In this document: one piece after another, positions 1-64,000 of the stretch | Position numbering within the stretch: the first letter of the stretch is position 1 | How the letters are laid out: every line of letters begins with the position of its first letter | Assembly (NCBI GenBank): GCA_903907995.1 | Contig: CAIVQH010000031.1 | Location: forward strand, 1 to 64,000 | From: an uncultured Verrucomicrobiota bacterium | GTDB lineage: Bacteria > Verrucomicrobiota > Verrucomicrobiia > Limisphaerales > UBA9464 | Reading direction: 5' to 3' | DNA length: 64,000 nucleotides | Program-made: the position numbers and the translations under genes | Notes under the pieces: generated by a model | The model's input: only the letters and a program-made list of their open reading frames with translations | What the model was told of the DNA's origin: nothing | Database searches by the model: none

Positions 1-579
1 AAACCCCCCCCCCCCCCCCCCCCCCCCCGCCGTAACGGTTCCAGAAGAGGATGCTAATTGACCATTTACGTATACGCTTAGTGTTCTCAGGTCGTTGTTT
101 AGCATCACCATATCAATGCAATACCAACTGTTCGCCTTAATGCTGGTTTGGTACATTACCTCAACACGCCCGTTGTCAACTAAAAGTCGTCCCAATGTGT
201 CTATGAACACTAATCCATATGGCGTCCAACACGGGATAGCAACGGTACCTATGTTGCGATGGTCTTTGAAGGATTGAATATTTATCCAGAAGTGGAGGCT
301 GCGTTGATAATTTGTGTTGATTGGAAACGTATAACTAATCGGGGTGAATGGCGTCCCGCTGGAAAACACCGAATCCATTCTATTGGAATCAAATACGGCG
401 CTGCCGCTGGGTTGGTTGAACCCATTGCCGCTTTCGTCGTTAGCATTTCCGTTAAACGGGTAGTACGCAACCAAACCGTCGGACAGAAAGGCGGGTTGTT
501 GAGCTTGGGATGCCAGTGGCAACAGTAACGATATTCCTCCTAGGAGAATCGCACAGAATCGTTTAAGCGCAGTTTTCAT
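1..579 (-). CDS. Secreted LamG-domain protein, partial (runs off left edge)
   Basis: Reading the minus strand from an ATG at 579 gives 193 uninterrupted codons to the window edge. Residues 1 to about 27 form a signal peptide: Lys/Arg-containing n-region, a leucine-rich core and an Ala-X-Ala-type end near SQAQ. The mature part opens with DGLVAYYPFNGNANDESG, the typical start of a Laminin_G_3 / concanavalin-like domain. The FWI, GLVFID, SWYCID and VYVNGQL segments fit its later strands. Such domains in Verrucomicrobiota usually sit in secreted or surface proteins and may bind carbohydrate. The frame enters a run of eight glycine codons (complement of the C tract at 4-28) just before the edge. 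G+C is visibly lower than in the main part of the window. No clear Shine-Dalgarno sequence precedes the start. The identification is from residues I recognise; the binding partner is unknown. Confidence 0.8.
   Translation of the reverse strand, partial: MKTALKRFCAILLGGISLLLPLASQAQQPAFLSDGLVAYYPFNGNANDESGNGFNQPSGSAVFDSNRMDSVFSSGTPFTPISYTFPINTNYQRSLHFWINIQSFKDHRNIGTVAIPCWTPYGLVFIDTLGRLLVDNGRVEVMYQTSIKANSWYCIDMVMLNNDLRTLSVYVNGQLASSSGTVTAGGGGGGGGF
4..28. repeat. 25-nt poly-C tract
   Basis: Twenty-five consecutive C bases start three bases inside the window. They fall inside the LamG reading frame, where they read as poly-glycine on the minus strand. The tract may be an assembly-end artefact or a slippage-prone tract able to switch the gene by frameshift; the sequence alone does not decide. 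Confidence 0.95.
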
Positions 580-880
580 TGAAAGGCTAGAGCGCAGCAT
601 GGAATGCGGTTTTTTTTGGCGAAAAATGTCACCCCCCAATCTGAACTCAAAAACGTTCGGCGTCCACCTCCAAATTCGAAGAAGCTTGACAACCGCCAGG
701 AGGCAGCAGGTGGCAGCAGGTGGCAAGTCTTGGCGTTCCCGAGAATAGGGCAGCAGTGTGGCAGGCACCGCATTGGTCTGCATCTAGGCACGCTCTCTTT
801 CGATCCTGCTGAATCGCAAGGCATACCACAGGTTGACGCTTCGGAGTTATTTAAGTAGCCTGCTACCAGTGGTTTACACG
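580..880. other. Non-coding stretch with a short tandem repeat
   Basis: No convincing gene. The only structure I see is a short tandem at 701-725 (unit about GGCAGCAGGT, two and a half copies). It resembles the short-unit repeats found elsewhere in the window but has no obvious opposite arm. Confidence 0.5.
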
Positions 881-887
881 AATATGA

Positions 888-932
888 ATGGGGTTCAGAA
901 GGTCGTGAGTTCAAATCTCACCGCCCCGACCA
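888..932 (+). other. 3' fragment of tRNA-Pro (putative attachment-site scar)
   Basis: The sequence folds as the 3' part of a tRNA. The anticodon loop ATGGGGT (888-894) has U33, anticodon GGG and G37. Then come a five-base variable region (900-904), a T stem GTGAG/CTCAC (905-909 and 917-921) around the loop TTCAAAT, the acceptor strand CGCCCCG (922-928), discriminator A and an encoded CCA (930-932). Anticodon GGG, G37 and a 3' strand that demands C1-G72 all point to tRNA-Pro. The matching 5' acceptor strand CGGGGCG and the D arm are absent upstream, and one anticodon-stem pair is broken, so this is not a functional tRNA. Duplicated tRNA 3' ends mark one boundary of elements inserted by tyrosine integrases. 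By the usual geometry the element would lie to the left. Confidence 0.75.
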
Positions 933-933
933 T

Positions 934-1335
934 CTTCCTCCTGCAAGAGTTTTCATGCTGGAGTTCCTCAAGTCGCGACGTCTGCCAACAACAAATCCAC
1001 CTCTCTCCGTGGTATTTGCAGATGATTCGTGGCGTCAAGTAGACTGAGGACTCTCGGTCTCAGGTCCAAGGTCCCAACGGAATACGGTGGCTGAGCACAC
1101 GGTCTTTCGCCGCAATTCGCTATTGGAAGGCAGGGCGATCGGGGTTTCCATTCCTTGCCCACACTCAATTCCGGACCTAGCTATCGGTTAAAACTAACCG
1201 CCCATACCAACTGTCTGGATACACTTGCCTCCGTGGGAAGCCTGAGTCGAAAGCTTCGCCCAACTGGAAACACCTTTTTTGAATGGGAAGGGAGAGCGGT
1301 AGCAAATACGCTATTTGCCGTAATTTAAACGAACT
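934..1335. other. Non-coding stretch next to the tRNA fragment
   Basis: No supported gene on either strand; the short open frames here have no recognisable protein features. Base composition is lower in G+C than the DNA after 1630. With the tRNA fragment on one side and a methyltransferase remnant on the other, it reads as degraded genomic-island edge. Confidence 0.5.
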
Positions 1336-1518
1336 GTGAGTGACTCATCTGTATTTCACGGTGCGAAATTCTCGCTGGCCCCCGGTCGGTGGAATCAACC
1401 GTGCGCCAACGTGGAATGCTCACTTCATCAGCTTTCTCCCTACATCGGTAAAATCAAGAGCAGCATCGCCGGGGAGTTGGTCGAGCGGTATTCCACCCGA
1501 GGGGGGCTTGTGGTGGAC
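1336..1518 (+). pseudogene. Remnant of a DNA methyltransferase N-terminus
   Basis: A GTG-initiated frame encodes an N-terminal stretch with GRWNQP, then HQLSPYIGKIKSSIAGELVE and RYSTRGGLVVD. The pattern of a conserved Tyr-Ile-Gly-Lys, a helix with Ala-X-Glu-Leu, then a Tyr-Ser-X-X-Gly-X-hydrophobic-Val-Asp strand is the start of N6/N4-type site-specific DNA methyltransferases. In those enzymes the strand continues as DPFCGSG. Here the frame leaves the family exactly at that point (VVD then TPWSQP), so the SAM-binding glycine loop and the whole catalytic part are missing. It is a broken gene, probably left by recombination at a mobile-element edge. The family call is from motif memory; a profile search with the 93-residue translation would test it. 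Confidence 0.55.
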
Positions 1519-1565
1519 ACTCCTTGGTCCCAACCCGTCTCCATGACTAGGTGGCCCATGAAAAT

Positions 1566-1626
1566 TGAGCGCACTCATTTTTGTTTGACGCCGGCCGCTT
1601 CCGGTGCCTATTTATGAGCGTACTCA
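1566..1626 (+). promoter_or_regulatory. Promoter with two palindromic operators upstream of the TetR gene
   Basis: Two near-identical 12-bp dyads, TGAGCGCACTCA (1566-1577) and TGAGCGTACTCA (1615-1626), lie 49 bp apart. Between them is a -35-like TTGACG (1585-1590) and, 17-18 bp later, a -10-like CTATTT/TATTTA (1608-1614). The first dyad sits just upstream of the -35 and the second just downstream of the -10, so binding at both would block or loop the promoter. TetR proteins bind dyads of this kind, so autoregulation of the next gene is the natural inference. Confidence 0.65.
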
Positions 1627-1631
1627 TTTTT

Positions 1632-2294
1632 ATGAAGCAACCGGCGAACGAGAAAAAGGGCAAGGCGGCCTCGAAGGGAAAACGGAACCTCAACAAGGAG
1701 CGGACCAAGGAAAAGATCCTCGCGGCGGCCCTCGAGCTGTTCCGCGAGCACGGCTTGGAAGGCACGACGACCAAGCAGATCTCGCGGAAGGCCGGCATCG
1801 CCGAGGGCACGCTCTTCAACTACTTCAAGACCAAGGAGGATCTCGCGCTGTTCTTCTTCCAGAAGGAGACGAATGACCTGATCCGCTGGTACGGCCAGTC
1901 GGCCCGCCTCCACGACGCCCCCCTGCCCGAGAAGCTGTTCGCCATCATCCACCGGCAGCTCGAATACATCGCGCCTTACGAGGAGTTCATCGGGGCCGTA
2001 TTTTTCCGCTCGCTGCAACCGCGCTCCAAGCTCAGCCCGCTCAGCCTGGAGTCACAGGAATTGCGGCTGAAATACCTGCGGTTCGTCAGCGATATCCTCG
2101 CGCAGGCCGAGGAGAAGAAGGAGATCCCGCCGATCGGTGAGCTGGGGGCCTATGCCGTGGGGCTTTTTTACATGGGCATCGTGACCCACTGGCTGCACGA
2201 CCCTTCCGAAGGCAAGCAGAAGACCCTCGCGCTGCTGGACCGCTCGCTCAACCTCGCCACCAACGTGCTCAAGAAGGGGGGATGGGACTGGTGA
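1632..2294 (+). CDS. TetR/AcrR family transcriptional regulator
   Basis: 220 residues from the ATG at 1632, chosen because the in-frame ATG at 1614 lies at the edge of the operator and close to the predicted transcription start. With that start the mRNA would have almost no leader. After a basic tail (residues 1-25) comes a TetR DNA-binding domain (about 27-75) with ILAAALELFREHGLEGTTTK, ISRKAGIAEGTLFNYFKTKE and the recognition helix TLFNYF. The C-terminal helical ligand domain has no ligand hint I can read. The stop overlaps the start region of the ABC1-kinase gene, so the two are co-transcribed and this protein probably represses both through the dyads at 1566 and 1615. Confidence 0.88.
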   Translation: MKQPANEKKGKAASKGKRNLNKERTKEKILAAALELFREHGLEGTTTKQISRKAGIAEGTLFNYFKTKEDLALFFFQKETNDLIRWYGQSARLHDAPLPEKLFAIIHRQLEYIAPYEEFIGAVFFRSLQPRSKLSPLSLESQELRLKYLRFVSDILAQAEEKKEIPPIGELGAYAVGLFYMGIVTHWLHDPSEGKQKTLALLDRSLNLATNVLKKGGWDW

Positions 2295-3604
2295 AACCGA
2301 AACGCAGTTCCCTCGGCCGCGCCACGCGTCTGGCCCGGTTGGGCGCGGGTCTCACCGGCAGTTATCTGGCGTATCAATTGCAGCGCCCCTTCCTGAACGA
2401 CGGCGAGAAGGAGGAGCGCCGGCAGGCGTTGGGACGCAAGAACGCGCGGCAGATCCGCGAGGACCTGCAGGACCTGCGCGGGCCGATCATGAAGGTGGGC
2501 CAGGCGCTGAGCATGCAGACCCACCTGTTCGACGCCGACGTGGTGCAGGAACTGGCCGGGCTCCAGATGCAGGCCCCGCCGATGCACGGCTCGCTGATGC
2601 GCGCGCAGTTCAAGGGCGCCCTTGGCAAATATCCCGAGGAGGTCTTCGCCTCGTTCGAGCCGGAACCCTTCGCCGCGGCGTCGCTCGGCCAGGTCCATCG
2701 CGCGGTGACGAAGCGCGGCGAGGAGGTCGCGGTGAAGATCCAGTACCCGGCCATCCGCGAGGCGATCGAAACCGACTTCCGGATGCTGCGGACGGCCGGC
2801 TTTGCGGCCCGCCTGGCTGGCCACCTGAAGGAATCCGTCATCCGTGAGGCCGAGCGCGGGATCATCGAGGAGACGGACTACCGGATCGAGGCGCGCAACC
2901 TCCGGCATTTCGCCACGCAGCTCGCGCCCCTGCCCTTCGTGCGCGTGCCCAAGGTCCACGATGACCTCAGCTGCGAGCGGGTGCTGACGATGTCGCGCGC
3001 GCGCGGCGTGCGCCTGCAGGAGTTTCTGCAGGCCAATCCCCCGCAGGAGTTGCGCGACCGGATCGGCACGGGGCTCACGCGCCTGTTTTTCTTCCAGCTC
3101 TTCCGGGTGCAGGCGCTGCACGCCGATCCGCATCCGGGCAACTACCTGCTCGATCAGGACGGCACCATCGGACTCGTGGATTTCGGCTGCGTGAAATACC
3201 TGAAGCCGGAGATCGTGCGCTGCTACGCGCAATTCTGGTCGCGCGAATGGACGAACGATTCCGCCCTCTTCGCGGAGATCATCCACGTGATCTTCGGGCC
3301 CGAGGTCTCCCCGACCGAGCCGCGCGTCCGCCGCTGCATGGCCGAGATCCGGAGCTTCTACGATGAGTTCCATCCGCTGGATGGGCCTTCGAGGGCGCTG
3401 GATCTGGCGGATTCGAAATTCATGGATGGCCTGAACGCGCTCGCCAAGACCCTCCTGAAAAACAAGTTTCTCGCGCCGGATTTCCTGTTCCTGTCGCGCA
3501 CGGAATCAGGCATGTGCAACCTGCTCCACACCTTGCAGGCACGCGTGGCAACCACCCAGATCGCCCGCGAGTGGATGCCGCCCATCCGGAAGACCGGCGG
3601 CTGA
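2282..3604 (+). CDS. ABC1/ADCK (UbiB-like) atypical kinase family protein
   Basis: 440 residues. Family signatures are in order: the KxGQ motif (IMKVGQALSM, about residue 71), an alanine-rich nucleotide loop AAASLGQVH (about 135-143), the lysine strand VAVKIQ, the catalytic region HADPHPGNYL (about 280) and a DFG-equivalent LVDFGCVK. These proteins bind ATP/ADP and support isoprenoid-quinone or other lipid pathways at the membrane; the precise substrate here is unknown. There is no strong C-terminal membrane pair as in E. coli UbiB, and no ubiquinone or menaquinone gene is adjacent. The ATG directly abuts a G-rich run. An in-frame GTG at 2291 overlaps the TetR stop as GTGA at better ribosome-binding spacing and may be the true start. 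It overlaps the TetR gene and is likely its regulatory target. Confidence 0.85.
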   Translation: MGLVKPKRSSLGRATRLARLGAGLTGSYLAYQLQRPFLNDGEKEERRQALGRKNARQIREDLQDLRGPIMKVGQALSMQTHLFDADVVQELAGLQMQAPPMHGSLMRAQFKGALGKYPEEVFASFEPEPFAAASLGQVHRAVTKRGEEVAVKIQYPAIREAIETDFRMLRTAGFAARLAGHLKESVIREAERGIIEETDYRIEARNLRHFATQLAPLPFVRVPKVHDDLSCERVLTMSRARGVRLQEFLQANPPQELRDRIGTGLTRLFFFQLFRVQALHADPHPGNYLLDQDGTIGLVDFGCVKYLKPEIVRCYAQFWSREWTNDSALFAEIIHVIFGPEVSPTEPRVRRCMAEIRSFYDEFHPLDGPSRALDLADSKFMDGLNALAKTLLKNKFLAPDFLFLSRTESGMCNLLHTLQARVATTQIAREWMPPIRKTGG

Positions 3605-3732
3605 CCTTGGCCTGAATCATCCCATCCGAACGCGGTCGCCGGAGGGGGAGCCAGAGAACGACCCCCACCCGGCTGGACAGTAATGGCCGCCTTATCCCAC
3701 CATCCCTCAACAGCCATCAGGTCATTATCCGC

Positions 3733-4104
3733 ATGAAATGTTTTAACCATCAGAGCGTGGACGCGGTCGCGATCTGCAAATCGTGCAACCGCGCGCTCTG
3801 CCCGGGTTGCATCGCCGAAGTCGGTCTCAGTTGCAGTTGCCGGAACCGCTGCGAGGCCGACGTCGCCACGCACAATGACCTCCTCGAGCGTGGGCGCACC
3901 GCCTACCTAAAAACCAGCGCGTCGTATTTCCGCTCAGGTGTGTTTATGATCATCATGGGCATTGGCTTCGTCCTGGTCGGGGTGAGTTTCCTGGCGCGGG
4001 GAGAGGGCGTGCTCATGGTCCTGTTGCCGATCTTCATGGGTCTCCTGTTCGCCTGTTGGGGTGTTTCCTCCTGGGTTTCGGCGAAACGGCTGAAACAGAA
4101 GTGA
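3733..4104 (+). CDS. B-box-type zinc-binding membrane protein
   Basis: 123 residues. The N-terminus has a B-box-like zinc pattern: MKCFNHQ, then CKSCNRALCPGC, followed by CSCRNRC, giving closely spaced Cys/His ligands in residues 3-50. Two hydrophobic segments follow (about 70-90 and 95-115), predicting a small inner-membrane protein with its zinc module in the cytoplasm. Such proteins are common hypothetical genes in Verrucomicrobiota. It stands alone between the ABC1-kinase gene and a convergent dehydrogenase, so context gives no function. Confidence 0.7.
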   Translation: MKCFNHQSVDAVAICKSCNRALCPGCIAEVGLSCSCRNRCEADVATHNDLLERGRTAYLKTSASYFRSGVFMIIMGIGFVLVGVSFLARGEGVLMVLLPIFMGLLFACWGVSSWVSAKRLKQK

Positions 4105-4170
4105 AGCCGGGACTATTCGGTCGTCATCGGCCGACGAACCAGGTCTCGAGTGCCTGGCATTCCGCCCGGG

Positions 4171-4998
4171 TCATTTCGGAGCGAGTTCGCCGAACCAGTA
4201 GGCGGCGGTGACTCCGCCGTCCATGAGGAAGTCGCTGCCGGTGATGAACGCGCCTTCCGGTCCCAACAGCAGAGCGCCGACATTGCCCACCTCGTCCGGA
4301 GTGCCGGCGCGTCCTGCCGCCGAGGCCGCGATCATGCGCCGGTAGCCTTCGCCACGGGGACCGTTCAGCTCATCCTTGGCGAGTGGCGTGATGATGATGC
4401 CGGGGCTGATCGTGTTGACCCGTGCGCCGCGCTTGCCCCAGCGCACGGCTTCCGCCATCACCCGCAGCGAGTTCCCGCGCTTGGAGATCTGGTAGGCGTG
4501 GAGCGGATCCTTCACCGCGTCCGGCTGGAGCATGGGCAGCGCCAGCAGTTCGTTGGCGGGCGTGGTCGCCAACAGCCTGTTTTGTTCGGGGGTCAGCGCC
4601 GGGAGGCGGTGCCCCGACTGCGACGCGATGACGACACCCGCTCCGCCGGGCGCGATGACATTACCGAACTCCTCCAGCACGAGCGCGGTGCCATACAGAT
4701 CGACCTTCAGAATGGTGGCGGGCGAGGCCTGGGTGGGCGACACGCCCGCGGCATGGATGACACCGGTGATGATCCCCATCCCTGCGGCCTGCTCCACCAG
4801 CGCGTGGACCGACGACCGTGAGCAGACATCCACGGTCGCCGTGCTTACCTCGAACCCGGCCTCGCTCAGGACTTTCGCCGCCGCCTGCGCGTTTTCCAGC
4901 CGCAGGTCCGCGAGCAGGACGTGCTTGCCCGCGCTGACCCGCCGCGCAATGGCCTGCCCGATTGATCCGGCCCCGATGACGACAATAACATTCTTCAT
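4171..4998 (-). CDS. Short-chain dehydrogenase/reductase (SDR)
   Basis: 275 residues with a complete classical SDR layout. The N-terminal Rossmann loop is VVIGAGSIGQAIA (GxGxxG-type, residues 6-18), with LLADLRLEN following strand 2, where Asp favours NAD(H). HAAGVS replaces the NNAG strand, IASQSGH holds the catalytic Ser, and YQISKRGN is the YxxxK active site. Near the end, ARVNTISPGIIITPL is the family-typical PG loop and FITGSDFLMDGG the C-terminal signature. It should catalyse NAD(P)-dependent oxidoreduction of a small alcohol or ketone; the substrate cannot be read. It is transcribed toward the zinc protein at 3733-4104 and is not obviously in an operon. Confidence 0.87.
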   Translation of the reverse strand: MKNVIVVIGAGSIGQAIARRVSAGKHVLLADLRLENAQAAAKVLSEAGFEVSTATVDVCSRSSVHALVEQAAGMGIITGVIHAAGVSPTQASPATILKVDLYGTALVLEEFGNVIAPGGAGVVIASQSGHRLPALTPEQNRLLATTPANELLALPMLQPDAVKDPLHAYQISKRGNSLRVMAEAVRWGKRGARVNTISPGIIITPLAKDELNGPRGEGYRRMIAASAAGRAGTPDEVGNVGALLLGPEGAFITGSDFLMDGGVTAAYWFGELAPK

Positions 4999-5104
4999 AG
5001 GAGATGCTCACAAAGGCATAACCCCTGGGTTCGGGGTCTTCAGGCTAAATCGCACAGCAACCTCAGTGGCCTACCCCGTGCCGGTGCCAGGGGCCGCAAT
5101 CCCG

Positions 5105-6310
5105 TCAGGGAAGGGTGCGCACGCGGTAGAAACGCGTGCCGGGCACTGCGGGATCGGTGACGTTGGCGGTTCCGGCCGCCGTCGGCGGAGGCACGTTGGT
5201 CAGCGCGGACCAGTTCGCCGTTCCGAGAGTGTCGCGATCCTCAACCACGTAGCCCACTCCCGGCAGGACTGGGAAGCCCAGGCCGACGCCCCCGGCGGCG
5301 GTCACGGTCGAGGTGAGAACGAGCGGACCCGGCAGCACGAGGAGGTTCGCAATGCCGCTCAGAACGTTGCCCGTCGAATTGGACACCTTCACCTGATATG
5401 CCCCGGCCTGGTTGGCCGTCACGTGGGGGAGAGTCAGGGTGGCGTTGGTCTCCGCGGGAATCGCCGCCGTTTGGAACAGCCACTGATACGCGAGCGGTGC
5501 GGGATCGGTGGCGGCCACGGTAAAAACCGCCGTGTCGCCGGCCAGAACGCTGAGGCTGGCCGGCGGGCCGGTGATGACCGGCGGTTTGGGCGCGGCGATG
5601 ACCATGAGGGTCACAGGCGCGCTGGTGACGGCGCCGGCGGAATTCAAGGCGATGACGGAGTAGCTGCCGGCGTTCGTAAGCGCCGTCTTGGCAATCTGAT
5701 ATTGCGCCCCCACCGCGCTGGGAATCGGGCCCTGGTTGAAGAGCCACTGGAAGGTCGGTGCGGGCGGGCCGGTCGCCGCCGCCGTGAAGGTGGCCGGGTT
5801 GCCCTCCGTGACGGTGAGTGACTGCGGCGACTGCGTCAGCACGGGTACTGTTGCGGGCGGATCATAGACCGTGAAAACGGCCAGACCCGTGTAATTGTGG
5901 CCGCTTCCCGGGGTGCTGTTTTTCCAACCGGTGATGTAGGCGGTGAACGTTCCGGTTTTGCTCGGCGTGCCGGTGATGATGCCCTGTTTGCTGATCGCCA
6001 ACCCGCCGGGCAGGCTGGTGGCGCTGTAAGATTTCGCCGTCCCGTAAAATCCGCTGCTGATGGAGGCACGTGCGCCGGCAAACGGCACACCGTTGGTGCC
6101 GGTCGAGGCACCCGTGAGCGTGAGGCCGGTCCCCGCGGACACGGCATGGAAGCTTCCCGCCACCGCCGAGGCTCCCGCAAGCCAGCGCAACACCGCCACC
6201 AGCGGCGAGGCGACGGTTGCCGCCTCGGTGGAAGCGACGCGCAGGAGCGGGGAAAGTTGCAGGAGGGCGGAGAGAAGCAGCGAAGGAAAACGAAACAGCC
6301 CTGATTTCAT
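5105..6310 (-). CDS. Secreted protein with two Ig-like domains
   Basis: 401 residues from the ATG at 6310. A signal peptide (MKSGLFRFPSLLLSALLQL) is followed by a putative-Ig/cadherin-like segment with the pattern LPGGLAISKQGIITGTPSKT. Two immunoglobulin I-set-like repeats follow, each opening with SPQSLTVTEGN or PPASLSVLAGD and carrying FQWLF/YQWLF and AGSYSVIALN/AGAYQVKVSN. A short C-terminal module (YVVEDRDTLGTANWSAL to FYRVRTL) is common at the end of verrucomicrobial exported proteins. It is probably a surface or extracellular adhesion or scaffold protein. No enzymatic domain is present. Confidence 0.8.
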   Translation of the reverse strand: MKSGLFRFPSLLLSALLQLSPLLRVASTEAATVASPLVAVLRWLAGASAVAGSFHAVSAGTGLTLTGASTGTNGVPFAGARASISSGFYGTAKSYSATSLPGGLAISKQGIITGTPSKTGTFTAYITGWKNSTPGSGHNYTGLAVFTVYDPPATVPVLTQSPQSLTVTEGNPATFTAAATGPPAPTFQWLFNQGPIPSAVGAQYQIAKTALTNAGSYSVIALNSAGAVTSAPVTLMVIAAPKPPVITGPPASLSVLAGDTAVFTVAATDPAPLAYQWLFQTAAIPAETNATLTLPHVTANQAGAYQVKVSNSTGNVLSGIANLLVLPGPLVLTSTVTAAGGVGLGFPVLPGVGYVVEDRDTLGTANWSALTNVPPPTAAGTANVTDPAVPGTRFYRVRTLP

Positions 6311-6398
6311 TACCGGCAACTAAGCACGCCGCGTTCCATGGCGCTCAGGAATGTGTCGCCAGATTTTGCTGATCCTCCAGCAACCGCGTGCCGACGCC

Positions 6399-6689
6399 TT
6401 ACTGCCATGCCGGCGGTTGCAGCGGCGACGGCTTCGGTCGCAGCTCCGAGCGCGAATGCAGCGTGCGCTTCACTCCGAGAAGCGCCCGGGCCCATTCCGG
6501 CAGATAACCCCGGCGGTTGCGGAGGATGAAGATTGCCACGACGGCGAGCAGCAGCCCGCCGCCGATCTCCCAGCCCAGCGTGGGCACGGCGTATTCCGCG
6601 ACGTTGCCGACGTTCTTGAGCAGTTTTTCGCCACCCTCGATCACACGGGCCTCGTCCACGGTGCGCTGGTATTGCGTAAGCTCACTCAT
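6399..6689 (-). CDS. Small single-span membrane protein
   Basis: 96 residues: a soluble polar N-terminus (about 1-35), one hydrophobic helix IGGGLLLAVVAIFIL (about 43-58), then a positively charged tail RNRRGYLPEWARALLG, giving N-out/C-in topology by the positive-inside rule. I do not recognise a family. It is kept because it has a clean membrane segment and occupies an otherwise empty stretch between same-strand genes. The proline-rich last 15 residues may be read-through of non-conserved DNA. Confidence 0.45.
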   Translation of the reverse strand: MSELTQYQRTVDEARVIEGGEKLLKNVGNVAEYAVPTLGWEIGGGLLLAVVAIFILRNRRGYLPEWARALLGVKRTLHSRSELRPKPSPLQPPAWQ

Positions 6690-6828
6690 GAAACTGAGTA
6701 ACTAACGGCACAGTCTCGTTGGAACTGTAACCGGGAATTCGTGGGCAGGGTTAGCGCCCATCCTTGCGGAATTCAAATGCAAATTCTGCCCCCCCCGGAC
6801 TCCTTCGACCGGACACTCCAATGCCCTG

Positions 6829-6865
6829 AAAACGAAAGAGGCCGGGAATGAATCCCGGCCTTTTT
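6829..6865. terminator. Bidirectional rho-independent terminator
   Basis: A nine-base-pair G+C-rich stem (AGGCCGGGA 6839-6847 with TCCCGGCCT 6853-6861) has a T run on the plus side (6861-6865) and an A-rich run on the other, which reads as U-rich on the minus transcript. It lies just downstream of the small minus-strand gene 6890-7090 and most likely ends that transcript. Confidence 0.8.
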
Positions 6866-6889
6866 CGAAGACTTGGTGGAGGTGGCGCC

Positions 6890-7090
6890 TTAGCGGGCCA
6901 CGAGCATCGCGGTCGCATCCGGCGTGAGGCGGATCGACTCCTGGCGCTGTTCGATCATGCGGCCGAAGGACCCATGGGTCACTTCAGTCACCGCGGCGAT
7001 CACCGCCAGCATTCCAACCAGCCACACGAAGCGGCGCAGCGTCTCGCGCAGCTCCATCTTCGGCATCGTTGTCATGTGGTTCGCAGTCAT
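6890..7090 (-). CDS. Small membrane protein, 66 residues
   Basis: ATG at 7090 with a purine-rich AAGAGA about eight bases upstream. The product has a basic N-terminus (MELRETLRRF), one hydrophobic helix VWLVGMLAVIAAVTEV and a polar tail ending in LVAR. I know no family for it. The gene is supported by its own terminator immediately downstream (6829-6865) and by the ribosome-binding sequence. It could be a stress-type single-span peptide or a subunit of a larger membrane complex; nothing nearby decides. Confidence 0.55.
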   Translation of the reverse strand: MTANHMTTMPKMELRETLRRFVWLVGMLAVIAAVTEVTHGSFGRMIEQRQESIRLTPDATAMLVAR

Positions 7091-7234
7091 AGCGTCTCTT
7101 GCTGGGCACAAAATGACGGAATGACGCCTGACTACGCAATCCGGCCAACAATAGGAGGGCACCCGAGAAAACTCCCCCAGCCGCGTAGGGGCGGCTCAGG
7201 GAAAGCCTTAGAACCGGTAGTGGGCCCGAAGGGC

Positions 7235-7699
7235 TCAGGTACAGGGGGTAAAACCCTGCCGCAACCCCGCCCACGGCGCTTCGGTGGATACATCCACCAT
7301 CGCCGGCTCGGCCGCGCTGGCCGGCGACAGGATCGCCAGGAACACCACCGGTTCGCGGAACGGGTTATAGGTGCCGTGAACCTCACCCTTGGGGATCAGC
7401 ACCATCTCGCCCGGCTTCAGGATGCGGTACTCGCTTCCGCACCATTGCTCGGCCTGCCCGGAGACCACGTAGATGATCTCCTCCCGGGTCGGGTGGTGGT
7501 GAAACGGATGGCAACGGCCCGGCTCCATGGTCGCCCGCACCAGCAGCAGTTCGCCGCACGGCACGATGTCGGGCCGGGACAGCCACGCATTCAGCGTGAA
7601 CGGCGACGGCTCGGTGATGCTCTCGGCCGCACCCACAAAGCGGCGCAACAGGACTTCAGCGGGATTGCTCATGGACGGGGAAAGGATCGGCTGACCCAT
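7235..7699 (-). CDS. Cupin-domain protein (first of two)
   Basis: Up to 154 residues; an in-frame ATG at 7672 (MSNPAEVL) is an alternative start. The single cupin barrel carries both motifs: HPFHHHPTREEIIYVVSG (metal-binding His residues and Glu) and PKGEVHGTYNP (the distal His). The middle strand RILKPGEMVLIPKGEVHG is typical of small mononuclear-metal cupins such as sugar isomerases, dioxygenases or ligand sensors. It lies downstream of a paralogous cupin (7809-8219) and the PEP-hydrolase-family gene (8293-9183) on the same strand, so the three probably act together. Substrate unknown. Confidence 0.83.
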   Translation of the reverse strand: MGQPILSPSMSNPAEVLLRRFVGAAESITEPSPFTLNAWLSRPDIVPCGELLLVRATMEPGRCHPFHHHPTREEIIYVVSGQAEQWCGSEYRILKPGEMVLIPKGEVHGTYNPFREPVVFLAILSPASAAEPAMVDVSTEAPWAGLRQGFTPCT

Positions 7700-7743
7700 T
7701 GCGATGAAGCAATCTCAGGCCGGCACAGGCAAAGACCGGTTAG

Positions 7744-7805
7744 AATTTGGAAAACAGGAAAGCAGGAATGGAACAGTCGTTTCATGTTTTCCTGCTTTCC
7801 AAATT
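7744..7805. repeat. Short-unit inverted repeat between the cupin genes
   Basis: Left arm (from 7744) reads AATTTGGAAAACAGGAAA followed by GCAGGAA. Right arm (7786-7805) is its reverse complement with one G-T-type mismatch over 18 bases. The arms are built from the unit ACAGGAAAG. The element begins three bases after the stop codon of the upstream cupin gene and could fold in RNA as a long weak hairpin. Confidence 0.75.
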
Positions 7806-7808
7806 AAA

Positions 7809-8219
7809 TCACTCCCCCGGCTTCCGCAGGGAATTCCAAGGCTCCTCGTTGCTGACATCCACCGCGAACGGCCCCTTGAAAACCGCCGGCGACAGCACGG
7901 CGAGAATGACCGCGTCTTTGGCCGTGGGGTTGAAGGTGGCGTGGACGACGCCCTTCGGGATGTAGGCGACCTCGCCGGGCTTCAGCATCCGACGCTCCTG
8001 CTCCACCCATTGCTCGACCTCGCCCTCCAGCACGTAGATGGCTTCTTCGAGCTCCGGGTGCGTATGAAAATTGTGCCCCTCGCCGGCCGGCAGAATGGCG
8101 CGGCAAATCTGGATGTCCCTGGCCCCGCAGACGTCGGCGTGGCAGAGCCAGTAGTTGGTGCGCCCCTTGTAGTCTTCCTTCAGGGCTTCGGCGGTGGTGA
8201 TGAAACGATGCTCGCTCAC
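7809..8219 (-). CDS. Cupin-domain protein (second of two)
   Basis: 136 residues, a one-domain cupin. Metal-ligand motif 1 is HNFHTHPELEEAIYVLEG and motif 2 is IPKGVVHATFNP. It is paralogous to the cupin at 7235-7699: both share the LKPGE-PKG-VH core, a Trp after the Glu-X-Gln and a common ending (SPA to EEPW/EAPW). Residues LCHADVCGARDIQICRA before the barrel suggest substrate or partner contacts. It sits 73 bp downstream of the PEP-hydrolase-family gene. Two divergent cupins in one operon would fit a hetero-complex or two steps on related substrates; this is inference. Confidence 0.83.
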   Translation of the reverse strand: MSEHRFITTAEALKEDYKGRTNYWLCHADVCGARDIQICRAILPAGEGHNFHTHPELEEAIYVLEGEVEQWVEQERRMLKPGEVAYIPKGVVHATFNPTAKDAVILAVLSPAVFKGPFAVDVSNEEPWNSLRKPGE

Positions 8220-8292
8220 AGCGATAAAAAGCGACGGAGCCGCCCGTAAGCCCGTGCTACCGGCTCCCGGAGCAACCGCCCGTCTTCGGAAT

Positions 8293-9183
8293 TCACTTGG
8301 TCTTTTTGCCGAACTTCTTGGCGGCGGGCGCCTTGAGCGACTTGAACTCCTTCGTGAGGTTCGTCAACGAGGCCTCGATGCCCATGCGTTCGAGGCTGGT
8401 GGCGCCAACGAAGCCGACGGCGTCCGTGGCCTTCATCACGCGATCGGCATCCGCCGGCGTGTTGATAGGGCCGCCGTGGCAGAGGAAGAAGATGTCCTTC
8501 CGAACGGTTGAGGCGGCATCGATGATCTCCTGTGTGCGCTTGATGGTGAAATCCCAGCTCTTGACCGCGCTCTTCACGCCGATGCTGCCGCCGACCGTCG
8601 TGCCGACGTGGGCGATGATGGCATCCGCGCCCGCCTTGGCCATCTCGATGGCCTCTTCGGGGGAGCCGACATAGACGATCGAGAAGAGGTCCATGCGGCG
8701 GGCCAGGGCGACCATCTCAAATTCCTTCTTCACGCTCATGCCCGTCTCCTCGAGCACACCCCGGAAATGGCCGTCCACAATGGTGTGCGTGGGAAAGTTG
8801 TTCACGCCGCTGAAGCCCATCTCCTTGACCTGGCCGAGCCAGTGCCACATGCGGCGGCGCGGATCGGTGGCGTGGACGCCGCAGATTACCGGACATTCCT
8901 CGACCACAGGCAGCACCTCGTACTCGCCAATCTCCATGGCGATGGCATTGGCATCGCCGTAGGCCATCATGCCGGCCGTGGAGCCGTGCCCCATCATGCG
9001 GAAGCGGCCGGAGTTGTAGATGATGATCAGGTCGGCCCCGCCCTTCTCAATGAACTTGGCGCTGATGCCCGTGCCCGCGCCGCCCGCGATGATCGCGTCG
9101 CCCTTCCTGATGGTGCTCATCAGGCGGTCGCGAACTTCTTTGCGGGTGTAGGGGTTGCCTTTGCCGGTCCAGGGGTTGGGCAT
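8293..9183 (-). CDS. Phosphoenolpyruvate-hydrolase-family TIM-barrel protein
   Basis: 296 residues from the ATG at 9183 (MPNPWTGKGNPYTRKEV). Features are a start strand IIAGGAGTGISAKFIEKGGA, then DLIIIYNSGRFRMMG, an active-site-like strand CPVICGVHATDPRRRM, IIAHVGTTVGGSIG, and ICHGGP-type FLCHGGPINTP. These match the PEP_hydrolase family (PF09370), relatives of the isocitrate-lyase/PEP-mutase barrels. In many genomes this gene neighbours a Tm-1-like ATP-binding protein; none is present here, and two cupins take that place. A divergently oriented AraC regulator starts 183 bp upstream and is a plausible controller. Confidence 0.82.
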   Translation of the reverse strand: MPNPWTGKGNPYTRKEVRDRLMSTIRKGDAIIAGGAGTGISAKFIEKGGADLIIIYNSGRFRMMGHGSTAGMMAYGDANAIAMEIGEYEVLPVVEECPVICGVHATDPRRRMWHWLGQVKEMGFSGVNNFPTHTIVDGHFRGVLEETGMSVKKEFEMVALARRMDLFSIVYVGSPEEAIEMAKAGADAIIAHVGTTVGGSIGVKSAVKSWDFTIKRTQEIIDAASTVRKDIFFLCHGGPINTPADADRVMKATDAVGFVGATSLERMGIEASLTNLTKEFKSLKAPAAKKFGKKTK

Positions 9184-9365
9184 GGTAAAATCAGTTACAA
9201 ATTGCGTTTTTCTCGGTGCGAGTGAACGCGCTTTGTATGGCAAGCGTCTTCCCGCGGCAATGCCCCAAATGCACTGCGCAATGCCGGAGAACAACGATGA
9301 CAGGCGCGGGGGAAACGGGTGTAGTTCCGTAACCGCCGCCGTCGAAGCGCAGTCAGTCTCACCGC

Positions 9366-10205
9366 ATGAAGCACCCGGAACTCGTCGAAACGCACCTCGT
9401 GGGTCCCCAGACCCACGAGCAGATCGTGCGCGCGGCGGAGTGCCCTGCCCTCGGCCCGCACGGCATCGCGCATGTGGGCGTGGCGGATGCCGCGGCGCCG
9501 TACACGATGGTGCGGACGGACCTGCCCGGCTCGTACTTCCTGGCGTGCTTCACTGGCGAGGGCCGCATCCTGCTCGATGGCCGCTGGCAACGCTGCGTCG
9601 CCGGCACCGCCTGCCTCGCCCCGCCGCACGTCCTGCATGCGTTTCACGCCGTGCCGGGCAAGCGCTGGGGTTTTGTCTGGGTGCGCTATGCCTCGGAGGC
9701 CGGTCACGGCCCGCTGATCAATTCCTCGGCCCCGGTGCTCGCAAAATTCCCGGTCGAGCCGGTGCGGGCCGCCGTCGAGGGGCTTTACCAGGAGCAGGCG
9801 GCCGGGGCGCAGCCGGCGGCGCTGCATCATTGGGTGGAGCTGGTCCATGGCTACGTCACGCGCTTTGCCCAGCCCTGGCATGTGGAGGACCGCCTTGCGA
9901 AGCTGTGGGAAAACGTCGCGGCGAATCCCGGCGCGCCGTGGTCGCTCGGCGAGCTCGCCCAAAGCGCCCATTGCTCCGGCGAACACCTGCGCCGGCTGTG
10001 CCGCCGGCAGCCGGGCCGCACCCCGATGCAGCAGGTGACCTACCTCCGCCTGCGTCACGCCGCCAAGCTGCTCACGGAATCCGACGACAAGCTGGAGGTC
10101 ATTGCCACGGCGGTGGGCTACGCCAACCCGTTCGTCTTCTCGAACACCTTCAAGAAGTGGACCGGCTGGCGGCCCAGCGAATACCGCGCCCGGAAGGCCG
10201 GATAA
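9366..10205 (+). CDS. AraC family transcriptional regulator
   Basis: 279 residues. The N-terminal half is a cupin-like ligand-sensing domain (TGEGRILLDGRWQRCVAGTA, then LAPPHVLHAFHA). The C-terminal AraC DNA-binding domain has two helix-turn-helix units: WSLGELAQSAHCSGEHLRRL and AVGYANPFVFSNTFKKWTGW, ending in RPSEYRARKAG. It is divergent from the PEP-hydrolase/cupin operon, with a 183-bp shared promoter region, so it probably activates that operon in response to the substrate; no binding site is evident to me. Confidence 0.87.
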   Translation: MKHPELVETHLVGPQTHEQIVRAAECPALGPHGIAHVGVADAAAPYTMVRTDLPGSYFLACFTGEGRILLDGRWQRCVAGTACLAPPHVLHAFHAVPGKRWGFVWVRYASEAGHGPLINSSAPVLAKFPVEPVRAAVEGLYQEQAAGAQPAALHHWVELVHGYVTRFAQPWHVEDRLAKLWENVAANPGAPWSLGELAQSAHCSGEHLRRLCRRQPGRTPMQQVTYLRLRHAAKLLTESDDKLEVIATAVGYANPFVFSNTFKKWTGWRPSEYRARKAG

Positions 10206-10278
10206 ACGCCGGGAACCGGCTGGCCGTCATCGTTGATATCAGATATCAGATCTTGGCTTCGGCCTTGTAGTGACGTAG

Positions 10279-11856
10279 GTGATTGGCGCATCCTTAGGGG
10301 AAGCATACTTGCCGATGCCCCTGGTAGATCCCCTGCTTGACTCTGGAGCGCCCCGTGAAACGGACATTTCCGATGCCGTAAACGGCTTCTCACCGCGCCC
10401 TGACGAAGTTGCCGTGCCGGGCTTGGCCGCGGAACTGGCCCTGCCGCTGGTTGTCGATCTGGATGGCACCCTCGTGGTCACGGACACCCTGCATGAGTCG
10501 CTCTTGCTCGCGGCCGGCAGGCATCCGTTCCGGCTCGCCGCCTTGCTGCCGCACGCGCTGGGAAACCGGGCCGCCTTCAAGCGCCGCCTGCTCGCCCTGG
10601 CCCGTCCGAATCCCGAGCTGTTGCGGTATGACGAACGCGTCCTGGAACTGCTGCGGCAGGAGGCCGGCCGCGGTCGCCGGCTGATCCTGGCGACGGGCGC
10701 GGACGAGGGCATCGCCCGGGCCGTGGCCGCCCATCTCGACCGGTTTTGCGAAGTCTTCGCGAGCGATGGCACCACCAATCTGACCGGGTTGAAAAAGGCC
10801 GGAAGATTGGACGCCGAACTGGGCCGGGGCCGGTGGCTTTACGCCGGCAACTCACGGCAGGACCTGCACGTCTGGTCCGCGTCGGCGGGAGCTGTGGTGG
10901 TGAACGGCGGCAACGGGCTGGCCGAGGCAGTGCGGGCCAGCTCAATCCCAGTCCTAGGGGAGCTGCCACCGGTTAAGGCCGGGCGTAAGGACTGGTTGCG
11001 CCTGCTGCGGTTGCACCAATGGAGCAAGAATCTCCTGACCCTTGTGCCGCTGATCTTGGCCCACAGGTTTGCCGACTTGGCGCTCTGGAAGCAGGCGCTG
11101 CTGGGACTGCTGGCATTCGGCTGCGCCGCTTCCGCCACCTACATTCTCAACGATCTGCTGGATATCGAGGCCGACCGGCGGCATCCCCAGAAACGCCACC
11201 GGCCCCTCGCTTCCGGACGGGTGGTGATCAAGACCGGCATCGGCCTCATGGTCCTGCTGGCTCTGGCAAGCGCTCTCCTGATGCTGCCGCTGCCCGTCCT
11301 GGCGCGCTGGGCGCTCCTGGCTTACGTCATTGTCACCACGGCCTATTCGGTCCGGCTCAAAACCCTCCTGAGCCTGGACGTGGTCACTCTGGCCATGTGC
11401 TATGTGCTCCGGCTGGTGTTCGGCAGCTTCGCCACCGGGATTCCCCTGTCGGTCTGGACCCTGGCTTCGGCGGGCTTCTTCTTCACCTCACTGGCCTTTG
11501 CCAAAAGGCTGATCGAACTGCGCAGCCATTCCGTGGTGGAAAGTCCAGGGGACAGGAAACGCCGGGCCTACCAGTCCGACGACATCGTCCAGGTCGGGGC
11601 CCAGGCGGCGGCGAGCGGTTTCCTCTCGGTTTTCGTGGTGGCGCTCTATATCAACAGCGCCGAGGTCCGGCTGCTTTACACGCACCCGGACCTGCTCTGG
11701 CTGCTGTGTCCCGTGCTCATCTGGTGGCTCAGCCGGCTCCTCATCCTGGCGAACCGGGCGACCATCGCGCACGACCCGGTTGCGTTCGCACTGAAGGACC
11801 GGGGGAGTTGGTGCACCCTCGCGCTGCTGGTGACGGTGCTCCTTGCCGCCAAGTGA
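10279..11856 (+). CDS. HAD phosphatase-UbiA prenyltransferase fusion protein
   Basis: 525 residues from a GTG at 10279; an ATG at 10315 is the alternative. The N-terminal domain (about 45-220) is a HAD-superfamily hydrolase with LPLVVDLDGTLV (nucleophile Asp), LILATGADEG and a lysine in LKKAG. The C-terminal domain (about 235-525) is a polytopic UbiA prenyltransferase with the Mg-diphosphate motif NDLLDIEADR and the typical RLHQWSKNLL entry. This pairing resembles decaprenyl-phosphate phosphoribosyltransferase-like enzymes linked to cell-envelope glycan synthesis, where the HAD domain would remove a phosphate. The next gene, a membrane glycosyltransferase, overlaps by four bases, supporting a polyprenyl-phosphate-sugar pathway. 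Confidence 0.85.
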   Translation: MIGASLGEAYLPMPLVDPLLDSGAPRETDISDAVNGFSPRPDEVAVPGLAAELALPLVVDLDGTLVVTDTLHESLLLAAGRHPFRLAALLPHALGNRAAFKRRLLALARPNPELLRYDERVLELLRQEAGRGRRLILATGADEGIARAVAAHLDRFCEVFASDGTTNLTGLKKAGRLDAELGRGRWLYAGNSRQDLHVWSASAGAVVVNGGNGLAEAVRASSIPVLGELPPVKAGRKDWLRLLRLHQWSKNLLTLVPLILAHRFADLALWKQALLGLLAFGCAASATYILNDLLDIEADRRHPQKRHRPLASGRVVIKTGIGLMVLLALASALLMLPLPVLARWALLAYVIVTTAYSVRLKTLLSLDVVTLAMCYVLRLVFGSFATGIPLSVWTLASAGFFFTSLAFAKRLIELRSHSVVESPGDRKRRAYQSDDIVQVGAQAAASGFLSVFVVALYINSAEVRLLYTHPDLLWLLCPVLIWWLSRLLILANRATIAHDPVAFALKDRGSWCTLALLVTVLLAAK

Positions 11857-13412
11857 ACCCTGCCCGGCATACGCATCCTTCCCCCGACAGCATGGTCGTC
11901 GGGCGGGGTCGCCTCGTCCGGGAGTTCAGCCGGGTCGTCCTGGGTTTTCTGGCCCTGTTTCTCTTCACCAACTCGGGTTTCGACACCTCTGAGGGCATGT
12001 ATCATTACCCGCTGGCGGTGCGGTTTGTCCGGGAAGGCACGATCGCCCAGCCGGAAAGCTGGGGTGAGCATTATCTCTTCAAGGAGGCGCCAAACGGGCG
12101 CCGCTATTGTGTCCACGAGGCCGGCAACGTGCTGTTCGCCATCCCGGCGGCGGCGATCCAGGTGGCGCTGGAGAAACTGGCCGGCGCGCGGCTGGCCCCG
12201 GAGCGCAGCAAGCAGTTGGAGGGGTTTATCGCCGCCACCCTGCCCGGCTTCTACCAGGCGATCTGCGCCGGCTTTTTTTACATGATGCTGCGGACGGTGT
12301 TCGGACAGCCGGTGCGCCGGGCCTTCGTGGCCACGCTGGCGATGGCCCTTGCCACCTTCTTCTGGACGTACTCCCGGATGCTCTTCGACGGGGTGCTGGC
12401 CGGGATGTTCCTGACGGGCGCCTTCTGGCTGCTATTCCTGCACGGCCGCACCGGGAGCCTCACCGTGCTCGCGCTGTCCGGGGTCTGCCTGGGCTGCGGC
12501 ATCATCACCCGCATCACGCTCGTGCTGGGCCTGGCAGCAACAGGAATTTATCTCTGGCAGATCAGTCGGCCCGACTATCGCTTGCTGCTCCGCCGCTGCG
12601 TCGTGTATGGCCTGGCCCTGGCCCCGTTCCTGGTCTGGCAGCTGGCCTACAACCGCCTCCGCACCGGGAGCCCGTTTTCCCTGCCCGCCGCCGGCTATGA
12701 AAACAATGCCCTGACCGGCTCGTTGCTGACCGGGCTGACGGGGCTGCTCTTCAGCCCGGGCAAGAGCATTTTCATCTATGTGCCGGTGTTTGCGCTTTCC
12801 CTGCTGGCCCTGCCGGCGGCGTTCCGCCGCTTTCCGCGCGAGATGATCGCGACGGGCGTGCTCATCGGCTGCTGGTTCGGCCTGCACGCCAAGCTGGCCT
12901 CTTGGTATGGCGCCTGGGGGTGGGGTCCGCGTCATTTCGTGACCATCACGCCCCTGCTCGCGCTGCCCTGGGCCGCCAGCCTTGGCCAATCTTTGCGCTT
13001 CATCCCCCGCTGGCTCACCTGGTCAGCCCTAAGCCTGGGGGTTGTTCTGGAGGCGTGCTCCATCATGGGAAACTGGCTCTATCGGCTGAGCTGGCTGAGC
13101 CTGCGGAGCAAGGATCCCATCGCCTCACCGCTCACCTCCCAGCCGGTCGACATGATTTTCGGGGCCTGGGAAAATGCCATCCACATGTTGGGAATTCGCC
13201 CCGCCCCTGTGATACCCGCCGCCTCCGCCCTGAACCAGTACGCCTCCACGACCGTGAACATCTGGCTGAACACGATGACGCATATGGGCCTCCCCTTGCC
13301 CGTCGCGATGGCCATCGGGGCCGCCTTGCTGGGTACGGTGGCGGTGTGCTGGTGGCCGATGCTGCGAACCGGGCCCGTGGCCAAGGGGACTCTTCCTCCC
13401 GCCTCCGCCTGA
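11853..13412 (+). CDS. Polytopic glycosyltransferase-like membrane protein (PMT/ArnT type)
   Basis: 519 residues from a GTG at 11853 whose GTGA overlaps the stop of the HAD-UbiA gene; an in-frame ATG at 11892 is the alternative. The protein has about 10-12 hydrophobic helices. An early loop, TNSGFDTSEGMYHYPLAVRF, resembles the first periplasmic loop of GT39/GT83-like enzymes, where an Asp/Glu pair holds the catalytic metal. LASWYGAWGWGPRHF is a conserved-looking aromatic loop also seen in this superfamily. It would transfer a sugar from a polyprenyl-phosphate carrier on the outer face of the inner membrane; the UbiA partner could build that carrier. Acceptor unknown. Confidence 0.7.
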   Translation: MNPARHTHPSPDSMVVGRGRLVREFSRVVLGFLALFLFTNSGFDTSEGMYHYPLAVRFVREGTIAQPESWGEHYLFKEAPNGRRYCVHEAGNVLFAIPAAAIQVALEKLAGARLAPERSKQLEGFIAATLPGFYQAICAGFFYMMLRTVFGQPVRRAFVATLAMALATFFWTYSRMLFDGVLAGMFLTGAFWLLFLHGRTGSLTVLALSGVCLGCGIITRITLVLGLAATGIYLWQISRPDYRLLLRRCVVYGLALAPFLVWQLAYNRLRTGSPFSLPAAGYENNALTGSLLTGLTGLLFSPGKSIFIYVPVFALSLLALPAAFRRFPREMIATGVLIGCWFGLHAKLASWYGAWGWGPRHFVTITPLLALPWAASLGQSLRFIPRWLTWSALSLGVVLEACSIMGNWLYRLSWLSLRSKDPIASPLTSQPVDMIFGAWENAIHMLGIRPAPVIPAASALNQYASTTVNIWLNTMTHMGLPLPVAMAIGAALLGTVAVCWWPMLRTGPVAKGTLPPASA

Positions 13413-13481
13413 ACGGCGCAAACCATTCCAGCCCGCCAAATCCCGCGCGCAAGACGTCCGCATGATGGCCGCTGATCGCGC

Positions 13482-15401
13482 TTACTTCGCGTTCGCCTGC
13501 TGCTTGGGTGGCTCGGACTTCAGCAGCTCATCCAGATTGTAGTGCGTGTAACGGGTGTGGCTGGCGGGGTTCACCGAGTCGGAGTTGGCCACCCAGAAAT
13601 CCAGCGTGTCGGGCTCGAAGAGCACGGAGTGGATGTTGGACTTCATGCACACGGGACGGGTCATCAGGTCGCGCGCGGAATTGGCGTCGAACTGCCCCGC
13701 TCTGGCCTGCACGCGCCGGGCCAGCTCCTCGTAGCGGTCGCCGGCGGACATCAGCACGGCGTCCTTGATGGCGTGCGGCAGGCGCGGGTGCGCCTGGCCG
13801 GTGTGGATGACCTCGAAGGTGGTCGGCGTCGCCGCGATGCCCACGGCGGTGTGCGCGTTGCCATCGCTGATGACGTAGTAGTATTCACAGGTGCGCGGGG
13901 CGTGGCGCATGATCGCGACGGCCTCATCCAGTGTGGACGCCTTTTCCATCACCTCGCGGATGAGCTGGGCCATGGGCTTACCATCCCACTTGCCCTCGCC
14001 GCGGCCGCCCATCTCACCGATGGAAATGTGTTTCGCATTCATCGCGGTGACGCTGCCGACAAAGCCGGCGTAGCTGATGTCCACCCAGGCATTGCCCTGA
14101 TCGGGCTGGAAGACGATCACCACCGCGTTGTTCTCCAGGCCGATGCCACGCATGTAGTCCAGGATGCGCCCATGATACATGTGGCCGTCCTTGGTGCTGC
14201 TGCCGAGCACGCAGAAACCGGAGCAGTGAAAAAGCTCGGGGAAGAAATTCGCCAGGCGCATCTCCTCGGGATCGAGCTTGGCAGCGAGCGCGATGGCATC
14301 CATTTCGCGCGTGTAGCGCGGGTCCACGAACTTGCTGATGCGGGCCTGGCATTCCTCCACTTCGCCGAAGAACCAGCGGCCCTTCTCGAAGCTACTGCCC
14401 ACGCCGACGCCGTAAACCACCCGGTTCACGAGATCACGAATCTCCTGCCGCAGCAGGGTGCCGTGCTGCTCGCCCATTTCCTCGGGCGTACCCTTGAGGA
14501 AAAGCACGCGCGTACCGTCCTGCAATTCCAGCCGGCCCTGGCCGTGGGTGGCGACCAGGCGCTTCTCGCCCGTGGCCGGCCCCAGCGGCTCCACCTGGGT
14601 CGTGAGCACCTCGAAGGCCGCCGGAAGGAACTTCTTCAGGTGCGAAAGGGCGACGCGCTCGACCTTGGCTCCGGCGGGTGCGGGAATCTTCCACTGCGCC
14701 GCCGGCAGGGCTGTGCCCACGTGCAGTTGGTGCAACGCCACGGTCGCCTTCACGCCATCCGCGCCGGCGTAGCCGATCCGCACGGGCAGCGAATCGGTTT
14801 CCCGCAGCCACAGTGTGAGTCTGAAGTCGGGAATTTGAAACAGCGACCGCGTCCCCAGCAGGGGCGTGCCGCGAATGACGTGGCATTTGGCACCCTCAAC
14901 TTCGGCATCCGGCAGCGAGTCGCATTTGCAAACGAAGACAAAAGGCAGCAGGGCCAGTTGCTCTGGCGGCAGCGGCAGCGCGATCGGATCCAGCCGCGAA
15001 GTGTCGAGGCTGTCCGCCCGCGTGGCATATTTCTTCACGCCCGGCGCGCCGATGAGGCCGAAGCTTTTCGACGGCTCCCAGATCCACAGCTCCTGCCCGT
15101 CACGGCCAAGCTGAAACGCCTCCTTTTCGACCATCCCCGACAGCCTGAGGCGGTCCGGCGCCTGAAAGGCGACGTCCAGCTTCTGACCGAGCAGTTCCTT
15201 GGGCAACCCCTGCCCTTCTACGAGTTCCAGCGTGGTGACCAGAGCCTTCGGATAGCTCGTAGGATTGAACAGGGCCACGACCTTGCCCAAGGCGGTCGCG
15301 AAGCGCTGCTGGGCGACATCCGCCGTCGGCGAGCCCGCAGTTTGGGCGGCCACCTGCCAGGCCAGCGTGAGAACAAGAAGGAATTGGGCGAGCGGCTTCA
15401 T
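13482..15401 (-). CDS. Exported DUF2092-like plus C45-type autoproteolytic hydrolase fusion
   Basis: 639 residues from the ATG at 15401; an in-frame ATG at 15419 also fits. A signal peptide (MKPLAQFLLVLTLAWQVAAQ) leads into a domain of about 270 residues resembling DUF2092 periplasmic proteins (LDVAFQAPDRLRLSG, then LWLRETDSLPVRIGY and a WKIPAPAGAK end). From about residue 300 a C45/acyl-CoA:6-aminopenicillanate acyltransferase-like Ntn-hydrolase fold follows: LFLKGTPEEMGEQHGTLL, the likely nucleophile in CSGFCVLG, GRILDYMRG, and a C-terminal NSARDLMTRPVCM segment. The enzyme would act outside the cytoplasm on an amide bond. The fusion of a lipoprotein-carrier-like sensor domain with a hydrolase is unusual in my experience. 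It is transcribed away from the aldolase gene. Confidence 0.75.
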   Translation of the reverse strand: MKPLAQFLLVLTLAWQVAAQTAGSPTADVAQQRFATALGKVVALFNPTSYPKALVTTLELVEGQGLPKELLGQKLDVAFQAPDRLRLSGMVEKEAFQLGRDGQELWIWEPSKSFGLIGAPGVKKYATRADSLDTSRLDPIALPLPPEQLALLPFVFVCKCDSLPDAEVEGAKCHVIRGTPLLGTRSLFQIPDFRLTLWLRETDSLPVRIGYAGADGVKATVALHQLHVGTALPAAQWKIPAPAGAKVERVALSHLKKFLPAAFEVLTTQVEPLGPATGEKRLVATHGQGRLELQDGTRVLFLKGTPEEMGEQHGTLLRQEIRDLVNRVVYGVGVGSSFEKGRWFFGEVEECQARISKFVDPRYTREMDAIALAAKLDPEEMRLANFFPELFHCSGFCVLGSSTKDGHMYHGRILDYMRGIGLENNAVVIVFQPDQGNAWVDISYAGFVGSVTAMNAKHISIGEMGGRGEGKWDGKPMAQLIREVMEKASTLDEAVAIMRHAPRTCEYYYVISDGNAHTAVGIAATPTTFEVIHTGQAHPRLPHAIKDAVLMSAGDRYEELARRVQARAGQFDANSARDLMTRPVCMKSNIHSVLFEPDTLDFWVANSDSVNPASHTRYTHYNLDELLKSEPPKQQANAK

Positions 15402-15463
15402 GGAGGAAAAGATGGTCATGGCCAGAAGACCATGACCGCCGTGACATTCAAGGCTGGGAAATA

Positions 15464-15569
15464 GGGAACCGCGAATGGCGAACGACGAACAGCGAGGTCC
15501 CGGTGATATCCACAGCTCACACCTGCTAACCACACCGCGCGGTTCGCCGTTCGCTGTTTCTTCAGTTTC
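15464..15569. repeat. Short-unit inverted repeat upstream of C45 gene and aldolase
   Basis: Left arm 15464-15495 is made of repeated CGAACG/CGAACA-like units (GAACCGCGAATGGCGAACGA). Right arm (about 15536-15560) is the complement in reverse (GCGCGGTTCGCCGTTCGCTG). About 40 bp separate them. The element occupies the divergent intergenic space. Confidence 0.7.
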
Positions 15570-15678
15570 CCCGGTGTCCTCAGCCGCCAGAAAAAACCGT
15601 TCCCATCCGCAAATCGGTCGCTTAGCGTTCCCGCTCGTCCGGCTCACGCCGCATTGAACCAGAACCCGTTACCGTTTT

Positions 15679-16644
15679 ATGCCACTGACACATACTCGCG
15701 ACCTGTTTGCGAAGGCCCTGAAGGGCAAATACGCCCTCGGCGCTTTCAACGTGAACAACATGGAGCTGCTCCAGGCGATCATTGAAGCCTGCGAAGAGGA
15801 GAAGGCACCCGTGATGCTGCAGATCTCCAAGGGAGCCCGCGACTACGCCAACCCGGTCTATCTCCGGAAGCTCATCGAGGCCGCCGTCAGCCTCTCGACC
15901 ATCCCCATCGCGGTCCATCTCGATCACGGCGACAGCTTCGAGCTGTGCAAGCAGTGCATCGACGAGGGCTTCACCAGCGTGATGATCGACGCCTCGCACG
16001 ATCCTTTCGAAAAGAACGTCGAGGTCTGCCGCAAGGTCGTGGAATACGCGCACAAGCACAACTGCGTCGTCGAGGGCGAGCTCGGCATGCTCGTCGGCGC
16101 GCAGCACGATGACGGCGAAGAGGGCGGCGCCTACTCCAAGGGTGGCGCTTACACCCACCCCGACGAGGCCGTCGAGTTTGTGAAGCAGTCCGGTGTGGAT
16201 TCCCTCGCCGTCGCCATCGGCAACAGCCACGGCGCCTACAAGTTCAAGGGCGAACAGCACCTCGACCTCGAGCGCCTCAAGGCGATCAAGAAGGCGCTGC
16301 TCGACGCCGGCATGGGTGACTACCCGCTGGTGCTCCACGGCGCCTCCTCCGTGCCCAAGGACCTGGTGCTGGAGATCAACAAGTACGGCGGCACGATGGG
16401 CGAGGAAACCGCCGGCGTGCCCGAGGCCGACATTGAAATCGCCCGCCGCGTGGGTTGCACCAAGGTGAACATCGACACCGACCTCCGCCTCGCGATGACG
16501 GCGGCGATCCGCAAGGTGTTCTCCGAGAAGCCGAAGGAATTTGATCCGCGCAAGTACCTCGCCCCGGCCCGCGCCAAGGTGAAGGAGCTCGTCCGCCACA
16601 AGGTGCGCAACGTGCTCTGCTGCTCCGGTCACGCGTTTGACTGA
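15679..16644 (+). CDS. fba: Class II fructose-bisphosphate aldolase
   Basis: 321 residues. It matches the zinc-dependent class II aldolase family: ALGAFNVNNMELLQAIIEA at the start, the zinc motif HLDHGDSFE, SVMIDASHDPFEKN, EGELGMLVG, a second metal His in NSHGAYKF, LHGASSV, and KVNIDTDLRLA near the C-terminus. It cleaves or forms fructose-1,6-bisphosphate in glycolysis and gluconeogenesis in the cytoplasm. Length fits the family. A strong terminator follows at 16675-16704, so it appears to be a single-gene transcript. Confidence 0.93.
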   Translation: MPLTHTRDLFAKALKGKYALGAFNVNNMELLQAIIEACEEEKAPVMLQISKGARDYANPVYLRKLIEAAVSLSTIPIAVHLDHGDSFELCKQCIDEGFTSVMIDASHDPFEKNVEVCRKVVEYAHKHNCVVEGELGMLVGAQHDDGEEGGAYSKGGAYTHPDEAVEFVKQSGVDSLAVAIGNSHGAYKFKGEQHLDLERLKAIKKALLDAGMGDYPLVLHGASSVPKDLVLEINKYGGTMGEETAGVPEADIEIARRVGCTKVNIDTDLRLAMTAAIRKVFSEKPKEFDPRKYLAPARAKVKELVRHKVRNVLCCSGHAFD

Positions 16645-16674
16645 GCCGCGGCGCAACCAGCGTTTTTCCAGACG

Positions 16675-16704
16675 GGGCCGGAAGGGAACTTCCGGCCCTT
16701 TTTT
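16675..16704 (+). terminator. Rho-independent terminator after fba
   Basis: Perfect ten-base stem GGGCCGGAAG (16675-16684) with CTTCCGGCCC (16689-16698), a four-base loop, then six T. Confidence 0.93.
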
Positions 16705-16714
16705 CTTTTTGAGC

Positions 16715-16850
16715 GAGTAACCAGTGAATCAGTAATCAGTAATCGGTAGGTCAGTGTGGTGGTGACTCCGCGTTCCCCTCGGAGATTGTCGTATCTGGGA
16801 ACTGATTACTGACCTACTGGTTACTGACTCACTGAGACTCACTGAATCAC
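16715..16850. repeat. Short-unit inverted repeat ending in the comF stop codon
   Basis: Left arm 16715-16755 repeats CAGTAATCAGTAA-like units and includes AGTAACCAGTGAATCAGTAA. Right arm 16800-16850 is the reverse complement pattern (ACTGATTACTGACCTACTGG and so on). The right arm supplies the last two codons and the stop of the minus-strand comF gene. A single arm with the same unit recurs at 27025-27060. Confidence 0.75.
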
Positions 16851-17597
16851 GGGCCCGCCGAGAACCGCCCGGGCCACCGACCACGCACACACCCGCCCTG
16901 CACCCATCTGCCGGAGCGTCCGCGCCACCGCGTCGGTGGTGGCTCCGGTGGTCAGCACGTCATCGAGCACGATCAGGGCTTCGCCGTTGAGCTTGGACTC
17001 CGCCTTCGGCGCAAAGGCGTGACGGACATTTTGCACGCGTTCCTCGCGGCTCAGCCGGGTCTGGGTGCGGGTGGCCTCGGTGCGGATCACCAGGTCGGTT
17101 CGCACGGGCAGTTTCAGCGCCTGGCCCAACTGGCGCGCGAGGCGTTCGGCCTGGTTGAACTCGCGCTCCCGCTCTTTCACCGGATGCAGCGGCACCGGCA
17201 CGATTCCCTGCCAACCTCCATCCACGAGTGCCGGCACGGCTTCGCGGCATAGCAGGTCGGCCAGAAACGGCTCAAACCAGAGCGCCCGGGAATACTTGTA
17301 GCGGTGGATGACGTCCAGTACGGCCCCTTCGGCCACCACAGCGGCGCGGGCGGATTCAAAGTGCAGTTCCCGGTCCTGGCAGTTGGCACAGGTGAAGGTA
17401 TCGGTGATCGCCCCCGCAAAGGTCAGTCCGCAGCGTTCACAGAAGGGCGGCCCGATGAACCGCACGTCGCGCCAGCAACGGGCGCACACGTAGCCATCCG
17501 CCGCCCGCGCCCGCTCCACGCCGCAAAGCTGGCAGCACTCCGGGTAGATGAACCCCAACACCGGCTCGGCCAGACGGCGCAGTGGTGCCAGATTCAT
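16839..17597 (-). CDS. comF: ComF family phosphoribosyltransferase-like protein
   Basis: 252 residues from the ATG at 17597. The N-terminus has the family's zinc-binding cysteines (CCQLCG, then CARC, CERCG and CANC). The C-terminal phosphoribosyltransferase fold has VIRTEATRTQTRLSREER and the PRPP loop LIVLDDVLTTGATTDA. ComF proteins assist DNA uptake or ssDNA processing in naturally competent bacteria, though their biochemical role is not settled. The start codon overlaps the stop of the CPBP gene as ATGA, indicating translational coupling. The last codons lie in a repeat element. Confidence 0.88.
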   Translation of the reverse strand: MNLAPLRRLAEPVLGFIYPECCQLCGVERARAADGYVCARCWRDVRFIGPPFCERCGLTFAGAITDTFTCANCQDRELHFESARAAVVAEGAVLDVIHRYKYSRALWFEPFLADLLCREAVPALVDGGWQGIVPVPLHPVKEREREFNQAERLARQLGQALKLPVRTDLVIRTEATRTQTRLSREERVQNVRHAFAPKAESKLNGEALIVLDDVLTTGATTDAVARTLRQMGAGRVCAWSVARAVLGGPVIQ

Positions 17598-18502
17598 GGG
17601 GCCAAAGGCGGTTGCGCTCGCCAGCGCAGGGCCAGCGGGATCGAAACCAGGGAAAGCACGATCAGGGCGGCCCAACCGTCGTACAGTTTGGCGGAACCCC
17701 AAAGTGCGCCGGTAGCGGTGGGCGCTTCCACCGTGAGAAAGCCGTAGGACTTCAGCCAGAAGATCCAGCCGGCATGCAGCCCCATGCCGAACCACAGCGC
17801 GCCCGTCCGTTCCCGGGCCCACGCCAGCAGCCCACCGGCCAGCGCAAGGGTCAGCAGGCCCGGAAACACCGCCAGCGGATCCATGAAACCATGGAGCATC
17901 CGCCCCAGCATGAGGAATCCGGTGGCGGCATCGACCTGGGTCGGCTCCGGCGGCCGCTCGAAGAAATGCACCAACGCGTAAATTCCGGCGCTCACCGCTG
18001 CGGCAACCGCAAAGGAACCCCCGCGCCGCAGCGCACTAAAGACAGCCCCGCGAAACAGCAGTTCCTCGAGCACGCTGACCAGGACGGCAGAACCCACGGC
18101 ATTGCCCAGGTGCTTGGCCCATTCGACGGCGGTGTGATCCGCCCGCCACTGGTGCCCACCACAAGCCAGGGCCGCCACCGCCGCGAGGGAAAGCGAGACA
18201 AACCCGAAGAAAAGCCCGGCCCGGGCTTCCCGCCACCATGGCACCGACCGTTTCCAGCCAATTTCGGCCCAGGACTTCAGTCCAAGCGCCAGTACCAGCG
18301 GCCAGATGCCGGCCAGGGCCAGCACCAGCAGGCAGCGGTTCACGTAGCGATGGAATGGCTGGTGCGCGATGCCCGACCCGGGTGCATAATGCTGCACCGT
18401 CAGATAGACCCACGGCGCGACCGCCGCCGCGCCCAAAAAGACGACCGCGAGATACCCCAGCAACGCGCGAAGTGGTTTCACCGGACCGACTTTAACCAGC
18501 AA
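17594..18502 (-). CDS. CPBP (Abi/CAAX) family intramembrane metalloprotease
   Basis: 302 residues with about eight hydrophobic helices. The family motifs are present: EELLFRG (two Glu, one Arg; about residue 146), an aromatic HFF helix with the second-site His (IYALVHFF), and a last-motif His in GLHAGWIFW. CPBP proteases cleave within membranes and include CAAX endopeptidase-like and bacteriocin-immunity proteins. The substrate here is unknown. It precedes comF in a two-gene operon with a four-base overlap. The divergent kinase gene starts 77 bp upstream. Confidence 0.85.
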   Translation of the reverse strand: MLVKVGPVKPLRALLGYLAVVFLGAAAVAPWVYLTVQHYAPGSGIAHQPFHRYVNRCLLVLALAGIWPLVLALGLKSWAEIGWKRSVPWWREARAGLFFGFVSLSLAAVAALACGGHQWRADHTAVEWAKHLGNAVGSAVLVSVLEELLFRGAVFSALRRGGSFAVAAAVSAGIYALVHFFERPPEPTQVDAATGFLMLGRMLHGFMDPLAVFPGLLTLALAGGLLAWARERTGALWFGMGLHAGWIFWLKSYGFLTVEAPTATGALWGSAKLYDGWAALIVLSLVSIPLALRWRAQPPLAP

Positions 18503-18579
18503 TTGGTTTCACGGCGAGCGGCGCATTTCCCTTTTGTCATGGAACTGCATCTGCTAGCTACCGCGCGCCTTTTATAGCC

Positions 18580-19401
18580 ATGCCAGTCTCCGGATCCAAA
18601 TTGGGGCCCTACACCCTGCACGAGTTGATCAACTCGGGCGGGATGTCGGAGATCTGGCTCGCGACCAACGACGCCGGGGCCTCGTTTGCGGTGCGGACGA
18701 TGCTGAACAACTCCACGTTCGCCTTCACCGAGCGGAAGCGGTTCAACACCGGTGCGGAGACCCTGCGCGCCTGCCAGGATGGCCAGCTCATCATCGGCTA
18801 CGTCGAGCATGGCAAGATCGGCGGCGAACTGGCGCTGGTGATGGAATATGTCGAGGGCGAGAACCTGAAGCTGCTCATGGGGGCCAATGACCCCGTGCTC
18901 ACCGAGAACATTGCGCAGGTGCTCATCGACTTCGCCTCGGCGATGGAAGTCGTGCACGGCCGCGGCTTCATGCACCTCGACATCAAGCCCGAGAACGTGC
19001 TGCTCACCCGCAATGGCAGCCTGCGGCTCATTGATTTCGACCTGGCCCAGCCGATCCCGAACCCGCCCCGCAAGCTGGACAAGAACCCCGGCACGCCCGC
19101 CTACATGGCTCCCGAACAGCTCTTGCGGCAGCCAGTCGATCACCGGGCCGACATCTGGGCCTGGGGCGTGAGCGCCTATGAGCTGCTCACCTTCAAGAAG
19201 CCCTTCCCCGGAGAGAATCCCGACGAAGTGCTTCGACGCCAGCTGGATCGCAAGGATTTCGTGTCCCCGCGCGAACTCAATCCGGATATCCCCCCGGCAC
19301 TGGAGAACGTCGTCCTTCGCTGCCTGGAAAAGGACATGGAGAAGCGATACCCCTACACCAGCAAGCTGGTGCATGAGCTGAAGCAGGGGCTCTACGTCTG
19401 A
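18580..19401 (+). CDS. Serine/threonine-protein-kinase-like protein with altered catalytic residues
   Basis: 273 residues, essentially a bare kinase domain: a glycine loop INSGGMSEIWLA, hinge LVMEYVEGENLK, catalytic loop HLDIKPENVLL, metal-binding strand LIDFDLAQ, activation end GTPAYMAPEQ and ADIWAWGVSAYELL. Three positions are off consensus: the strand-3 lysine of VAxK is Arg (FAVRTML), HRD is HLD and DFG is DFD. The catalytic Asp, Asn and metal Asp remain. It may be weakly active or a pseudokinase. There is no transmembrane segment and no sensor domain, so it should be cytoplasmic. It sits 76 bp upstream of the nucleoside phosphorylase and could share its transcript. Confidence 0.85.
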   Translation: MPVSGSKLGPYTLHELINSGGMSEIWLATNDAGASFAVRTMLNNSTFAFTERKRFNTGAETLRACQDGQLIIGYVEHGKIGGELALVMEYVEGENLKLLMGANDPVLTENIAQVLIDFASAMEVVHGRGFMHLDIKPENVLLTRNGSLRLIDFDLAQPIPNPPRKLDKNPGTPAYMAPEQLLRQPVDHRADIWAWGVSAYELLTFKKPFPGENPDEVLRRQLDRKDFVSPRELNPDIPPALENVVLRCLEKDMEKRYPYTSKLVHELKQGLYV

Positions 19402-19477
19402 CGGATGGGCCGGCAAACCCGCTCGTTTCGGGATAGCCCCGAAGAAGGTTTGCTGATCATGCTGGGCGGACCTGAAC

Positions 19478-20788
19478 ATGAATTTCCTGCCGCTGATCGA
19501 AGCCAAGCGTGATGGCCGGGCCCTCTCGCCGCAGCAGCTTCAGGATTTCGTCCGCGCCCTGGTCGCCGGGGAGCTGCCGGAATACCAGGTCGCCTCCTTT
19601 CTGATGGCGGTTTTCTTCCGGGGTCTGGATGCCACCGAACTGCCGGCCCTCACGCTGGCCATGCGGGACTCGGGAGAGAAACTGAGCTTCCCCGATGACC
19701 CACGACCGCTCGTGGACAAGCATTCCACCGGCGGAGTGGGCGACAAGGTCTCCCTGCCTCTGGTGCCTTTGCTGGCGTGCCTGGGCTTCCGGGTGCCTAG
19801 CATCTCCGGCCGCGCCCTCGGGATCACCGGCGGCACCCTTGACAAGCTGGAGTCCATCCCCGGCTTCACCACGCAGCTGCCCCGTCAGCGCATCATCGAG
19901 CAGGTCCAGTCCCTCGGCCTCGCCATGGCCGGGCAGACGGAGCGGATGGTGCCCGCTGACCGGATCCTATACGCGCTGCGCGATGTGACAGGGACCGTTC
20001 CCAGTGTGCCGCTCATCACCGCCAGCATCCTGTCGAAAAAGCTCACCGAATCGCTGGATGCGCTGGTGCTGGACGTGAAATTCGGCCGGGCGGCGTTCAT
20101 TCAGTCCAAGGAGGAGGCCCGGACGTTGGCCCAGGCCATGATCGGGCTGGCCACCTCCTGCGGGGTAAACACCCGGGCGCTGCTGACCGATATGGACACC
20201 CCGCTCGGACAGGCGGCGGGCAACTGGCTGGAGGTGCGCGAATCCGTCGAATGCCTATCCGGTCGGGGGCCCCAGGATCTGCGCGAACTGGTGGTGGCCT
20301 TGGCCGCCCATCTGTTGCTTCAAACCCGCCGCGAAACCTCGCCGGCCACCGCCCTCGACCGCGCCTCAACGTGTCTGGACTCGGGCCTGCCGTTGCAGAA
20401 ATGGGAAGCCATGCTGGCCGCCCAGGGTGCGGATATGCCCCGCTACCGGGAATTGCTGGGTCGCGACACCATTGCCGACACGGTGCTGGAACTGCGGGCG
20501 GAACGCACCGGCTACGTTGGCCGCTGCGACGCCCGCATCATCGGTGAAACCATCCGCGACTTTGGCGGCGGCCGACTGACCAAAGACACGGTCATTTGCC
20601 CGGAGATCGGGGTGGATCAGCTGGGCAAACCGGGGCAACGCGTTGAAAAAGGACGTCTGATCGCGAGAATTCATGCGACAAATAAGGAAGCTGGTGAGGC
20701 GATGCGCCACCGTATCGCCTCGGCGTTTTCCCTGACGGAGTCGACCACCCCCTGTCGGTCGCCGATCGCCGAGCTGCTGATGGCGTGA
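19478..20788 (+). CDS. Thymidine/pyrimidine-nucleoside phosphorylase
   Basis: 436 residues, full length for the family. Signatures: the phosphate-binding motif VDKHSTGGVGDKVSLPL (about 83-99), GRALGITGGTLDKLESIPG, DVKFGRAAF, GVNTRALLTDMDTPLG, and a C-terminal alpha/beta domain with a DFGGGRLTKD barrel-sandwich segment. It cleaves thymidine or uridine with phosphate to the base and (deoxy)ribose-1-phosphate, a salvage reaction in the cytoplasm. Whether it is strict DeoA or broad Pdp cannot be read reliably, so no symbol is given. The purine counterpart is at 32714-33547. Confidence 0.9.
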   Translation: MNFLPLIEAKRDGRALSPQQLQDFVRALVAGELPEYQVASFLMAVFFRGLDATELPALTLAMRDSGEKLSFPDDPRPLVDKHSTGGVGDKVSLPLVPLLACLGFRVPSISGRALGITGGTLDKLESIPGFTTQLPRQRIIEQVQSLGLAMAGQTERMVPADRILYALRDVTGTVPSVPLITASILSKKLTESLDALVLDVKFGRAAFIQSKEEARTLAQAMIGLATSCGVNTRALLTDMDTPLGQAAGNWLEVRESVECLSGRGPQDLRELVVALAAHLLLQTRRETSPATALDRASTCLDSGLPLQKWEAMLAAQGADMPRYRELLGRDTIADTVLELRAERTGYVGRCDARIIGETIRDFGGGRLTKDTVICPEIGVDQLGKPGQRVEKGRLIARIHATNKEAGEAMRHRIASAFSLTESTTPCRSPIAELLMA

Positions 20789-20875
20789 CTCAAAGGGTTG
20801 GAAATAATGTATTTGCACGGTTACAACGGACCCATTAGTGCCGCCAAAATGAATCGTTTCAAGAATACTTCCCGC

Positions 20876-20904
20876 TTGACCTTATCTAGAAATACTGCCT
20901 AAAT
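20876..20904 (+). promoter_or_regulatory. Possible promoter of the PEP-CTERM gene
   Basis: TTGACC (20876-20881) is a good -35; 17 bp later CTAAAT (20899-20904) is a weak -10. The surrounding 150 bp are AT-rich and otherwise empty. The site is offered as a candidate only. Confidence 0.3.
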
Positions 20905-20968
20905 CTTACTAGCTAAGGCCTAAGCGGGCCCCGGTTGAGTGCTCCTAACCCATGAACAGATGATTACA

Positions 20969-21613
20969 ATGAAACTCAAATATGGAATTTTGTTTGCTGC
21001 TGTAGGTACCGCAGTTTCCACCTTCGTTTGCACGGCCGGCTACAGTGAGAACAGCGGTTTCGTTGCTTCTCTCTCCACTGGCTCCGGCGTGGCATACAGC
21101 CTCGACCTCGGTGGCACCAGCTACCAGATCGCGCAATCGGGCGCCTATGGCAACCAGATCCAGCTCGCAGCCGGTTCTGATCTCCAGCTCGCCAATTTCT
21201 CCGTCTCGTACGGTTCTGACTATGCCTTGGCCGGTGGCATGCAGGTTTCGCTGTATGCCAACAACGGTGCCGGCGGAACCCCTGGTGAATTGCTTTATTC
21301 GAGCTCCCCGATTGACATCAAAAACGGCGGCGGCACGGTCAGCATCAACTACGCGAACCCGCTGATCCCCAACGAACTGACTTTCTTGGTTAAGTTTTCT
21401 GGGCAGGATGCCTCGCACAACGCGGGCCTGCTGTTCCCGAACTCCGATCCTTCCGTAGGAAGCCTCCGTTTCAAAGATTACTGGGTGAAGGACGGCAACG
21501 GTACCTTCACGCTGCAGGATGCGGTTGTGCCCGAACCCAGCACCTACGCTCTCGCCGGCACCGCCGGTCTGGCTTGGCTCGCGTTCGCCGGCTACCGCCG
21601 CTTCCGCAAGTAA
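20969..21613 (+). CDS. PEP-CTERM sorting-domain exported protein
   Basis: 214 residues from the ATG at 20969 (in-frame starts at 20939 and 20960 exist). A signal peptide (MKLKYGILFAAVGTAVSTFV) is followed by a beta-rich domain of about 150 residues (YSLDLGGTSYQIAQ, GGMQVSLYANNGAGG) like the choice-of-anchor domains seen on these proteins. The C-terminus is a textbook PEP-CTERM signal: VVPEPSTYALAGTAGLAWLA followed by the basic GYRRFRK. Such proteins are cleaved by exosortase and released or anchored at the envelope, often in exopolysaccharide producers. No exosortase gene is in this window. A terminator follows at once. Confidence 0.88.
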   Translation: MKLKYGILFAAVGTAVSTFVCTAGYSENSGFVASLSTGSGVAYSLDLGGTSYQIAQSGAYGNQIQLAAGSDLQLANFSVSYGSDYALAGGMQVSLYANNGAGGTPGELLYSSSPIDIKNGGGTVSINYANPLIPNELTFLVKFSGQDASHNAGLLFPNSDPSVGSLRFKDYWVKDGNGTFTLQDAVVPEPSTYALAGTAGLAWLAFAGYRRFRK

Positions 21614-21640
21614 GCCCGTGTAAGAGTTAACTAATCTTTC

Positions 21641-21669
21641 AAAAGGCGCAGCCAAGGCTGCGCTTTTTT
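21641..21669 (+). terminator. Rho-independent terminator after the PEP-CTERM gene
   Basis: Stem GCGCAGC (21646-21652) with GCTGCGC (21657-21663), extended by AAAG/CTTT, then a T-rich tail TTTTTTATTTT. Confidence 0.93.
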
Positions 21670-21729
21670 ATTTTCCACGGCGGCTGCAATCGCCCGTAAG
21701 GAAACCTTGGCGAGGGCAACCTTTCAGCC

Positions 21730-23844
21730 ATGTTTGTGAACGCGATGAAGCTCCGTCCGTTATTCCGGCTCCTTCTGGCACTGTCGCTGGCTCCATGGAT
21801 GGCCTGGGGACAGGCGCGGACACAGGTCCGCCTGCTATTGGATCAGACCACGGTCAAGCCCGGCCAGACCTTGATGGCCGCGGTCGAGATGCAAACGCCT
21901 GCGGGCTGGCACACGTATTGGCGGAACCCCAGCGAAGTGGGGGGTCCGGGCACGGCCACCAAGATCGCGTGGACACTTCCCACCGGCATCACCGCCGGAG
22001 AAATCCAATGGCCGGTTCCTTCCAAACTTTCGGACCAGGCCGGTGACACCCACATCTATCTGGGAACCGTGCGGCTATTGGTGCCGCTGAACGTGGCCGG
22101 CGACGTCAAGCCGGGGCCGCAGGAGCTGAAGGCCCGCGTTTCCTGGCTGGAATGCGAGACCGAATGCATTCCCGGGAAGATGTCCGTTACCGCTTCCCTC
22201 ACCATCGGTGACCAGCCGCAAGCCTCATGGGACGCCGCCCCCATCACGGCCGCCCGCAGCCTGCTGCCGTCTTCGGCACCGCAGCACGCCCTCGCCGCGT
22301 GGGAGGGTGAAGCCACCGGGGATCAGCGGGCCCTGCTGCTGGAGTGGCAGACGGAGGCCAAAGCGGCTGACTTTTTCCCCTACGAAAACAAGACCGTCGA
22401 AATCGGCTCCAAAACCGAGGTTCTTCCGGCCAAGGACGGCAAGCTGCGGTTGCGAAAGCTCATCAGCAAGACCGACGCGGGCTGGCCCATGAAGGTCACC
22501 GGCCTGCTGGTGGCCGACCCGGCTTCTCCCGAGCGCAAGGGTTACGAAGTCACCCTGCCCATCAGCGACTCACTGATGGCCACCGCCGCTGCCAAGGTTG
22601 AGCCCTTTTCCCTGGTGTCGCTGTTGCCCATGCTGGGCTTTGCCTTCGTGGGCGGACTGATTTTGAACATCATGCCCTGCGTGCTGCCCGTGCTGGCGCT
22701 GAAGATCCTCGGCTTTGTCCGGCAGGCCGGCAACAACCCCGGACAGGTCCGTCATCTGGGCCTCATGTACGGGGCGGGAGTGCTTACGTCCTTCCTGATC
22801 CTCGCCGGGGTGGCCTTGGCGGTCCAGGCTGCCGGTGGCGTGGCAGGCTGGAGCACCGCCTTTCAGAACCCGCAGTTTCGCGTCATCATGTGTGCGCTGC
22901 TCGTGCTGGTGGCCCTGAATCTTTTTGGCGTGTTCGAGGTGAACCTGGGGGGAGGTGCCCTGGGGGCAGCGGGCGATCTCTCGACCAAGGAAGGGGCATC
23001 GGGGGCTTTCTTCAACGGCGTATTGGCCGCCGTGCTGGCCACTCCCTGTACCGCCCCGTTTCTGGCGACCGCAGTCACCTTCGCCTTTACCCAGCCCCCC
23101 CCGGTGCTGCTGGCGATCTTCCTGACGGTGGGATTGGGCCTGGCCGCCCCCTTCGTCGTGCTGTGCTGGCAACCCGCATGGCTGAAACTGCTGCCGAAGC
23201 CGGGTGCCTGGATGCTCCGCTTCAAGGTGGCCATGGGTTTCCCGATGCTGGGCACCGCGATCTGGATTTTCTGGTTCACCGCGAACCGGCTGGGCCAGTC
23301 CGGCGTGCTCTGGCTGGGGCTTTTTCTCGTGATCCTCGCCGCCGCCGCCTGGGTCTGGGGTGAATTTGCCCAACGTTCGGACCACCGGCGGGCGGCCGTT
23401 GGCATCGCGCTGGTGCTGATCGGGACGGGCTACTTTGGCATCTTGGAAGGTGAGCTCGACTGGCGCACCCCGCAGTCGAAGAAAAAGCCGAAGCTGGACT
23501 GGCAGACCTGGAGCGCTTCGGCCGTGTCCCAGGCGCGGATGGAGGGGCATCCCGTGCTGGTGGATTTCACCGCCGACAACTGCGCGAACTGCAAGTTCAA
23601 CAAGGCCACCTCGATCGAGATCGGCTCCACCATCGCGAAGATCGAGGATCACAAGATCACCACGCTCGCGGGTGACTTCACCGACGCCGATCCGGCCATC
23701 GCGGCCGAGCTGCAAAAGCATGGTCGGCGCGGCGTGCCGCTGGTGCTGGTCTATTCCCGCGACCCCTCGAAGCCGCCCCGCGCGCTGCCGACCGTGCTGA
23801 CGCCCAGCATCGTGCAGGAGGCGCTCGACTGGGCGGCGCAGTAA
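21730..23844 (+). CDS. dsbD: Thiol:disulfide interchange protein DsbD family
   Basis: 704 residues; an in-frame ATG at 21745 is an alternative start. A signal peptide is followed by a DsbD N-terminal-like periplasmic domain (about 28-270; LLLDQTTVKPGQTLMAAVEM, with Cys in ECETECIPG). The central transmembrane domain has the paired redox cysteines in NIMPCVLPVLALKI and VLATPCTAPFL and about eight helices. The C-terminal thioredoxin domain has its CxxC in DFTADNCANCKFNKA. Electrons pass from cytoplasmic thioredoxin through the membrane cysteines to the C-terminal CxxC and then to periplasmic partners, keeping them reduced. All three redox centres are intact. It is followed 112 bp later by miaB. 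Confidence 0.88.
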   Translation: MFVNAMKLRPLFRLLLALSLAPWMAWGQARTQVRLLLDQTTVKPGQTLMAAVEMQTPAGWHTYWRNPSEVGGPGTATKIAWTLPTGITAGEIQWPVPSKLSDQAGDTHIYLGTVRLLVPLNVAGDVKPGPQELKARVSWLECETECIPGKMSVTASLTIGDQPQASWDAAPITAARSLLPSSAPQHALAAWEGEATGDQRALLLEWQTEAKAADFFPYENKTVEIGSKTEVLPAKDGKLRLRKLISKTDAGWPMKVTGLLVADPASPERKGYEVTLPISDSLMATAAAKVEPFSLVSLLPMLGFAFVGGLILNIMPCVLPVLALKILGFVRQAGNNPGQVRHLGLMYGAGVLTSFLILAGVALAVQAAGGVAGWSTAFQNPQFRVIMCALLVLVALNLFGVFEVNLGGGALGAAGDLSTKEGASGAFFNGVLAAVLATPCTAPFLATAVTFAFTQPPPVLLAIFLTVGLGLAAPFVVLCWQPAWLKLLPKPGAWMLRFKVAMGFPMLGTAIWIFWFTANRLGQSGVLWLGLFLVILAAAAWVWGEFAQRSDHRRAAVGIALVLIGTGYFGILEGELDWRTPQSKKKPKLDWQTWSASAVSQARMEGHPVLVDFTADNCANCKFNKATSIEIGSTIAKIEDHKITTLAGDFTDADPAIAAELQKHGRRGVPLVLVYSRDPSKPPRALPTVLTPSIVQEALDWAAQ

Positions 23845-23956
23845 GTCGCCGAAGCCCTTAAGTTCCGTTCTTCCGCCCGGCAGCCGGTCACGGTGCCGGA
23901 AAAAACCCGTTGGCGGGCCGATCCGGCTTCCCTACGTTGCGCGCCACTTTCGCTCC

Positions 23957-25312
23957 ATGCCGAGTGTTTTCATCAAGACCTTTGGTTGCCAGATGAACGA
24001 GCGCGACAGCGAGGCCGTCGCCGCGCAGCTCGTCGCGAAGGGCTATGCCCTGGCGGCCTCCGAGCACGTCGCGGATGTCGTGCTGCTCAACACCTGCTCG
24101 GTGCGCGACATGGCCGAGCAGAAGGCGCTCGCCAAGATGACCCACATCGCCGGGCTGGCGCGCAAGTCGGGCCGGGAACCGATCCTCGGCTTCATGGGCT
24201 GCATGGCGCAGAGCCGGGGCAAGCAGCTGGTCGAGGCGCTGCCCGACGTGGATCTGGTGCTGGGCACCCAGAAATTCCACCGCGCCGCCGAGTATCTCGA
24301 TGAGCTGCTGGCGGGCCGCCGCGACAAGATCGTGGACACGGATGCCGAGGCGGGCAGCCAGGCCGCGATTCGCGAACATCTGCTGACGGGCAATGACAAA
24401 AAGGCCATCAGCGCCTTCGTCAGCATCATGCAGGGCTGCAACCAGCACTGCACCTTCTGCATCGTGCCCTTCACCCGGGGCGCGGAACGCAGCCGGACGA
24501 TCGAGGATGTCGTGGGCGAATGCCGCGAACTGGTCAGCCGAGGTGTGCGGGAGATCACGCTGCTCGGGCAGATCGTCACCAGCTACGGCAAGCGGGATTA
24601 CCCGGTGAAGGACGGCCGGAGCGCCTTTGTGCAGCTGCTCGAGGCCGTGCATGAAATCGAGGGCCTGGAACGCATCCGCTTCACCTCGCCGCATCCCAAG
24701 GGCTACGGCGATGACCTGGTCGAGGCCTACCGACGCCTGCCCAAGCTGGTCGAGAGTGCCCACCTACCCGTGCAGAGCGGCAGTGACCGGCTGCTGAAGC
24801 TCATGCACCGCGGCTACACGCGGGAACGCTTCCTCAGCATCATCGAAAAGCTGCGCCAGGTGCAGCCCGGCATGGGGCTGAGCACGGACATCATCGTGGG
24901 CTTCCCCGGTGAGACGGAGGCGGATTACGAGGAGACGGTCTCCCTCTGCCGCGAGGTGGAGTTCGACCAGGCGTACCTGTTCAAATACTCGCCGCGCCGG
25001 GACACCCCGGCCGCGGCGATGCCGGACCAGCTGCCCGAAGAAGTGATCGAGGAACGGCACCGCAAGCTGCTCGTGATCATCAACGACCTGGCCGCACGCA
25101 AATACGAGGCGATGGTCGGCCAGACGGTGCAGATTCTGGCGGAAGGGCCCAGCCACCGGAATGCGGCCCGTTACGAGGGCCGCACGCGGTCCAACAAGAT
25201 CGTCATCTTCGACGGGTCGGAACGGCATCGGGGCCAGCTCATGGACCTGCGGATCGAGCGGGCCGGCTCGTTCACGCTGTACGGCGACCCGGCCGTGGTG
25301 GGCATGGAGTGA
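23957..25312 (+). CDS. miaB: tRNA-2-methylthio-N6-dimethylallyladenosine synthase MiaB
   Basis: 451 residues with the full MiaB layout. The N-terminal UPF0004 domain carries three cluster cysteines (FGCQMNE, NTCSVRD, GCMAQSRGK). The radical-SAM core has CxxxCxxC in GCNQHCTFCIVPFTRG (about 163). GYTRERFLSII and STDIIVGFPGETEADYEETV are MiaB-specific, and a C-terminal TRAM domain (about 375-445) ends with GRTRSNKIVIF. It adds methylthio to i6A37 in tRNAs reading UNN codons, using SAM and two 4Fe-4S clusters. The stop overlaps the acyltransferase GTG by four bases. Confidence 0.93.
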   Translation: MPSVFIKTFGCQMNERDSEAVAAQLVAKGYALAASEHVADVVLLNTCSVRDMAEQKALAKMTHIAGLARKSGREPILGFMGCMAQSRGKQLVEALPDVDLVLGTQKFHRAAEYLDELLAGRRDKIVDTDAEAGSQAAIREHLLTGNDKKAISAFVSIMQGCNQHCTFCIVPFTRGAERSRTIEDVVGECRELVSRGVREITLLGQIVTSYGKRDYPVKDGRSAFVQLLEAVHEIEGLERIRFTSPHPKGYGDDLVEAYRRLPKLVESAHLPVQSGSDRLLKLMHRGYTRERFLSIIEKLRQVQPGMGLSTDIIVGFPGETEADYEETVSLCREVEFDQAYLFKYSPRRDTPAAAMPDQLPEEVIEERHRKLLVIINDLAARKYEAMVGQTVQILAEGPSHRNAARYEGRTRSNKIVIFDGSERHRGQLMDLRIERAGSFTLYGDPAVVGME

Positions 25313-26469
25313 GCGCCCAACCCGCCAACCCGCCCGGCGCAGCCGGCCCGACCACGGGGCGGAATCCTTTCGGCCCGCGCCTGCCCGGCCTCGACGGGCT
25401 GCGCGGCCTGGCGGCCGTATCCATCCTGCTGCTGCATTCGACCGGCTGCTTGGGCTGGCCCGACTGGAAGCCGCTGACCGAGGTGGTCAAGGCCTGCGGG
25501 CACACCGCCGTGCCGCTGTTCTTCGTGCTGAGCGGTTTTCTGATCACGCACCTGCTGCTCGATGAGGAGGAGCGCAACGGGCAGATCTCGCTGAAGAATT
25601 TTTATGCCCGGCGAGCCCTGAGAATCCTGCCCGCCTCGCTCTTCTATCTGGCGGTTCTGGCCGTGCTCACGCCCCTGCTGAAACTCTCCGTCGAATGGAT
25701 CGAGATCATCGCCTCGGCCACGTGGTGGCGGAATTTTCTCTACAACGGCTGGGCCGGCTGGGCGGTGCACCCGAGCGAGGGTGCCCATTATACCGGGCAT
25801 TACTGGAGCCTGTCGGTGGAGGAGCACTTTTATTTCGTGTGGCCGCTCCTGGTGATCTGGCTGCCGCGCCGCTGGCGGCTGCCGTTGCTGGGGTCGCTGG
25901 TGCTGCTGGTGCCCGTTTGGCGGGCCTGGGGCATGTACCGGCAGGGTTTTGGCGGCCTCAACTACTGGCGCACCGACTACATGCTCGACCACCTGCTGGG
26001 CGGGGCTTCGCTGGCCCTCCTGTTCCGCCTGGAAGACGCCCGGAAGTGGCTGCGCGCGCTGGCGTCAAATCCCGTGCTGGGGCTCGCCCTGGCGCTGGGC
26101 CTGATCACCCTTGTTTCCAGTGCCGAATTCCTGATCCATCATGGTGTCACCAACAAGATCAATACGCTGAGCGGCACCGTGCTGATGGTCGGTCTCGTGG
26201 TGCTGGTGGCCACGGCGGTGCAGATTCAAACTGGCTGGATCTACCTGGCCCTGAACAACCGGCTGATGCTCTGGCTCGGAAAAATCTCCTTCAGCCTGTA
26301 TCTCTGGCAGGAATTGTTCACCGGCCACGAGTTCCACGCGTGGCCTGAACAGGTTCCGGGAAACCTTGTCTGTGCCATGCTGGCCGCCACCGCGAGCTGT
26401 TATCTGATCGAACGTCCTTTCCTGAATCTCCGCGGTCGGTTTCATTCCCGTCCGCAATCCGTTGCATGA
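25309..26469 (+). CDS. Acyltransferase 3 family integral membrane protein
   Basis: 386 residues from a GTG that overlaps the miaB stop (GTGA). About ten hydrophobic helices. The N-terminal signature is LDGLRGLAAVSILLLHSTG with the conserved membrane His, followed by FFVLSGFLITHLLLDE and KNFYARRALRILPA. These define the acyltransferase-3 (OafA/YrhL-like) family, which O-acylates sugars or lipids of the envelope using a cytoplasmic acyl donor. No SGNH domain is fused at the C-terminus. It shares an operon with miaB and the next membrane protein. Confidence 0.88.
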   Translation: MSAQPANPPGAAGPTTGRNPFGPRLPGLDGLRGLAAVSILLLHSTGCLGWPDWKPLTEVVKACGHTAVPLFFVLSGFLITHLLLDEEERNGQISLKNFYARRALRILPASLFYLAVLAVLTPLLKLSVEWIEIIASATWWRNFLYNGWAGWAVHPSEGAHYTGHYWSLSVEEHFYFVWPLLVIWLPRRWRLPLLGSLVLLVPVWRAWGMYRQGFGGLNYWRTDYMLDHLLGGASLALLFRLEDARKWLRALASNPVLGLALALGLITLVSSAEFLIHHGVTNKINTLSGTVLMVGLVVLVATAVQIQTGWIYLALNNRLMLWLGKISFSLYLWQELFTGHEFHAWPEQVPGNLVCAMLAATASCYLIERPFLNLRGRFHSRPQSVA

Positions 26470-27008
26470 AGCTTTACGAACTCAGCCTGATCCTTGGCCT
26501 TGGCATGGTGCTGTCGCATTCCTGGGCGCTGCTCAAACCGGTCTCCGCCACCCATTGGCTGCGGCGCTTTTCGCGCAACCTACCGCTGGGCGTTTTCCTC
26601 ATGCTGGTCGCCACCGGCTGGTTCGAGTGGAACCTGATGAATGAAAACCTCGAGGACATCGCCCACTACAAGAACATCCTCCTGATCTTCTTTGCGGTGC
26701 TCGGCGGTGCCTGCTGCGTCTATGCCCAGGATTTCCTCGCAGTCCGCGGCCTGACCGTGCTGCTGCTGCTGGCGGCCAACTTCACCTGCGAAACGGCCCG
26801 ATGGCATCCCAGCCTCTGGCGCGACGCCATCACCGGCTGGGCCTATGTGTGGGTGCTGGCGGCGCTCTGGCTTTCGGTGCAACCGTGGCGGCTGCGCAAT
26901 TGGATCACCTGGCTCACCGCCACCGAGAGCCGCCTCAAGCAGGGCGCCTTCATCGGTATCGCGTGGGGCCTGTTGGTCATCGCCCTCGGGGTGACGGTGT
27001 TCCGCTGA
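26466..27008 (+). CDS. Membrane protein of unknown function
   Basis: 180 residues with about five hydrophobic helices (LILGLGMVLSHSWALL, LGVFLMLVATGWF, ILLIFFAVLGGACCVYA, LTVLLLLAANF, FIGIAWGLLVIALGV). The start overlaps the acyltransferase stop as ATGA, so the pair is translationally coupled. I do not recognise the family. A conserved-looking WFEWNLMNENLEDI loop lies between the second and third helices. It may help the acyltransferase or be carried along in the operon. Confidence 0.75.
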   Translation: MKLYELSLILGLGMVLSHSWALLKPVSATHWLRRFSRNLPLGVFLMLVATGWFEWNLMNENLEDIAHYKNILLIFFAVLGGACCVYAQDFLAVRGLTVLLLLAANFTCETARWHPSLWRDAITGWAYVWVLAALWLSVQPWRLRNWITWLTATESRLKQGAFIGIAWGLLVIALGVTVFR

Positions 27009-27024
27009 ACCGCTGGCGGGTGGG

Positions 27025-27060
27025 CAGTGGTCAGTGGGTCAGTAATCAGTAAAGCAGTGC
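27025..27060. repeat. Single arm of a short-unit repeat (CAGTAATCAGTAA type)
   Basis: GCAGTGGTCAGTGGGTCAGT followed by AATCAGTAAAGCAG, the same unit as at 16715-16850, lies between two convergent genes. No opposite arm is seen here. Confidence 0.6.
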
Positions 27061-27092
27061 TCGATTTCTCCCCGGCACCCCTGCTCCCCTGC

Positions 27093-28166
27093 CTACTTGG
27101 TCCCCAACCCGATCTCGTCCCGGAGGAAGCGGACACTTTTCTCCAGTTCCGCCTTCTGCCGCTCCTTGTCGTTGCCGTTGTACTGCTCGATGGGCTTGCC
27201 GCGCTTGGCAACTGCCACGAATTTGGCGAATTCAGACGCCGGCTTCTTCGGAAACACATCCCAGAACGACGGTTCCAAATAGGGGAAATCCACGACAAAC
27301 CCGCCGATGGTTTCGATGTTCACCGGAATGCCCGGGCAGAGCTGCGCGTAACGGGCGAAGTACGCCTTGAGATCGCACGCCGTGCCATCGCCGTGTGCCG
27401 TCCACTGGACCTTGCAGCCCTTGGGGGTCTCCCACACGGTGCCATCGCGCAGGCTCGTCGAGGCCGCGTAAGGCCCGAGCTTTTCCAGTGAGTCGGTGGG
27501 ATCTTCCAGCGTCCAGAGCGCGTTGCCCGAGTCCATGTTGGCCCCGACGTAATCGCGGCCGGCCGCCTCCATGAGGCTGATCAGCTCGGTGGCCGTCATG
27601 TCGCCGGCGTGGTTCTCGATGGTCACCTTGATGCCGGAATCCACGGCCAGGCTGCGCTGGGATTTGAGCACTTTGACCGTGTCGGCGATGCGGGCCTCGA
27701 TGCCGCCCGGCGTCTTGCGATCCTCCCGCGTGCCCAGGACGGCGCGGAAAATGTCGGAGCCGACCGCCTTGGCCAGCCGGATGCCGAGCGCCAGGTGTTC
27801 CTCGGCCGTACCCCAATCCTTCTTAAAGACCGTTGAGGTCGGGCAGATGCTCCAGGTGCCGAGCTGGATCTCGACGCCCTTGTCGGCGGCATACTTGCGC
27901 AGTTCGCCGGCGGCGCTTGTTTCCAGCGAGCCGAGCCCGGGCAGGTCGGTGATGAACAGCGTGTCGAGCTTCAGGCCGGCGGCGTAATCCACCAGCTCGC
28001 GGCCCTTCCAGCCAGAGGCGCGCACGGCGAAATTGTCCATGCCGAGCTTGATGCGTTTGCCCTTGGCGTCGAGCAGCGGCGCGGCGGCGGCGCGGGCGGG
28101 AAGCTGTGCGGCAGCCAGGCCGGCGGCGGCAAGGGTGGTCGTGGCCAGAAAATCACGTCGGTTCAT
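27093..28166 (-). CDS. Tat-exported sugar phosphate isomerase/epimerase-like protein
   Basis: 357 residues from the ATG at 28166, which places a twin-arginine signal at the very start (MNRRDFLATTTLAAAGLAAA). The mature part is an AP-endonuclease-2/xylose-isomerase-like TIM barrel: KLGMDNFAVRASGWKG, VTIENHAGDMTATEL (a Glu/His metal pair), ANMDSGNALWTLEDP, VQWTAHGDGTACDLK and NIETIGGF with another metal-ligand Glu. Exported barrel proteins of this type are very common in Verrucomicrobiota and Planctomycetota and probably act on sugars in the periplasm. Substrate unknown. Confidence 0.85.
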   Translation of the reverse strand: MNRRDFLATTTLAAAGLAAAQLPARAAAAPLLDAKGKRIKLGMDNFAVRASGWKGRELVDYAAGLKLDTLFITDLPGLGSLETSAAGELRKYAADKGVEIQLGTWSICPTSTVFKKDWGTAEEHLALGIRLAKAVGSDIFRAVLGTREDRKTPGGIEARIADTVKVLKSQRSLAVDSGIKVTIENHAGDMTATELISLMEAAGRDYVGANMDSGNALWTLEDPTDSLEKLGPYAASTSLRDGTVWETPKGCKVQWTAHGDGTACDLKAYFARYAQLCPGIPVNIETIGGFVVDFPYLEPSFWDVFPKKPASEFAKFVAVAKRGKPIEQYNGNDKERQKAELEKSVRFLRDEIGLGTK

Positions 28167-28236
28167 AGGAAAGCTGGCAGGAGTTGTCGCACGCAGAAAA
28201 TCGGACGGCAAGCGCGGGCCTCAGGCAACGCCAGTT

Positions 28237-28492
28237 TCGAAATTGGAAAACAGGAAAACAGGAAAGGAACTGCCGCCAATGGAAAACCGCTGTTCGTGCA
28301 GTCCCGTCGGAGAGCCCAGCTGAATGCAGGTCTCAGCTTTCCAGGGCTTTCAAGCGCCGCTACGCGACGCACGGCCGGGATGGCCCGGACCATGGGCCGA
28401 GGCCCATGGCTACTTTCACTCGGTCGCTCTGCGACCAAAAGCAGGGAGGACTGTTCCCTTCTGCTTTCCTGCTTTCCTGTTTTCCAGATTGG
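28237..28492. repeat. Short-unit inverted repeat with structured spacer
   Basis: Left arm 28237-28270 repeats GGAAAACAGGAAAACAGGAA. Right arm 28453-28492 is the reverse complement pattern (GCTTTCCTGCTTTCCTGTTT and TTCCAG). The spacer of about 180 bp contains further hairpins, notably the perfect palindrome CCATGGGCCGAGGCCCATGG. The unit matches that at 7744-7805. The element fills the space between the Tat-signal gene and the ferredoxin gene, ending about a dozen bases from the ferredoxin stop. I see no coding function in this stretch. Confidence 0.75.
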
Positions 28493-28501
28493 TCAATTCC
28501 C

Positions 28502-28789
28502 TCAATGCCCCGCCCGTAGCACGACCTCGCCCTTCAGTATCTTGTTGCAGCAGGTCAGCCGGAATTTCTCCGGGTCCTTGTTCCACTGGTCGAGCACGTC
28601 CAGCTCCTCGTCGGTCGGTTCGGAAAGGTTTTCCATCCCGCTGACCACCTCGGCCACGCAGGTGCCGCAGGAGCAGTTGAAACAGCCGGCCTCCATCTCC
28701 ACGCCGGCCGCCTCGCCGGCCTCGATGAGGTTTTCACCGTCAGAGACTTCGGCGGAGACGTTGGCGGGCAGGATGGTGATTTTGGCCAT
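28502..28789 (-). CDS. [2Fe-2S] ferredoxin, plant/adrenodoxin type
   Basis: 95 residues from the ATG at 28789 (MAKITILPANVSAEV). The beta-grasp ferredoxin fold is indicated by LIEAGEAAGVEMEAGC and the cluster motif CFNCSCGTCV with a distal ligand in LTCCNK, matching the spacing of [2Fe-2S] ferredoxins. The extra adjacent Cys residues are a little unusual. It would carry single electrons in the cytoplasm. It stands alone, divergent from the hybrid histidine kinase gene. Confidence 0.9.
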   Translation of the reverse strand: MAKITILPANVSAEVSDGENLIEAGEAAGVEMEAGCFNCSCGTCVAEVVSGMENLSEPTDEELDVLDQWNKDPEKFRLTCCNKILKGEVVLRAGH

Positions 28790-28911
28790 GGCAGATGGCG
28801 TCGTTGGACGCGACGCGAGACATAGCTCCTCGTGCCGTGAAGTCAAAGCGCGCAATTTCCCTGACTTGAGGCTTGGAGTTTTTCGGCGGACGCCTTAATT
28901 GGCCCCGTCCG

Positions 28912-31900
28912 ATGACGAGCACCAGCCAACCCGCGCCCACGCCCATCGGCGGCCCGTTCGACGACCTTGCGAACCTCGCCGCGCAGGTCGGCTTCGTGCC
29001 GGTCGCCATCGTGGCCCTCGCGGATGGCACGGATTTGCGCGTGGACGGTCAGTTCGGCCTGGGCAGCGCGGAACTTCCCACGGCGCTGAACTTTGCCCGG
29101 CGGGTGCAGGCGAGCCCTGACTGGCTGGAGCTCCGGGACGTGCCCGAAGGCGCCCCGGTCGGCCTGCGCTGGTTTGCCGGTCTGCCAGTACACAACAATC
29201 AGGGCGAGTTTCTCGGCGTGCTCGGCGTGCTGGACCGGGCGCCGCGCCGGCTCACCACCCGCCAGCGGGCCGGCCTGCAGACCATCGCGCACGAGCTCGT
29301 GATCCATCTCGACCTGCGCCGGCATGCCACCAGCCTGACCCGCGCCACCGAGGAGCACCGCCGCACCGAGGCCGCGCTGCGCAACAGCGAGACCTTCTTC
29401 GAGGCGCTGGTGGAAAGCCTTCCGCAAAACATCTTCCGCAAGGATCTCACCGGGCGCTTCACGTTCGTGAACCGGCGTTTCTGCGAGACCGTCGGCCGCT
29501 CCCGCCAGGAACTGATCGGGCTGACGGATTACGACCTTTTCCCGCGCGATCTGGCCGCCAAATACCATCAGGACGACGAACGCGTCCTGCAATCCGGCGA
29601 CCTGCTGGAAACGACCGAGGTCAACGTCACTCCCGACGGGGAATCGCACTGGTTTCACGTCATCAAGACGCCCCTGCTCGATGCCACCGGCCAGACGGTG
29701 GGGTTGCAGGGCATCTTCTGGGATGTGACCACCCAGCACCGGGCGCAGGCGGCGCTGGCTCACGAGCGCGATCTGCTCCGCGCGCTGCTCGATTCCGCAC
29801 CGGATGCGATCTACTTCAAGGACCGTGACTCGAAAATCATCCGGGCCAGCCGGGCGCTGGCCCTGAAATTCGGCCTCACCGACGCGCGCCTGCTCGAGGG
29901 CAAGACGGACCACGACCTGTTCTCCAAGGAGCACGCCGACACCGCCCTGGCCGACGAACGGCGCGTGCTCGAAACCGGCGTGCCGCAGCTCGGCTTCACC
30001 GAGAAGGAAACCTGGAAAGATGGCCGCGTCACCTGGGCGCTGACCAGCAAGCTGCCGCTGCGCGATTCCTCCGGGAAGATCGTCGGCAGCTTCGGCATCT
30101 CGAAGGACATCACGGAACTGAAGGCCGCGCAGGAACGGCTGGAGCAGGCCGAGGCCAACTACCGTGGCATCGTGGAAAACGCCGTCGAAGGCATCTTTCA
30201 GACGACGCCCGACGGGCACTACCGCAGCGCCAACCTCGCCCTCGCCCGCATCTACGGCTTCGACTCGCCCCGCGAACTGATGGCCAAGCGCACCGACATC
30301 GAGCACCAGCTCTATGTCGATCCCAACCGCCGCCACGAGTTCGCCAGCGCCCTCCAGAAGTCCGACAAGGTGGACAAGTTCGAGAGCCAGGTGTACCGCC
30401 GCGATGGCAGCGTCATCTGGATTTCGGAGAACGCCCGCGCCGTGCGCGATGCGCAGACCCGGCTGCTCTACTACGAAGGCACGGTCGAGGACATCACGGC
30501 CCGCAAGCGCGCCGAGGAGGAGCTGAACCGCGCCTACGCCGCCCTGGCGGCCGCCCGCGACGCGGCGGTGCAGAGCGCCAATTCCAAATCGCAGTTCCTC
30601 GCCAACACGAGCCACGAGATCCGCACGCCGATGAACGCCATCATCGGCATGACGCGCCTGCTGCTGGACACGCCTCTCACGGTCGAGCAGCGCGACTACG
30701 CCGAGATGGTGCGGGACGCCGCCCATTCGCTGCTCACGATCATCAACGACATCCTCGACTTCTCGAAGCTCGAGTCAGGCAAGGTCACCTTCGAGTCCGT
30801 CGATTTCGACCTGCGCGACACGATTGAGGACACCGCCGAGCTCCTCGCCGAGCGCGCGTACAGCAAGCAGCTGGAGTTCGCCTGCTGGATCGACCACCGC
30901 CTGCCCGCCGTCGCGTGCGGCGACGCCGGCCGCCTGCGCCAGGTCATCACCAACCTGCTGGGCAACGCGATCAAGTTCACGCCGCACGGCGAGGTCACCC
31001 TGCGGGCGGAGCTGGCCGGAGAAAGCGAGAGCGACATCACCCTGCGCATCGAGGTGAAGGACACGGGCATCGGCATCCGGCCGGAGGCGCAGGCGAAGAT
31101 TTTCGAGGCCTTCGAGCAGGCGGACGGCTCGACGACGCGGCGGTTCGGCGGCACCGGGCTGGGGCTGGCCATCAGCCGCCAGCTCATCGAGCGCATGGGC
31201 GGCAAGATCGGCCTGACGAGCGCCGAGGGAAAGGGCAGCGTGTTCTGGTTCACCGCGAAGCTGGGCCGCGCCGCTGCCGTCGCCGAAAGCCCGGCACCGG
31301 ACACCGGCACGGCCCGTCTGCACGTGCTCGTCGTGGATGATCACGCGGCGACCCGCGAGGCGTTGCGGCACGAGTTTGAGGTGCTGCCCGTGGATGCCGA
31401 ATTCAGTGTCACTGCGGGCGAGGCGCTGGACCTTCTGCGCCGCGCGGAACGGTCGGTCCGGCCGTTTGATGCGGTGCTGATCGAGCTGCAACCGCCGGAC
31501 ATGGACGGCCTGACGTTTGCCCACGAGGCACATTCCCTGCCTGGCCTGGCGTCACTGAGCGTCGTGCTGCTCGCCCCGCTGGGGCAGCGGCTCGATCCCG
31601 GCCTGCTGCGCACGGTGGGCGTGGCCGGGCACATCGTGAAGCCCGTCAAGCAGGCCCGGCTGCGCGAAGTGGTTGGCCGGCTGATCCGCGGTGAAAGCCT
31701 GCTCACCGCCGCCGACACGCGCCGCTTCAGCCAGAACGGATTGGCGGGCGCGGCGGCCAACACCCGCCAGCTGCGCATTGTGCTGGCGGAGGACAACGTG
31801 GTGAACCAGCGGGTCGCGCTGATCATGCTCAAGAAGCTGGGCCACTCCGCCACGCTGGCCGCCAATGGGCTGGAGGTGCTGGACCTGCTCGCCCGCCAGC

Positions 31901-32598
31901 AGTTGGACGTGGTGCTCATGGACTGCCAGATGCCCGAGCTGGACGGCTACGAGACGACCCGCCGGTTGCGGCGCGTCGAGGCCGACGGCGAGTTCGGCAA
32001 TCGCGCCCCGCACTACGTCATCGCGCTCACGGCCAACGCGATGGCGGGCGACCGGGAACGCTGCCTGGCCGCCGGCATGGATGACTTTGTCACCAAACCG
32101 CTCGACGAGGGGGCGCTCACCGCCTCGCTGAAGCGCGCCGCCAATTATCTTTCCGCCCTATCCGCCCCGAACCCGCTCGCCGCGAAACCATTGGCCGGCG
32201 CTCCTGCCCCGGCAGCGGCGGCGAGTGCCTCATCTCCGCCCGAGGATCTGCCCACGCTGAATCCCAAGGCGCTCGATGTGTACCGGATTCCCGAGGACCC
32301 CGGCGCGCTGGGGGAATTGATCGGGATGTTTCTCGGGGACATTCCTTCCCGGGTCGAGGCCATCCGCGCCGCGATCAGCGCCCGCGACATCGAGGCGTTG
32401 AAAGCCGCGGCGCACACGCTCAAGGGCAGCGCCGGCAACCTCGGCGGCCTGCGCCTCGCCAGCCTGTGCTCGGAGGTCGAAAAACTCACCAAGACCGGCG
32501 ATTGGGAAAGCCTCCGCGCACGCCTCGCGGAGATCGAGACCGAGGCCGCCCGACTGCTTGCCGCCCTGTCCAAAGTGGCGCAACAGCAGGCACAGTAG
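28912..32598 (+). CDS. Hybrid sensor histidine kinase with GAF, three PAS, two receiver and HPt domains
   Basis: 1,228 residues from the ATG at 28912. Domains in order: an N-terminal GAF-like sensor (about 1-145); three PAS/PAC modules (about 165-285, 290-415, 420-550; each ends in a GTVEDIT/GISKDIT-type strand); HisKA with the phospho-acceptor in NTSHEIRTPMNAIIGMT; HATPase with DTGIGI and GGTGLGLAIS; a first receiver in which the phospho-acceptor Asp is replaced by Glu (AVLIELQPPDMDG); a second, intact receiver (VVLMDCQMPELDG); and a C-terminal HPt with AAAHTLKGSAGNLG. There is no membrane segment, so sensing is cytoplasmic. The complete internal relay should deliver phosphate to an unlinked regulator; no partner is adjacent. 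Confidence 0.92.
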   Translation: MTSTSQPAPTPIGGPFDDLANLAAQVGFVPVAIVALADGTDLRVDGQFGLGSAELPTALNFARRVQASPDWLELRDVPEGAPVGLRWFAGLPVHNNQGEFLGVLGVLDRAPRRLTTRQRAGLQTIAHELVIHLDLRRHATSLTRATEEHRRTEAALRNSETFFEALVESLPQNIFRKDLTGRFTFVNRRFCETVGRSRQELIGLTDYDLFPRDLAAKYHQDDERVLQSGDLLETTEVNVTPDGESHWFHVIKTPLLDATGQTVGLQGIFWDVTTQHRAQAALAHERDLLRALLDSAPDAIYFKDRDSKIIRASRALALKFGLTDARLLEGKTDHDLFSKEHADTALADERRVLETGVPQLGFTEKETWKDGRVTWALTSKLPLRDSSGKIVGSFGISKDITELKAAQERLEQAEANYRGIVENAVEGIFQTTPDGHYRSANLALARIYGFDSPRELMAKRTDIEHQLYVDPNRRHEFASALQKSDKVDKFESQVYRRDGSVIWISENARAVRDAQTRLLYYEGTVEDITARKRAEEELNRAYAALAAARDAAVQSANSKSQFLANTSHEIRTPMNAIIGMTRLLLDTPLTVEQRDYAEMVRDAAHSLLTIINDILDFSKLESGKVTFESVDFDLRDTIEDTAELLAERAYSKQLEFACWIDHRLPAVACGDAGRLRQVITNLLGNAIKFTPHGEVTLRAELAGESESDITLRIEVKDTGIGIRPEAQAKIFEAFEQADGSTTRRFGGTGLGLAISRQLIERMGGKIGLTSAEGKGSVFWFTAKLGRAAAVAESPAPDTGTARLHVLVVDDHAATREALRHEFEVLPVDAEFSVTAGEALDLLRRAERSVRPFDAVLIELQPPDMDGLTFAHEAHSLPGLASLSVVLLAPLGQRLDPGLLRTVGVAGHIVKPVKQARLREVVGRLIRGESLLTAADTRRFSQNGLAGAAANTRQLRIVLAEDNVVNQRVALIMLKKLGHSATLAANGLEVLDLLARQQLDVVLMDCQMPELDGYETTRRLRRVEADGEFGNRAPHYVIALTANAMAGDRERCLAAGMDDFVTKPLDEGALTASLKRAANYLSALSAPNPLAAKPLAGAPAPAAAASASSPPEDLPTLNPKALDVYRIPEDPGALGELIGMFLGDIPSRVEAIRAAISARDIEALKAAAHTLKGSAGNLGGLRLASLCSEVEKLTKTGDWESLRARLAEIETEAARLLAALSKVAQQQAQ

Positions 32599-32713
32599 TC
32601 CTCGGGGTCATTTCGTAGCAGCCGACGTACGGAGGCTCCATTTTCCGTTTCGAATCAGAGCCTCCTCACGTCGGCTGTTACGAAACCGGAATAGGTTTCC
32701 ACACGGCAACAGA

Positions 32714-33547
32714 TCACACTGTCCGGCGCACAAACTCGCCGACGAACTTGGTGGCGAACGCCTCGCGCTGCTTGGCCAACTCGAGCACTTCCAGATGGGA
32801 CACGACCTGGCCCTTCCCGCCGAGTCCGGCGGCGGCGTTGGTGATGCAGCTCAACGCAGCCACCTTGAGCCCGCATTGCCGCGCCACGATCGCCTCGGGC
32901 ACCGTGCTCATGCCGACCGCGTCGGCGCCCAACGTGCGGAACGCGCGTATTTCCGCCGGGGTCTCGAAACTCGGCCCGCTCACGGCGAGATAAACGCCTT
33001 CGTGACATTTGACGCCGGCCGCCTTGGCCGCCTGTTTCAGCTTCGCGCGCAAGGTCGGCTCGTAGGCGGCGGTCAGGTCCACGAAGCGGTTCAGCCCGGC
33101 CGGCTCCGGCCCGCGTAGCGGGTTGGTGCCCATGAAATTGATGTGGTCCGTGAGCGCCATGAAGTCGCCGACGCGGAACTTCGCGTTAATGCCGCCCGCC
33201 GCATTGGTGAGCAGCAGCGTCTGCACGCCCAGAGCCGCCAGCACGCGCGTGGAGAAGGTAGATTCTACCAGCTCGAAACCTTCGTAGTAGTGTGCCCGTC
33301 CCGCCAGCAACGCCACCGGGATGCCCTGCCATTCGCCGATGATGAGCCGGCCCGCATGCCCCGGCACCGTGCCCACAGGAAAGCCCGGCAGATCACGATA
33401 CGGAAACTCGCGCTCCACGGTCACCGCCTGCGCGATCGCCCCAAAGCCGCTGCCGAGCACGATGCCCAGCTTGGGGCGAAGCTGCGTGCGCTGGGCGATG
33501 AGGGCGGCGGTCGTCGCGGGATTGGGCAGACGGTTCTTGGTTGGCAT
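32714..33547 (-). CDS. punA: Purine-nucleoside phosphorylase (trimeric PNP family)
   Basis: 277 residues from the ATG at 33547 (MPTKNRLPNPATTAALI). Family features: phosphate-binding GIVLGSGFG, PGHAGRLIIGEWQG, GRAHYYEGF, LTNAAGGIN, the base-binding EGVYLAVSGPSFETPAEI with Glu, GADAVGMSTVPEAIVA, and SCITNAAAGL with the catalytic Asn. It phosphorolyses purine nucleosides (mainly guanosine/inosine type) for salvage. A degraded copy of its first part lies at 35215-35443 in the same orientation, beyond the GloVer gene. Confidence 0.9.
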   Translation of the reverse strand: MPTKNRLPNPATTAALIAQRTQLRPKLGIVLGSGFGAIAQAVTVEREFPYRDLPGFPVGTVPGHAGRLIIGEWQGIPVALLAGRAHYYEGFELVESTFSTRVLAALGVQTLLLTNAAGGINAKFRVGDFMALTDHINFMGTNPLRGPEPAGLNRFVDLTAAYEPTLRAKLKQAAKAAGVKCHEGVYLAVSGPSFETPAEIRAFRTLGADAVGMSTVPEAIVARQCGLKVAALSCITNAAAGLGGKGQVVSHLEVLELAKQREAFATKFVGEFVRRTV

Positions 33548-33691
33548 CGCGGCTACAGTCTCGAAACTTGGGCCTTGAACTTCCATCACCAAATGGCGCG
33601 AGAGAGGCACCAACACCCGTAAACAATATACAATGCTTGCCTATTTGCGACTTGCAAAGCGGAGTAGCAAACGGGAAAACCAGATTGAGCA

Positions 33692-35200
33692 ATGAAAAGA
33701 ATCAGAAAAACTCTGTTTGCGACCTGCGCTCTGGCGCTCTGGCTGGCGGTGCCTCAGGCCCGCGCCGGTGTTGCCTTCACCAACCTGGTCTTCTTCACCT
33801 ATACAAACGCCCCCAATTACGGTTGGAATAACATCATCTACCTCGGTCACACCAGCGCCCTGGTAGAGGGGAATGACGGCAGCTTCTACGGTACCACCGT
33901 TGCCGGCGGCACGGTTTACGAATCAAACTCTTCGCCGCCGACATACGGGTTTGGCACGCTGTTCAAAGTGTCACCCGCAGGCGGGTTTACCAGCCTGCAT
34001 TCGTTTGGCAGCGTGGACGGAGACGGTCGTGGCCCCGAGGGCAATTTGACCAAGGGTCTGGATGGCAACATCTATGGCACAACCGATGGCGGTGGCAGTT
34101 TGCCATTCGTTGGGCAGGGTACGATATTTAAGGTATCGACCGGTGGCACCCTCACCACCCTGTATTCATTCGGACACGATATGGCAGGTGATCCCGATTT
34201 GAACAACGTCTACACCAACAGCGATGGGGGCACACCCATTGCCGGAATCATTCAGGGCCGTGACGGCAACTTCTATGGCACAACCAAAGGAGGGGGCGCT
34301 CGTGACGGTGGGACCGTGTTTCAGTTCAAACCCGACGGAACGCTGATCACCCTGTTCACCTTTCCATACTACAGCGACGCCTCCTATGTAACCAACGGGA
34401 ACGGTCCCTTGTCGGAGCTGGCGGAAGGCGACGACGGTGCCTTCTACGGGACCACATTCTGGGGTGGAGCCAACGGGGCGGGTACGATCTTCCGGATCAC
34501 CAGCGGGGGCACGCTGACCACTTTGGCCAGTTTCGAGGCGCGCGACGGCTATCCCAATGCCCCGCTGGTAAACGGGGGCGCTGGCGTCTTCTATGGCCTA
34601 ACCCAAAACAGTGTCTTTAAAGTGACCGCGGATGGCCGACTGACCATTTTGCATTCCTTCGGAGGCGGTGACGGTCTGAGCCCGTCAGCCCTGATACTGG
34701 GCAGCGATGGCAAGCTTTATGGTACGACCTCCGGTGGAGGCGCTCATTGGCCCGGCACCACGGGCGGCACGGTGTTCCAGATGACGACGAACGGCGTGTT
34801 CAACAGTTTATACTCGTTCGGCGGACCTGACGGTTCCGAACCGCAAAGCGCACTGGTGCAAGCCAAGGACGGCAGCTTTTATGGCACAACCTCCTATGGC
34901 GGCCCGCAGTGGATTGCAAGCGGTGGAACCCAGGAACCTTTTCCCGGCTTCGGCACGATTTTCCGCATCGCCATTCCGCCATCCCTTCAAAGCATTACTC
35001 AGACCAACGGCATCGTGAACCTCACCTTGAGCGTCATGCCGGGCCAGACGTATCAACTCGAATACAGCACGAATCTGACTTCGCTCGGCTGGCTCAGTCT
35101 TGGAAGTCCCACCATCGCGAGCAGCCCAACGGTCTCGGCGACCGATGACATTGGCTCCGATCCGCAGCGGTATTACCGCGTTGCGCTGGTATCGCCCTGA
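33692..35200 (+). CDS. Secreted GloVer (Gloeo_Verruco) tandem-repeat protein
   Basis: 502 residues. A signal peptide (MKRIRKTLFATCALALWLAV, ending ARA) is followed by about seven to eight repeats. Each has the form LVEGNDGSFYGTT..GG, GTLFKVSPAGGFTSLHSFG, and the conserved core DGxxYGTTxxGG is easy to see. This is the Gloeo/Verruco repeat, a beta-propeller-like module of unknown function that is typical of Verrucomicrobiota. The last 80 residues form a separate domain (MPGQTYQLEYSTNLTSLGWL to QRYYRVALV) shared with other exported proteins of the phylum. The gene lies between an intact PNP gene and a decayed PNP copy, both on the other strand. Confidence 0.9.
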   Translation: MKRIRKTLFATCALALWLAVPQARAGVAFTNLVFFTYTNAPNYGWNNIIYLGHTSALVEGNDGSFYGTTVAGGTVYESNSSPPTYGFGTLFKVSPAGGFTSLHSFGSVDGDGRGPEGNLTKGLDGNIYGTTDGGGSLPFVGQGTIFKVSTGGTLTTLYSFGHDMAGDPDLNNVYTNSDGGTPIAGIIQGRDGNFYGTTKGGGARDGGTVFQFKPDGTLITLFTFPYYSDASYVTNGNGPLSELAEGDDGAFYGTTFWGGANGAGTIFRITSGGTLTTLASFEARDGYPNAPLVNGGAGVFYGLTQNSVFKVTADGRLTILHSFGGGDGLSPSALILGSDGKLYGTTSGGGAHWPGTTGGTVFQMTTNGVFNSLYSFGGPDGSEPQSALVQAKDGSFYGTTSYGGPQWIASGGTQEPFPGFGTIFRIAIPPSLQSITQTNGIVNLTLSVMPGQTYQLEYSTNLTSLGWLSLGSPTIASSPTVSATDDIGSDPQRYYRVALVSP

Positions 35201-35214
35201 ACGGCTGCCAGGCC

Positions 35215-35443
35215 GTGAACATTTCTGTTCGCCGATCACGGGCGAGCCCGCGCGCGCCCCGCACCGTGCCCGTTGGAAAGCCGTGCAGGTCGCGGCCCGA
35301 AAACCCGAGTTCCACATCACCGCCTGCGCGATCGCCCCAAAGCCGCTGCCGAGCACGATGCCCAGTTTGGGGCGAAGCTGCGTGCGCTGGGCGATAAGGG
35401 CGGCGGTGGTGGCCGGATTGGGAAAACGATTTTTGTTGGGCAT
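35215..35443 (-). pseudogene. Truncated, frameshifted duplicate of the PNP gene 5' end
   Basis: From the CAT at 35441-35443 the minus strand reads MPNKNRFPNPATTAALIAQR and onward through LGIVLGSGFGAIAQAV, almost identical to the start of the PNP at 32714-33547. It then loses frame: the continuation GRDLHGFPTGTVRG, equivalent to YRDLPGFPVGTVPG, is found in another frame. Similarity fades near 35215, fifteen bases after the GloVer stop. No phosphorylase active site survives. It is a relic of a segmental duplication. Confidence 0.88.
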
Positions 35444-35513
35444 CGTGAAGCCAGTTTCGGGACCGGAGGCGGAAGGTTCAAAGAGAAAAGCACTCCATCC
35501 CATGTCCGGCCGT

Positions 35514-36047
35514 CTAAGGGACCCACTTCCGGATAAATTGCTCCAGCAGCCCGGGATCGACCGGGAGCGGAATGACCGAAGCCTCCGGATTCGCCATCAA
35601 TATCGCCCGCTTGAGCCGGTCGACCACGCCCATGCCTAGGCCCAGCCCGGGCAGATAGGCGGACGCGAACACAAAGCGCCATTCCGGCAGCTCCTTGTTT
35701 TTGACCTGGATCTCGTAATACGTGAAACAGTTGCGGGTTTCCGCCCCCCAGAACGCCGAGATTTCGGACAGGGGCGTGAGCAGTTCGCCGCGCCGGGTCC
35801 GCAAAAAGAGCCCCTCCGGCCGCCATTCACAGCGGCACAGGGCGTCGCCGAAGGCGAACTCATGCAGCCAGGAAAGAAAACGGAGGTCGTTCGAAAGCAC
35901 GACGGTGCGCGGGCCGATCACGGGAGGAATGCGGATCGCAGGCTCTGCCGGCTCCGGCGTGGTCTCAACGGGGAACGGCGTGCCACATTCCCGGCAGACG
36001 GTCGCTTCCGGACCGTTTTCCCGGCCGCAATAGGAGCATGGCTTCAT
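35514..36047 (-). CDS. Zinc-ribbon protein of unknown function
   Basis: 177 residues. A short N-terminal zinc ribbon (MKPCSYCGRENGPEATVCRE, continuing CG) has two CxxC pairs. A linker rich in Pro/Glu follows, then a domain of about 120 residues (VVLSNDLRFLSWLHEF to LLEQFIRKWVP) that I do not recognise. The WRPEGLFLRTRRGELLTPLS pattern suggests a PH-like or small beta fold. No membrane segment is evident. It is divergent from moeB, 67 bp apart. Confidence 0.7.
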   Translation of the reverse strand: MKPCSYCGRENGPEATVCRECGTPFPVETTPEPAEPAIRIPPVIGPRTVVLSNDLRFLSWLHEFAFGDALCRCEWRPEGLFLRTRRGELLTPLSEISAFWGAETRNCFTYYEIQVKNKELPEWRFVFASAYLPGLGLGMGVVDRLKRAILMANPEASVIPLPVDPGLLEQFIRKWVP

Positions 36048-36114
36048 TCTCGTTTTTCCACCGCCAAACTTCCCTTGCCCGCCGGACGTCGGCTTCTACG
36101 CTGGCCGGGCTTTT

Positions 36115-37266
36115 ATGATCGACCTTACGAACGAGGAAATCCGTCGTTACTCGCGCCACCTGATCCTTCCGGAAGTCGGCCTCGCGGGCCAGAAGAAGAT
36201 CCGCAACGCCAGCGTGCTGTGCATCGGCGCGGGCGGCCTTGGCTCGCCCATCGCCCTGTACCTCGCGGCCGCGGGCATCGGCAAGATCGGCATCGTGGAC
36301 TTCGACACGGTCGATTACTCGAACCTCCAGCGGCAGATCCTCCACAGCGACGCCGACGTGGGCGTGTCCAAGGCCGAGTCGGCCAAGGCCACGATCAACG
36401 CGCTGAACCCGAACGTCGAGGTGGTGCTCCACAAGACCCGCATCGCCTCGGACAACGCCCTCGATATCATCCGCCCCTACGACATCGTCGTCGATGGCAC
36501 CGACAATTTCCCCACGCGCTACCTCACGAACGACGCGTGCGTGCTGCTGAAGAAGCCGAACGTGTACGGCTCCATCTTCCGCTTCGAGGGCCAGGCCAGC
36601 GTCTTCGCGCCGCATCTCGGCGGGCCCTGCTACCGCTGCCTCTATCCCGAACCCCCGCCGCCCGGCATGGTGCCGAGCTGCGCCGAGGGCGGCGTGCTGG
36701 GCGTGCTGCCCGGCATCATCGGCTGCATCCAGGCCACCGAGATCCTCAAGCTCGCGCTCGGCAAGGGCACGACGCTCATCGGCCGCCTGCTGCTCTTCAA
36801 CGCCCTCGACATGAAGTTCCGTGAGCTGAAGCTGCGCCGCGATCCCAAGTGCCCCGTGTGCGGCGATCACCCGACCGTCACCGAGCTGATCGATTACGAG
36901 ATGTTCTGCGGCGTGGTGCCGGAGCCCCTGAACCCCGGGCAGAATCCCGACGAGGTGACCGTGCAGCAGATGAAGGCCGCGCTCGACGACCCGAAGCTGG
37001 GCATCCGCGTGATCGACGTGCGCGACCCCGACGAATACGAGATCGCCCACGTCGCCGGGGTGCCCCAGATCCCCCTCGGCACGCTGCCGCAGCGTTTCAC
37101 CGAGCTGGACCCGAACACGCAGATCTATCTCCACTGCAAGTCGGGCAAGCGCTCGATGAAGGCGCTCGAATTCCTGCGCCAGCAGGGTTTCAAGTATGTG
37201 AAGAGCGTGAAGGGCGGCATCAGCGCCTGGAGCGACGAGATCGACCACTCGGTGCCGAAGTACTGA
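36115..37266 (+). CDS. moeB: Molybdopterin-synthase adenylyltransferase MoeB with C-terminal rhodanese domain
   Basis: 383 residues. The ThiF/MoeB/HesA domain (about 1-250) has RYSRHLILPEVGLAGQKKI, the ATP loop CIGAGGLGSPIALYLAAAG, DFDTVDYSNLQRQI, DGTDNFPTRYL, and zinc cysteines in CYRC and CPVC. The C-terminal rhodanese domain (about 275-383) carries the active-site Cys in LHCKSGKRSMKA. The protein activates the C-terminal Gly-Gly of a ubiquitin-like sulphur carrier (MoaD or ThiS type) by adenylation, and the rhodanese part can supply sulphur. No MoaD/ThiS gene lies in the window, so the partner is encoded elsewhere. Confidence 0.92.
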   Translation: MIDLTNEEIRRYSRHLILPEVGLAGQKKIRNASVLCIGAGGLGSPIALYLAAAGIGKIGIVDFDTVDYSNLQRQILHSDADVGVSKAESAKATINALNPNVEVVLHKTRIASDNALDIIRPYDIVVDGTDNFPTRYLTNDACVLLKKPNVYGSIFRFEGQASVFAPHLGGPCYRCLYPEPPPPGMVPSCAEGGVLGVLPGIIGCIQATEILKLALGKGTTLIGRLLLFNALDMKFRELKLRRDPKCPVCGDHPTVTELIDYEMFCGVVPEPLNPGQNPDEVTVQQMKAALDDPKLGIRVIDVRDPDEYEIAHVAGVPQIPLGTLPQRFTELDPNTQIYLHCKSGKRSMKALEFLRQQGFKYVKSVKGGISAWSDEIDHSVPKY

Positions 37267-37300
37267 AGGGCTTGTTGCCTGCCAAGACTCAATCGCATCG

Positions 37301-37338
37301 CTGCCGGCGACGTTTATCGACGCCGGCAGTTTTGTTTT
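37301..37338 (+). terminator. Rho-independent terminator after moeB
   Basis: Perfect nine-base stem CTGCCGGCG (37301-37309) with CGCCGGCAG (37321-37329), then TTTTGTTTT. Confidence 0.93.
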
Positions 37339-37359
37339 CAGACCCGTCTACCAAAGCGG

Positions 37360-38151
37360 CTACAGCACCAGCCGCCCGTGCTGCTTGAGCCAGGCTTCGG
37401 CGGCCTCGTAGCCGGGGCAGAGGCTCTTCACCTCGGCCCAGAAGCGCGGGCTGTGGTTCATCTGCCGCAGGTGCGCCAGCTCGTGCAGGATGATGTAGTC
37501 GCTCACCTCGGGCGGGATCTGCACGAGCCGCCAGTTCAGCGAGATCACTCCTCGGCGTGAGCAACTGCCCCAGCGCGTCCGCTGGCTGCGGACGCTCACG
37601 CGACGGACGCGCTCGTGGAGTCCATGCTGCCCGGCCAGCTCCAGGGCGCGGGCCGGCAAGGTCTTTGCGGCGAATTTCCGCATGGCTGCCTCGATCTGGG
37701 GCCGCAGATCAGCCATCGCGGGATCGATCGGGAATTCCAGTTCACCCACGCGACCGATGGCCGGGCTTTCCCCTTCGGCCGGTTGCAGCACGAGTTCCAC
37801 CTCCACGCCGCCGAACAGCGTCTTGCCGCCGGGTTGAAAGGGCTGGGGGCCGTGCGGGCTGGCCAGGTGCCGTTGCAGCCGTTCGGCGAGCCACACGTCA
37901 TTCTCAGCCACGAAGCGCCGGGCCTCCGCAATGGTGCCGCGCCGGGGGATCGTGCAGCGGGCCGTGCCATCCCGCCGGAAGAGCAGCCGGTAGCGCCGCG
38001 CCCGCGGATGCCGCACATAGATCACGGTGACGGTGCCCGAGGCGAGGCGAAGCTGTTCGCGTTCCGCCTCCTGCGCGGAGGGCGGCGTCACCGCCTTTTC
38101 AATCCGCCGCCACAGCGCGGAGAAGAAATCGAGCTGGCCGGCGTCACGCAC
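37360..38151 (-). CDS. YgjP-like (DUF45) zinc metallopeptidase-domain protein
   Basis: 263 residues from a GTG at 38151, chosen because it overlaps the upstream ferredoxin gene by only eight bases; ATG starts at 38190 or 38247 would overlap it by 47 or 104. The core family segment is present: [19 protein letters not shown], then [40 protein letters not shown] and the zinc site [16 protein letters not shown] with the distal Glu in the same helix. The fold is SprT/M48-like. Cellular role unknown; E. coli YgjP is also poorly understood. Probably coupled to the ferredoxin gene. Confidence 0.85.
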
Positions 38152-38581
38152 GGTTTCCGTCGAGCGGGAGCCCGGCAGGCGCGCCGCCATCGGTCGGACG
38201 GCCGAGCGGGTTCTGGAGAAAGGCGTATTCGGCAACGGGACGGCCATGGATCAAATGTTCCTGAATGATGCGCTCCAGCACTGCCGGCGCGCACGAGTGA
38301 TACCAGACACCCTCGGGATAGACCACCGCAACGGGGCCGCGCAGGCAGACCTGCAGGCAGTTGGCCTTGGTGCGCGCGACCAGCGCCTGCGGCCCGACGA
38401 GCCCGAGTTCCTTCAACCGGCGCTTGAGAAAATCCCATGCGACGAGACCGGCTTCCTTGTCGCAGCACTTCGGCTTGGTCTGGTCGGCGCAGAGAAAGAT
38501 GTGCCGCCGCACCGTGGGCAGCCCCAGCTCGGCGGCGGCGGCGGACAGTTCGGTTGCGTCGGAGGACATCGGTTGATTCAA
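38144..38581 (-). CDS. Thioredoxin-like [2Fe-2S] ferredoxin
   Basis: 145 residues; ATG at 38581, with 38569 (MSSDATEL) as alternative. The motif [15 protein letters not shown] supplies the first cluster Cys plus an unusual KCC pair, and [20 protein letters not shown] then YHSC supplies the others, matching thioredoxin-fold [2Fe-2S] proteins with a (2Fe-2S) ferredoxin domain. Such proteins resemble the NuoE/hydrogenase small subunits. No hydrogenase or complex I gene is nearby. It overlaps the YgjP-like gene downstream. A short-unit repeat begins right at its start codon. Confidence 0.82.
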
Positions 38582-38818
38582 AGGTAAAAGGAAAAAGGAA
38601 AAAGGAAAAAGGCCGAGGGAATGCGAAGCTCAAAGCTCAGAATTCAAAATGGCCGCGGTGGCTCGTCTGACTGCTCTTTTGCCTTTTACCATTTCCTTTT
38701 GCCTTCGCCCGTCCTCGACTCACTTCGCGAAAGTCCCATCCGCGCCATCCGTGGTTCCCTTTTGCCTTCCCCGCCCTTCTGTCTTTTTCCTTTTACCTTT
38801 TTCCTTTTACCTTCTGTC
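38580..38818. repeat. Short-unit inverted repeat (AAAAAGG type) in a divergent intergenic region
   Basis: Left arm 38580-38611 repeats AAAAGGAAAAAGGAAAAAGG. Partial and full complementary stretches lie at 38681-38712 (TTTTGCCTTTTACCATTTCC) and 38760-38818 (TTTTTCCTTTTACCTTTTTC). The whole space between the ferredoxin and ACT genes is taken up by this material, including the DNA just before the ACT start. Purine/pyrimidine asymmetry is extreme, so triplex (H-DNA) formation is conceivable. Confidence 0.75.
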
Positions 38819-38819
38819 C

Positions 38820-39292
38820 ATGCCGCTCGGCTCCGTTTCTTCCACCCGTACCGCCAGGGGGCGCACGCCCGAACCGGCGACCCAGTTCAGCGTGTTCATC
38901 CCGAACAAGCTGGGCCGGATGCATGATGTCGTCCGCACGCTGGCCGCCCAGGAGGTCCACGTACTGGCCCTCACCCTGCTCGACACGACGGACAGCACCA
39001 TTATCCGCCTGATCGTGGATGACCCGGACCGCGCCCGCGAGCTGCTGACGAAACACGCCTTTCCCTTCACCGAGACCAAGCTCGTGGTGGTCGAGATCGA
39101 GGGCGAACGCCAGCTGGGCGACGTGCTCGCCGCGCTGCTCGAGGCCGAGCTGAACATCCACTACACCTACCCGCTGCTGACCCGGCCCGGCGGCAAATCC
39201 GCCCTGGCCATCAGCCTCGAACATCCCGACGTCGCCGAGGACGCGCTGAAGCGGCATCAGTTCACCGTACTTTATCAGGGAGACTTGTCGCG

Positions 39293-39296
<4 letters not shown>
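38820..39296 (+). CDS. ACT-domain protein
   Basis: 158 residues from the ATG at 38820; upstream in-frame sequence is repeat DNA. Two ACT-like regions are visible: FSVFIPNKLGRMHDVVRTLA (about 25-90) and TKLVVVEIEGERQLGDVLAA (about 90-155). Double-ACT proteins without a catalytic domain usually sense amino acids. TRPGGKSALAISLEHPDVAE is the second domain's core. It overlaps the glycosyltransferase start, so the two are coupled, though the functional link is unclear. Confidence 0.82.
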
Positions 39297-40477
<1,181 letters not shown>

Positions 40478-40481
40478 GCCG

Positions 40482-40715
40482 CAGCGCTGAAAGCGCGTCT
40501 GAGGAACGCCTTGGGTGGAGCGAACACCGTGAGCGAAGCCCCAGGGCAAGCCCCCCTTGGGATCGGGCTGAGGGCTGAAGGCCCGACTCAAGGGCTATTC
40601 ACTTTCGGACGCGCTTACAGCGCTCGACCTCTTTGGTCCGGTTACCTGGGGCTACGCTCACGGTGTTCACTCCACCCAAGGCAGTATTTGGACGGGCTTT
40701 CAGCCCTACCAAGCC
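40482..40715. repeat. Mosaic inverted-repeat element between GT9 and mpl
   Basis: The 38-bp block 40508-40545 is present again inverted at 40645-40682 with two mismatches. A 22-bp block 40482-40503 (AGCGCTGAAAGCGCGTC core) recurs inverted at about 40604-40626. A block at 40565-40592 (GGGCTGAAGGCCCG core) recurs at about 40688-40715. The order is A-B-C then inverted A-B-C, not the mirror order of a simple palindrome. No protein-coding function is credible. The element fills the intergenic space of two converging genes. Confidence 0.85.
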
Positions 40716-40729
40716 TGGCTGCCTCTTCC

Positions 40730-42124
40730 TCACCCCGCCAGCCGCGTCAGGAGCCGTTCGTGGATGTTGCCGAAGCCGCCGTTGCTGAAGACACACACGA
40801 CGTCGCCGGGCTTCGCGTCGGCGGCGATGTGCTCGATGATGCTTTCCACCGTCGGCAGGTAGGCGGCGGCCTTGCCCGTACGCATCAGATCCTGCATGAG
40901 CCGCTCGGGATTCAGGCGTTCGTTCGGCGGGAGCTGTTCGAGCTTCGCCACCTCGGCCACCACCACGACATCGGCGCGCTCGAGGGCATCCACGAGTTCG
41001 GATTGGAAGAGGTTGCGGCGGGTCGTGTTCGACCGCGGCTCGAAGACGGCCCAGAGCCGACGTCCCGGAAACTTCACCCGTAAGGCCCTCAAGGTCTCGC
41101 GGATCGCGGTCGGATGATGCCCAAAGTCATCGACCACCGCCACGCCGCGCGATTCGCCTCGCACCGTCATGCGCCGCTGGACGCCCTGGAACGTTGCGAA
41201 CGCCTTCTGGATCTGCGCATCGCTCACGCCGCAATGCCGGGCGCAGGCCGCGACGGCAAGGGCATTGCGGACATTCAGTTCGCCAATGAGGGGGATTTGG
41301 AATTTGAAATTCGAAATTTGAAATTCAGAAATCTCAGCCCCGAGTTGGATGCCGCTCGCACGGATCTCGTTCGCGTCGCCCAAGCCGAAACGCTTCACCG
41401 GGCAGTGCTTCACATTGAGCAGCAGCGCGAGATTGGCTTCGTCGCCATTGGCCAGCAGCAGGCCATTGCGCGGGATCAGGTTGATGAAGCGTTTGAAGGC
41501 CAGCTGGATGTCCGCGACGGAGCCGAAGATGTCGGCGTGGTCCATCTCCAGGTTGTTGATGATCGCGACTTCCGGCAGGTAGTGGACGAACTTGCTGCGC
41601 TTGTCGAAGAAGGCGGTGTCGTACTCGTCGCCCTCGATCACAAACCACTCCGAGTCCGTGAAGCGGGCACCCTGGCCGAGATTCGTCGGGATCCCCCCGA
41701 TTAGGAACGACGGGTTCAAACCCGCGCTTTCCAATACCCAGGCCAACATCGAGGTTGTCGTGGTCTTTCCGTGCGTGCCGGTGACGACCAGCGAGCGCTT
41801 TCCGCGGATGAAGTATTCCTTGAGCAGTTCCGGCAGTGAGCAGTAGCGCAGCTTGCGGTCGAGCACGTACTCGGCCTCGGCGTTGCCACGGGAGACGGCG
41901 TTGCCGATGACGACGAGGTCGGGCTTGTGGGCCAGGTTGGCTTCGGCGTAGCCGGCCTTTACCGCGATGCCCCGCTCCGCGAGGAAGGTGGACATCGGGG
42001 GATAGATCACGTCCTGATCGGAGCCGGTGACCTGGAAGCCCCGGTCACGCATGGCCACGGCGGCGCTGGCCATGGCGGTTCCTCCGATGCCGATGAAGTG
42101 GACGCTGCGAATCTCAGTGAGCAC
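40730..42124 (-). CDS. mpl: UDP-N-acetylmuramate:L-Ala-gamma-D-Glu-meso-DAP ligase (Mpl)
   Basis: 464 residues from a GTG at 42124, chosen because sequence further upstream in frame is repeat-element DNA and the conserved protein starts at SVHFIGIGGTAMASA. Mpl rather than MurC is indicated by GSDQDVIYPPMSTFLAERGI, VVIGNAVSRGNAEAEYVL, SFLIGGIPTNLG and EGDEYDTAFFDKRSKFVHYL. The ATP loop is VVTGTHGKTTTTSML, and the C-terminal domain has DDFGHHPTAI and FEPRSNTTRRN. The enzyme attaches recycled murein tripeptide to UDP-MurNAc. An in-frame repeat at 41294-41333 encodes ISEFQISNFKFQIP in place of a normal strand, just before IGELNVRNALA. The catalytic residues look intact. Confidence 0.9.
   Translation of the reverse strand: MLTEIRSVHFIGIGGTAMASAAVAMRDRGFQVTGSDQDVIYPPMSTFLAERGIAVKAGYAEANLAHKPDLVVIGNAVSRGNAEAEYVLDRKLRYCSLPELLKEYFIRGKRSLVVTGTHGKTTTTSMLAWVLESAGLNPSFLIGGIPTNLGQGARFTDSEWFVIEGDEYDTAFFDKRSKFVHYLPEVAIINNLEMDHADIFGSVADIQLAFKRFINLIPRNGLLLANGDEANLALLLNVKHCPVKRFGLGDANEIRASGIQLGAEISEFQISNFKFQIPLIGELNVRNALAVAACARHCGVSDAQIQKAFATFQGVQRRMTVRGESRGVAVVDDFGHHPTAIRETLRALRVKFPGRRLWAVFEPRSNTTRRNLFQSELVDALERADVVVVAEVAKLEQLPPNERLNPERLMQDLMRTGKAAAYLPTVESIIEHIAADAKPGDVVCVFSNGGFGNIHERLLTRLAG
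41294..41333. repeat. Palindromic short-unit repeat inside mpl
   Basis: The core AATTTGAAATTCGAAATTTG followed by AAATT (41301-41325) repeats an AATTTGAAATT unit that is nearly self-complementary. It is AT-rich in a GC-rich gene and stays in frame, encoding ISEFQISNFKFQI. The same class of short-unit repeat is found between genes elsewhere in the window. Confidence 0.85.
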
Positions 42125-42179
42125 GGAGGGAGCGTGGGATTTCCCCGCGCCGGGAAAAGGAAAACTTGTCCGCAAACTG

Positions 42180-42453
42180 AGAGCCCGTCTGAAAATTGGG
42201 AAGGGTGCTGCGGCGAGGGATTTTGGCCGGGGGCGAGGCGGACCGGGCGGAGCATCCCCGCAGCGGGCTGTGACGCCCGTGCCAACGAAGCCTCCGGCCA
42301 AAAGCCCTGCCGCCCGGAGGGTTTTCACGGTGGGGGTCGGAGGGCCGCGTTGCTCCTCGGTCAGAGACCGCTGCGGGTATCCTCCCTCGTCGCGCCTTGC
42401 CCTCCGACCCCCACCGCGAAAACAGCACCCTTCCGAATTTTCAGACGGGCTCT
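42180..42453. mobile_element. 274-bp MITE-like element with 31-bp terminal inverted repeats
   Basis: Terminal arms 42180-42210 and 42423-42453 begin AGAGCCCGTCTGAAAATT and match over 31 bp with one mismatch. Inside are further inverted pairs, such as CGGTGGGGGTCGGAGGGC against its complement at about 42399-42418 and GATTTTGGCCGG against CCGGCCAAAAG. No reading frame of its own is credible. The right end supplies two of the three bases of the M56 gene's TAG stop (42452-42454). The left end is 55 bp from the mpl start. I see no clear target-site duplication and no transposase in the window. This covers a gap of over 300 bp without a gene. Confidence 0.8.
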
Positions 42454-43531
42454 AACCGACCAGAAAACCCGGCCCACCGGCGGGAGCCATCCAATGCACG
42501 GCGACCGGCACCTCCGTGCCTTCCGGCACGACGCGCGGCTCCGCATCGGTGAACCCCACACACACCAGTGCCAGCCAGGTGCAAAAACCGACCACCCAGG
42601 TGCGGGCACCCGGCCGGTAGGTGGCAATGGCTCTCATCCGGTGGACCAAAGGCTCCAAATCATCCTGGGCGCTGCCGAGGATGCCGACCAGCGCCGGGCT
42701 GGCGATCGCTTCCGGCCGGCCGCCGACCCGTTCCAGCAGCTTGAGCAGGGTTTCGCCATACATGCGGCTCGCGTGGGGATGGGCGGCCAGCGCACAGGCA
42801 TCGCAGGCCTCCTCTCGGTCGGCCCGCAGCGAACGGGTGACCAGCCAGGCCAGCGGATTGAACCAGTGCAGGGTTTCCACGGCCGCCAGCACCCAGTTCA
42901 GGGCGATGTCGCTCCGGCGCAGGTGCGCCAGCTCATGCAGGAAAACCAGACGGAGTTCGTCGTGCGTGAGTTCATTGACCAGCCCGACCGGCAGCAGCAG
43001 CCGCGGGCGGAAAAAGCCGAGGAGGCATGGGCTCCTGATTTTCGACGACTCCAGGATCGCGACTGGAGTGGTCAAACCCGACACCTCCTTGCATCTGTTC
43101 AGGAGCCACCATGCCTCCCACGAATCCAACGGCTTCGCCTGGTAGCGCAACCAGACGGTCCACAGCCAGCCGACCAACACCCGGACGAGCAGGGCGGTGG
43201 CCACGCTCAGCCAGACCCAGCAGACCCAGGACTGTTCCAGCCACCGATAGGCCTGGCTGGAAAGCTCTTCCGGAAGCCAGAACGTGAAGGCTTCCGGCTG
43301 CGTCAGCCGCTGGGGTGCGGCAAAAAGGTTGAAAATGCTGACGGGGCTGGGCAGGGAGAACGGCCAGGCCAGCCGGACAATGACCAGCAGCCAGAGGCGG
43401 CAACGCCAGCGGGCTTCCAAATGGGGCCCTAGGAGGCGACAAACCATCCAGATGGCGACGGCCAATACGGAAGCCTGGACGGAGGATCGTCCAAGCTGGC
43501 CTAGAAAGTCGGCTAAGGGATCTGCAGACAT
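42452..43531 (-). CDS. BlaR1/MecR1-like M56 family membrane metallopeptidase
   Basis: 359 residues. Four hydrophobic helices: near residues 18-33, 45-70, 105-130 and a last one WVVGFCTWLALVCVGF near 310. The cytoplasmic zinc-peptidase domain has [18 protein letters not shown] and the downstream Glu in DREEACDACAL. No penicillin-binding sensor domain follows the last helix; only about 30 residues remain before a stop formed at the junction with the element at 42180-42453. It lies 44 bp downstream of a BlaI-type repressor gene in the usual order. It should cleave the repressor or another target when its signal arrives; without a sensor domain the signal is unknown. Confidence 0.85.
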   Translation of the reverse strand: MSADPLADFLGQLGRSSVQASVLAVAIWMVCRLLGPHLEARWRCRLWLLVIVRLAWPFSLPSPVSIFNLFAAPQRLTQPEAFTFWLPEELSSQAYRWLEQSWVCWVWLSVATALLVRVLVGWLWTVWLRYQAKPLDSWEAWWLLNRCKEVSGLTTPVAILESSKIRSPCLLGFFRPRLLLPVGLVNELTHDELRLVFLHELAHLRRSDIALNWVLAAVETLHWFNPLAWLVTRSLRADREEACDACALAAHPHASRMYGETLLKLLERVGGRPEAIASPALVGILGSAQDDLEPLVHRMRAIATYRPGARTWVVGFCTWLALVCVGFTDAEPRVVPEGTEVPVAVHWMAPAGGPGFLVG

Positions 43532-43575
43532 GGCGGCAGGGTGGTAGCCGCACTAAGCAAACGCCGGGCCAAAAG

Positions 43576-43947
43576 TTACTGCTCTTCCAGCACTTTTCGC
43601 AGTTCCTTGACCTGTTTGGGGGACAGCTTCCGGTGCTCCACAAAGTGGGCGACCATGGTCTGCAGGGAGCCGTCGAAAACCCGCTCCAAGAAGGAGGAAC
43701 TGGCGGCGTTGACGCAATCCCGCTCCCGGACCAGCGGCCGGTACACGTAGGCCCGACCGTCGAGGTCATAACCGAGGGCACCCTTCTTCACCAGACGGTT
43801 CAGCAGGGTTTTGGCGGTCACCGGATGCCAGGTCGGGTCCTCCTTGAGCAACTGGTCGATGATGTCGGCTGCGGTGACGGGGTTTTTGGCCCAGACCACC
43901 CGCATGATTTCCCATTCTGTTTCGGAGATACGTGGAAGATTGGCCAT
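43576..43947 (-). CDS. blaI: BlaI/MecI/CopY family transcriptional repressor
   Basis: 123 residues from the ATG at 43947 (MANLPRISETEWEIMRVVWA). A winged-helix domain has ISETEWEIMRVVWAKNPVTA, then WHPVTAKTLLNRLVKKGALG as recognition helix and wing YDLDGRAYVYRPLV. A C-terminal dimerisation helix region (FLERVFDGSLQTMVAHFVEH) follows. It would repress the operon until the M56 protease cuts it in the linker. A candidate promoter lies 39 bp upstream at 43986-44014. No beta-lactamase gene is visible here, so the regulated output may be elsewhere or unrelated to antibiotics. Confidence 0.88.
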   Translation of the reverse strand: MANLPRISETEWEIMRVVWAKNPVTAADIIDQLLKEDPTWHPVTAKTLLNRLVKKGALGYDLDGRAYVYRPLVRERDCVNAASSSFLERVFDGSLQTMVAHFVEHRKLSPKQVKELRKVLEEQ

Positions 43948-43985
43948 AGAGCGTCGGAATGTGGTTACGGCTGTGAACTGATGGA

Positions 43986-44014
43986 CGTTTATGCCCGTGA
44001 ACACGCGTTGTCAA
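43986..44014 (-). promoter_or_regulatory. Promoter of the blaI-M56 operon with candidate operator
   Basis: On the minus strand, a perfect -35 TTGACA (44014-44009) is followed after 17 bp by TAAACG (43991-43986), a moderate -10. The dyad-like ACAACGCGTGT overlaps the end of the -35 and resembles the ACA/TGT core of BlaI-type operators, though the spacing is not the classical TACAnnTGTA. Confidence 0.5.
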
Positions 44015-44071
44015 CAGCGACTTGGCAGGAACTCGCAAAAGCCTCCCACCATCATCCCGCCGCCGGCAATC

Positions 44072-45478
44072 CTAGCGGACCGGTAACAGGCTGTAGGCCA
44101 ATAGGGAAAAGCCCATTCCGGCCAGACCGACGATGGTTTCACAGACGGTCCACGTCCGCAGCGTCTGCCCCACGCTCAATCCCAGGCAGTCCTTCACGAT
44201 CCAGAAGCCGGAATCGTTCAGGTGCGACAGGAACAGCGAGCCGCAGCCGATGGCCACGATGATCAGCGCGATATGGTTCGGGGTGAGCTCGGGATGCAGC
44301 AGCAGCACCGGCACCAGCAGGCCGGAAGCCGTCGTGATTGCCACTGTGGCCGAACCGGTCGCCACCCGGATGAAGGACGAGACCAGCCAACCGTAAAGCA
44401 ATGGCGACAGATGGGCCTCCTGCCCCGCCCGGCCGATGGATTCGGCCACGCCGCTGTCCCGCAGCACCCGGGCGAAGCCACCGCCGCCACCGACCACCAA
44501 AATCGTCATGCCCACGGTGCCAATGCACTGCTCGGTGAATTTCCACACCTCGGCGCGCGTGTAGCCGCAGCCCGTCCCCAACGACCACGCGGCGAAGAGC
44601 ACCGCCAACAGGAGGGCGATGGTCGGGTTTCCGATAAAACTGGCCGTCTCCCGGATCGAGTTGCCCTTGGGCAGGACCAGTTCCGCCACCGTGGCCAGCA
44701 GCATCAGGCCAACCGGCAGCAGGATGGAAAACAGGGTCAGCCAGAAGCCGGGCGGCCGGAAGCCGGCGGCGGCAGATTTGGTCTTCGGCGGCATCGGGGG
44801 CGGGTTGGCCGTGATTTTTCCAGAAATCAGCTTCGCGTACAGTGGTCCTGCCACCGCCGCCGTGGGGATTCCAATGACAAAACCCCAGATCAGTACCAGC
44901 CCCATGTTGGCCTTCAGCGCCTCCACCGCCACCACCGGACCGGGATGCGGCGGCATCACACCGTGCATCACGGACAGGCAGGAAAGCAACGGGAGCGTGA
45001 GCCGCAGGAAGGGCTGCTTGGTCTCATGGGTGAGGGTGAGCAGGATCGGCAGCAATAACACCAAACCCACTGCGAACCAGGTGGTTAGACCAATGGCCAG
45101 CGCCAGCGCCATGATGCACCACTGGATGCGGTTCGCGCCGAAGAAGGCGGCGAAGCGCTTGGCCAGAACCTCGGCTCCACCCGACTCGGCCAGCAATCGC
45201 CCCAGCATCGTGCCGAAGCCGATGACCGCCGCGATGCCGCCCATGGTTGCCCCCAGACCGTCGGAAAAGGACTTGGCGATCGCCAGGACCGTGTAGGGCG
45301 ATTCCTTGCCGCCCGCGTCCTTCAGCATCTGCCCCATCGCCACCGCGCCGCCGCCGACAATCAGCGAGGCCAGCAGCAGCGCGATGAAGGCGTTGACCTT
45401 GTAGCGCGTGATGAGCAGGACCAGCGTGCCAATCGCAAGTAAGGCCAGCGCAATGAGTTTCCAATCGGCGGCATTCAT
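44072..45478 (-). CDS. GntP family gluconate/organic-acid permease
   Basis: 468 residues from the ATG at 45478 (MNAADWKLIALALLAIGTLV). About 12-14 hydrophobic helices. GntP-family features: DGLGATMGGIAAVIGFGTML, LLESGGAEVLAKRF-like LLAESGGAEVLAKR, VMPPHPGPVVAVEALKANMG, a RVATGSATVAITTASGL segment and SHLNDSGFWIVKDCLGLSVG near the C-terminus. It imports gluconate or a related sugar acid with protons across the inner membrane. No gluconate kinase or dehydrogenase is adjacent, so the substrate is open. Confidence 0.88.
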   Translation of the reverse strand: MNAADWKLIALALLAIGTLVLLITRYKVNAFIALLLASLIVGGGAVAMGQMLKDAGGKESPYTVLAIAKSFSDGLGATMGGIAAVIGFGTMLGRLLAESGGAEVLAKRFAAFFGANRIQWCIMALALAIGLTTWFAVGLVLLLPILLTLTHETKQPFLRLTLPLLSCLSVMHGVMPPHPGPVVAVEALKANMGLVLIWGFVIGIPTAAVAGPLYAKLISGKITANPPPMPPKTKSAAAGFRPPGFWLTLFSILLPVGLMLLATVAELVLPKGNSIRETASFIGNPTIALLLAVLFAAWSLGTGCGYTRAEVWKFTEQCIGTVGMTILVVGGGGGFARVLRDSGVAESIGRAGQEAHLSPLLYGWLVSSFIRVATGSATVAITTASGLLVPVLLLHPELTPNHIALIIVAIGCGSLFLSHLNDSGFWIVKDCLGLSVGQTLRTWTVCETIVGLAGMGFSLLAYSLLPVR

Positions 45479-45591
45479 GGTGAACGCCGCCAGCGTGGCA
45501 TGACACTTCCCCGAGGGGAAGCCCGGTGAACGCCAAGCAATGATCTTCAGGGGGATCGTTCCCTGGCCCAACGGCCGGCTGGCTGGCAGGA

Positions 45592-47076
45592 CTACTCGAC
45601 CGCCGGCGGCAGGCGCAGGGTCGCATCCAGCGGTGGCATGTCCGGCAACTCCTTGGACGTGTTTGCAATGCCGAGCTTTTGCAGGCGTTCCCCCGAGGGT
45701 CTCACGCGTGACTCATAGCTGCCGACCGCCTGGTTGAAGGCCTTGTTGGCAGACTCCAGGCCGCCGCGAATGTTCTCGAGATATTTGGCGAACACGACGA
45801 CGCGCTCAAAAAGCTCCTGCGCCGCCGTCGCGATCTTCTGCGCGTTTTCCGTCTGCGACTGGTGCTGCCAGCTGACGGAGACCGACCGCAACAGCGCGAT
45901 CAAGGAGGCCGGCGTGGCGAGCAAAATCCGTCGCTCCGCCGCCCACACAATGAGATTGGGATCACCTTCCAGCGCCGCGCTGAAGAGGGATTCTGCCGGC
46001 AGGAACAGCACCACATAATCCAACGCGTTGGAAAATGCCTTAGGATAATCGCGGTCCGCCAGTTCCTTGATGGTGTCACGCAATTTCTTCGCATGTGCCG
46101 CCAGCGCGTCCGCCCGCTTGGTCCCGTCGGCCTCGTTGAGGGCGTTCAGGAAATCGAGGTCGGGCACCTTGGAATCCACGATGATGAAGCGGTCGCCCGG
46201 CAGCTTCACAATGAGATCCGGCTTGCGGTCCCCTTCCTGCACCTGCTCGGTGAAATCGCAGTGCGCGCTGAGTCCCGCCGCCTCGACCACGCGCCGCAGC
46301 GTTTCCTCGCCCCAGCGCCCGCGTGCCTGGTTGCTCGACAGCACCACGCGCAACCGCTGCGTCTCGCCCGAAAGCGTCAGACTTTGCGCCGCCAGCCCGT
46401 CCAGCTGCTGCTTCACCTGCCCCAGCACATCGGTCTGCTGGGCCTCGGCCTGCTGCAACCGCTGCTGGTAGGCCCGCAACTGCTCCTCCAGCGGCTTCAC
46501 CAGCGCCGCGACGCTCTCCTGCCGCTGCGCCAGATCGCCCGAGGCCGTGGCCTGAAACTTGGCAAACGTCTCGTTGGCCAGCCGCAGAAACTCCGGGGTG
46601 TTCGCGCTGAGGGCCTCGGCGGCCAGCGCCTTGAACTGATCGCGCAGCACCTGCAGCGCCCGGTCGTTTGCGGCGCGCAGTTCCACAAGCTGCTCGGCGC
46701 GCTTCTGCGCGTCCGCCCGCGCCACGGCCAGCTCTGTGTCCTGGCTGGCCAGCCGTTCCCTTACGCTGGTGAGCTGCTGCCCCGCAGCCGCCGCCTCCAT
46801 GGTCCGCGCGGACGCCAGCTGTTCCGCCGCGCTCCGGCTGGCTTCCGCCGCCGCCTTGGCCGCGCCGGCCTCGGAGGCGGCGGCACGGATGGAAATCAGT
46901 TCCGTTTCGCGCGCCGCGAGTTGCGTGCGCAGCTCGCTTTCGACCCGGGTGTCCGGCACGCCCTTTTTCAGGGCGCGCAACAACCAGCCTAGCACAACTC
47001 CGATCAGGAGTCCGAGCACGATGCAGACGATGCGTTCAACCAGCACGTCCTGAGTGACGGTCGGGGCCAATGCCAT
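45592..47076 (-). CDS. rmuC: DNA recombination protein RmuC
   Basis: 494 residues from the ATG at 47076. An N-terminal membrane anchor (IVCIVLGLLIGVVLGWLL) is followed by a long coiled coil rich in Ala/Gln/Glu (about 40-220). The PD-(D/E)XK nuclease-like RmuC domain follows: QARGRWGEETLRRVVEAAGL, PDLIVKLPGDRFIIVDSKVP, DYVVLFLPAESLFSAAL, ILLATPASLIALLRSV and VGSYESRVRPSGERL. RmuC limits inversions and other rearrangements at short inverted repeats in E. coli, which is notable next to a genome segment full of such repeats. Monocistronic as far as visible. Confidence 0.9.
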   Translation of the reverse strand: MALAPTVTQDVLVERIVCIVLGLLIGVVLGWLLRALKKGVPDTRVESELRTQLAARETELISIRAAASEAGAAKAAAEASRSAAEQLASARTMEAAAAGQQLTSVRERLASQDTELAVARADAQKRAEQLVELRAANDRALQVLRDQFKALAAEALSANTPEFLRLANETFAKFQATASGDLAQRQESVAALVKPLEEQLRAYQQRLQQAEAQQTDVLGQVKQQLDGLAAQSLTLSGETQRLRVVLSSNQARGRWGEETLRRVVEAAGLSAHCDFTEQVQEGDRKPDLIVKLPGDRFIIVDSKVPDLDFLNALNEADGTKRADALAAHAKKLRDTIKELADRDYPKAFSNALDYVVLFLPAESLFSAALEGDPNLIVWAAERRILLATPASLIALLRSVSVSWQHQSQTENAQKIATAAQELFERVVVFAKYLENIRGGLESANKAFNQAVGSYESRVRPSGERLQKLGIANTSKELPDMPPLDATLRLPPAVE

Positions 47077-47231
47077 CGCAATGCAAAAGTTCGCGTGCTG
47101 AAAACTGGACGGCGTTGTCTTGGTTGAACGCCGTTGAGCCGTCCCGGTCTGAGCACAGCCACCCGAAAATCCAGCTCGCCAGCCGGAGTCCGGGCTGGCC
47201 GTAATCACACTGATCTAACTAGGAGTCTGAT

Positions 47232-49730
47232 ATGTCGTTAACCAGCCGCCTTCTTCCCGTGGTGACTTTATGCGTCGGTGTCACGGCCGGCGTGGTGATG
47301 ACTCGCAAATCAGCATCTTCCCTACCGGCCGCCCCGTCCATTCAGGGCAGCACCAACCTGACAGAAGGCAGCCCGAAGTCCGGCACCAAACCCGCGCCGC
47401 CCGCGACCTTTGCCATGATGGCGGCGGAGATTGAGGCCCGGATGCGCAAGGCCATGGCGGCGCCGGGAAACCGGCGTTGGCGCCTGATGCAGCAGCTGGT
47501 GTTGCAGTTGCGGCCGGAGGAATTCGCCGCCGCGCTGGCGGCCGCCGAGCGATTGCCCCGGAACGAACGGTATAATTTTCGATCCCAAATCCTGGAACGC
47601 TGGGCCGAGGTGGATCCGCAGGCGGTGCTGGCGCAGGCCGACACCACAAAAAACCGCTGGGAACGGCAGAACGCGCGAAGCAGCGCCCTGCGCGAATGGG
47701 GGCGCACCGATGTGGACGCCGCCATGCAGTGGGCCCGCGATCACTCGACGGGCAGCGAGCAGCGCCAGCTCATCGCCGCCGCCATCGGCGGGCTCGCACA
47801 GAGCGATCCCGACCGCGCCTTGAAACTCATGGAGGCATTGCCCCCGGGACAGCAACGGACGGTGCGCCAGAGCGTCGTGTCAGCCCTGGCGGAGATTGAT
47901 CCCTCGCGCGCCGCCGATCTGGCGCTGAAATATGCGCGTTCGTCCCGTTACGGCTACGGTGGACCGGATGAGAGCCAGCTGGGCGAAGTGCTCGGCACCT
48001 GGATGCGCAAGGATTCCGCCGGCGCGCTCGCCTGGCTCCAAGGCCAGCCGGAATCCGTCCGTCGGAAACAGGCGGTGCTACAGGCCATCGAACAGGCAGC
48101 CGGCTCCGCGCCCGAGGCCGCGCTGCAGATGGTGGGGTTGCTTCCGGCCGGCCAGAAGCGCGACGAAGCCCTCGGTAATGTTCTCCGCCAACTCGCCGAT
48201 TCGGATGCCGATGCCATGCAGCGCTGGCTGATCGCGCAACCGGAAGGCAAGGACCGCACCCGTGGTCAGATCGCCCTGGCCGGCAGCCTGGTGGCGACCG
48301 ATCCGCTGCGGGCGACGCAACTGCTCCAGAATCTCAAGGGCCTCAGCAACAACGACCGCTGGGCCTTCCAAAACGTGGCGCGCGAATATGCCCAGCGTGA
48401 TCCCCAGGCCGCCCTCGCCTGGGCGCAATCGCTCACCGACGTGCAGTCGCGTGATCAGGCCGTCAATGGCGCCCTCGCCGGCTGGGCGGGGGACAAGCCC
48501 GAGGAGGCCGCCAGTTTCGCGCTGGGCCTCCCTTCCGGGCGGGCCAAAAACCAGGCCATCGCCCAGCTCGCCCAGGCCTGGGCCGAAGCCGATCCGGAGG
48601 CGGCCTTGTCGTGGTTGAAACAGGTGCCGAACGTGACCGCGCAGCGCGAGGCGATGCAGCAGATCATCTGGAACGTCGCCCAATCCCGCCCCGATCTCGC
48701 CGCGGATGTCATCAGTTCGATGCCGAACGGCCAGACCCAGCTCGACAGCTATCGCCAGCTGGCCGAACGCTGGGCGGATTCGGATCCCGACGCCGCCGTC
48801 GAATGGGCACGCGGGCTGAAGGACACCAAAAGCCGGGACGAGGCCCTAAAAGCCCTCTCCTGGCGCTGGGCCGATACGGATGCCAAAGGCGCGGCCGAAT
48901 ATGCGCGCGATCTCCCTCCCGGAGAACTGCGGACGCAGCTGCTCACTTCGGCCGCCGGACAATGGGCCTGGAAGGACCCCAAGGAAGCCGCCGATTTCGC
49001 CCTGTCACTGCCGGCCGACGCTTCCCGTCAGAGCCTCCTGGAAAACATCGCCTCCGGCTGGAGCGGCCAGGATCCCAAAGCCGCCGCCGAATTTGCCGCC
49101 AAGCTCCCCGCCGGGGCGGCGCAGGATGCCGTCTATAAGCGAGTCGCGGGGGCCTGGGCGAACCAGGACCCGCAGGATGCCCTGAACTGGGCCAACTCGC
49201 TGACCTCCACCAGCGCGCGGTCGGGCGCCTTGGAAAGTGTGCTGGCTGTCTGGGCCCGACAATCGCCGCAGGATGCCGCCGCCTATGTGTCCCAGCTGCA
49301 GGCCGGCGCCGGCCTCGAGGGCGGCGTGAAGTCCGTGGTGGCCGGGCTGGCCGCCACCGATCCCGCCTATGCCGCGAAGTGGGTGGATCAGTTTCCGGCA
49401 GGCCAGATGCGCGATGACGCCCAAAATGCCATCATCGGCCGCTGGGCGGGCGATGACGCCGCCGCCGCCGCTGCGTGGCTGAACACGCTGCCCGACGGCA
49501 AAGGCCGCCAGGACGCCGTGGAGACTTTTGTAAATCAGGTAACCAGCCAGCAGCCCGACCTCGCCTGGGCGTGGGCTTCGACGCTGACGAGCCCGGACCT
49601 GCGCGACCGCGCCCTCGAAAACTCCGCGAAAAACTGGCTCAAGGTGGATGAAACGGCCGCCCGGGCGGCCATCGACCAGTCGGGCCTGCCGGACGACGTC
49701 AAAAAACGGCTGCTCCAACCTGGTGGTTAA
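47232..49730 (+). CDS. Exported or anchored protein of about 22 tandem helical repeats
   Basis: 832 residues with a strong ribosome-binding site (AGGAG 47221-47225, six bases before ATG). The N-terminus has one hydrophobic segment (LLPVVTLCVGVTAGVVM), a signal anchor or signal peptide. The rest is about 22 repeats of 32-33 residues, each running approximately W-A-x-x-D-P-x-x-A-x-x-W-A-x-x-L-P-x-G-x-x-R-x-x-A. Examples are WADSDPDAAVEWARGL, WAWKDPKEAADFALSLPA and WANQDPQDALNWANSL. The two-helix unit predicts an alpha-solenoid similar in shape to TPR/Sel1/HEAT arrays but with its own signature. I do not recognise a named family. A periplasmic scaffold or binding role is a reasonable guess only. 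Confidence 0.85.
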   Translation: MSLTSRLLPVVTLCVGVTAGVVMTRKSASSLPAAPSIQGSTNLTEGSPKSGTKPAPPATFAMMAAEIEARMRKAMAAPGNRRWRLMQQLVLQLRPEEFAAALAAAERLPRNERYNFRSQILERWAEVDPQAVLAQADTTKNRWERQNARSSALREWGRTDVDAAMQWARDHSTGSEQRQLIAAAIGGLAQSDPDRALKLMEALPPGQQRTVRQSVVSALAEIDPSRAADLALKYARSSRYGYGGPDESQLGEVLGTWMRKDSAGALAWLQGQPESVRRKQAVLQAIEQAAGSAPEAALQMVGLLPAGQKRDEALGNVLRQLADSDADAMQRWLIAQPEGKDRTRGQIALAGSLVATDPLRATQLLQNLKGLSNNDRWAFQNVAREYAQRDPQAALAWAQSLTDVQSRDQAVNGALAGWAGDKPEEAASFALGLPSGRAKNQAIAQLAQAWAEADPEAALSWLKQVPNVTAQREAMQQIIWNVAQSRPDLAADVISSMPNGQTQLDSYRQLAERWADSDPDAAVEWARGLKDTKSRDEALKALSWRWADTDAKGAAEYARDLPPGELRTQLLTSAAGQWAWKDPKEAADFALSLPADASRQSLLENIASGWSGQDPKAAAEFAAKLPAGAAQDAVYKRVAGAWANQDPQDALNWANSLTSTSARSGALESVLAVWARQSPQDAAAYVSQLQAGAGLEGGVKSVVAGLAATDPAYAAKWVDQFPAGQMRDDAQNAIIGRWAGDDAAAAAAWLNTLPDGKGRQDAVETFVNQVTSQQPDLAWAWASTLTSPDLRDRALENSAKNWLKVDETAARAAIDQSGLPDDVKKRLLQPGG

Positions 49731-49944
49731 GCCCGGAAGCCGCGCGTAAGGCTTCCGATGGCGGCTTGTTTCAATCTGCGCTCAGACGGCAAACCTCCAG
49801 CCGCAGTTTGCAACCATTGCACAGCAAGTCTCTGGGACGGTTTCACGCACGAACCCAAGCAATCATTGGGAAAATGCCGGCTGCACTTGACCAAGCGCTG
49901 TTGGCATCCGTCATGCAAGAAGCGGCGGAGCTCCATCATTTGCG

Positions 49945-50238
49945 ATGAAAACTACCTGCGTCATTGTGCCTTGGCCTCAAGGCCTCCACCTCCGCCCAGC
50001 CGCCCGCCTCGCCCGTATGGCCCAGGGGTTCAGTTCAAACATTCATCTGCAGTTCGATTCCATGGTCGCCGACGCCCGCAGCGCCTTGAGCCTCCTCCTG
50101 CTCAGCGCCAGCCCAGGAACGACCCTGAATCTGAGCGTGGTCGGGGAGGATGAGCATGAGGCCATGGCCGCTTTGGAACATTTCTTTTCCGGGCCGGAAA
50201 CCGAAGAGCCGGAAGAACAGCCAGGCAAGACTGCCTAA
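49945..50238 (+). CDS. HPr-like phosphocarrier protein
   Basis: 97 residues. GLHLRPAARLARMAQ contains the phospho-acceptor His at residue 15 with the canonical Gly-Leu-His-X-Arg-Pro context. Residue 46, in ADARSALSLLLL, is a serine at the regulatory site phosphorylated by HPr kinase. The ending DEHEAMAALEHFF is the usual last helix, followed by an acidic 15-residue tail not found in classical HPr. It would pass phosphate from enzyme I to PTS or regulatory targets. No enzyme I, EII or HPr kinase is in this window. It is separated from the solenoid gene by 214 bp with no recognisable gene. Confidence 0.87.
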   Translation: MKTTCVIVPWPQGLHLRPAARLARMAQGFSSNIHLQFDSMVADARSALSLLLLSASPGTTLNLSVVGEDEHEAMAALEHFFSGPETEEPEEQPGKTA

Positions 50239-50249
50239 AAGCCCACCCC

Positions 50250-50975
50250 TCAGTGCTGCGGCAGATGGGTCCCGGCCAAAGCCGCCTTGATGAGGGTGCG
50301 GGCATAAGCGTGGTCCGCGCTTACGGGAGTGGTGAAACTCATCCCGCGTCGCCAATTCTCCGGCGCCTCGGGGTGAAATCCGCAGAGGATCACCCAGCCT
50401 TTTCCGCAGGTTCCCTGAACCACCGCCGCCGTTCCGTCCGGATATTTAGCCACCGGCGCGCCCCAGCCGGTAAATTGCGGACCATCCTCCCAATACTGCT
50501 CCAGCGTGGGCGAACCGGCACCGGTGATCGGCACAGCGGCCTTATGAATGCCCCGGTTCACCACCCCATAAAACCCGAACCGCACACCGTCGGTCAGGTT
50601 CACGCTGTTGTGGCCGGTCTCTCCGGCCAGCAGCCCGCCCGCGCAGATTCCCAGATAGTTCATCCCCTGCTGCACGGCATGGCGGACATTGGCGGTCGCG
50701 TTCGTCGTCAGGCGGTCGCCGATGGTGAGGTAATTCCCACCGGGGATGATCAACAGCTTGTATGCCGAAAGCTGGGCTTCGCTCAGGCCATCCAATTCCT
50801 TCGAATTTGCGGTCGCATAGCCGAGCTTGGCGTCTCTCAGGATCGCCTCCACCGCCTTGACGTCATTGGGCGATGCACCGGTGCCATTGAACAGCAGGAT
50901 TGGCGGAGGAGCTTTCGGCACCGCGGGCGTGCAGCCGGTCAGGATAAGCAAAACTGGGAGGAAAAATCGGGCCAT
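50250..50975 (-). CDS. Lipoprotein with biotin-protein-ligase N-terminal (BPL_N) amidotransferase-like domain
   Basis: 241 residues from the ATG at 50975, chosen because it puts a lipoprotein signal at the start (MARFFLPVLLILTGC, lipobox LTGC). The domain resembles class I glutamine-amidotransferase-like BPL_N proteins: LLFNGTGASPNDVKAVEAIL, LLIIPGGNYLTIGDRL and the nucleophile-elbow YLGICAGGLLAG with Cys. The catalytic role in this family is unsettled. The gene converges on HPr, whose stop is 11 bp away. The start codon lies in the loop of an 11-bp perfect hairpin (50961-50988). Confidence 0.78.
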   Translation of the reverse strand: MARFFLPVLLILTGCTPAVPKAPPPILLFNGTGASPNDVKAVEAILRDAKLGYATANSKELDGLSEAQLSAYKLLIIPGGNYLTIGDRLTTNATANVRHAVQQGMNYLGICAGGLLAGETGHNSVNLTDGVRFGFYGVVNRGIHKAAVPITGAGSPTLEQYWEDGPQFTGWGAPVAKYPDGTAAVVQGTCGKGWVILCGFHPEAPENWRRGMSFTTPVSADHAYARTLIKAALAGTHLPQH

Positions 50976-50988
50976 TACCCGATTTTTC
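50961..50988 (-). promoter_or_regulatory. Hairpin enclosing the lipoprotein start codon
   Basis: Perfect 11-bp inverted repeat GAAAAATCGGG (50961-50971) with CCCGATTTTTC (50978-50988). On the minus transcript the six-base loop is UAAUGG, containing the AUG. Such a structure would present or hide the start codon and suggests translational control, although a coincidence of a palindrome cannot be excluded. Confidence 0.55.
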
Positions 50989-51227
50989 ACTGAGGTTGCC
51001 CACCGAAGACAACACAGCGCCACGCAAGCGAGGGAGATCACCGGCCAACCGCGCCTGGTTTCGTTTGTATCCACGGTGAGCTGAGTTTGTCGGTCGGTTT
51101 CGCCAGCGGACAGAGCCCCGTGCGATTCACGCCATACGCTCTTCAAAGTCCCTGAAAGCCGAGCCGCCAGCAAGCATGGCACGCCGCGACCACCCTTTCG
51201 CCGGGCCGCAGTTCAGGCAATTGTCTT

Positions 51228-51668
51228 TCATCGGTATTGCCGGTTCACCAGAAGATTGCCCAGAAATTGGAACCCCAGTGCTACAGCGAATGTCCCTTCC
51301 CAGCCCAAGCCATCATGGAGCCTTGGCAGGTGGATTCCTTGGGTGCCCAGCAGGCTGATGGCCGTGGCCACGAACACGGTCGCGGTCGTCGCAAAGAGGG
51401 AAGCCTCCAGTTGCATGCGCCGCTGCATTTCATCCATGCCCCGGATCCAGCGTGCGAGGCCCCGCACATAGAAGAGGCTTGGGGCCAGGGGGGAGAGCGC
51501 AATCGCCGAGCGCAAGAACACGCTCCAATCGGGATGCTGCGCGAGCCACCAACGCGCCAGCAGCGTGGTCAGCAATGCCACCAACGCCCAGAGATTCAGC
51601 TTCACATCTGCCAGGAACGGATAAGGCCGCCCCGGCGACACCGCTTCGGGTAACAGAGTTTTATTCAC
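51228..51668 (-). CDS. Membrane protein of unknown function behind tandem operators
   Basis: 146 residues from a GTG at 51668; the upstream in-frame ATG at 51698 lies inside the operators and is unlikely to be used. About four hydrophobic helices: LNLWALVALLTTLLARWW, AIALSPLAPSLFYV, SLFATTATVFVATAISLL and FAVALGFQFLGNLL. The cytoplasmic loop GMDEMQRRMQLEAS is characteristic of a family of small membrane proteins often encoded beside a helix-turn-helix regulator. No such regulator is adjacent here. The two dyads at 51678-51715 suggest it is nevertheless controlled by one. Confidence 0.72.
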   Translation of the reverse strand: MNKTLLPEAVSPGRPYPFLADVKLNLWALVALLTTLLARWWLAQHPDWSVFLRSAIALSPLAPSLFYVRGLARWIRGMDEMQRRMQLEASLFATTATVFVATAISLLGTQGIHLPRLHDGLGWEGTFAVALGFQFLGNLLVNRQYR

Positions 51669-51677
51669 GAGGAACAG

Positions 51678-51715
51678 TGTAAAGCACACTTTACACATGT
51701 CAAGTACGCTTTACA
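51678..51715 (-). promoter_or_regulatory. Two tandem 18-bp operators
   Basis: TGTAAAGCACACTTTACA (51678-51695) is a dyad with perfect seven-base arms, TGTAAAG/CTTTACA. TGTCAAGTACGCTTTACA (51698-51715) is a second copy with one mismatch, two bp away. Read on the minus strand they lie directly upstream of the membrane-protein gene, and a TTGACA overlaps the second copy. They look like binding sites for a dimeric repressor. Confidence 0.75.
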
Positions 51716-51773
51716 GCCTGGGACACTCTGTCGCGACCGGGCGTACCGCGTTTCCATCTGTTCCCTCCCTTTG

Positions 51774-51864
51774 ATTTAACGGTAGCCAGAGCTGATCGGC
51801 GACGGGCACTTCAGCAGTGCCGGACAGCAGTGAGCGGCTCCCCTACTCGCACCGCTGTTTAGGC
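51774..51864 (-). other. attC-like recombination site at the 3' end of the NTF2-like gene
   Basis: On the minus strand the site runs from GCCTAAAC (51864-51857), which contains the stop codon of the upstream gene, to GTTAAAT (51780-51774), a perfect match to the integron R' box GTTRRRY. Between them is an imperfect palindrome with the internal hairpin GGCACTGCTGAAGTGCC. The R'' box has one extra A relative to RYYYAAC. Length, 91 bp, is within the known attC range. Confidence 0.4.
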
Positions 51865-52248
51865 CACGGCGGACAAAGTGTGGACATCGCGGGACAGAAG
51901 CCAGCGACCGTCGCGCTGCTTGCGATATACCGTCAGGCGATACCCGGCGAACTGGGCTGTCTTCCCTCCAGCGGGTGGGGTCACTGACAGTGCATCCCGG
52001 CTTCTCGTGTAGGCGACCTCGCCGACCACCACGACCTCCTCCAATTCGCTGGTGCAACCTATCCGCATCTGTCGGTGGGCGTTCGTGAAGTTGGACGAAA
52101 ATCCCTCCCGCCCTAACGGTGCCTGTCCAGGGGTGAGAAAAACGACATCCTCCGCGACCAAGGTGAGCAGACGAGTGAGGTCACCGGCATTGACTGCCTC
52201 AATCCAGATTGAATGCACCATGCGAATTTCTTGTTCATCAGATGCCAT
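51859..52248 (-). CDS. NTF2/SnoaL-like (SgcJ/EcaC type) protein, probable gene cassette
   Basis: 129 residues. A cone-shaped NTF2-like fold is indicated by IRMVHSIWIEAVNAGDLTRL, LLTLVAEDVVFLTPGQAP and the end strand YRKQRDGRWLLSRDVHTLS, typical of the SgcJ/EcaC and YybH-like group, which includes isomerases, hydrolases and proteins without known activity. The gene is compact: 13 bp separate the upstream attC-like box from its ATG, and its stop codon lies inside the downstream attC-like box. That is the layout of an integron gene cassette. Its G+C is somewhat below its neighbours. Confidence 0.82.
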   Translation of the reverse strand: MASDEQEIRMVHSIWIEAVNAGDLTRLLTLVAEDVVFLTPGQAPLGREGFSSNFTNAHRQMRIGCTSELEEVVVVGEVAYTRSRDALSVTPPAGGKTAQFAGYRLTVYRKQRDGRWLLSRDVHTLSAVA

Positions 52249-52261
52249 AGCGTGTGAAGCG

Positions 52262-52327
52262 GCCTAACGACCAGGCTCAGTGACCGGCACCGGCAACACC
52301 ATGGGGCCGGAGGCTGCGAGGTTGGAT
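52262..52327. other. attC-like recombination site upstream of the NTF2-like gene
   Basis: 66 bp bounded by GCCTAAC (52262-52268, RYYYAAC) and GTTGGAT (52321-52327, GTTRRRY). The interior folds with CAGGCTC against GAGGCTG (six of seven pairs) and CCGGC against GCCGG, leaving a bulge and a central loop. These are the hallmarks of an integron attC site. The assignment is by eye. Confidence 0.5.
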
Positions 52328-52592
52328 GGTCTGTGACTCATAACACGGAAGCGCAGGTGCTGGTTCGCGGCAAAGCATGGCTCACCCGCTGTGTCTTCAT
52401 AAACCTTTGAAGAGGTCGTCTTTGGTGGATCCCGGCATGGCTGACTGACAACATCTACCGTCCGAAACTCTCTGGGCAAACCTGAACTGCAAGACCCAGG
52501 CGGGAATTCTCCGGCGGCCAGATTGGCGGACGCGCTGATCTCAGCTAGCTTCAGCCGTACTCACACCGGCTCACAATCATTCCTCTCCTGCC
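52328..52592. other. Non-coding stretch beside the putative cassette
   Basis: No supported gene; short open frames have no recognisable protein features. It could be the non-coding tail of a neighbouring cassette, since it directly abuts the attC-like site, but I see no second complete site in it. Confidence 0.4.
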
Positions 52593-52877
52593 ATGCTCGC
52601 CCGTTACACCGTTGAATTTGCCCTGCCCACCCACCAGCACCCGCCGAACAGCCAGCACCGCACCGACGACCCGGTCGCGCTGAAGGAGTTCCTGAGCGAA
52701 CTGCTGGAACGGGGGATGAAGATCGCCGCCATCCATCACGACGGCGTGGACCTGCCGTCCGTCCAGTTTGATCTGCTCGTGAAGGATGCCGCCCGGATGC
52801 TGGCAGCCCGGCGGATCTGCCATTCGCTCGGGATCAACGCCGACGAGGAGCGTTATCGCTTCGGCTTCAGCGCCTAG
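52593..52877 (+). CDS. Small protein of unknown function
   Basis: 94 residues: a strand-like start LARYTVEFALPT, a helix VALKEFLSELLERGMKIAAI, a short HHDGVDLPSVQFDLLVKDAA segment and a last helix with MLAARRICHSLGI. It looks like a compact alpha/beta domain. I do not recognise a family. It ends 21 bp before the alcohol dehydrogenase on the same strand and is probably in its operon. Confidence 0.6.
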   Translation: MLARYTVEFALPTHQHPPNSQHRTDDPVALKEFLSELLERGMKIAAIHHDGVDLPSVQFDLLVKDAARMLAARRICHSLGINADEERYRFGFSA

Positions 52878-52898
52878 GCGGTCCCGCCTGCCATTTCC

Positions 52899-53885
52899 AT
52901 GCGCGCCATGGTCTTTGAACGGCCGGGGCGGCCTTTGCAGGCCGCCGAGGTGCCTGTGCCGGAGCCCGGCGCAGGCCAGGTGCTGGTGCGCATTGGCGCG
53001 TGCGCGGTGTGCCGCACCGACCTGCACGTCCTCGATGGGGAACTGCCGCAGCCGAAGCTGCCGCTGATTCCTGGCCACGAGATCGTCGGACACGTGGTCG
53101 CGGGCGGTCCAGGGGCTTCGCGGTACCGACCGGGTGACCGTGTGGGCATCCCCTGGCTCGGCTGGACCTGCGGGGAATGCCGCTACTGCCGGTCGGACCG
53201 GGAGAACCTTTGCGACCGGGCCCGCTTCACCGGCTACACCTTGGATGGCGGATACGCGGAGTACACCGTGGCCGACGAGCGCTTCTGCTTCCCCATTCCC
53301 GCCGGCGGCACGGATGCCGGGGCCGCCCCGTTGATGTGCGCGGGCGTGATCGGCCATCGGTCCCTGCGCAAGGCCGGTGACGCCCGGCGGCTGGGCCTCT
53401 ACGGCTTTGGGGCGGCGGCGCACATCGTGGCCCAGGTGGCCCGGCATGAGGGTCGCCAGGTGTTCGCGTTCACCCGGCCGGGCGATGTGGCGGCGCAGGA
53501 ATTTGCGCGGTCGCTCGGCGCGTGCTGGGCGGGCGATTCGGGCACGGCCCCGCCGGAGGAGCTGGAGGCGGCCATCCTCTTTGCGCCCGTGGGCGAACTG
53601 GTGCCGCAGGCGCTCAAGGCGGTCGCCAAAGGAGGAACGGTGGTGTGCGGCGGCATCCACATGAGCGACATCCCTTCCTTTCCCTACGAGCTGCTGTGGC
53701 AGGAACGGAGCGTTTGCTCGGTGGCGAATCTCACGCGTCGCGACGCGGAGGAGTTCCTGGCCCTCGCCCCGCGCGTGCCGGTGCGGACGGAGGTGGTCAC
53801 GTTCCCGCTGGCGGAGGCGAACGAAGCCCTCACCCGGCTGCGCACCGGGAAGCTTCAGGGTGCGGCGGTCCTGGTGATGGATTGA
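52899..53885 (+). CDS. Zinc-dependent alcohol dehydrogenase (MDR family)
   Basis: 328 residues. The catalytic-zinc site is CAVCRTDLHVLDGE and GHEIVGHV. The structural-zinc lobe CGECRYCRSDRENLC has the four cysteines. The NAD(P) Rossmann domain begins LGLYGFGAAAHIVAQVAR. It resembles AdhA-type enzymes (GYTLDGGYAEYTVADERFC; SVANLTRRDAEEFL). It oxidises primary alcohols or reduces aldehydes in the cytoplasm. The coenzyme loop GFGAAAH differs a little from the usual GxGGxG. It follows the small gene at 52593 closely. Confidence 0.9.
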   Translation: MRAMVFERPGRPLQAAEVPVPEPGAGQVLVRIGACAVCRTDLHVLDGELPQPKLPLIPGHEIVGHVVAGGPGASRYRPGDRVGIPWLGWTCGECRYCRSDRENLCDRARFTGYTLDGGYAEYTVADERFCFPIPAGGTDAGAAPLMCAGVIGHRSLRKAGDARRLGLYGFGAAAHIVAQVARHEGRQVFAFTRPGDVAAQEFARSLGACWAGDSGTAPPEELEAAILFAPVGELVPQALKAVAKGGTVVCGGIHMSDIPSFPYELLWQERSVCSVANLTRRDAEEFLALAPRVPVRTEVVTFPLAEANEALTRLRTGKLQGAAVLVMD

Positions 53886-54105
53886 GCGGTGTTGCCCATG
53901 CGTGCGGGTAACGTCCTGTTGTCGGCGCGGCGCGACGCCAAATACGCTTCCGGCCTCCATAAACCGATTCCCCCCTTTGGAGGCTGCACCCGGAGACCCG
54001 GCCCAAATTTGGGGTCCAGCTCACCAAATAACGGTTAGTGCAACCGGCGTGCGGGTGCGAGCTTCCCACTGTGAAAACCGGAGCGAACGAAGCAATTGCC
54101 CCCCG

Positions 54106-55263
54106 ATGAGCTTCATCGCCCTCAAGATGCTCTTTGGCGACCGCGCAAAGTATCTCGGCATCGTGATCGGGCTCACCTTTGCGTCGCTCCTCATCACGCA
54201 GCAATCGGCCATTTTTGCCGGGATGATGACGCGCACCTTCAGCTTTCTCACAGACGTCGCGCTGCCGGACATCTGGGTGGTCGATCCGCAGGTGAAATAC
54301 ATCGATGACATCCGGCCGATGCAGAACACCGAGGTCCTGCGCGTGCGCGGGGTGGAAGGGGTCCAATGGGCGGTGCCGCTCTACAAGGGCAATCTTGCAG
54401 TCCGCCGCACGGATGGCACTTATCAGTCTTGCGTCGTCATCGGCCTCGATGACGAAACGCTCATGGGCGGCCCGCCCACCATGCTGGTCGGGAAGCTTTC
54501 AGACCTGCGGCGCAGTGGCGGGGTCATTGTCGATATCACCGGCGCCGCAGGAAAGCTGGCCCACGTACGGCCCGATGGAACGCGAGTCCCCCTGAAGGTG
54601 GGAGATGAAATGGAGATCAACGACAACCACGCGGTCGTGGTCGGCATCTGCAAGGTCACCCAGACATTTCAGGCCAATCCGGTCATCTACACGACCTATT
54701 CCTCCGCCACGTCCTTTGCCCCGTCGCAGCGCCTGCTGCTGTCCTTTGTGACGGTCAAGGCCAAGCCGGGGCAGGATCTCCACGCCCTGTGCCGGCGGAT
54801 CGAGAAGGTGACGGGGCTCCGGGCCTACACCCGCGACGACTTCAAAATGGTCACGTTCCTCTACTATCTGCGGCACACGGGGATGCCGATCAATTTTCTC
54901 ACGGCGGTCGCGCTGGGCTTTTTGGTGGGCGTCGCCATCTCGGGCCAGACCTTCTACAACTTCACGCTCGATAACCTGCGTTACTTCGGAACGCTGAAGG
55001 CGATGGGGGCCAAAAACGGCATGCTCCTGCGGATGATTCTGCTCCAGGCCTTGGTGGTCGGCGGAGTGGGCTACGGGCTGGGGGTCGGCGCGGCCTCGGG
55101 CTGGGGGATGCTGGTCGGCGGGCGGACGCAACTGGCCTTCCGCCTGCCCTGGCACCTGCTGGTGGTCAGCGCGGTGGCGGTGCTGGTGATCTGCCTGAGT
55201 TCGGCCGCCCTGAGCATCCGCAAGGTGATGAAGCTGGAACCGGCGGTGGTTTTCCGGAGCTAG
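54106..55263 (+). CDS. ABC transporter permease (DevC/MacB-FtsX type)
   Basis: 385 residues from the ATG at 54106 (MSFIALKMLFGDRAKYLGIV). One N-terminal helix, a periplasmic domain of about 220 residues and three C-terminal helices (NFLTAVALGFLVGVAISGQT, QALVVGGVGYGLGVG, LVVSAVAVLVICLSS), with the conserved TLDNLRYFGTLKAMGAKNG coupling segment. This is the MacB/FtsX-type half-transporter layout; DevC permeases are its closest relatives by pattern. It lies three bases upstream of its ATPase gene and forms an export system with the adaptor at 56035. The 220 bp before it hold no gene I can support. Confidence 0.85.
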   Translation: MSFIALKMLFGDRAKYLGIVIGLTFASLLITQQSAIFAGMMTRTFSFLTDVALPDIWVVDPQVKYIDDIRPMQNTEVLRVRGVEGVQWAVPLYKGNLAVRRTDGTYQSCVVIGLDDETLMGGPPTMLVGKLSDLRRSGGVIVDITGAAGKLAHVRPDGTRVPLKVGDEMEINDNHAVVVGICKVTQTFQANPVIYTTYSSATSFAPSQRLLLSFVTVKAKPGQDLHALCRRIEKVTGLRAYTRDDFKMVTFLYYLRHTGMPINFLTAVALGFLVGVAISGQTFYNFTLDNLRYFGTLKAMGAKNGMLLRMILLQALVVGGVGYGLGVGAASGWGMLVGGRTQLAFRLPWHLLVVSAVAVLVICLSSAALSIRKVMKLEPAVVFRS

Positions 55264-55266
55264 GAC

Positions 55267-56025
55267 ATGAGCGACACGAACCATCAGACAACGCCGGAAG
55301 CGGGAGTGGCCGTGAGTTGTCACGGCCTGACCAAAACCTTTGGCACCGGCAACGCGGCGGTCAAAGCCCTGCGGGGCGTGGATCTCGAGGTGCGCAGTGG
55401 CGAGCTCCTCATGCTGGTCGGGCCGTCCGGCTGCGGGAAGACCACCCTGATCTCCGTCATCGCGGGGGTGCTCCGGCGCGATGCGGGCGGGTGCACAATC
55501 TTCGGTCAGGACTACAACGGGCTGAGCGAGGACGCCACGACTGAATTCCGGGGCATTAACATCGGCTTCGTCTTCCAGGCATTCAATCTCATCCCTTCCC
55601 TCACCACGGCCGAGAACGTGGCGACGCCGCTGATCATCAACGGCATGAAGCCTCGGGCGGCCGTGAGCAAGGCGCGGGAGATCCTGGCGCAGGTCGGATT
55701 TGATGAGCGGATGATGGGCTCGCTGCCCACCGACCTTTCCGGCGGCCAGCAGCAGCGCGTGGCCATTGCGCGCGCTCTCGTTCATCAGCCGCGGCTGATA
55801 GTCTGTGATGAGCCGACGAGCGCGCTGGATGGCGAGACCGGGCACAAGGTCATGGAACTGCTGCACACGCTGGGCCGTGGCGAAGGCCGGGCGCTGGTGG
55901 TCGTGACCCACGATTCGCGCATCTATGAATTCGCCGACCGGATCACCGCGATGGAAGACGGCCGCATCACGCAGGTGGCCGGTTCCGCGAGCGAGCTCAA
56001 GGGGATGCAGAAGCAGGGTGACTAG
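55267..56025 (+). CDS. ABC transporter ATP-binding protein (DevA/LolD-like)
   Basis: 252 residues. Walker A GPSGCGKTTL (about 56-65), Q-loop region GFVFQAFNLIPSL, signature LSGGQQQRVAIARAL, Walker B LIVCDEPTSALDG and H-loop VVVTHDSRIYEFADR are all present. The sequence is of the MacB/LolD/DevA class that drives mechanotransmission in tripartite exporters. Its gene is tightly packed between permease and adaptor genes. Confidence 0.92.
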   Translation: MSDTNHQTTPEAGVAVSCHGLTKTFGTGNAAVKALRGVDLEVRSGELLMLVGPSGCGKTTLISVIAGVLRRDAGGCTIFGQDYNGLSEDATTEFRGINIGFVFQAFNLIPSLTTAENVATPLIINGMKPRAAVSKAREILAQVGFDERMMGSLPTDLSGGQQQRVAIARALVHQPRLIVCDEPTSALDGETGHKVMELLHTLGRGEGRALVVVTHDSRIYEFADRITAMEDGRITQVAGSASELKGMQKQGD

Positions 56026-56034
56026 GGGATAATT

Positions 56035-56994
56035 ATGTTTCGCAAATACATCTTAACCATCCTTGCCCTCGTGGGTGTGGGTCTTGGCATTGTCGCCGCC
56101 CTCCGCAGCGCCCGCACCATGGTGCCGACCCCCATGGTTTCCGACGCGCCCACACCGCCTTACCAGGCCTTCGTGGCCGGCGCCGGTCTGGTGGAAGCCA
56201 ACACCGAGAATATCGCGATCGGCACGCAACTGGCCGGCATCGTCTCCCAAGTCTACGTGAAGATCGGCAGCCCCGTGGCGCCGGGGGACCCGCTTTTCAC
56301 CATCGACGATCGCGCCCAGCGCGCCCTGGTGGCCCAACGCCAGGCGGCGGTCCTCGTCGCCGAACCGCAGGTGGCCGACGCCAAATACGAGCTCAAGCTG
56401 GCCGAATCCCTCGTCCCCCAGGGCATCACCGTCGAGGTCCGGGACCGGGATGCCTTTGCCGTCCAGAAGGCGGAGGCGCTGTTGGCCCAGGCCCGGGCGG
56501 ATCTGAAGGCCGCCGAGACGGATCTCGAGCGTCTGACGGTCCGCGCACCCGTCGCGGGGCAGGTCCTGCAGCTGAAGATCCATCCCGGTGAGTTCGCCCA
56601 GGTCGGGGTGCTGGCCCAACCGCTCATCCTCATGGGCAACGTGGAACCGCTCGCGGTCCGGGTGGACGTGGATGAAAACGATTCCTGGCGCGTGCGCGAA
56701 GGATCGCCTGCGGTCGGTTACCTCCGGGGCAACAAGGAAATCACGACCCCGCTCACGTACGTCCGGTCCGAGCCGTATGTGATTCCTAAGGTGTCGCTGA
56801 CCGGTGCGCCGGGGGAACGCGTCGATACCCGCGTGATGCAGGTCATCTACAGCTTTCCCAAAGGCGGGCTTCCCATCCGGCCCGGCCAGCAGATGGACGT
56901 GTACATTGAAGCGAGCGGGAAGGTCGGGGATCGCCCCGCAATTCTCCGGACCACGACCGTCTCGAACCGGGAGCCCACCGCGGCCTCGAGGTGA
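56035..56994 (+). CDS. HlyD-type periplasmic adaptor of the ABC exporter
   Basis: 319 residues. An N-terminal membrane anchor (YILTILALVGVGLGIVAAL) precedes a lipoyl/barrel-sandwich half (GTQLAGIVSQVYVKIGSPVA), a coiled-coil hairpin (about 95-160, LVAQRQAAVLVAEPQVADAK to ADLKAAETDLERL), the second lipoyl half RAPVAGQVLQLKIHPGEFAQ and a beta-barrel domain. It would link the inner-membrane ABC pair to an outer-membrane TolC-like channel; no such channel gene is in the window. Gene order permease-ATPase-adaptor differs from the cyanobacterial devBCA order. Confidence 0.87.
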   Translation: MFRKYILTILALVGVGLGIVAALRSARTMVPTPMVSDAPTPPYQAFVAGAGLVEANTENIAIGTQLAGIVSQVYVKIGSPVAPGDPLFTIDDRAQRALVAQRQAAVLVAEPQVADAKYELKLAESLVPQGITVEVRDRDAFAVQKAEALLAQARADLKAAETDLERLTVRAPVAGQVLQLKIHPGEFAQVGVLAQPLILMGNVEPLAVRVDVDENDSWRVREGSPAVGYLRGNKEITTPLTYVRSEPYVIPKVSLTGAPGERVDTRVMQVIYSFPKGGLPIRPGQQMDVYIEASGKVGDRPAILRTTTVSNREPTAASR

Positions 56995-57085
56995 AACCTG
57001 ACTGAGGAGCCGGCGGAGGATCGGGGCTTCGATGCGGCGGCCGGCTTCGGCAATCCGGGCCGGCCAGCTCTCAAGGACAGCCCCC

Positions 57086-57118
57086 AAAACAAAACAACCT
57101 GCCGGTTGAAAGCAGGTT
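57086..57118 (-). terminator. Rho-independent terminator after tRNA-Ser
   Basis: Seven-base stem AACCTGC (57096-57102) with GCAGGTT (57112-57118). On the minus transcript it is followed by UGUUUUGUUUU (complement of 57086-57095). It sits nine bases past the tRNA end. Confidence 0.85.
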
Positions 57119-57126
57119 GGGAAGAT

Positions 57127-57215
<89 letters not shown>

Positions 57216-57296
57216 GCCGAGCGGGGCGCAAGGTGCGAAAGTGGGGCGCGAGGCGCAACTGCTTTTCTTGGGCTTGTGCGGATTGGAGATCGATGC

Positions 57297-57422
57297 AAGT
57301 AGGACGGAGCGTCCCGCCCGTCCCTCCAATTTGTCTTTCTGAACCTAACCCTTCCTCCAAGGGTCCGCCCTTGGGCTTCGACCAGGGCAGTCCGAGGACA
57401 GGCGAGACGCTCCGTCCTACTT
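57297..57422. mobile_element. 126-bp inverted-repeat element (MITE-like)
   Basis: Arms 57297-57323 and 57396-57422 (AAGTAGGACGGAGCGTC and on) match over 27 bp with two or three mismatches. An internal hairpin CCAAGGGTCCGCCCTTGG lies near the middle. The right end touches the stop codon of the DUF2752 gene. No coding function. The sequence is unlike the element at 42180-42453 but the layout is the same. Confidence 0.75.
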
Positions 57423-57850
57423 TACCAGGGCCACCACGACAGGTTCCGGGCAATGCCAAATCCCGCCGCGATTCCGAGCAGGGCGGCGATGGCGGAGCGA
57501 TTGGCCAGCGGGTTCGGCCACCAGCGGCCCGTCCACCATCCGCGCAGCCCGCGCAGGACCAGCCAGGCGGCTCCCGGCAGGAGAGCCACGAAGAGGGGGT
57601 TGAAGGCCCAGGCCGCCCGCAGGTCGCCATGCAGGAGTGCGTGCACCGCGCGCGTCGCACCACAGCCGGGGCATTTCAGACCGGTCGTCTGGTACAGCCA
57701 GCAGCGCGGGTAGAAGAACTGGCCCTGCGGTTCAAAGCGCCAAAGGACGGCCAGCCCAGCCAAGCTACCCGCCAGCAGCAGCCAGGCCCACCACGGCAGC
57801 TGAGGCCGGGCGGCAGGCAGGGAATCGAGCCGGGGTGGGGCACGCATCAT
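57422..57850 (-). CDS. DUF2752 domain membrane protein
   Basis: 142 residues from the first of two adjacent ATG codons (57850). Three hydrophobic helices surround the family motif GLKCPGCGATRAVHALLHGD (about 66-85), where two cysteines and TRA are invariant in DUF2752. FNPLFVALLPGAAWLVL follows. These are small inner-membrane proteins of unknown role. It is transcribed 32 bp after the GYF-domain gene and probably with it, as is common for these two families. Its last codon abuts a MITE-like element. Confidence 0.85.
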   Translation of the reverse strand: MMRAPPRLDSLPAARPQLPWWAWLLLAGSLAGLAVLWRFEPQGQFFYPRCWLYQTTGLKCPGCGATRAVHALLHGDLRAAWAFNPLFVALLPGAAWLVLRGLRGWWTGRWWPNPLANRSAIAALLGIAAGFGIARNLSWWPW

Positions 57851-57882
57851 GCATTGGGGGCGCCCAAACGGCGGCGCGCGTC

Positions 57883-58551
57883 CTATTCGAAGCTGTCCTT
57901 CACCTCCTGCTTGCAGAGGACGACGATGGCCCAGATGCCAAAGGCCGTGGGTAAGCAGCAGCAGGGATAGCAGGGCTGCGTGACCAGGATGACGACGATC
58001 CAGGCCAGCCATTTGTGCCGCAAGCGGAGCATTTGCAGGGCTCCAAAGGCGATCAGCAATCCCATGAGGATGGGCAAGCTGTTCACCAGCACCGGGTGGG
58101 CCATGGCATACCCCATGTAGTTGACCAGCCCATCCTTGAAGGGGAAGTCCGGCACGGCGTTCAGCTGGGTCACAGCCTGTTCACGGGTGGCCGACGTATC
58201 AATCAGCAGCGCTTTGACGATGCCAAACAAGGAGATGGCGACGTAAATCCAGCCCCACACCATGATCGCGATGGCGGGGCCCTTCACGGAGCTCAGGGCC
58301 GCGGCGCGCGTCGTCTGCGGGTCAGCGTAAGCCGCCGGCCCGGGAGCACCGCCCGCCGGGATGGTTCCGGCCATGGGTGCGCCCAGTGCGTCGGCGAATT
58401 CCGGAAATTCACCGAGCGTCTTCCAGCCCGGAGCGTCCACGTTTTCCACGAGGGATTGGCGGTTCAGCCGGTTTTCCCGGATCCATAGGCGTACCTGGTC
58501 CGCCGAGATCGGGCCGTACTCGTTGTTATCGGCTCCTTTGACTTTGTACAT
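57883..58551 (-). CDS. GYF-domain membrane protein
   Basis: 222 residues. The N-terminal GYF_2 domain is MYKVKGADNNEYGPISADQV then RLWIRENRLNRQSLVEN, with the usual Tyr-Gly-Pro and Trp. A Pro/Gly/Ala-rich linker follows, then three or four hydrophobic helices (IAIMVWGWIYVAISLFGIV; SLPILMGLLIAFGALQML; WLAWIVVILVTQPCYPCCCL). The last resembles the Cys-rich helix of CD225/superinfection-type small membrane proteins (PCCCLPTAFGIWAIVVL). Likely an inner-membrane protein with a cytoplasmic peptide-binding GYF module. Function unknown. Confidence 0.82.
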   Translation of the reverse strand: MYKVKGADNNEYGPISADQVRLWIRENRLNRQSLVENVDAPGWKTLGEFPEFADALGAPMAGTIPAGGAPGPAAYADPQTTRAAALSSVKGPAIAIMVWGWIYVAISLFGIVKALLIDTSATREQAVTQLNAVPDFPFKDGLVNYMGYAMAHPVLVNSLPILMGLLIAFGALQMLRLRHKWLAWIVVILVTQPCYPCCCLPTAFGIWAIVVLCKQEVKDSFE

Positions 58552-58569
58552 GATGGGCGAGGTTTTGGT

Positions 58570-60249
58570 TCAGGCTGGTTCGGCAGATTCGGCGTAATTC
58601 TTCCCCGGGAAACGCGACGCCACAAAGACGAACATCACGGAAACCGCAAAGGTCAGCAGGCCGTAACGGTAGAACTGGCCGGCCGAGGCGGCATGCGAGT
58701 CCGAGACCACCCCGGTGGTGTGGTCGAACTGCCGGGCCAGCCACGTGAAGAACGCCACGAGCAGGTTGCCGACCGAGATCGTCAGCAGCCAGATGCTGGT
58801 CATGGTGCTCTTCATCGTCTTGGGTGAATGCGTATAGGCAAACTCATTTCCGGTGGCGGATACAAGGATTTCGGCCGCCGTCAGCACGATGTAGGGAACC
58901 GTCTGCCAGAGCACGCTCAGCTTCTGCCCGACGGCCGCCAGCGCATCAATCCGCTGCTGCAGCAGCCCCACGATCCCGAAGGAGGCCGCCGTGATGAACA
59001 GCCCCACCATCATGCGCCGCAGCGGGGTCGCCTTCCAGCCGAGCCGGTCCAGCCAGGGATACATCTGCCAGGTGAAGATCGGCACCAGCACCATGACAAT
59101 CAGCGCGTTCATGGACTGCATCTGCTCCGCCCCGATGGTGAATTTTTCGCCGAAGGCGGAAAGCACCCAGGGCTCCATCTGGGTGCCCTGGGTCACCCAC
59201 GTCGAGCTGGTCTGGTCCCACAGCGCCCAGAAAAACGGGATCAGCGACAGGACCTTGAGCGCGCGCAGCAATGCCTGCGCGCCGTCGAGAGCCTCGTCGG
59301 TGAAGTAAGGCCGGCCAACCTCATAGAATTCCTTCCCGCCCGCCCCCGTGATCCGCTTGGTGAACAGATACCAGCCGACGGTGAAGGCCCCGGCAGCTTG
59401 AGGCATCCGGACCGCTTCAATCCGGCGCTGCAAAGACAATGTCGCCGGAATCACCGCTGCCAGGACGACCGCAATGTAAAGGGCCGCCGTCAGCCAACCA
59501 TTGAGACCGTACTTTGAACTGAGCCAGCCGAGACCGAACAGCACGGCCACGCCAGCTAGGGTGACGGCCGAGGCCTTGAAGAAGGCGGCGGGCGGATCAC
59601 CGGCCGGCGGTATGCGCAGGTAGTTCGGCGTGCCGAGCCAGAAGATGAGCGTGGCCAGGCCCATGAAGATGCCGGGGATTCCGAACGCCCACGAGTAGCC
59701 ATGCACGATGGTCGTGGCCGGGTCGCGGTCCACCACCCAGGGAATGACGAGAAACGAGAAAAACGAGCCGAAGTTGATGCTCCAGTAAAACCACCCGTAA
59801 ACCTTGCGCAGCAAATGCGACTGGCCGGGCCCGAACTGGTCCCCGACAAATGCGGCCACGCTCGGCTTGATGCCGCCCGAACCCAGCGCGATCAGCCCCA
59901 GGCCCCAATAGAGGCCCCAGTAGGTGCCTTCGCCCACGGCCAGCATCGCGTGCCCGGCGCAATAGAACAGCGAGAGGAACAGGATCGAGCGGTAGCGGCC
60001 GAGATACCGGTCGGCGATCCACGCGCCGACGAGCGGCATGAAGTAGTTCGCGGACTTGAAGAGGTGCTGGATTTCCGTGGCGTGGTCCTGGCCCGCCCCG
60101 AGGCGGTTGGCGATGTAGAGCTGCAGGATGCCGATCATCCCGTAGAAGCTGAACCGCTCGCACGCCTCGTTGCCGACGATGTATTTGATCTGCGGGGGAA
60201 ACTTGTCCCGTTTCACGGCGACGGCATCGTTGGTCACGCCGCTAGGCAT
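58570..60249 (-). CDS. POT family proton-dependent oligopeptide transporter
   Basis: 559 residues from the ATG at 60249 (MPSGVTNDAVAVKRDKFPPQ). Twelve to fourteen hydrophobic helices. POT signatures: EACERFSFYGMIGILQLYI (the ExxERFxYY-type proton-coupling motif; the second aromatic is Phe), LVGAWIADRYLGRYRSI, SGGIKPSVAAFVGDQF, FYWSINFGSFFSFL, and FFWALWDQTSSTWVTQGTQM. It imports di- and tripeptides with protons. It is 18 bp upstream of the GYF gene and may share its transcript. Confidence 0.88.
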   Translation of the reverse strand: MPSGVTNDAVAVKRDKFPPQIKYIVGNEACERFSFYGMIGILQLYIANRLGAGQDHATEIQHLFKSANYFMPLVGAWIADRYLGRYRSILFLSLFYCAGHAMLAVGEGTYWGLYWGLGLIALGSGGIKPSVAAFVGDQFGPGQSHLLRKVYGWFYWSINFGSFFSFLVIPWVVDRDPATTIVHGYSWAFGIPGIFMGLATLIFWLGTPNYLRIPPAGDPPAAFFKASAVTLAGVAVLFGLGWLSSKYGLNGWLTAALYIAVVLAAVIPATLSLQRRIEAVRMPQAAGAFTVGWYLFTKRITGAGGKEFYEVGRPYFTDEALDGAQALLRALKVLSLIPFFWALWDQTSSTWVTQGTQMEPWVLSAFGEKFTIGAEQMQSMNALIVMVLVPIFTWQMYPWLDRLGWKATPLRRMMVGLFITAASFGIVGLLQQRIDALAAVGQKLSVLWQTVPYIVLTAAEILVSATGNEFAYTHSPKTMKSTMTSIWLLTISVGNLLVAFFTWLARQFDHTTGVVSDSHAASAGQFYRYGLLTFAVSVMFVFVASRFPGKNYAESAEPA

Positions 60250-60369
60250 TAGCCCGCCCATGCATCAGCGGCAAGCCCCGGCTTCGAATGAGTTGCGAAT
60301 GACGAGTATCGGGTTCCGAATCTGGCCCCCTGTCTCCTCATTCCGCGCTCCCCGCTCCCCGCTCTGCGC

Positions 60370-61149
60370 TCACTTGACTCCCAGCCGGGCGAGCTGGTCG
60401 CGATGGCTGCGGCTGAGCGTGAGCCTGGTGCCGTTTTTGAGCGTGACCGAATACTCACCGTGAAAGAGCGGCTGCAGCTCCTTCACGCGCTCGGTGTTCA
60501 CAATCGCGGTGCGGCTGATGCGGACGAATTTGTCCACGGGCAGGCGCTGCTCCATCGTGGCCATCGTCTCGCGCAGCAGGTGGGCGTGCTCGCCGACGTG
60601 CAGTTCCACGTAGTTGTCCGCGGAGCCGACCCAGTCGATGTCGGTGACGTTCACAAATGTAACTTTACCACCCGACTTCACCGCGATGCGTTCGGGCAGT
60701 TTGGCCGGCGGCGTGACCGGCTGCATCTGCGCCAGCATGGTGGCCAGTCTCGTGGAAAGATCGTCCGGACGGGACGCCTGCAGGCGGGTCACGGCCCGTT
60801 GGAGCGCGGTCTGGAAGCGTTCCCGGTCAAAGGGCTTCAGCAGGTAATCCACCGCGTGAACCTCGAACGCCTTGAGCGCGAACTGGTCGTGCGCGGTGAC
60901 AAAGATGACCGCCGGCGGCGTCTCCGCACCCAGCTCCTGCAGGACGCCGAAGCCGGTGAGGCCGGGCATCTGCACATCGAGAAACACCAGGTCGGGCCGG
61001 TGCTGCCGGACGATCCCGACCGCCTCCTCGCCATTGGTCGCCTCGGCCACGACGGTCACTCCGGGTTCGCGGGCAAGGAAGTTCCGCAACCGCTCACGAC
61101 CGAGCGGCTCGTCATCCACCAGCACCACGCGGATCTCGGGGGACTTCAT
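60370..61149 (-). CDS. LytTR family response regulator
   Basis: 259 residues. Receiver domain (1-125): VVLVDDEPLGRERL, phospho-acceptor in LVFLDVQMPGLTGF, VTAHDQFALKAFEV and HAVDYLLKPF. LytTR DNA-binding domain (about 150-255): RIAVKSGGKVTFVNVTDIDW, SADNYVELHV and RISRTAIVNTERVKELQPLF. It would bind direct-repeat promoter sites after phosphorylation. A LytS-type sensor kinase is expected beside it but none is present; upstream is the divergent tricorn gene, 214 bp away. Confidence 0.9.
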   Translation of the reverse strand: MKSPEIRVVLVDDEPLGRERLRNFLAREPGVTVVAEATNGEEAVGIVRQHRPDLVFLDVQMPGLTGFGVLQELGAETPPAVIFVTAHDQFALKAFEVHAVDYLLKPFDRERFQTALQRAVTRLQASRPDDLSTRLATMLAQMQPVTPPAKLPERIAVKSGGKVTFVNVTDIDWVGSADNYVELHVGEHAHLLRETMATMEQRLPVDKFVRISRTAIVNTERVKELQPLFHGEYSVTLKNGTRLTLSRSHRDQLARLGVK

Positions 61150-61363
61150 GCCGCCACCAGCCTAGCCAAAAACCTGGGCGAATGCCACGCCTAGCGGGGC
61201 GGATTGCGGTGGAATCGGGGTGGGTTGCCGGTTTCCATCAGTGAAATCCAGCCCAGGGACCGGCCATGGCCTGGGCCGCGAAAGCGTGCTGCGCCGGCCA
61301 AACCACGAACCCCTTGGCGGAAGCCATACGGTAAGACTTCCCGCCACCGGGTGCTTCGATATC

Positions 61364-64000
61364 ATGGCCGGCGTGAGACGCCTCCTTCCCTTCCTCTCGC
61401 TGTTCTTCGGTCTCAGCGTCCTGGCCGCGCCGAAAGGCTACTATCGGTTCCCGACGGTTCACGGAGATATCATCGTTTTCACCGCCGAAGGCGACCTGTG
61501 GCGTGTGGGAACAAGTGGTGGTGTCGCCCAACGCCTCACCACGCATCCCGGCACCGAGGCGCACGCCGCGATTTCGCCGGATGGACAGACCATCGCCTAC
61601 GATGCCGAATACGAGGGTCCAACCGAGGTGTACACCATGCCCATCGGCGGCGGGCTGCCGACCCGGCACACCTTCGACGCCGCGGGCGCACGGGTGATCG
61701 GCTGGACGCCCGATGGGCGGGTACTCTATCGCACCGCCGGCTTCTCCACGCTGCCCGGCGCCCAACTGGTCAGCCTTGATCCCAGGTCCGGTGAGCGTCG
61801 CGTGCTGCCCCTGGCGCAGGCGTCCGAGGGCGTTTTTGAACCCGATGGCAAGACGCTGTATTTTACCCGCTTTTCCAAGCAGAGCAGCAGCACCAAGCGC
61901 TATGAGGGCGGCTGGGTGGAAAACCTGTGGCGCTACACCCAGGGCGCCGCCGAGGCCGTGCCGCTCGCCACGGAATTCAAGGGCACCAGCCGCACGCCGA
62001 TGTGGTGGCAGGGGCGTATCTGCTTTGTGAGTGACCGCGATGGGATCATGAACCTCTGGTCCATGAAGGCCGACGGCACGGACTTCCAGCAGCTCACCCG
62101 GCACAAGGATTACGACGTCAAATCCGCCTCTCAGGATGGCGGGCGCATTGTCTATTCGCAGGGGGCGGACCTGCGGCTGTTAGACCTCGCGAGCGGCACC
62201 GATCAGGCCCTCGACATCACGCTGGCCTCGGACTTCGACCAGGAACGCGAGCGGTGGGTGAAGAAGCCGATGGATTACCTGACCTCGGCGCACATCTCGC
62301 CCACCGGCGACCGGCTCGTTCTCACGGCGCGCGGAGAGGTCTTCGTCGCGCCGCTCGAGGCGGGCCGCCGGGTGGAGATTCCGCGTCCCTCCGACGTGCG
62401 CTACCGGGATGCCGCCTTCCTGCCCGATGGCAAATCGCTCATCGCACTTTCGGACCAGACCGGCGAACTGGAATTCTGGAAGCTACCAGCCAACGGCATT
62501 GGAGCAACGGAGCAAGTGACCACCAACGGCACCGTCTTCCGCTTCACCGGAGTTCCGTCACCGGATGGCAAACGGCTGGCCTGGGGCGACAAGAACCAGA
62601 AGTTCTGGCTCTTCGATTTTGAAAAGCACAGCACCACGCTCGTCGCCGAAAGTGGTGTGGATGAGATCACCGACTTTGCCTGGTCGCCGGACAGCCATTG
62701 GCTCGCCTACGTGAAGGGCGCCTCCAACGGCTATCCGCAGATCCATCTCTACGGCGTCACCAACGCCGCCCATGCCGTCGTCACCAGTGACCGCGTGGAC
62801 AGTTACGGCCCGGCCTGGTCGCCCGACGGCAAATGGCTCTACTTCCTCAGCGACCGCGAACTGCACTCGCTCGTCGGCAGCCCGTGGGGACCACGCGAGC
62901 CCGAGCCGTTCTTCACCGAGACCACCAAGATTTTCGCGGTCGCCCTCAAGCCAGGCCAGCACTGGCCGTTCGCGCCCAAGGACGAATTGCAGGCGGAGGA
63001 CGACAACAAGGACAAGAAAGACGACGCCAAGGGCGAAGATTCAAACGAGTCGAAGAAGGACACCGCGAAGGCAGACGCCAAACTGGCGAAAACCAACCAC
63101 CCGCCCGAAGTCTCGACCGCCATCGAGCTCGATGGACTGGGCGCGCGCCTTTTCGAGGTACCCGTGCCGGCGGGCAATTATCACTCACTCAGCGTCACGG
63201 CGAAACACCTGCTCTGGATCAGCCGCGACACGGGCTTCAAAAAGAAGCCCCAGCTCCAGCAGTTGGAGATCACGAACAAGGACCCGAAGCCGAAGACGCT
63301 CGTCGAGGACATCAACAGCTATGAGCTGTCCGGTGACCGCAAGAAGCTGCTCATCCGGAAGGACGACAGCTTCCACGTCATCGCCAGTGATGCCGGAGCG
63401 CCCGCGAAACTGGACGATACCTTCAATCTCGATGGCTGGAGCTTCTCCCTCATCCCGCGTGAGGAATGGCGGCAGATCTACACCGAGTCGTGGCGGATGC
63501 TGCGCGATTACTTCTATGACCGCGACATGCACCAGCTCGACTGGCCGGCGGTCCGGAAAAAGTACCTGCCGCTGGTCGATCGCGTGAGCGACCGCGACGA
63601 GTTGAACGACGTCATCGCGGAGATGGCCGGCGAGCTGTCCACGCTCCACATCTTTGTGCGCTTCGGCGACGAACGCGAGGGACCGGACCAGGTCGCCACC
63701 GCCTCACTCGGCGCCCAGTTGAAAACGGATGCAACCGCCGGCGGCTGGCGCGTCGAGCATATCTACCATACCGATCCGGACTATCCGGACAGCCTCGCTC
63801 CCCTGCTCCAGTCAGGCGTCGATGTGAAGGAAGGGGATGTCATCGTGGCCATCAATGGCCGGGAAACGCGCGGGGTCGAACACCCGGAAATGTTCCTGCG
63901 CAACCAGGCCGGCCGACAGACGCTGCTCAGCGTCAAGTCTGCCGGAGCGACGACAAACCGCCCGGTCATCGTCCGGCCGATCACCGCCGACCAGGAAGCC
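61364..64000 (+). CDS. Tricorn-like S41 protease, partial (runs off right edge)
   Basis: 879 codons are open from the ATG at 61364 to the window edge. A signal peptide (VRRLLPFLSLFFGLSVLAA) is followed by a first beta-propeller: YYRFPTVHGDIIVFTAEGDL, LTTHPGTEAHAAISPDGQTI and YEGPTEVYTMPIGGGLP. A second propeller follows (WSPDSHWLAYVKGA; WSPDGKWLYFLSDREL). At about residues 545-570 there is a Lys/Asp/Glu-rich low-complexity insert, then the C1 helical domain (SWRMLRDYFYDRDMHQLDWP) and a PDZ domain (VDVKEGDVIVAINGRETRGV). The S41 catalytic core with its Ser lies beyond the edge. Exported tricorn homologues degrade peptides outside the cytoplasm. Confidence 0.9.
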   Translation, partial: MAGVRRLLPFLSLFFGLSVLAAPKGYYRFPTVHGDIIVFTAEGDLWRVGTSGGVAQRLTTHPGTEAHAAISPDGQTIAYDAEYEGPTEVYTMPIGGGLPTRHTFDAAGARVIGWTPDGRVLYRTAGFSTLPGAQLVSLDPRSGERRVLPLAQASEGVFEPDGKTLYFTRFSKQSSSTKRYEGGWVENLWRYTQGAAEAVPLATEFKGTSRTPMWWQGRICFVSDRDGIMNLWSMKADGTDFQQLTRHKDYDVKSASQDGGRIVYSQGADLRLLDLASGTDQALDITLASDFDQERERWVKKPMDYLTSAHISPTGDRLVLTARGEVFVAPLEAGRRVEIPRPSDVRYRDAAFLPDGKSLIALSDQTGELEFWKLPANGIGATEQVTTNGTVFRFTGVPSPDGKRLAWGDKNQKFWLFDFEKHSTTLVAESGVDEITDFAWSPDSHWLAYVKGASNGYPQIHLYGVTNAAHAVVTSDRVDSYGPAWSPDGKWLYFLSDRELHSLVGSPWGPREPEPFFTETTKIFAVALKPGQHWPFAPKDELQAEDDNKDKKDDAKGEDSNESKKDTAKADAKLAKTNHPPEVSTAIELDGLGARLFEVPVPAGNYHSLSVTAKHLLWISRDTGFKKKPQLQQLEITNKDPKPKTLVEDINSYELSGDRKKLLIRKDDSFHVIASDAGAPAKLDDTFNLDGWSFSLIPREEWRQIYTESWRMLRDYFYDRDMHQLDWPAVRKKYLPLVDRVSDRDELNDVIAEMAGELSTLHIFVRFGDEREGPDQVATASLGAQLKTDATAGGWRVEHIYHTDPDYPDSLAPLLQSGVDVKEGDVIVAINGRETRGVEHPEMFLRNQAGRQTLLSVKSAGATTNRPVIVRPITADQEA

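Follow-up and report, generated by a model that had tools for sequence, protein, structure and literature searches.

Which kind of repeat builds the 832-aa protein encoded in the window (the whole 64,000-nucleotide stretch of DNA analysed here, from an uncultured Verrucomicrobiota bacterium), and what might such a protein do? Its ORF begins with an ATG at 47232, shortly 3' of an AGGAG at 47221-47225, and ends with the stop at 49730; an earlier note on this DNA had given coordinates, strand and frame correctly. A full-length counterpart that is 96% identical (L042) was found in an uncultured Verrucomicrobia MAG. A pattern scan of 47050-50300 detected no sigma-70-like promoter, and terminator-like sites in the same interval were seen only at shuffle level. 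The features of the locus are collected in Table 1.

Table 1. Features of the repeat-protein gene and its two neighbours in the window
Feature	Residues	Coordinates	Strand	Basis
Repeat-protein gene, 832 aa	1-832	47232..49730	+	ORF; L042 counterpart
Hydrophobic anchor, one hydrophobic segment then RK	1-25	47232..47306	+	hydropathy
Ser/Thr/Pro/Ala-rich linker	26-57	47307..47402	+	pLDDT under 50 for residues 1-57
N-terminal helices preceding the first hairpin	58-92	47403..47507	+	AlphaFold2 model
About 23 helical hairpins	93-828	47508..49715	+	autocorrelation, profile scan, models
C-terminal cap, WLKVDETAARAAI...RLL	802-832	49635..49727	+	conservation in relatives, alignment A1
RmuC-family protein, divergent neighbour (outside the feature)		45592..47208	-	PF02646, E 2.4e-84
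HPr-like phosphocarrier, downstream neighbour (outside the feature)		49945..50238	+	PF00381, E 2.7e-21

The repeat unit and its predicted fold

Residues 76-832 were aligned with themselves at lags 5-99, with 200 shuffles as the reference. The z values were 18.0, 16.6, and 11.9 at lags 32, 64, and 96, the next best lag reaching 2.8, and the unit is therefore 32 residues long. A profile scan placed 19 gap-free units of this length between residues 124 and 801 (starts at 124, 156, 188, 257, 289, 321, 386, 418, 450, 482, 514, 546, 578, 610, 642, 674, 706, 738, and 770), and two longer units lie at 220-256 (37 residues) and 353-385 (33 residues). Together with an N-terminal unit and a C-terminal half-unit these make up the 23 hairpins counted in the AlphaFold2 model, in agreement with the roughly 22 tandem helical repeats of 32-33 residues described in the earlier note. 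The signature read there, W1-A2-x-x-D5-P6-x-x-A9-x-x-W12-A13-x-x-L16-P17-x-G19-x-x-R22, was recovered by the profile scan in the same form. Among six chosen relatives the signature positions are conserved and the others poorly so (0.17-0.42, mostly 0.2-0.3, and somewhat better kept in units 386, 738, and 770, at 0.35-0.38), so that no defined binding groove is visible. In the same six, the mean pairwise identity is 0.55 for unit 386 and 0.32-0.49 for the other units, and the C-terminal cap, at 0.54, is among the best conserved stretches.

The whole-protein AlphaFold2 model, made with the window protein and its 96% counterpart, has a mean pLDDT of 77 and a pTM of 0.39. Residues 1-57 are of low confidence, and beyond them there are helices only and no beta-strand. 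At residues 532-559 two helices merge into one, and the same was seen in the model of a three-unit block of 96 residues, for which eleven further blocks of three units from the two proteins were placed in the alignment (pLDDT 92.4, pTM 0.80, no strand). In these predictions the local hairpins are well supported and the overall superhelix less so. With a period of 32, about 23 hairpins, and strandless predicted models, the protein has the makeup of an alpha-solenoid tandem repeat.

Foldseek returned karyopherins and SF3B1-type spliceosome chains for the whole model and a best E of 0.32 for the three-repeat block. In VIA-align 2 the two highest scores of the whole model both belonged to PPR10 (Z 14.6 and 14.4, followed by 10.8), at an rmsd of 25-26 over 516-533 residues (25.2 over 516 for the Z 14.6 row) and a Z just above the level that the guidance of the program gives as common for helical repeats. 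For the block, the top row was the CDI complex chain 5t87 (Z 8.4, rmsd 2.8, 88 aligned); AP2 (Z 7.2, rmsd 2.9, 85 aligned) and the PP2A scaffold (Z 6.9, rmsd 3.0, 86 aligned) were also listed, and many of these top-ranked rows belong to what we take to be HEAT / ARM / alphaRep-type alpha-solenoids. Even the best of these block values lies within the range common for helical repeats. No fold family was assigned; apart from PPR10, with its high rmsd, neither Foldseek nor VIA-align 2 favoured any single solenoid family (HEAT, TPR, or other).

Like the HEAT / ARM / alphaRep-type solenoids, the window protein is predicted to have two-helix units stacked in a superhelix, but its unit, 32 residues long, pairs a short helix with a long one and carries the signature W/DP/LPxG/R, and neither a HEAT nor an ARM model of Pfam was listed for it or for the 18 chosen members of alignment A1, in which it is included. 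PPR units are 35 residues long; the window repeat differs from them in unit length and signature and has no PPR profile match. TPR and Sel1 units resemble it in length and in forming helical hairpins but not in signature. The earlier note had set the pattern apart from TPR, Sel1, HEAT, and PPR, and the profiles bear this out: none of these Pfam models was listed for the window protein to E 10 (most matches above 0.1 being filtered), and in the 18 members they gave one match, to TPR_16, at E 0.031.

Distribution of the repeat and age of the array

Repeat matches at E<=1e-3 were found in 40 of the 58 genomes of the order. With E<=1e-5 as the limit, the count in a phylum-wide sample of 288 genomes is at least 66, a lower bound because at most three candidates were scored per genome; both counts include the window's own genome. 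The check proposed in the earlier note, to look for the same repeat across Verrucomicrobiota, thus showed it to be spread over the phylum. The sole records searched outside the phylum, 72,556 from plasmids and 50,697 from phages, gave no match. Relatives that are not cut by a contig end are mostly 670-930 aa long with 13-21 detected units, and the array is kept over the order.

Two of the seven other genomes of the genus match, G003 with a full-length protein (96%) and G005 with a 401-aa frame. The remaining five have no match, two of them being at least 95% complete, which makes the gene look accessory. Within the repeat family the window protein is one of the long members that stand alone, patchy in its distribution and with one paralog in its own genome (42%, C37). 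The repeat is abundant in two genera of family f26 and in one genome of family f25; counted as matches and not as genes, there are 51 in G308, 45 in G235, 18 in G311, and 26 in G229. Several repeat genes are paired with a 4-base overlap (for example L100, L103, and L105).

The central repeats had been described in the earlier note as the most alike, and this had been taken as a sign of recent internal duplication. The observation holds roughly, since adjacent unit pairs from 514 to 610 are 0.34-0.41 identical, the pair 642/674 0.38, and most other pairs 0.12-0.31, but the explanation is not supported. Units at the same position in the window protein and in seven closer relatives have identities of 0.39-0.45, against 0.25-0.26 at other positions and 0.25 within the window protein, and 8-14 of 17-19 units have their best match in the unit of equal position; the register was taken from a MAFFT alignment, which brings some bias towards same-position identity. 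In nine relatives at a greater distance the preference for equal positions weakens (0.26-0.35; best match in place for 1-8 of 13-19 units). Tandem Repeats Finder detected no DNA-level tandem repeat of unit length, only a 15-base run of triplets. That the same-position identity in the closer relatives exceeds the identity within the protein indicates that the array is old and predates the split of these relatives. A recent internal duplication was rejected on these identities together with the absence of a tandem repeat in the DNA.

A conserved neighbour, which the earlier note had advised looking for, was not found, as no neighbour family occurs in more than four of 23 loci. Some of these loci form near-identical pairs, three come from other families, and the longest ORFs were taken as genes throughout. 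The annotated upstream genes of this set are assorted.

Anchor, sigma factor fusions and possible roles

The N-terminal signal anchor claimed for the protein was confirmed as a hydrophobic segment by its hydropathy (17 residues, the first being residue 7, with a value of 2.29), and with a crude threshold such a segment was seen in 73 of the 79 repeat ORFs examined. The sole Cys of the window protein, C14, lies inside the anchor, and none follows. A lipoprotein was considered and rejected because the residues before this Cys form no lipobox, judged against what we take to be the lipobox motif.

The reading that we favour, with about an even chance of being right, is that the window protein is an inner-membrane-anchored, extracytoplasmic alpha-solenoid that serves as a scaffold for protein-protein docking. 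The protein would be anchored in the inner membrane by its N-terminal segment, and the flexible linker would hold the superhelix of about 23 units away from the membrane. Each unit would consist of a short helix, DPxxAxxWAxxL, and a long helix, GxxRxxAL...WA; the signature residues would build the core, and the variable positions, which probably face outward given the pattern of conservation, would provide the binding surface. A conserved frame with a fast-changing surface fits differing or changing partners rather than a catalytic or small-ligand site. Over the 73 anchored ORFs the flank charges lean towards an extracytoplasmic solenoid (N-in/C-out in 41, the opposite in 14, a tie in 18) but not for the window protein itself, where one charge before and two after the segment leave the topology undecided. 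These undecided charges count against the scaffold, as do the poor conservation outside the signature, the RmuC and HPr-like neighbours, and the absence of the repeat from the seven long sigma ORFs scanned in its own genome (see below).

A hint of function comes from six distinct ECF sigma proteins with repeat-related extensions, all from family f26 (Table 2). They were collected from Pfam scans, from Sigma70_r2 matches in six genomes, and from fetched long sigma ORFs; the Pfam scans, which covered long neighbours as well as members, detected Sigma70_r2/r4 domains at the N-termini of L110, L120, and L107. The six are among 17 distinct sigma ORFs of at least 300 aa found by the sigma profile in the loci scanned, a proportion that is not a frequency because long ORFs or repeats had guided the choice of regions. 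BLASTP of the six extensions against 30 repeat proteins gave E-values, valid for that small set, from 4.5e-37 to 8e-4. We regard L110 and L120 as weak cases by sequence, and the sigma extensions of L144, L133, and L139 had no match to the same 30 proteins.

Table 2. Repeat-related extensions of ECF sigma proteins (E-values; BLASTP against 30 repeat proteins)
Extension	Genome	Repeat profile	BLASTP	Against the window protein
L147	G235	5e-9	4.5e-37	1.5e-13
L107 (same locus as L145)	G308	5.5e-8	6e-31	1.1e-12
L141	G308	none	2e-29	6.7e-5
L146	G235	0.011	3.5e-8	none
L120	G311	none	7e-6	none
L110	G308	0.3	8e-4	8e-4 (its only match)

ECF42 sigma factors have a C-terminal TPR extension, which was proposed to act by protein interaction (PMC8999054). 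These relatives of the window protein likewise have a helical repeat behind an ECF sigma factor. In contrast to ECF42, however, their repeat is a different one, a transmembrane segment stands between the sigma part and the extension in four of the six (L110, L120, L146, and L147; marginal in L107 and missing in L141), and five of them, all but L146, are directly followed by the gene of another repeat protein whose N-terminus is hydrophobic. The window protein itself has no sigma domain by Pfam, the fusions being found only in the six proteins of Table 2.

Because relatives in f26, a family other than that of the window protein, carry the repeat at the C-terminus both of ECF sigma factors and of the anchored partners encoded beside them, the module as a whole would most likely receive or transmit protein-binding events at the envelope. 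A broader version, possible in our view though rather unlikely, is that this uncatalogued repeat is a phylum-level module forming an extracytoplasmic interaction code, in which, in some lineages, a copy fused through the membrane to an ECF sigma factor pairs with the anchored solenoid encoded beside it and so controls transcription, and the long stand-alone members, the window protein among them, are scaffolds. The two fusions with no convincing transmembrane segment (L141 and L107) argue against one fixed topology. The sigma-fusion relatives are the most useful lead, as they offer a testable hint of function, and if the repeats receive envelope signals, part of the large sigma factor sets would be accounted for.

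It is unlikely that the window protein is the receptor half of a sigma signalling pair, sensing an extracytoplasmic cue and signalling to a sigma factor encoded elsewhere. Such a role would suit the six fusions, five of them with an adjacent second repeat gene, and the window's genome has at least 48 Sigma70_r2 matches, several of them in long ORFs for which a membrane segment is predicted (among the matches listed, three of six genomes have 48 to 50). However, the genes flanking the window gene are not sigma factors, no neighbour family recurs beyond four of the 23 loci, and none of seven long sigma ORFs of the own genome, taken from eight regions, matches the repeat profile. The extensions recognised in that genome were an FKBP in L136 and a TPR in L140, with none recognised in L133, L135, and L139, of which L133 and L139 also gave nothing by BLASTP. 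The window protein is more likely to be a scaffold in its own right than the partner of a sigma factor.

We hold it equally improbable that the scaffold faces the cytoplasm, with the anchor N-out/C-in and the solenoid on the inner face of the membrane. This orientation would fit the RK right after the hydrophobic segment, the more positive flank after the segment in 14 of 73 relatives, and the sigma fusion L141, which has no membrane segment and whose repeats would therefore be cytoplasmic. The 41 of 73 relatives with the more positive flank before the segment weigh against it, as do the Cys-free mature part and the S/T/P/A-rich, low-confidence linker after the anchor.

Genes upstream of repeat genes in the expanded families bear on another alternative, a partner or chaperone that holds or matures secreted hydrolases in the envelope, which we consider distinctly unlikely for the window protein. 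From 40 loci (L093-L132), 17 directly upstream, same-strand genes were annotated in two batches (7 + 10). Repeat genes lie just 3' of two sulfatase (L094, L099), two GH76 (L093, L097), and two amidase genes (L109, L115); the others are a borderline acetyl xylan esterase-like gene, an L,D-transpeptidase, and nine more. The share of these hydrolases (6/17) is not a frequency because the 7-gene batch was picked partly for recurrence between loci. GH76 matches adjoin a repeat gene in two of five cases in G308 and in one of four in G235 (at a distance of 67 bases), and the own-genome paralog is two genes downstream of a phospholipase C (gene order phospholipase C, SnoaL-like, repeat protein). The window gene, however, has no such neighbour, the other annotated upstream genes are unrelated (beta-CASP nuclease, SSF transporter, TatD, NDH2-like, BadF/GKRP, DUF7133/cytochrome c, BPD permease, and others), and no GH76 match was found in G311 or G229, both of which have repeat genes.

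Relation to catalogued families

No family of Pfam or NCBIfam scored over its cut-off for the window protein. NCBIfam gave only stray matches in the 18 members of A1; the best, to Avd in 2/18 members (E 0.0095; 16.2 bits, the cut-off being 80), was taken as chance. No credible relative of solved structure was found by sequence, the best PDB match of the window protein having an E of 0.29. With the A1 profile the best PDB match was a flavocytochrome haem subunit (E 0.0073, 48 positions) and with the A4 profile a designed protein (E 0.054), both judged not credible.

The Pfam family ELYS (PF13934) gives a weak, summed profile match in relatives. It matches 13 of the 18 members at E<=0.1 (best 1e-12), and its sums are over the cut-off for the own-genome paralog and its counterpart (L012 and L052, 47.9 and 48.8 bits) and for L059 (34.8 bits, with two stretches passing E 1). 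Six genomes yielded three ELYS matches at E<=0.01, one of them over the cut-off with its neighbours, and control genomes 0/14. For the window protein the sum is 24 bits against a cut-off of 28.8 and no stretch passes E 10; the finding that the earlier note named as its refutation, individual repeats that significantly match an established solenoid family, is thus absent from it. In ten A1 proteins re-examined, the paralog and its counterpart included, no single stretch passes E 0.001, and the ELYS E-values therefore grow by the summing of weak repeats. DUF4214 (24.2 bits against a cut-off of 23.2 in L057, as a sum) and FliG_M (4/18 members, best 0.0013) are touched likewise, which is what a repetitive pattern of Ala/Leu/Trp helices would lead to, and we read all three scores as the accumulation of weak resemblance to such a pattern. 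That the protein is a distant homolog of the alpha-helical domain of the nucleoporin ELYS, akin to the idea of PVC membrane-coat-like proteins, is very improbable on these scores and with models that have no beta-strand.

The PVC membrane-coat-like proteins of Planctomycetes, Verrucomicrobia, and Lentisphaerae have an alpha-solenoid (SPAH) and are defined by an N-terminal beta-propeller (PMC2799638). The window protein has a predicted alpha-solenoid in common with them but not the beta-propeller, its model being strandless and residues 1-57, of low confidence, too short for one.

A search of the own genome with the signature as a DNA pattern gave 3 + 5 matches (some overlapping) against 3 + 2 for the pattern reversed, the window gene being absent, and was thus uninformative; a literature search, with most subscription journals outside its scope, recognised no treatment of the repeat. 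The repeat family is real, old, and uncatalogued, yet of a known kind, that of the alpha-solenoid repeats. No Pfam or NCBIfam model describes the repeat in the 18 members, yet it is carried by at least 66 of the 288 phylum genomes, and a profile of it would give a family to many proteins that at present have none, a single genome having 51 repeat matches.

Sigma factors with repeat-related extensions

At five loci (L110, L120, L107, L141 and L147), the gene for an ECF sigma factor with a repeat-related C-terminal extension has the gene of another repeat protein immediately after it. All five belong to one family of the class (genomes G308, G311 and G235).

Long sigma proteins of the window's own genome

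No Pfam match was obtained in the extensions (~230-330 aa) of the sigma proteins L133, L135 and L139. In the same genome, an FKBP-type isomerase is fused to an ECF sigma factor with a predicted membrane segment (L136:2211-3587), and TPR repeats are fused to another for which no membrane segment is predicted (L140:1424-2992).

Positions of the sigma-factor features within each locus (fusion, ECF sigma factor with repeat-related C-terminal extension, then second repeat protein; long, long ECF sigma protein with predicted membrane segment)
Locus	Positions	Feature	Genome
L110	1383-4558	fusion	
L120	3530-6852	fusion	
L107	2568-5689	fusion	
L141	2159-5361	fusion	
L147	1599-4804	fusion	
L133	1660-3336	long	window's own
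L135	1213-2853	long	window's own
L139	1773-3254	long	window's own

Neighbours and relatives of the repeat protein

A repeat gene adjoins 2 of the 5 GH76 matches of G308 and 1 of the 4 of G235. The gene directly upstream of the repeat gene encodes GH76 at L093, L097 and L153, a sulfatase at L094 and L099, and an amidase at L109 and L115.

The flanking gene clusters of the own-genome paralog (L012) are those of its counterpart L052 in the same-genus genome G003; phospholipase C and SnoaL-like genes precede the paralog on the same strand (L012:3764-9248). Another relative, L059:4427-6994, scores 34.8 bits against Pfam ELYS (nucleoporin solenoid), above the curated cut-off of 28.8.
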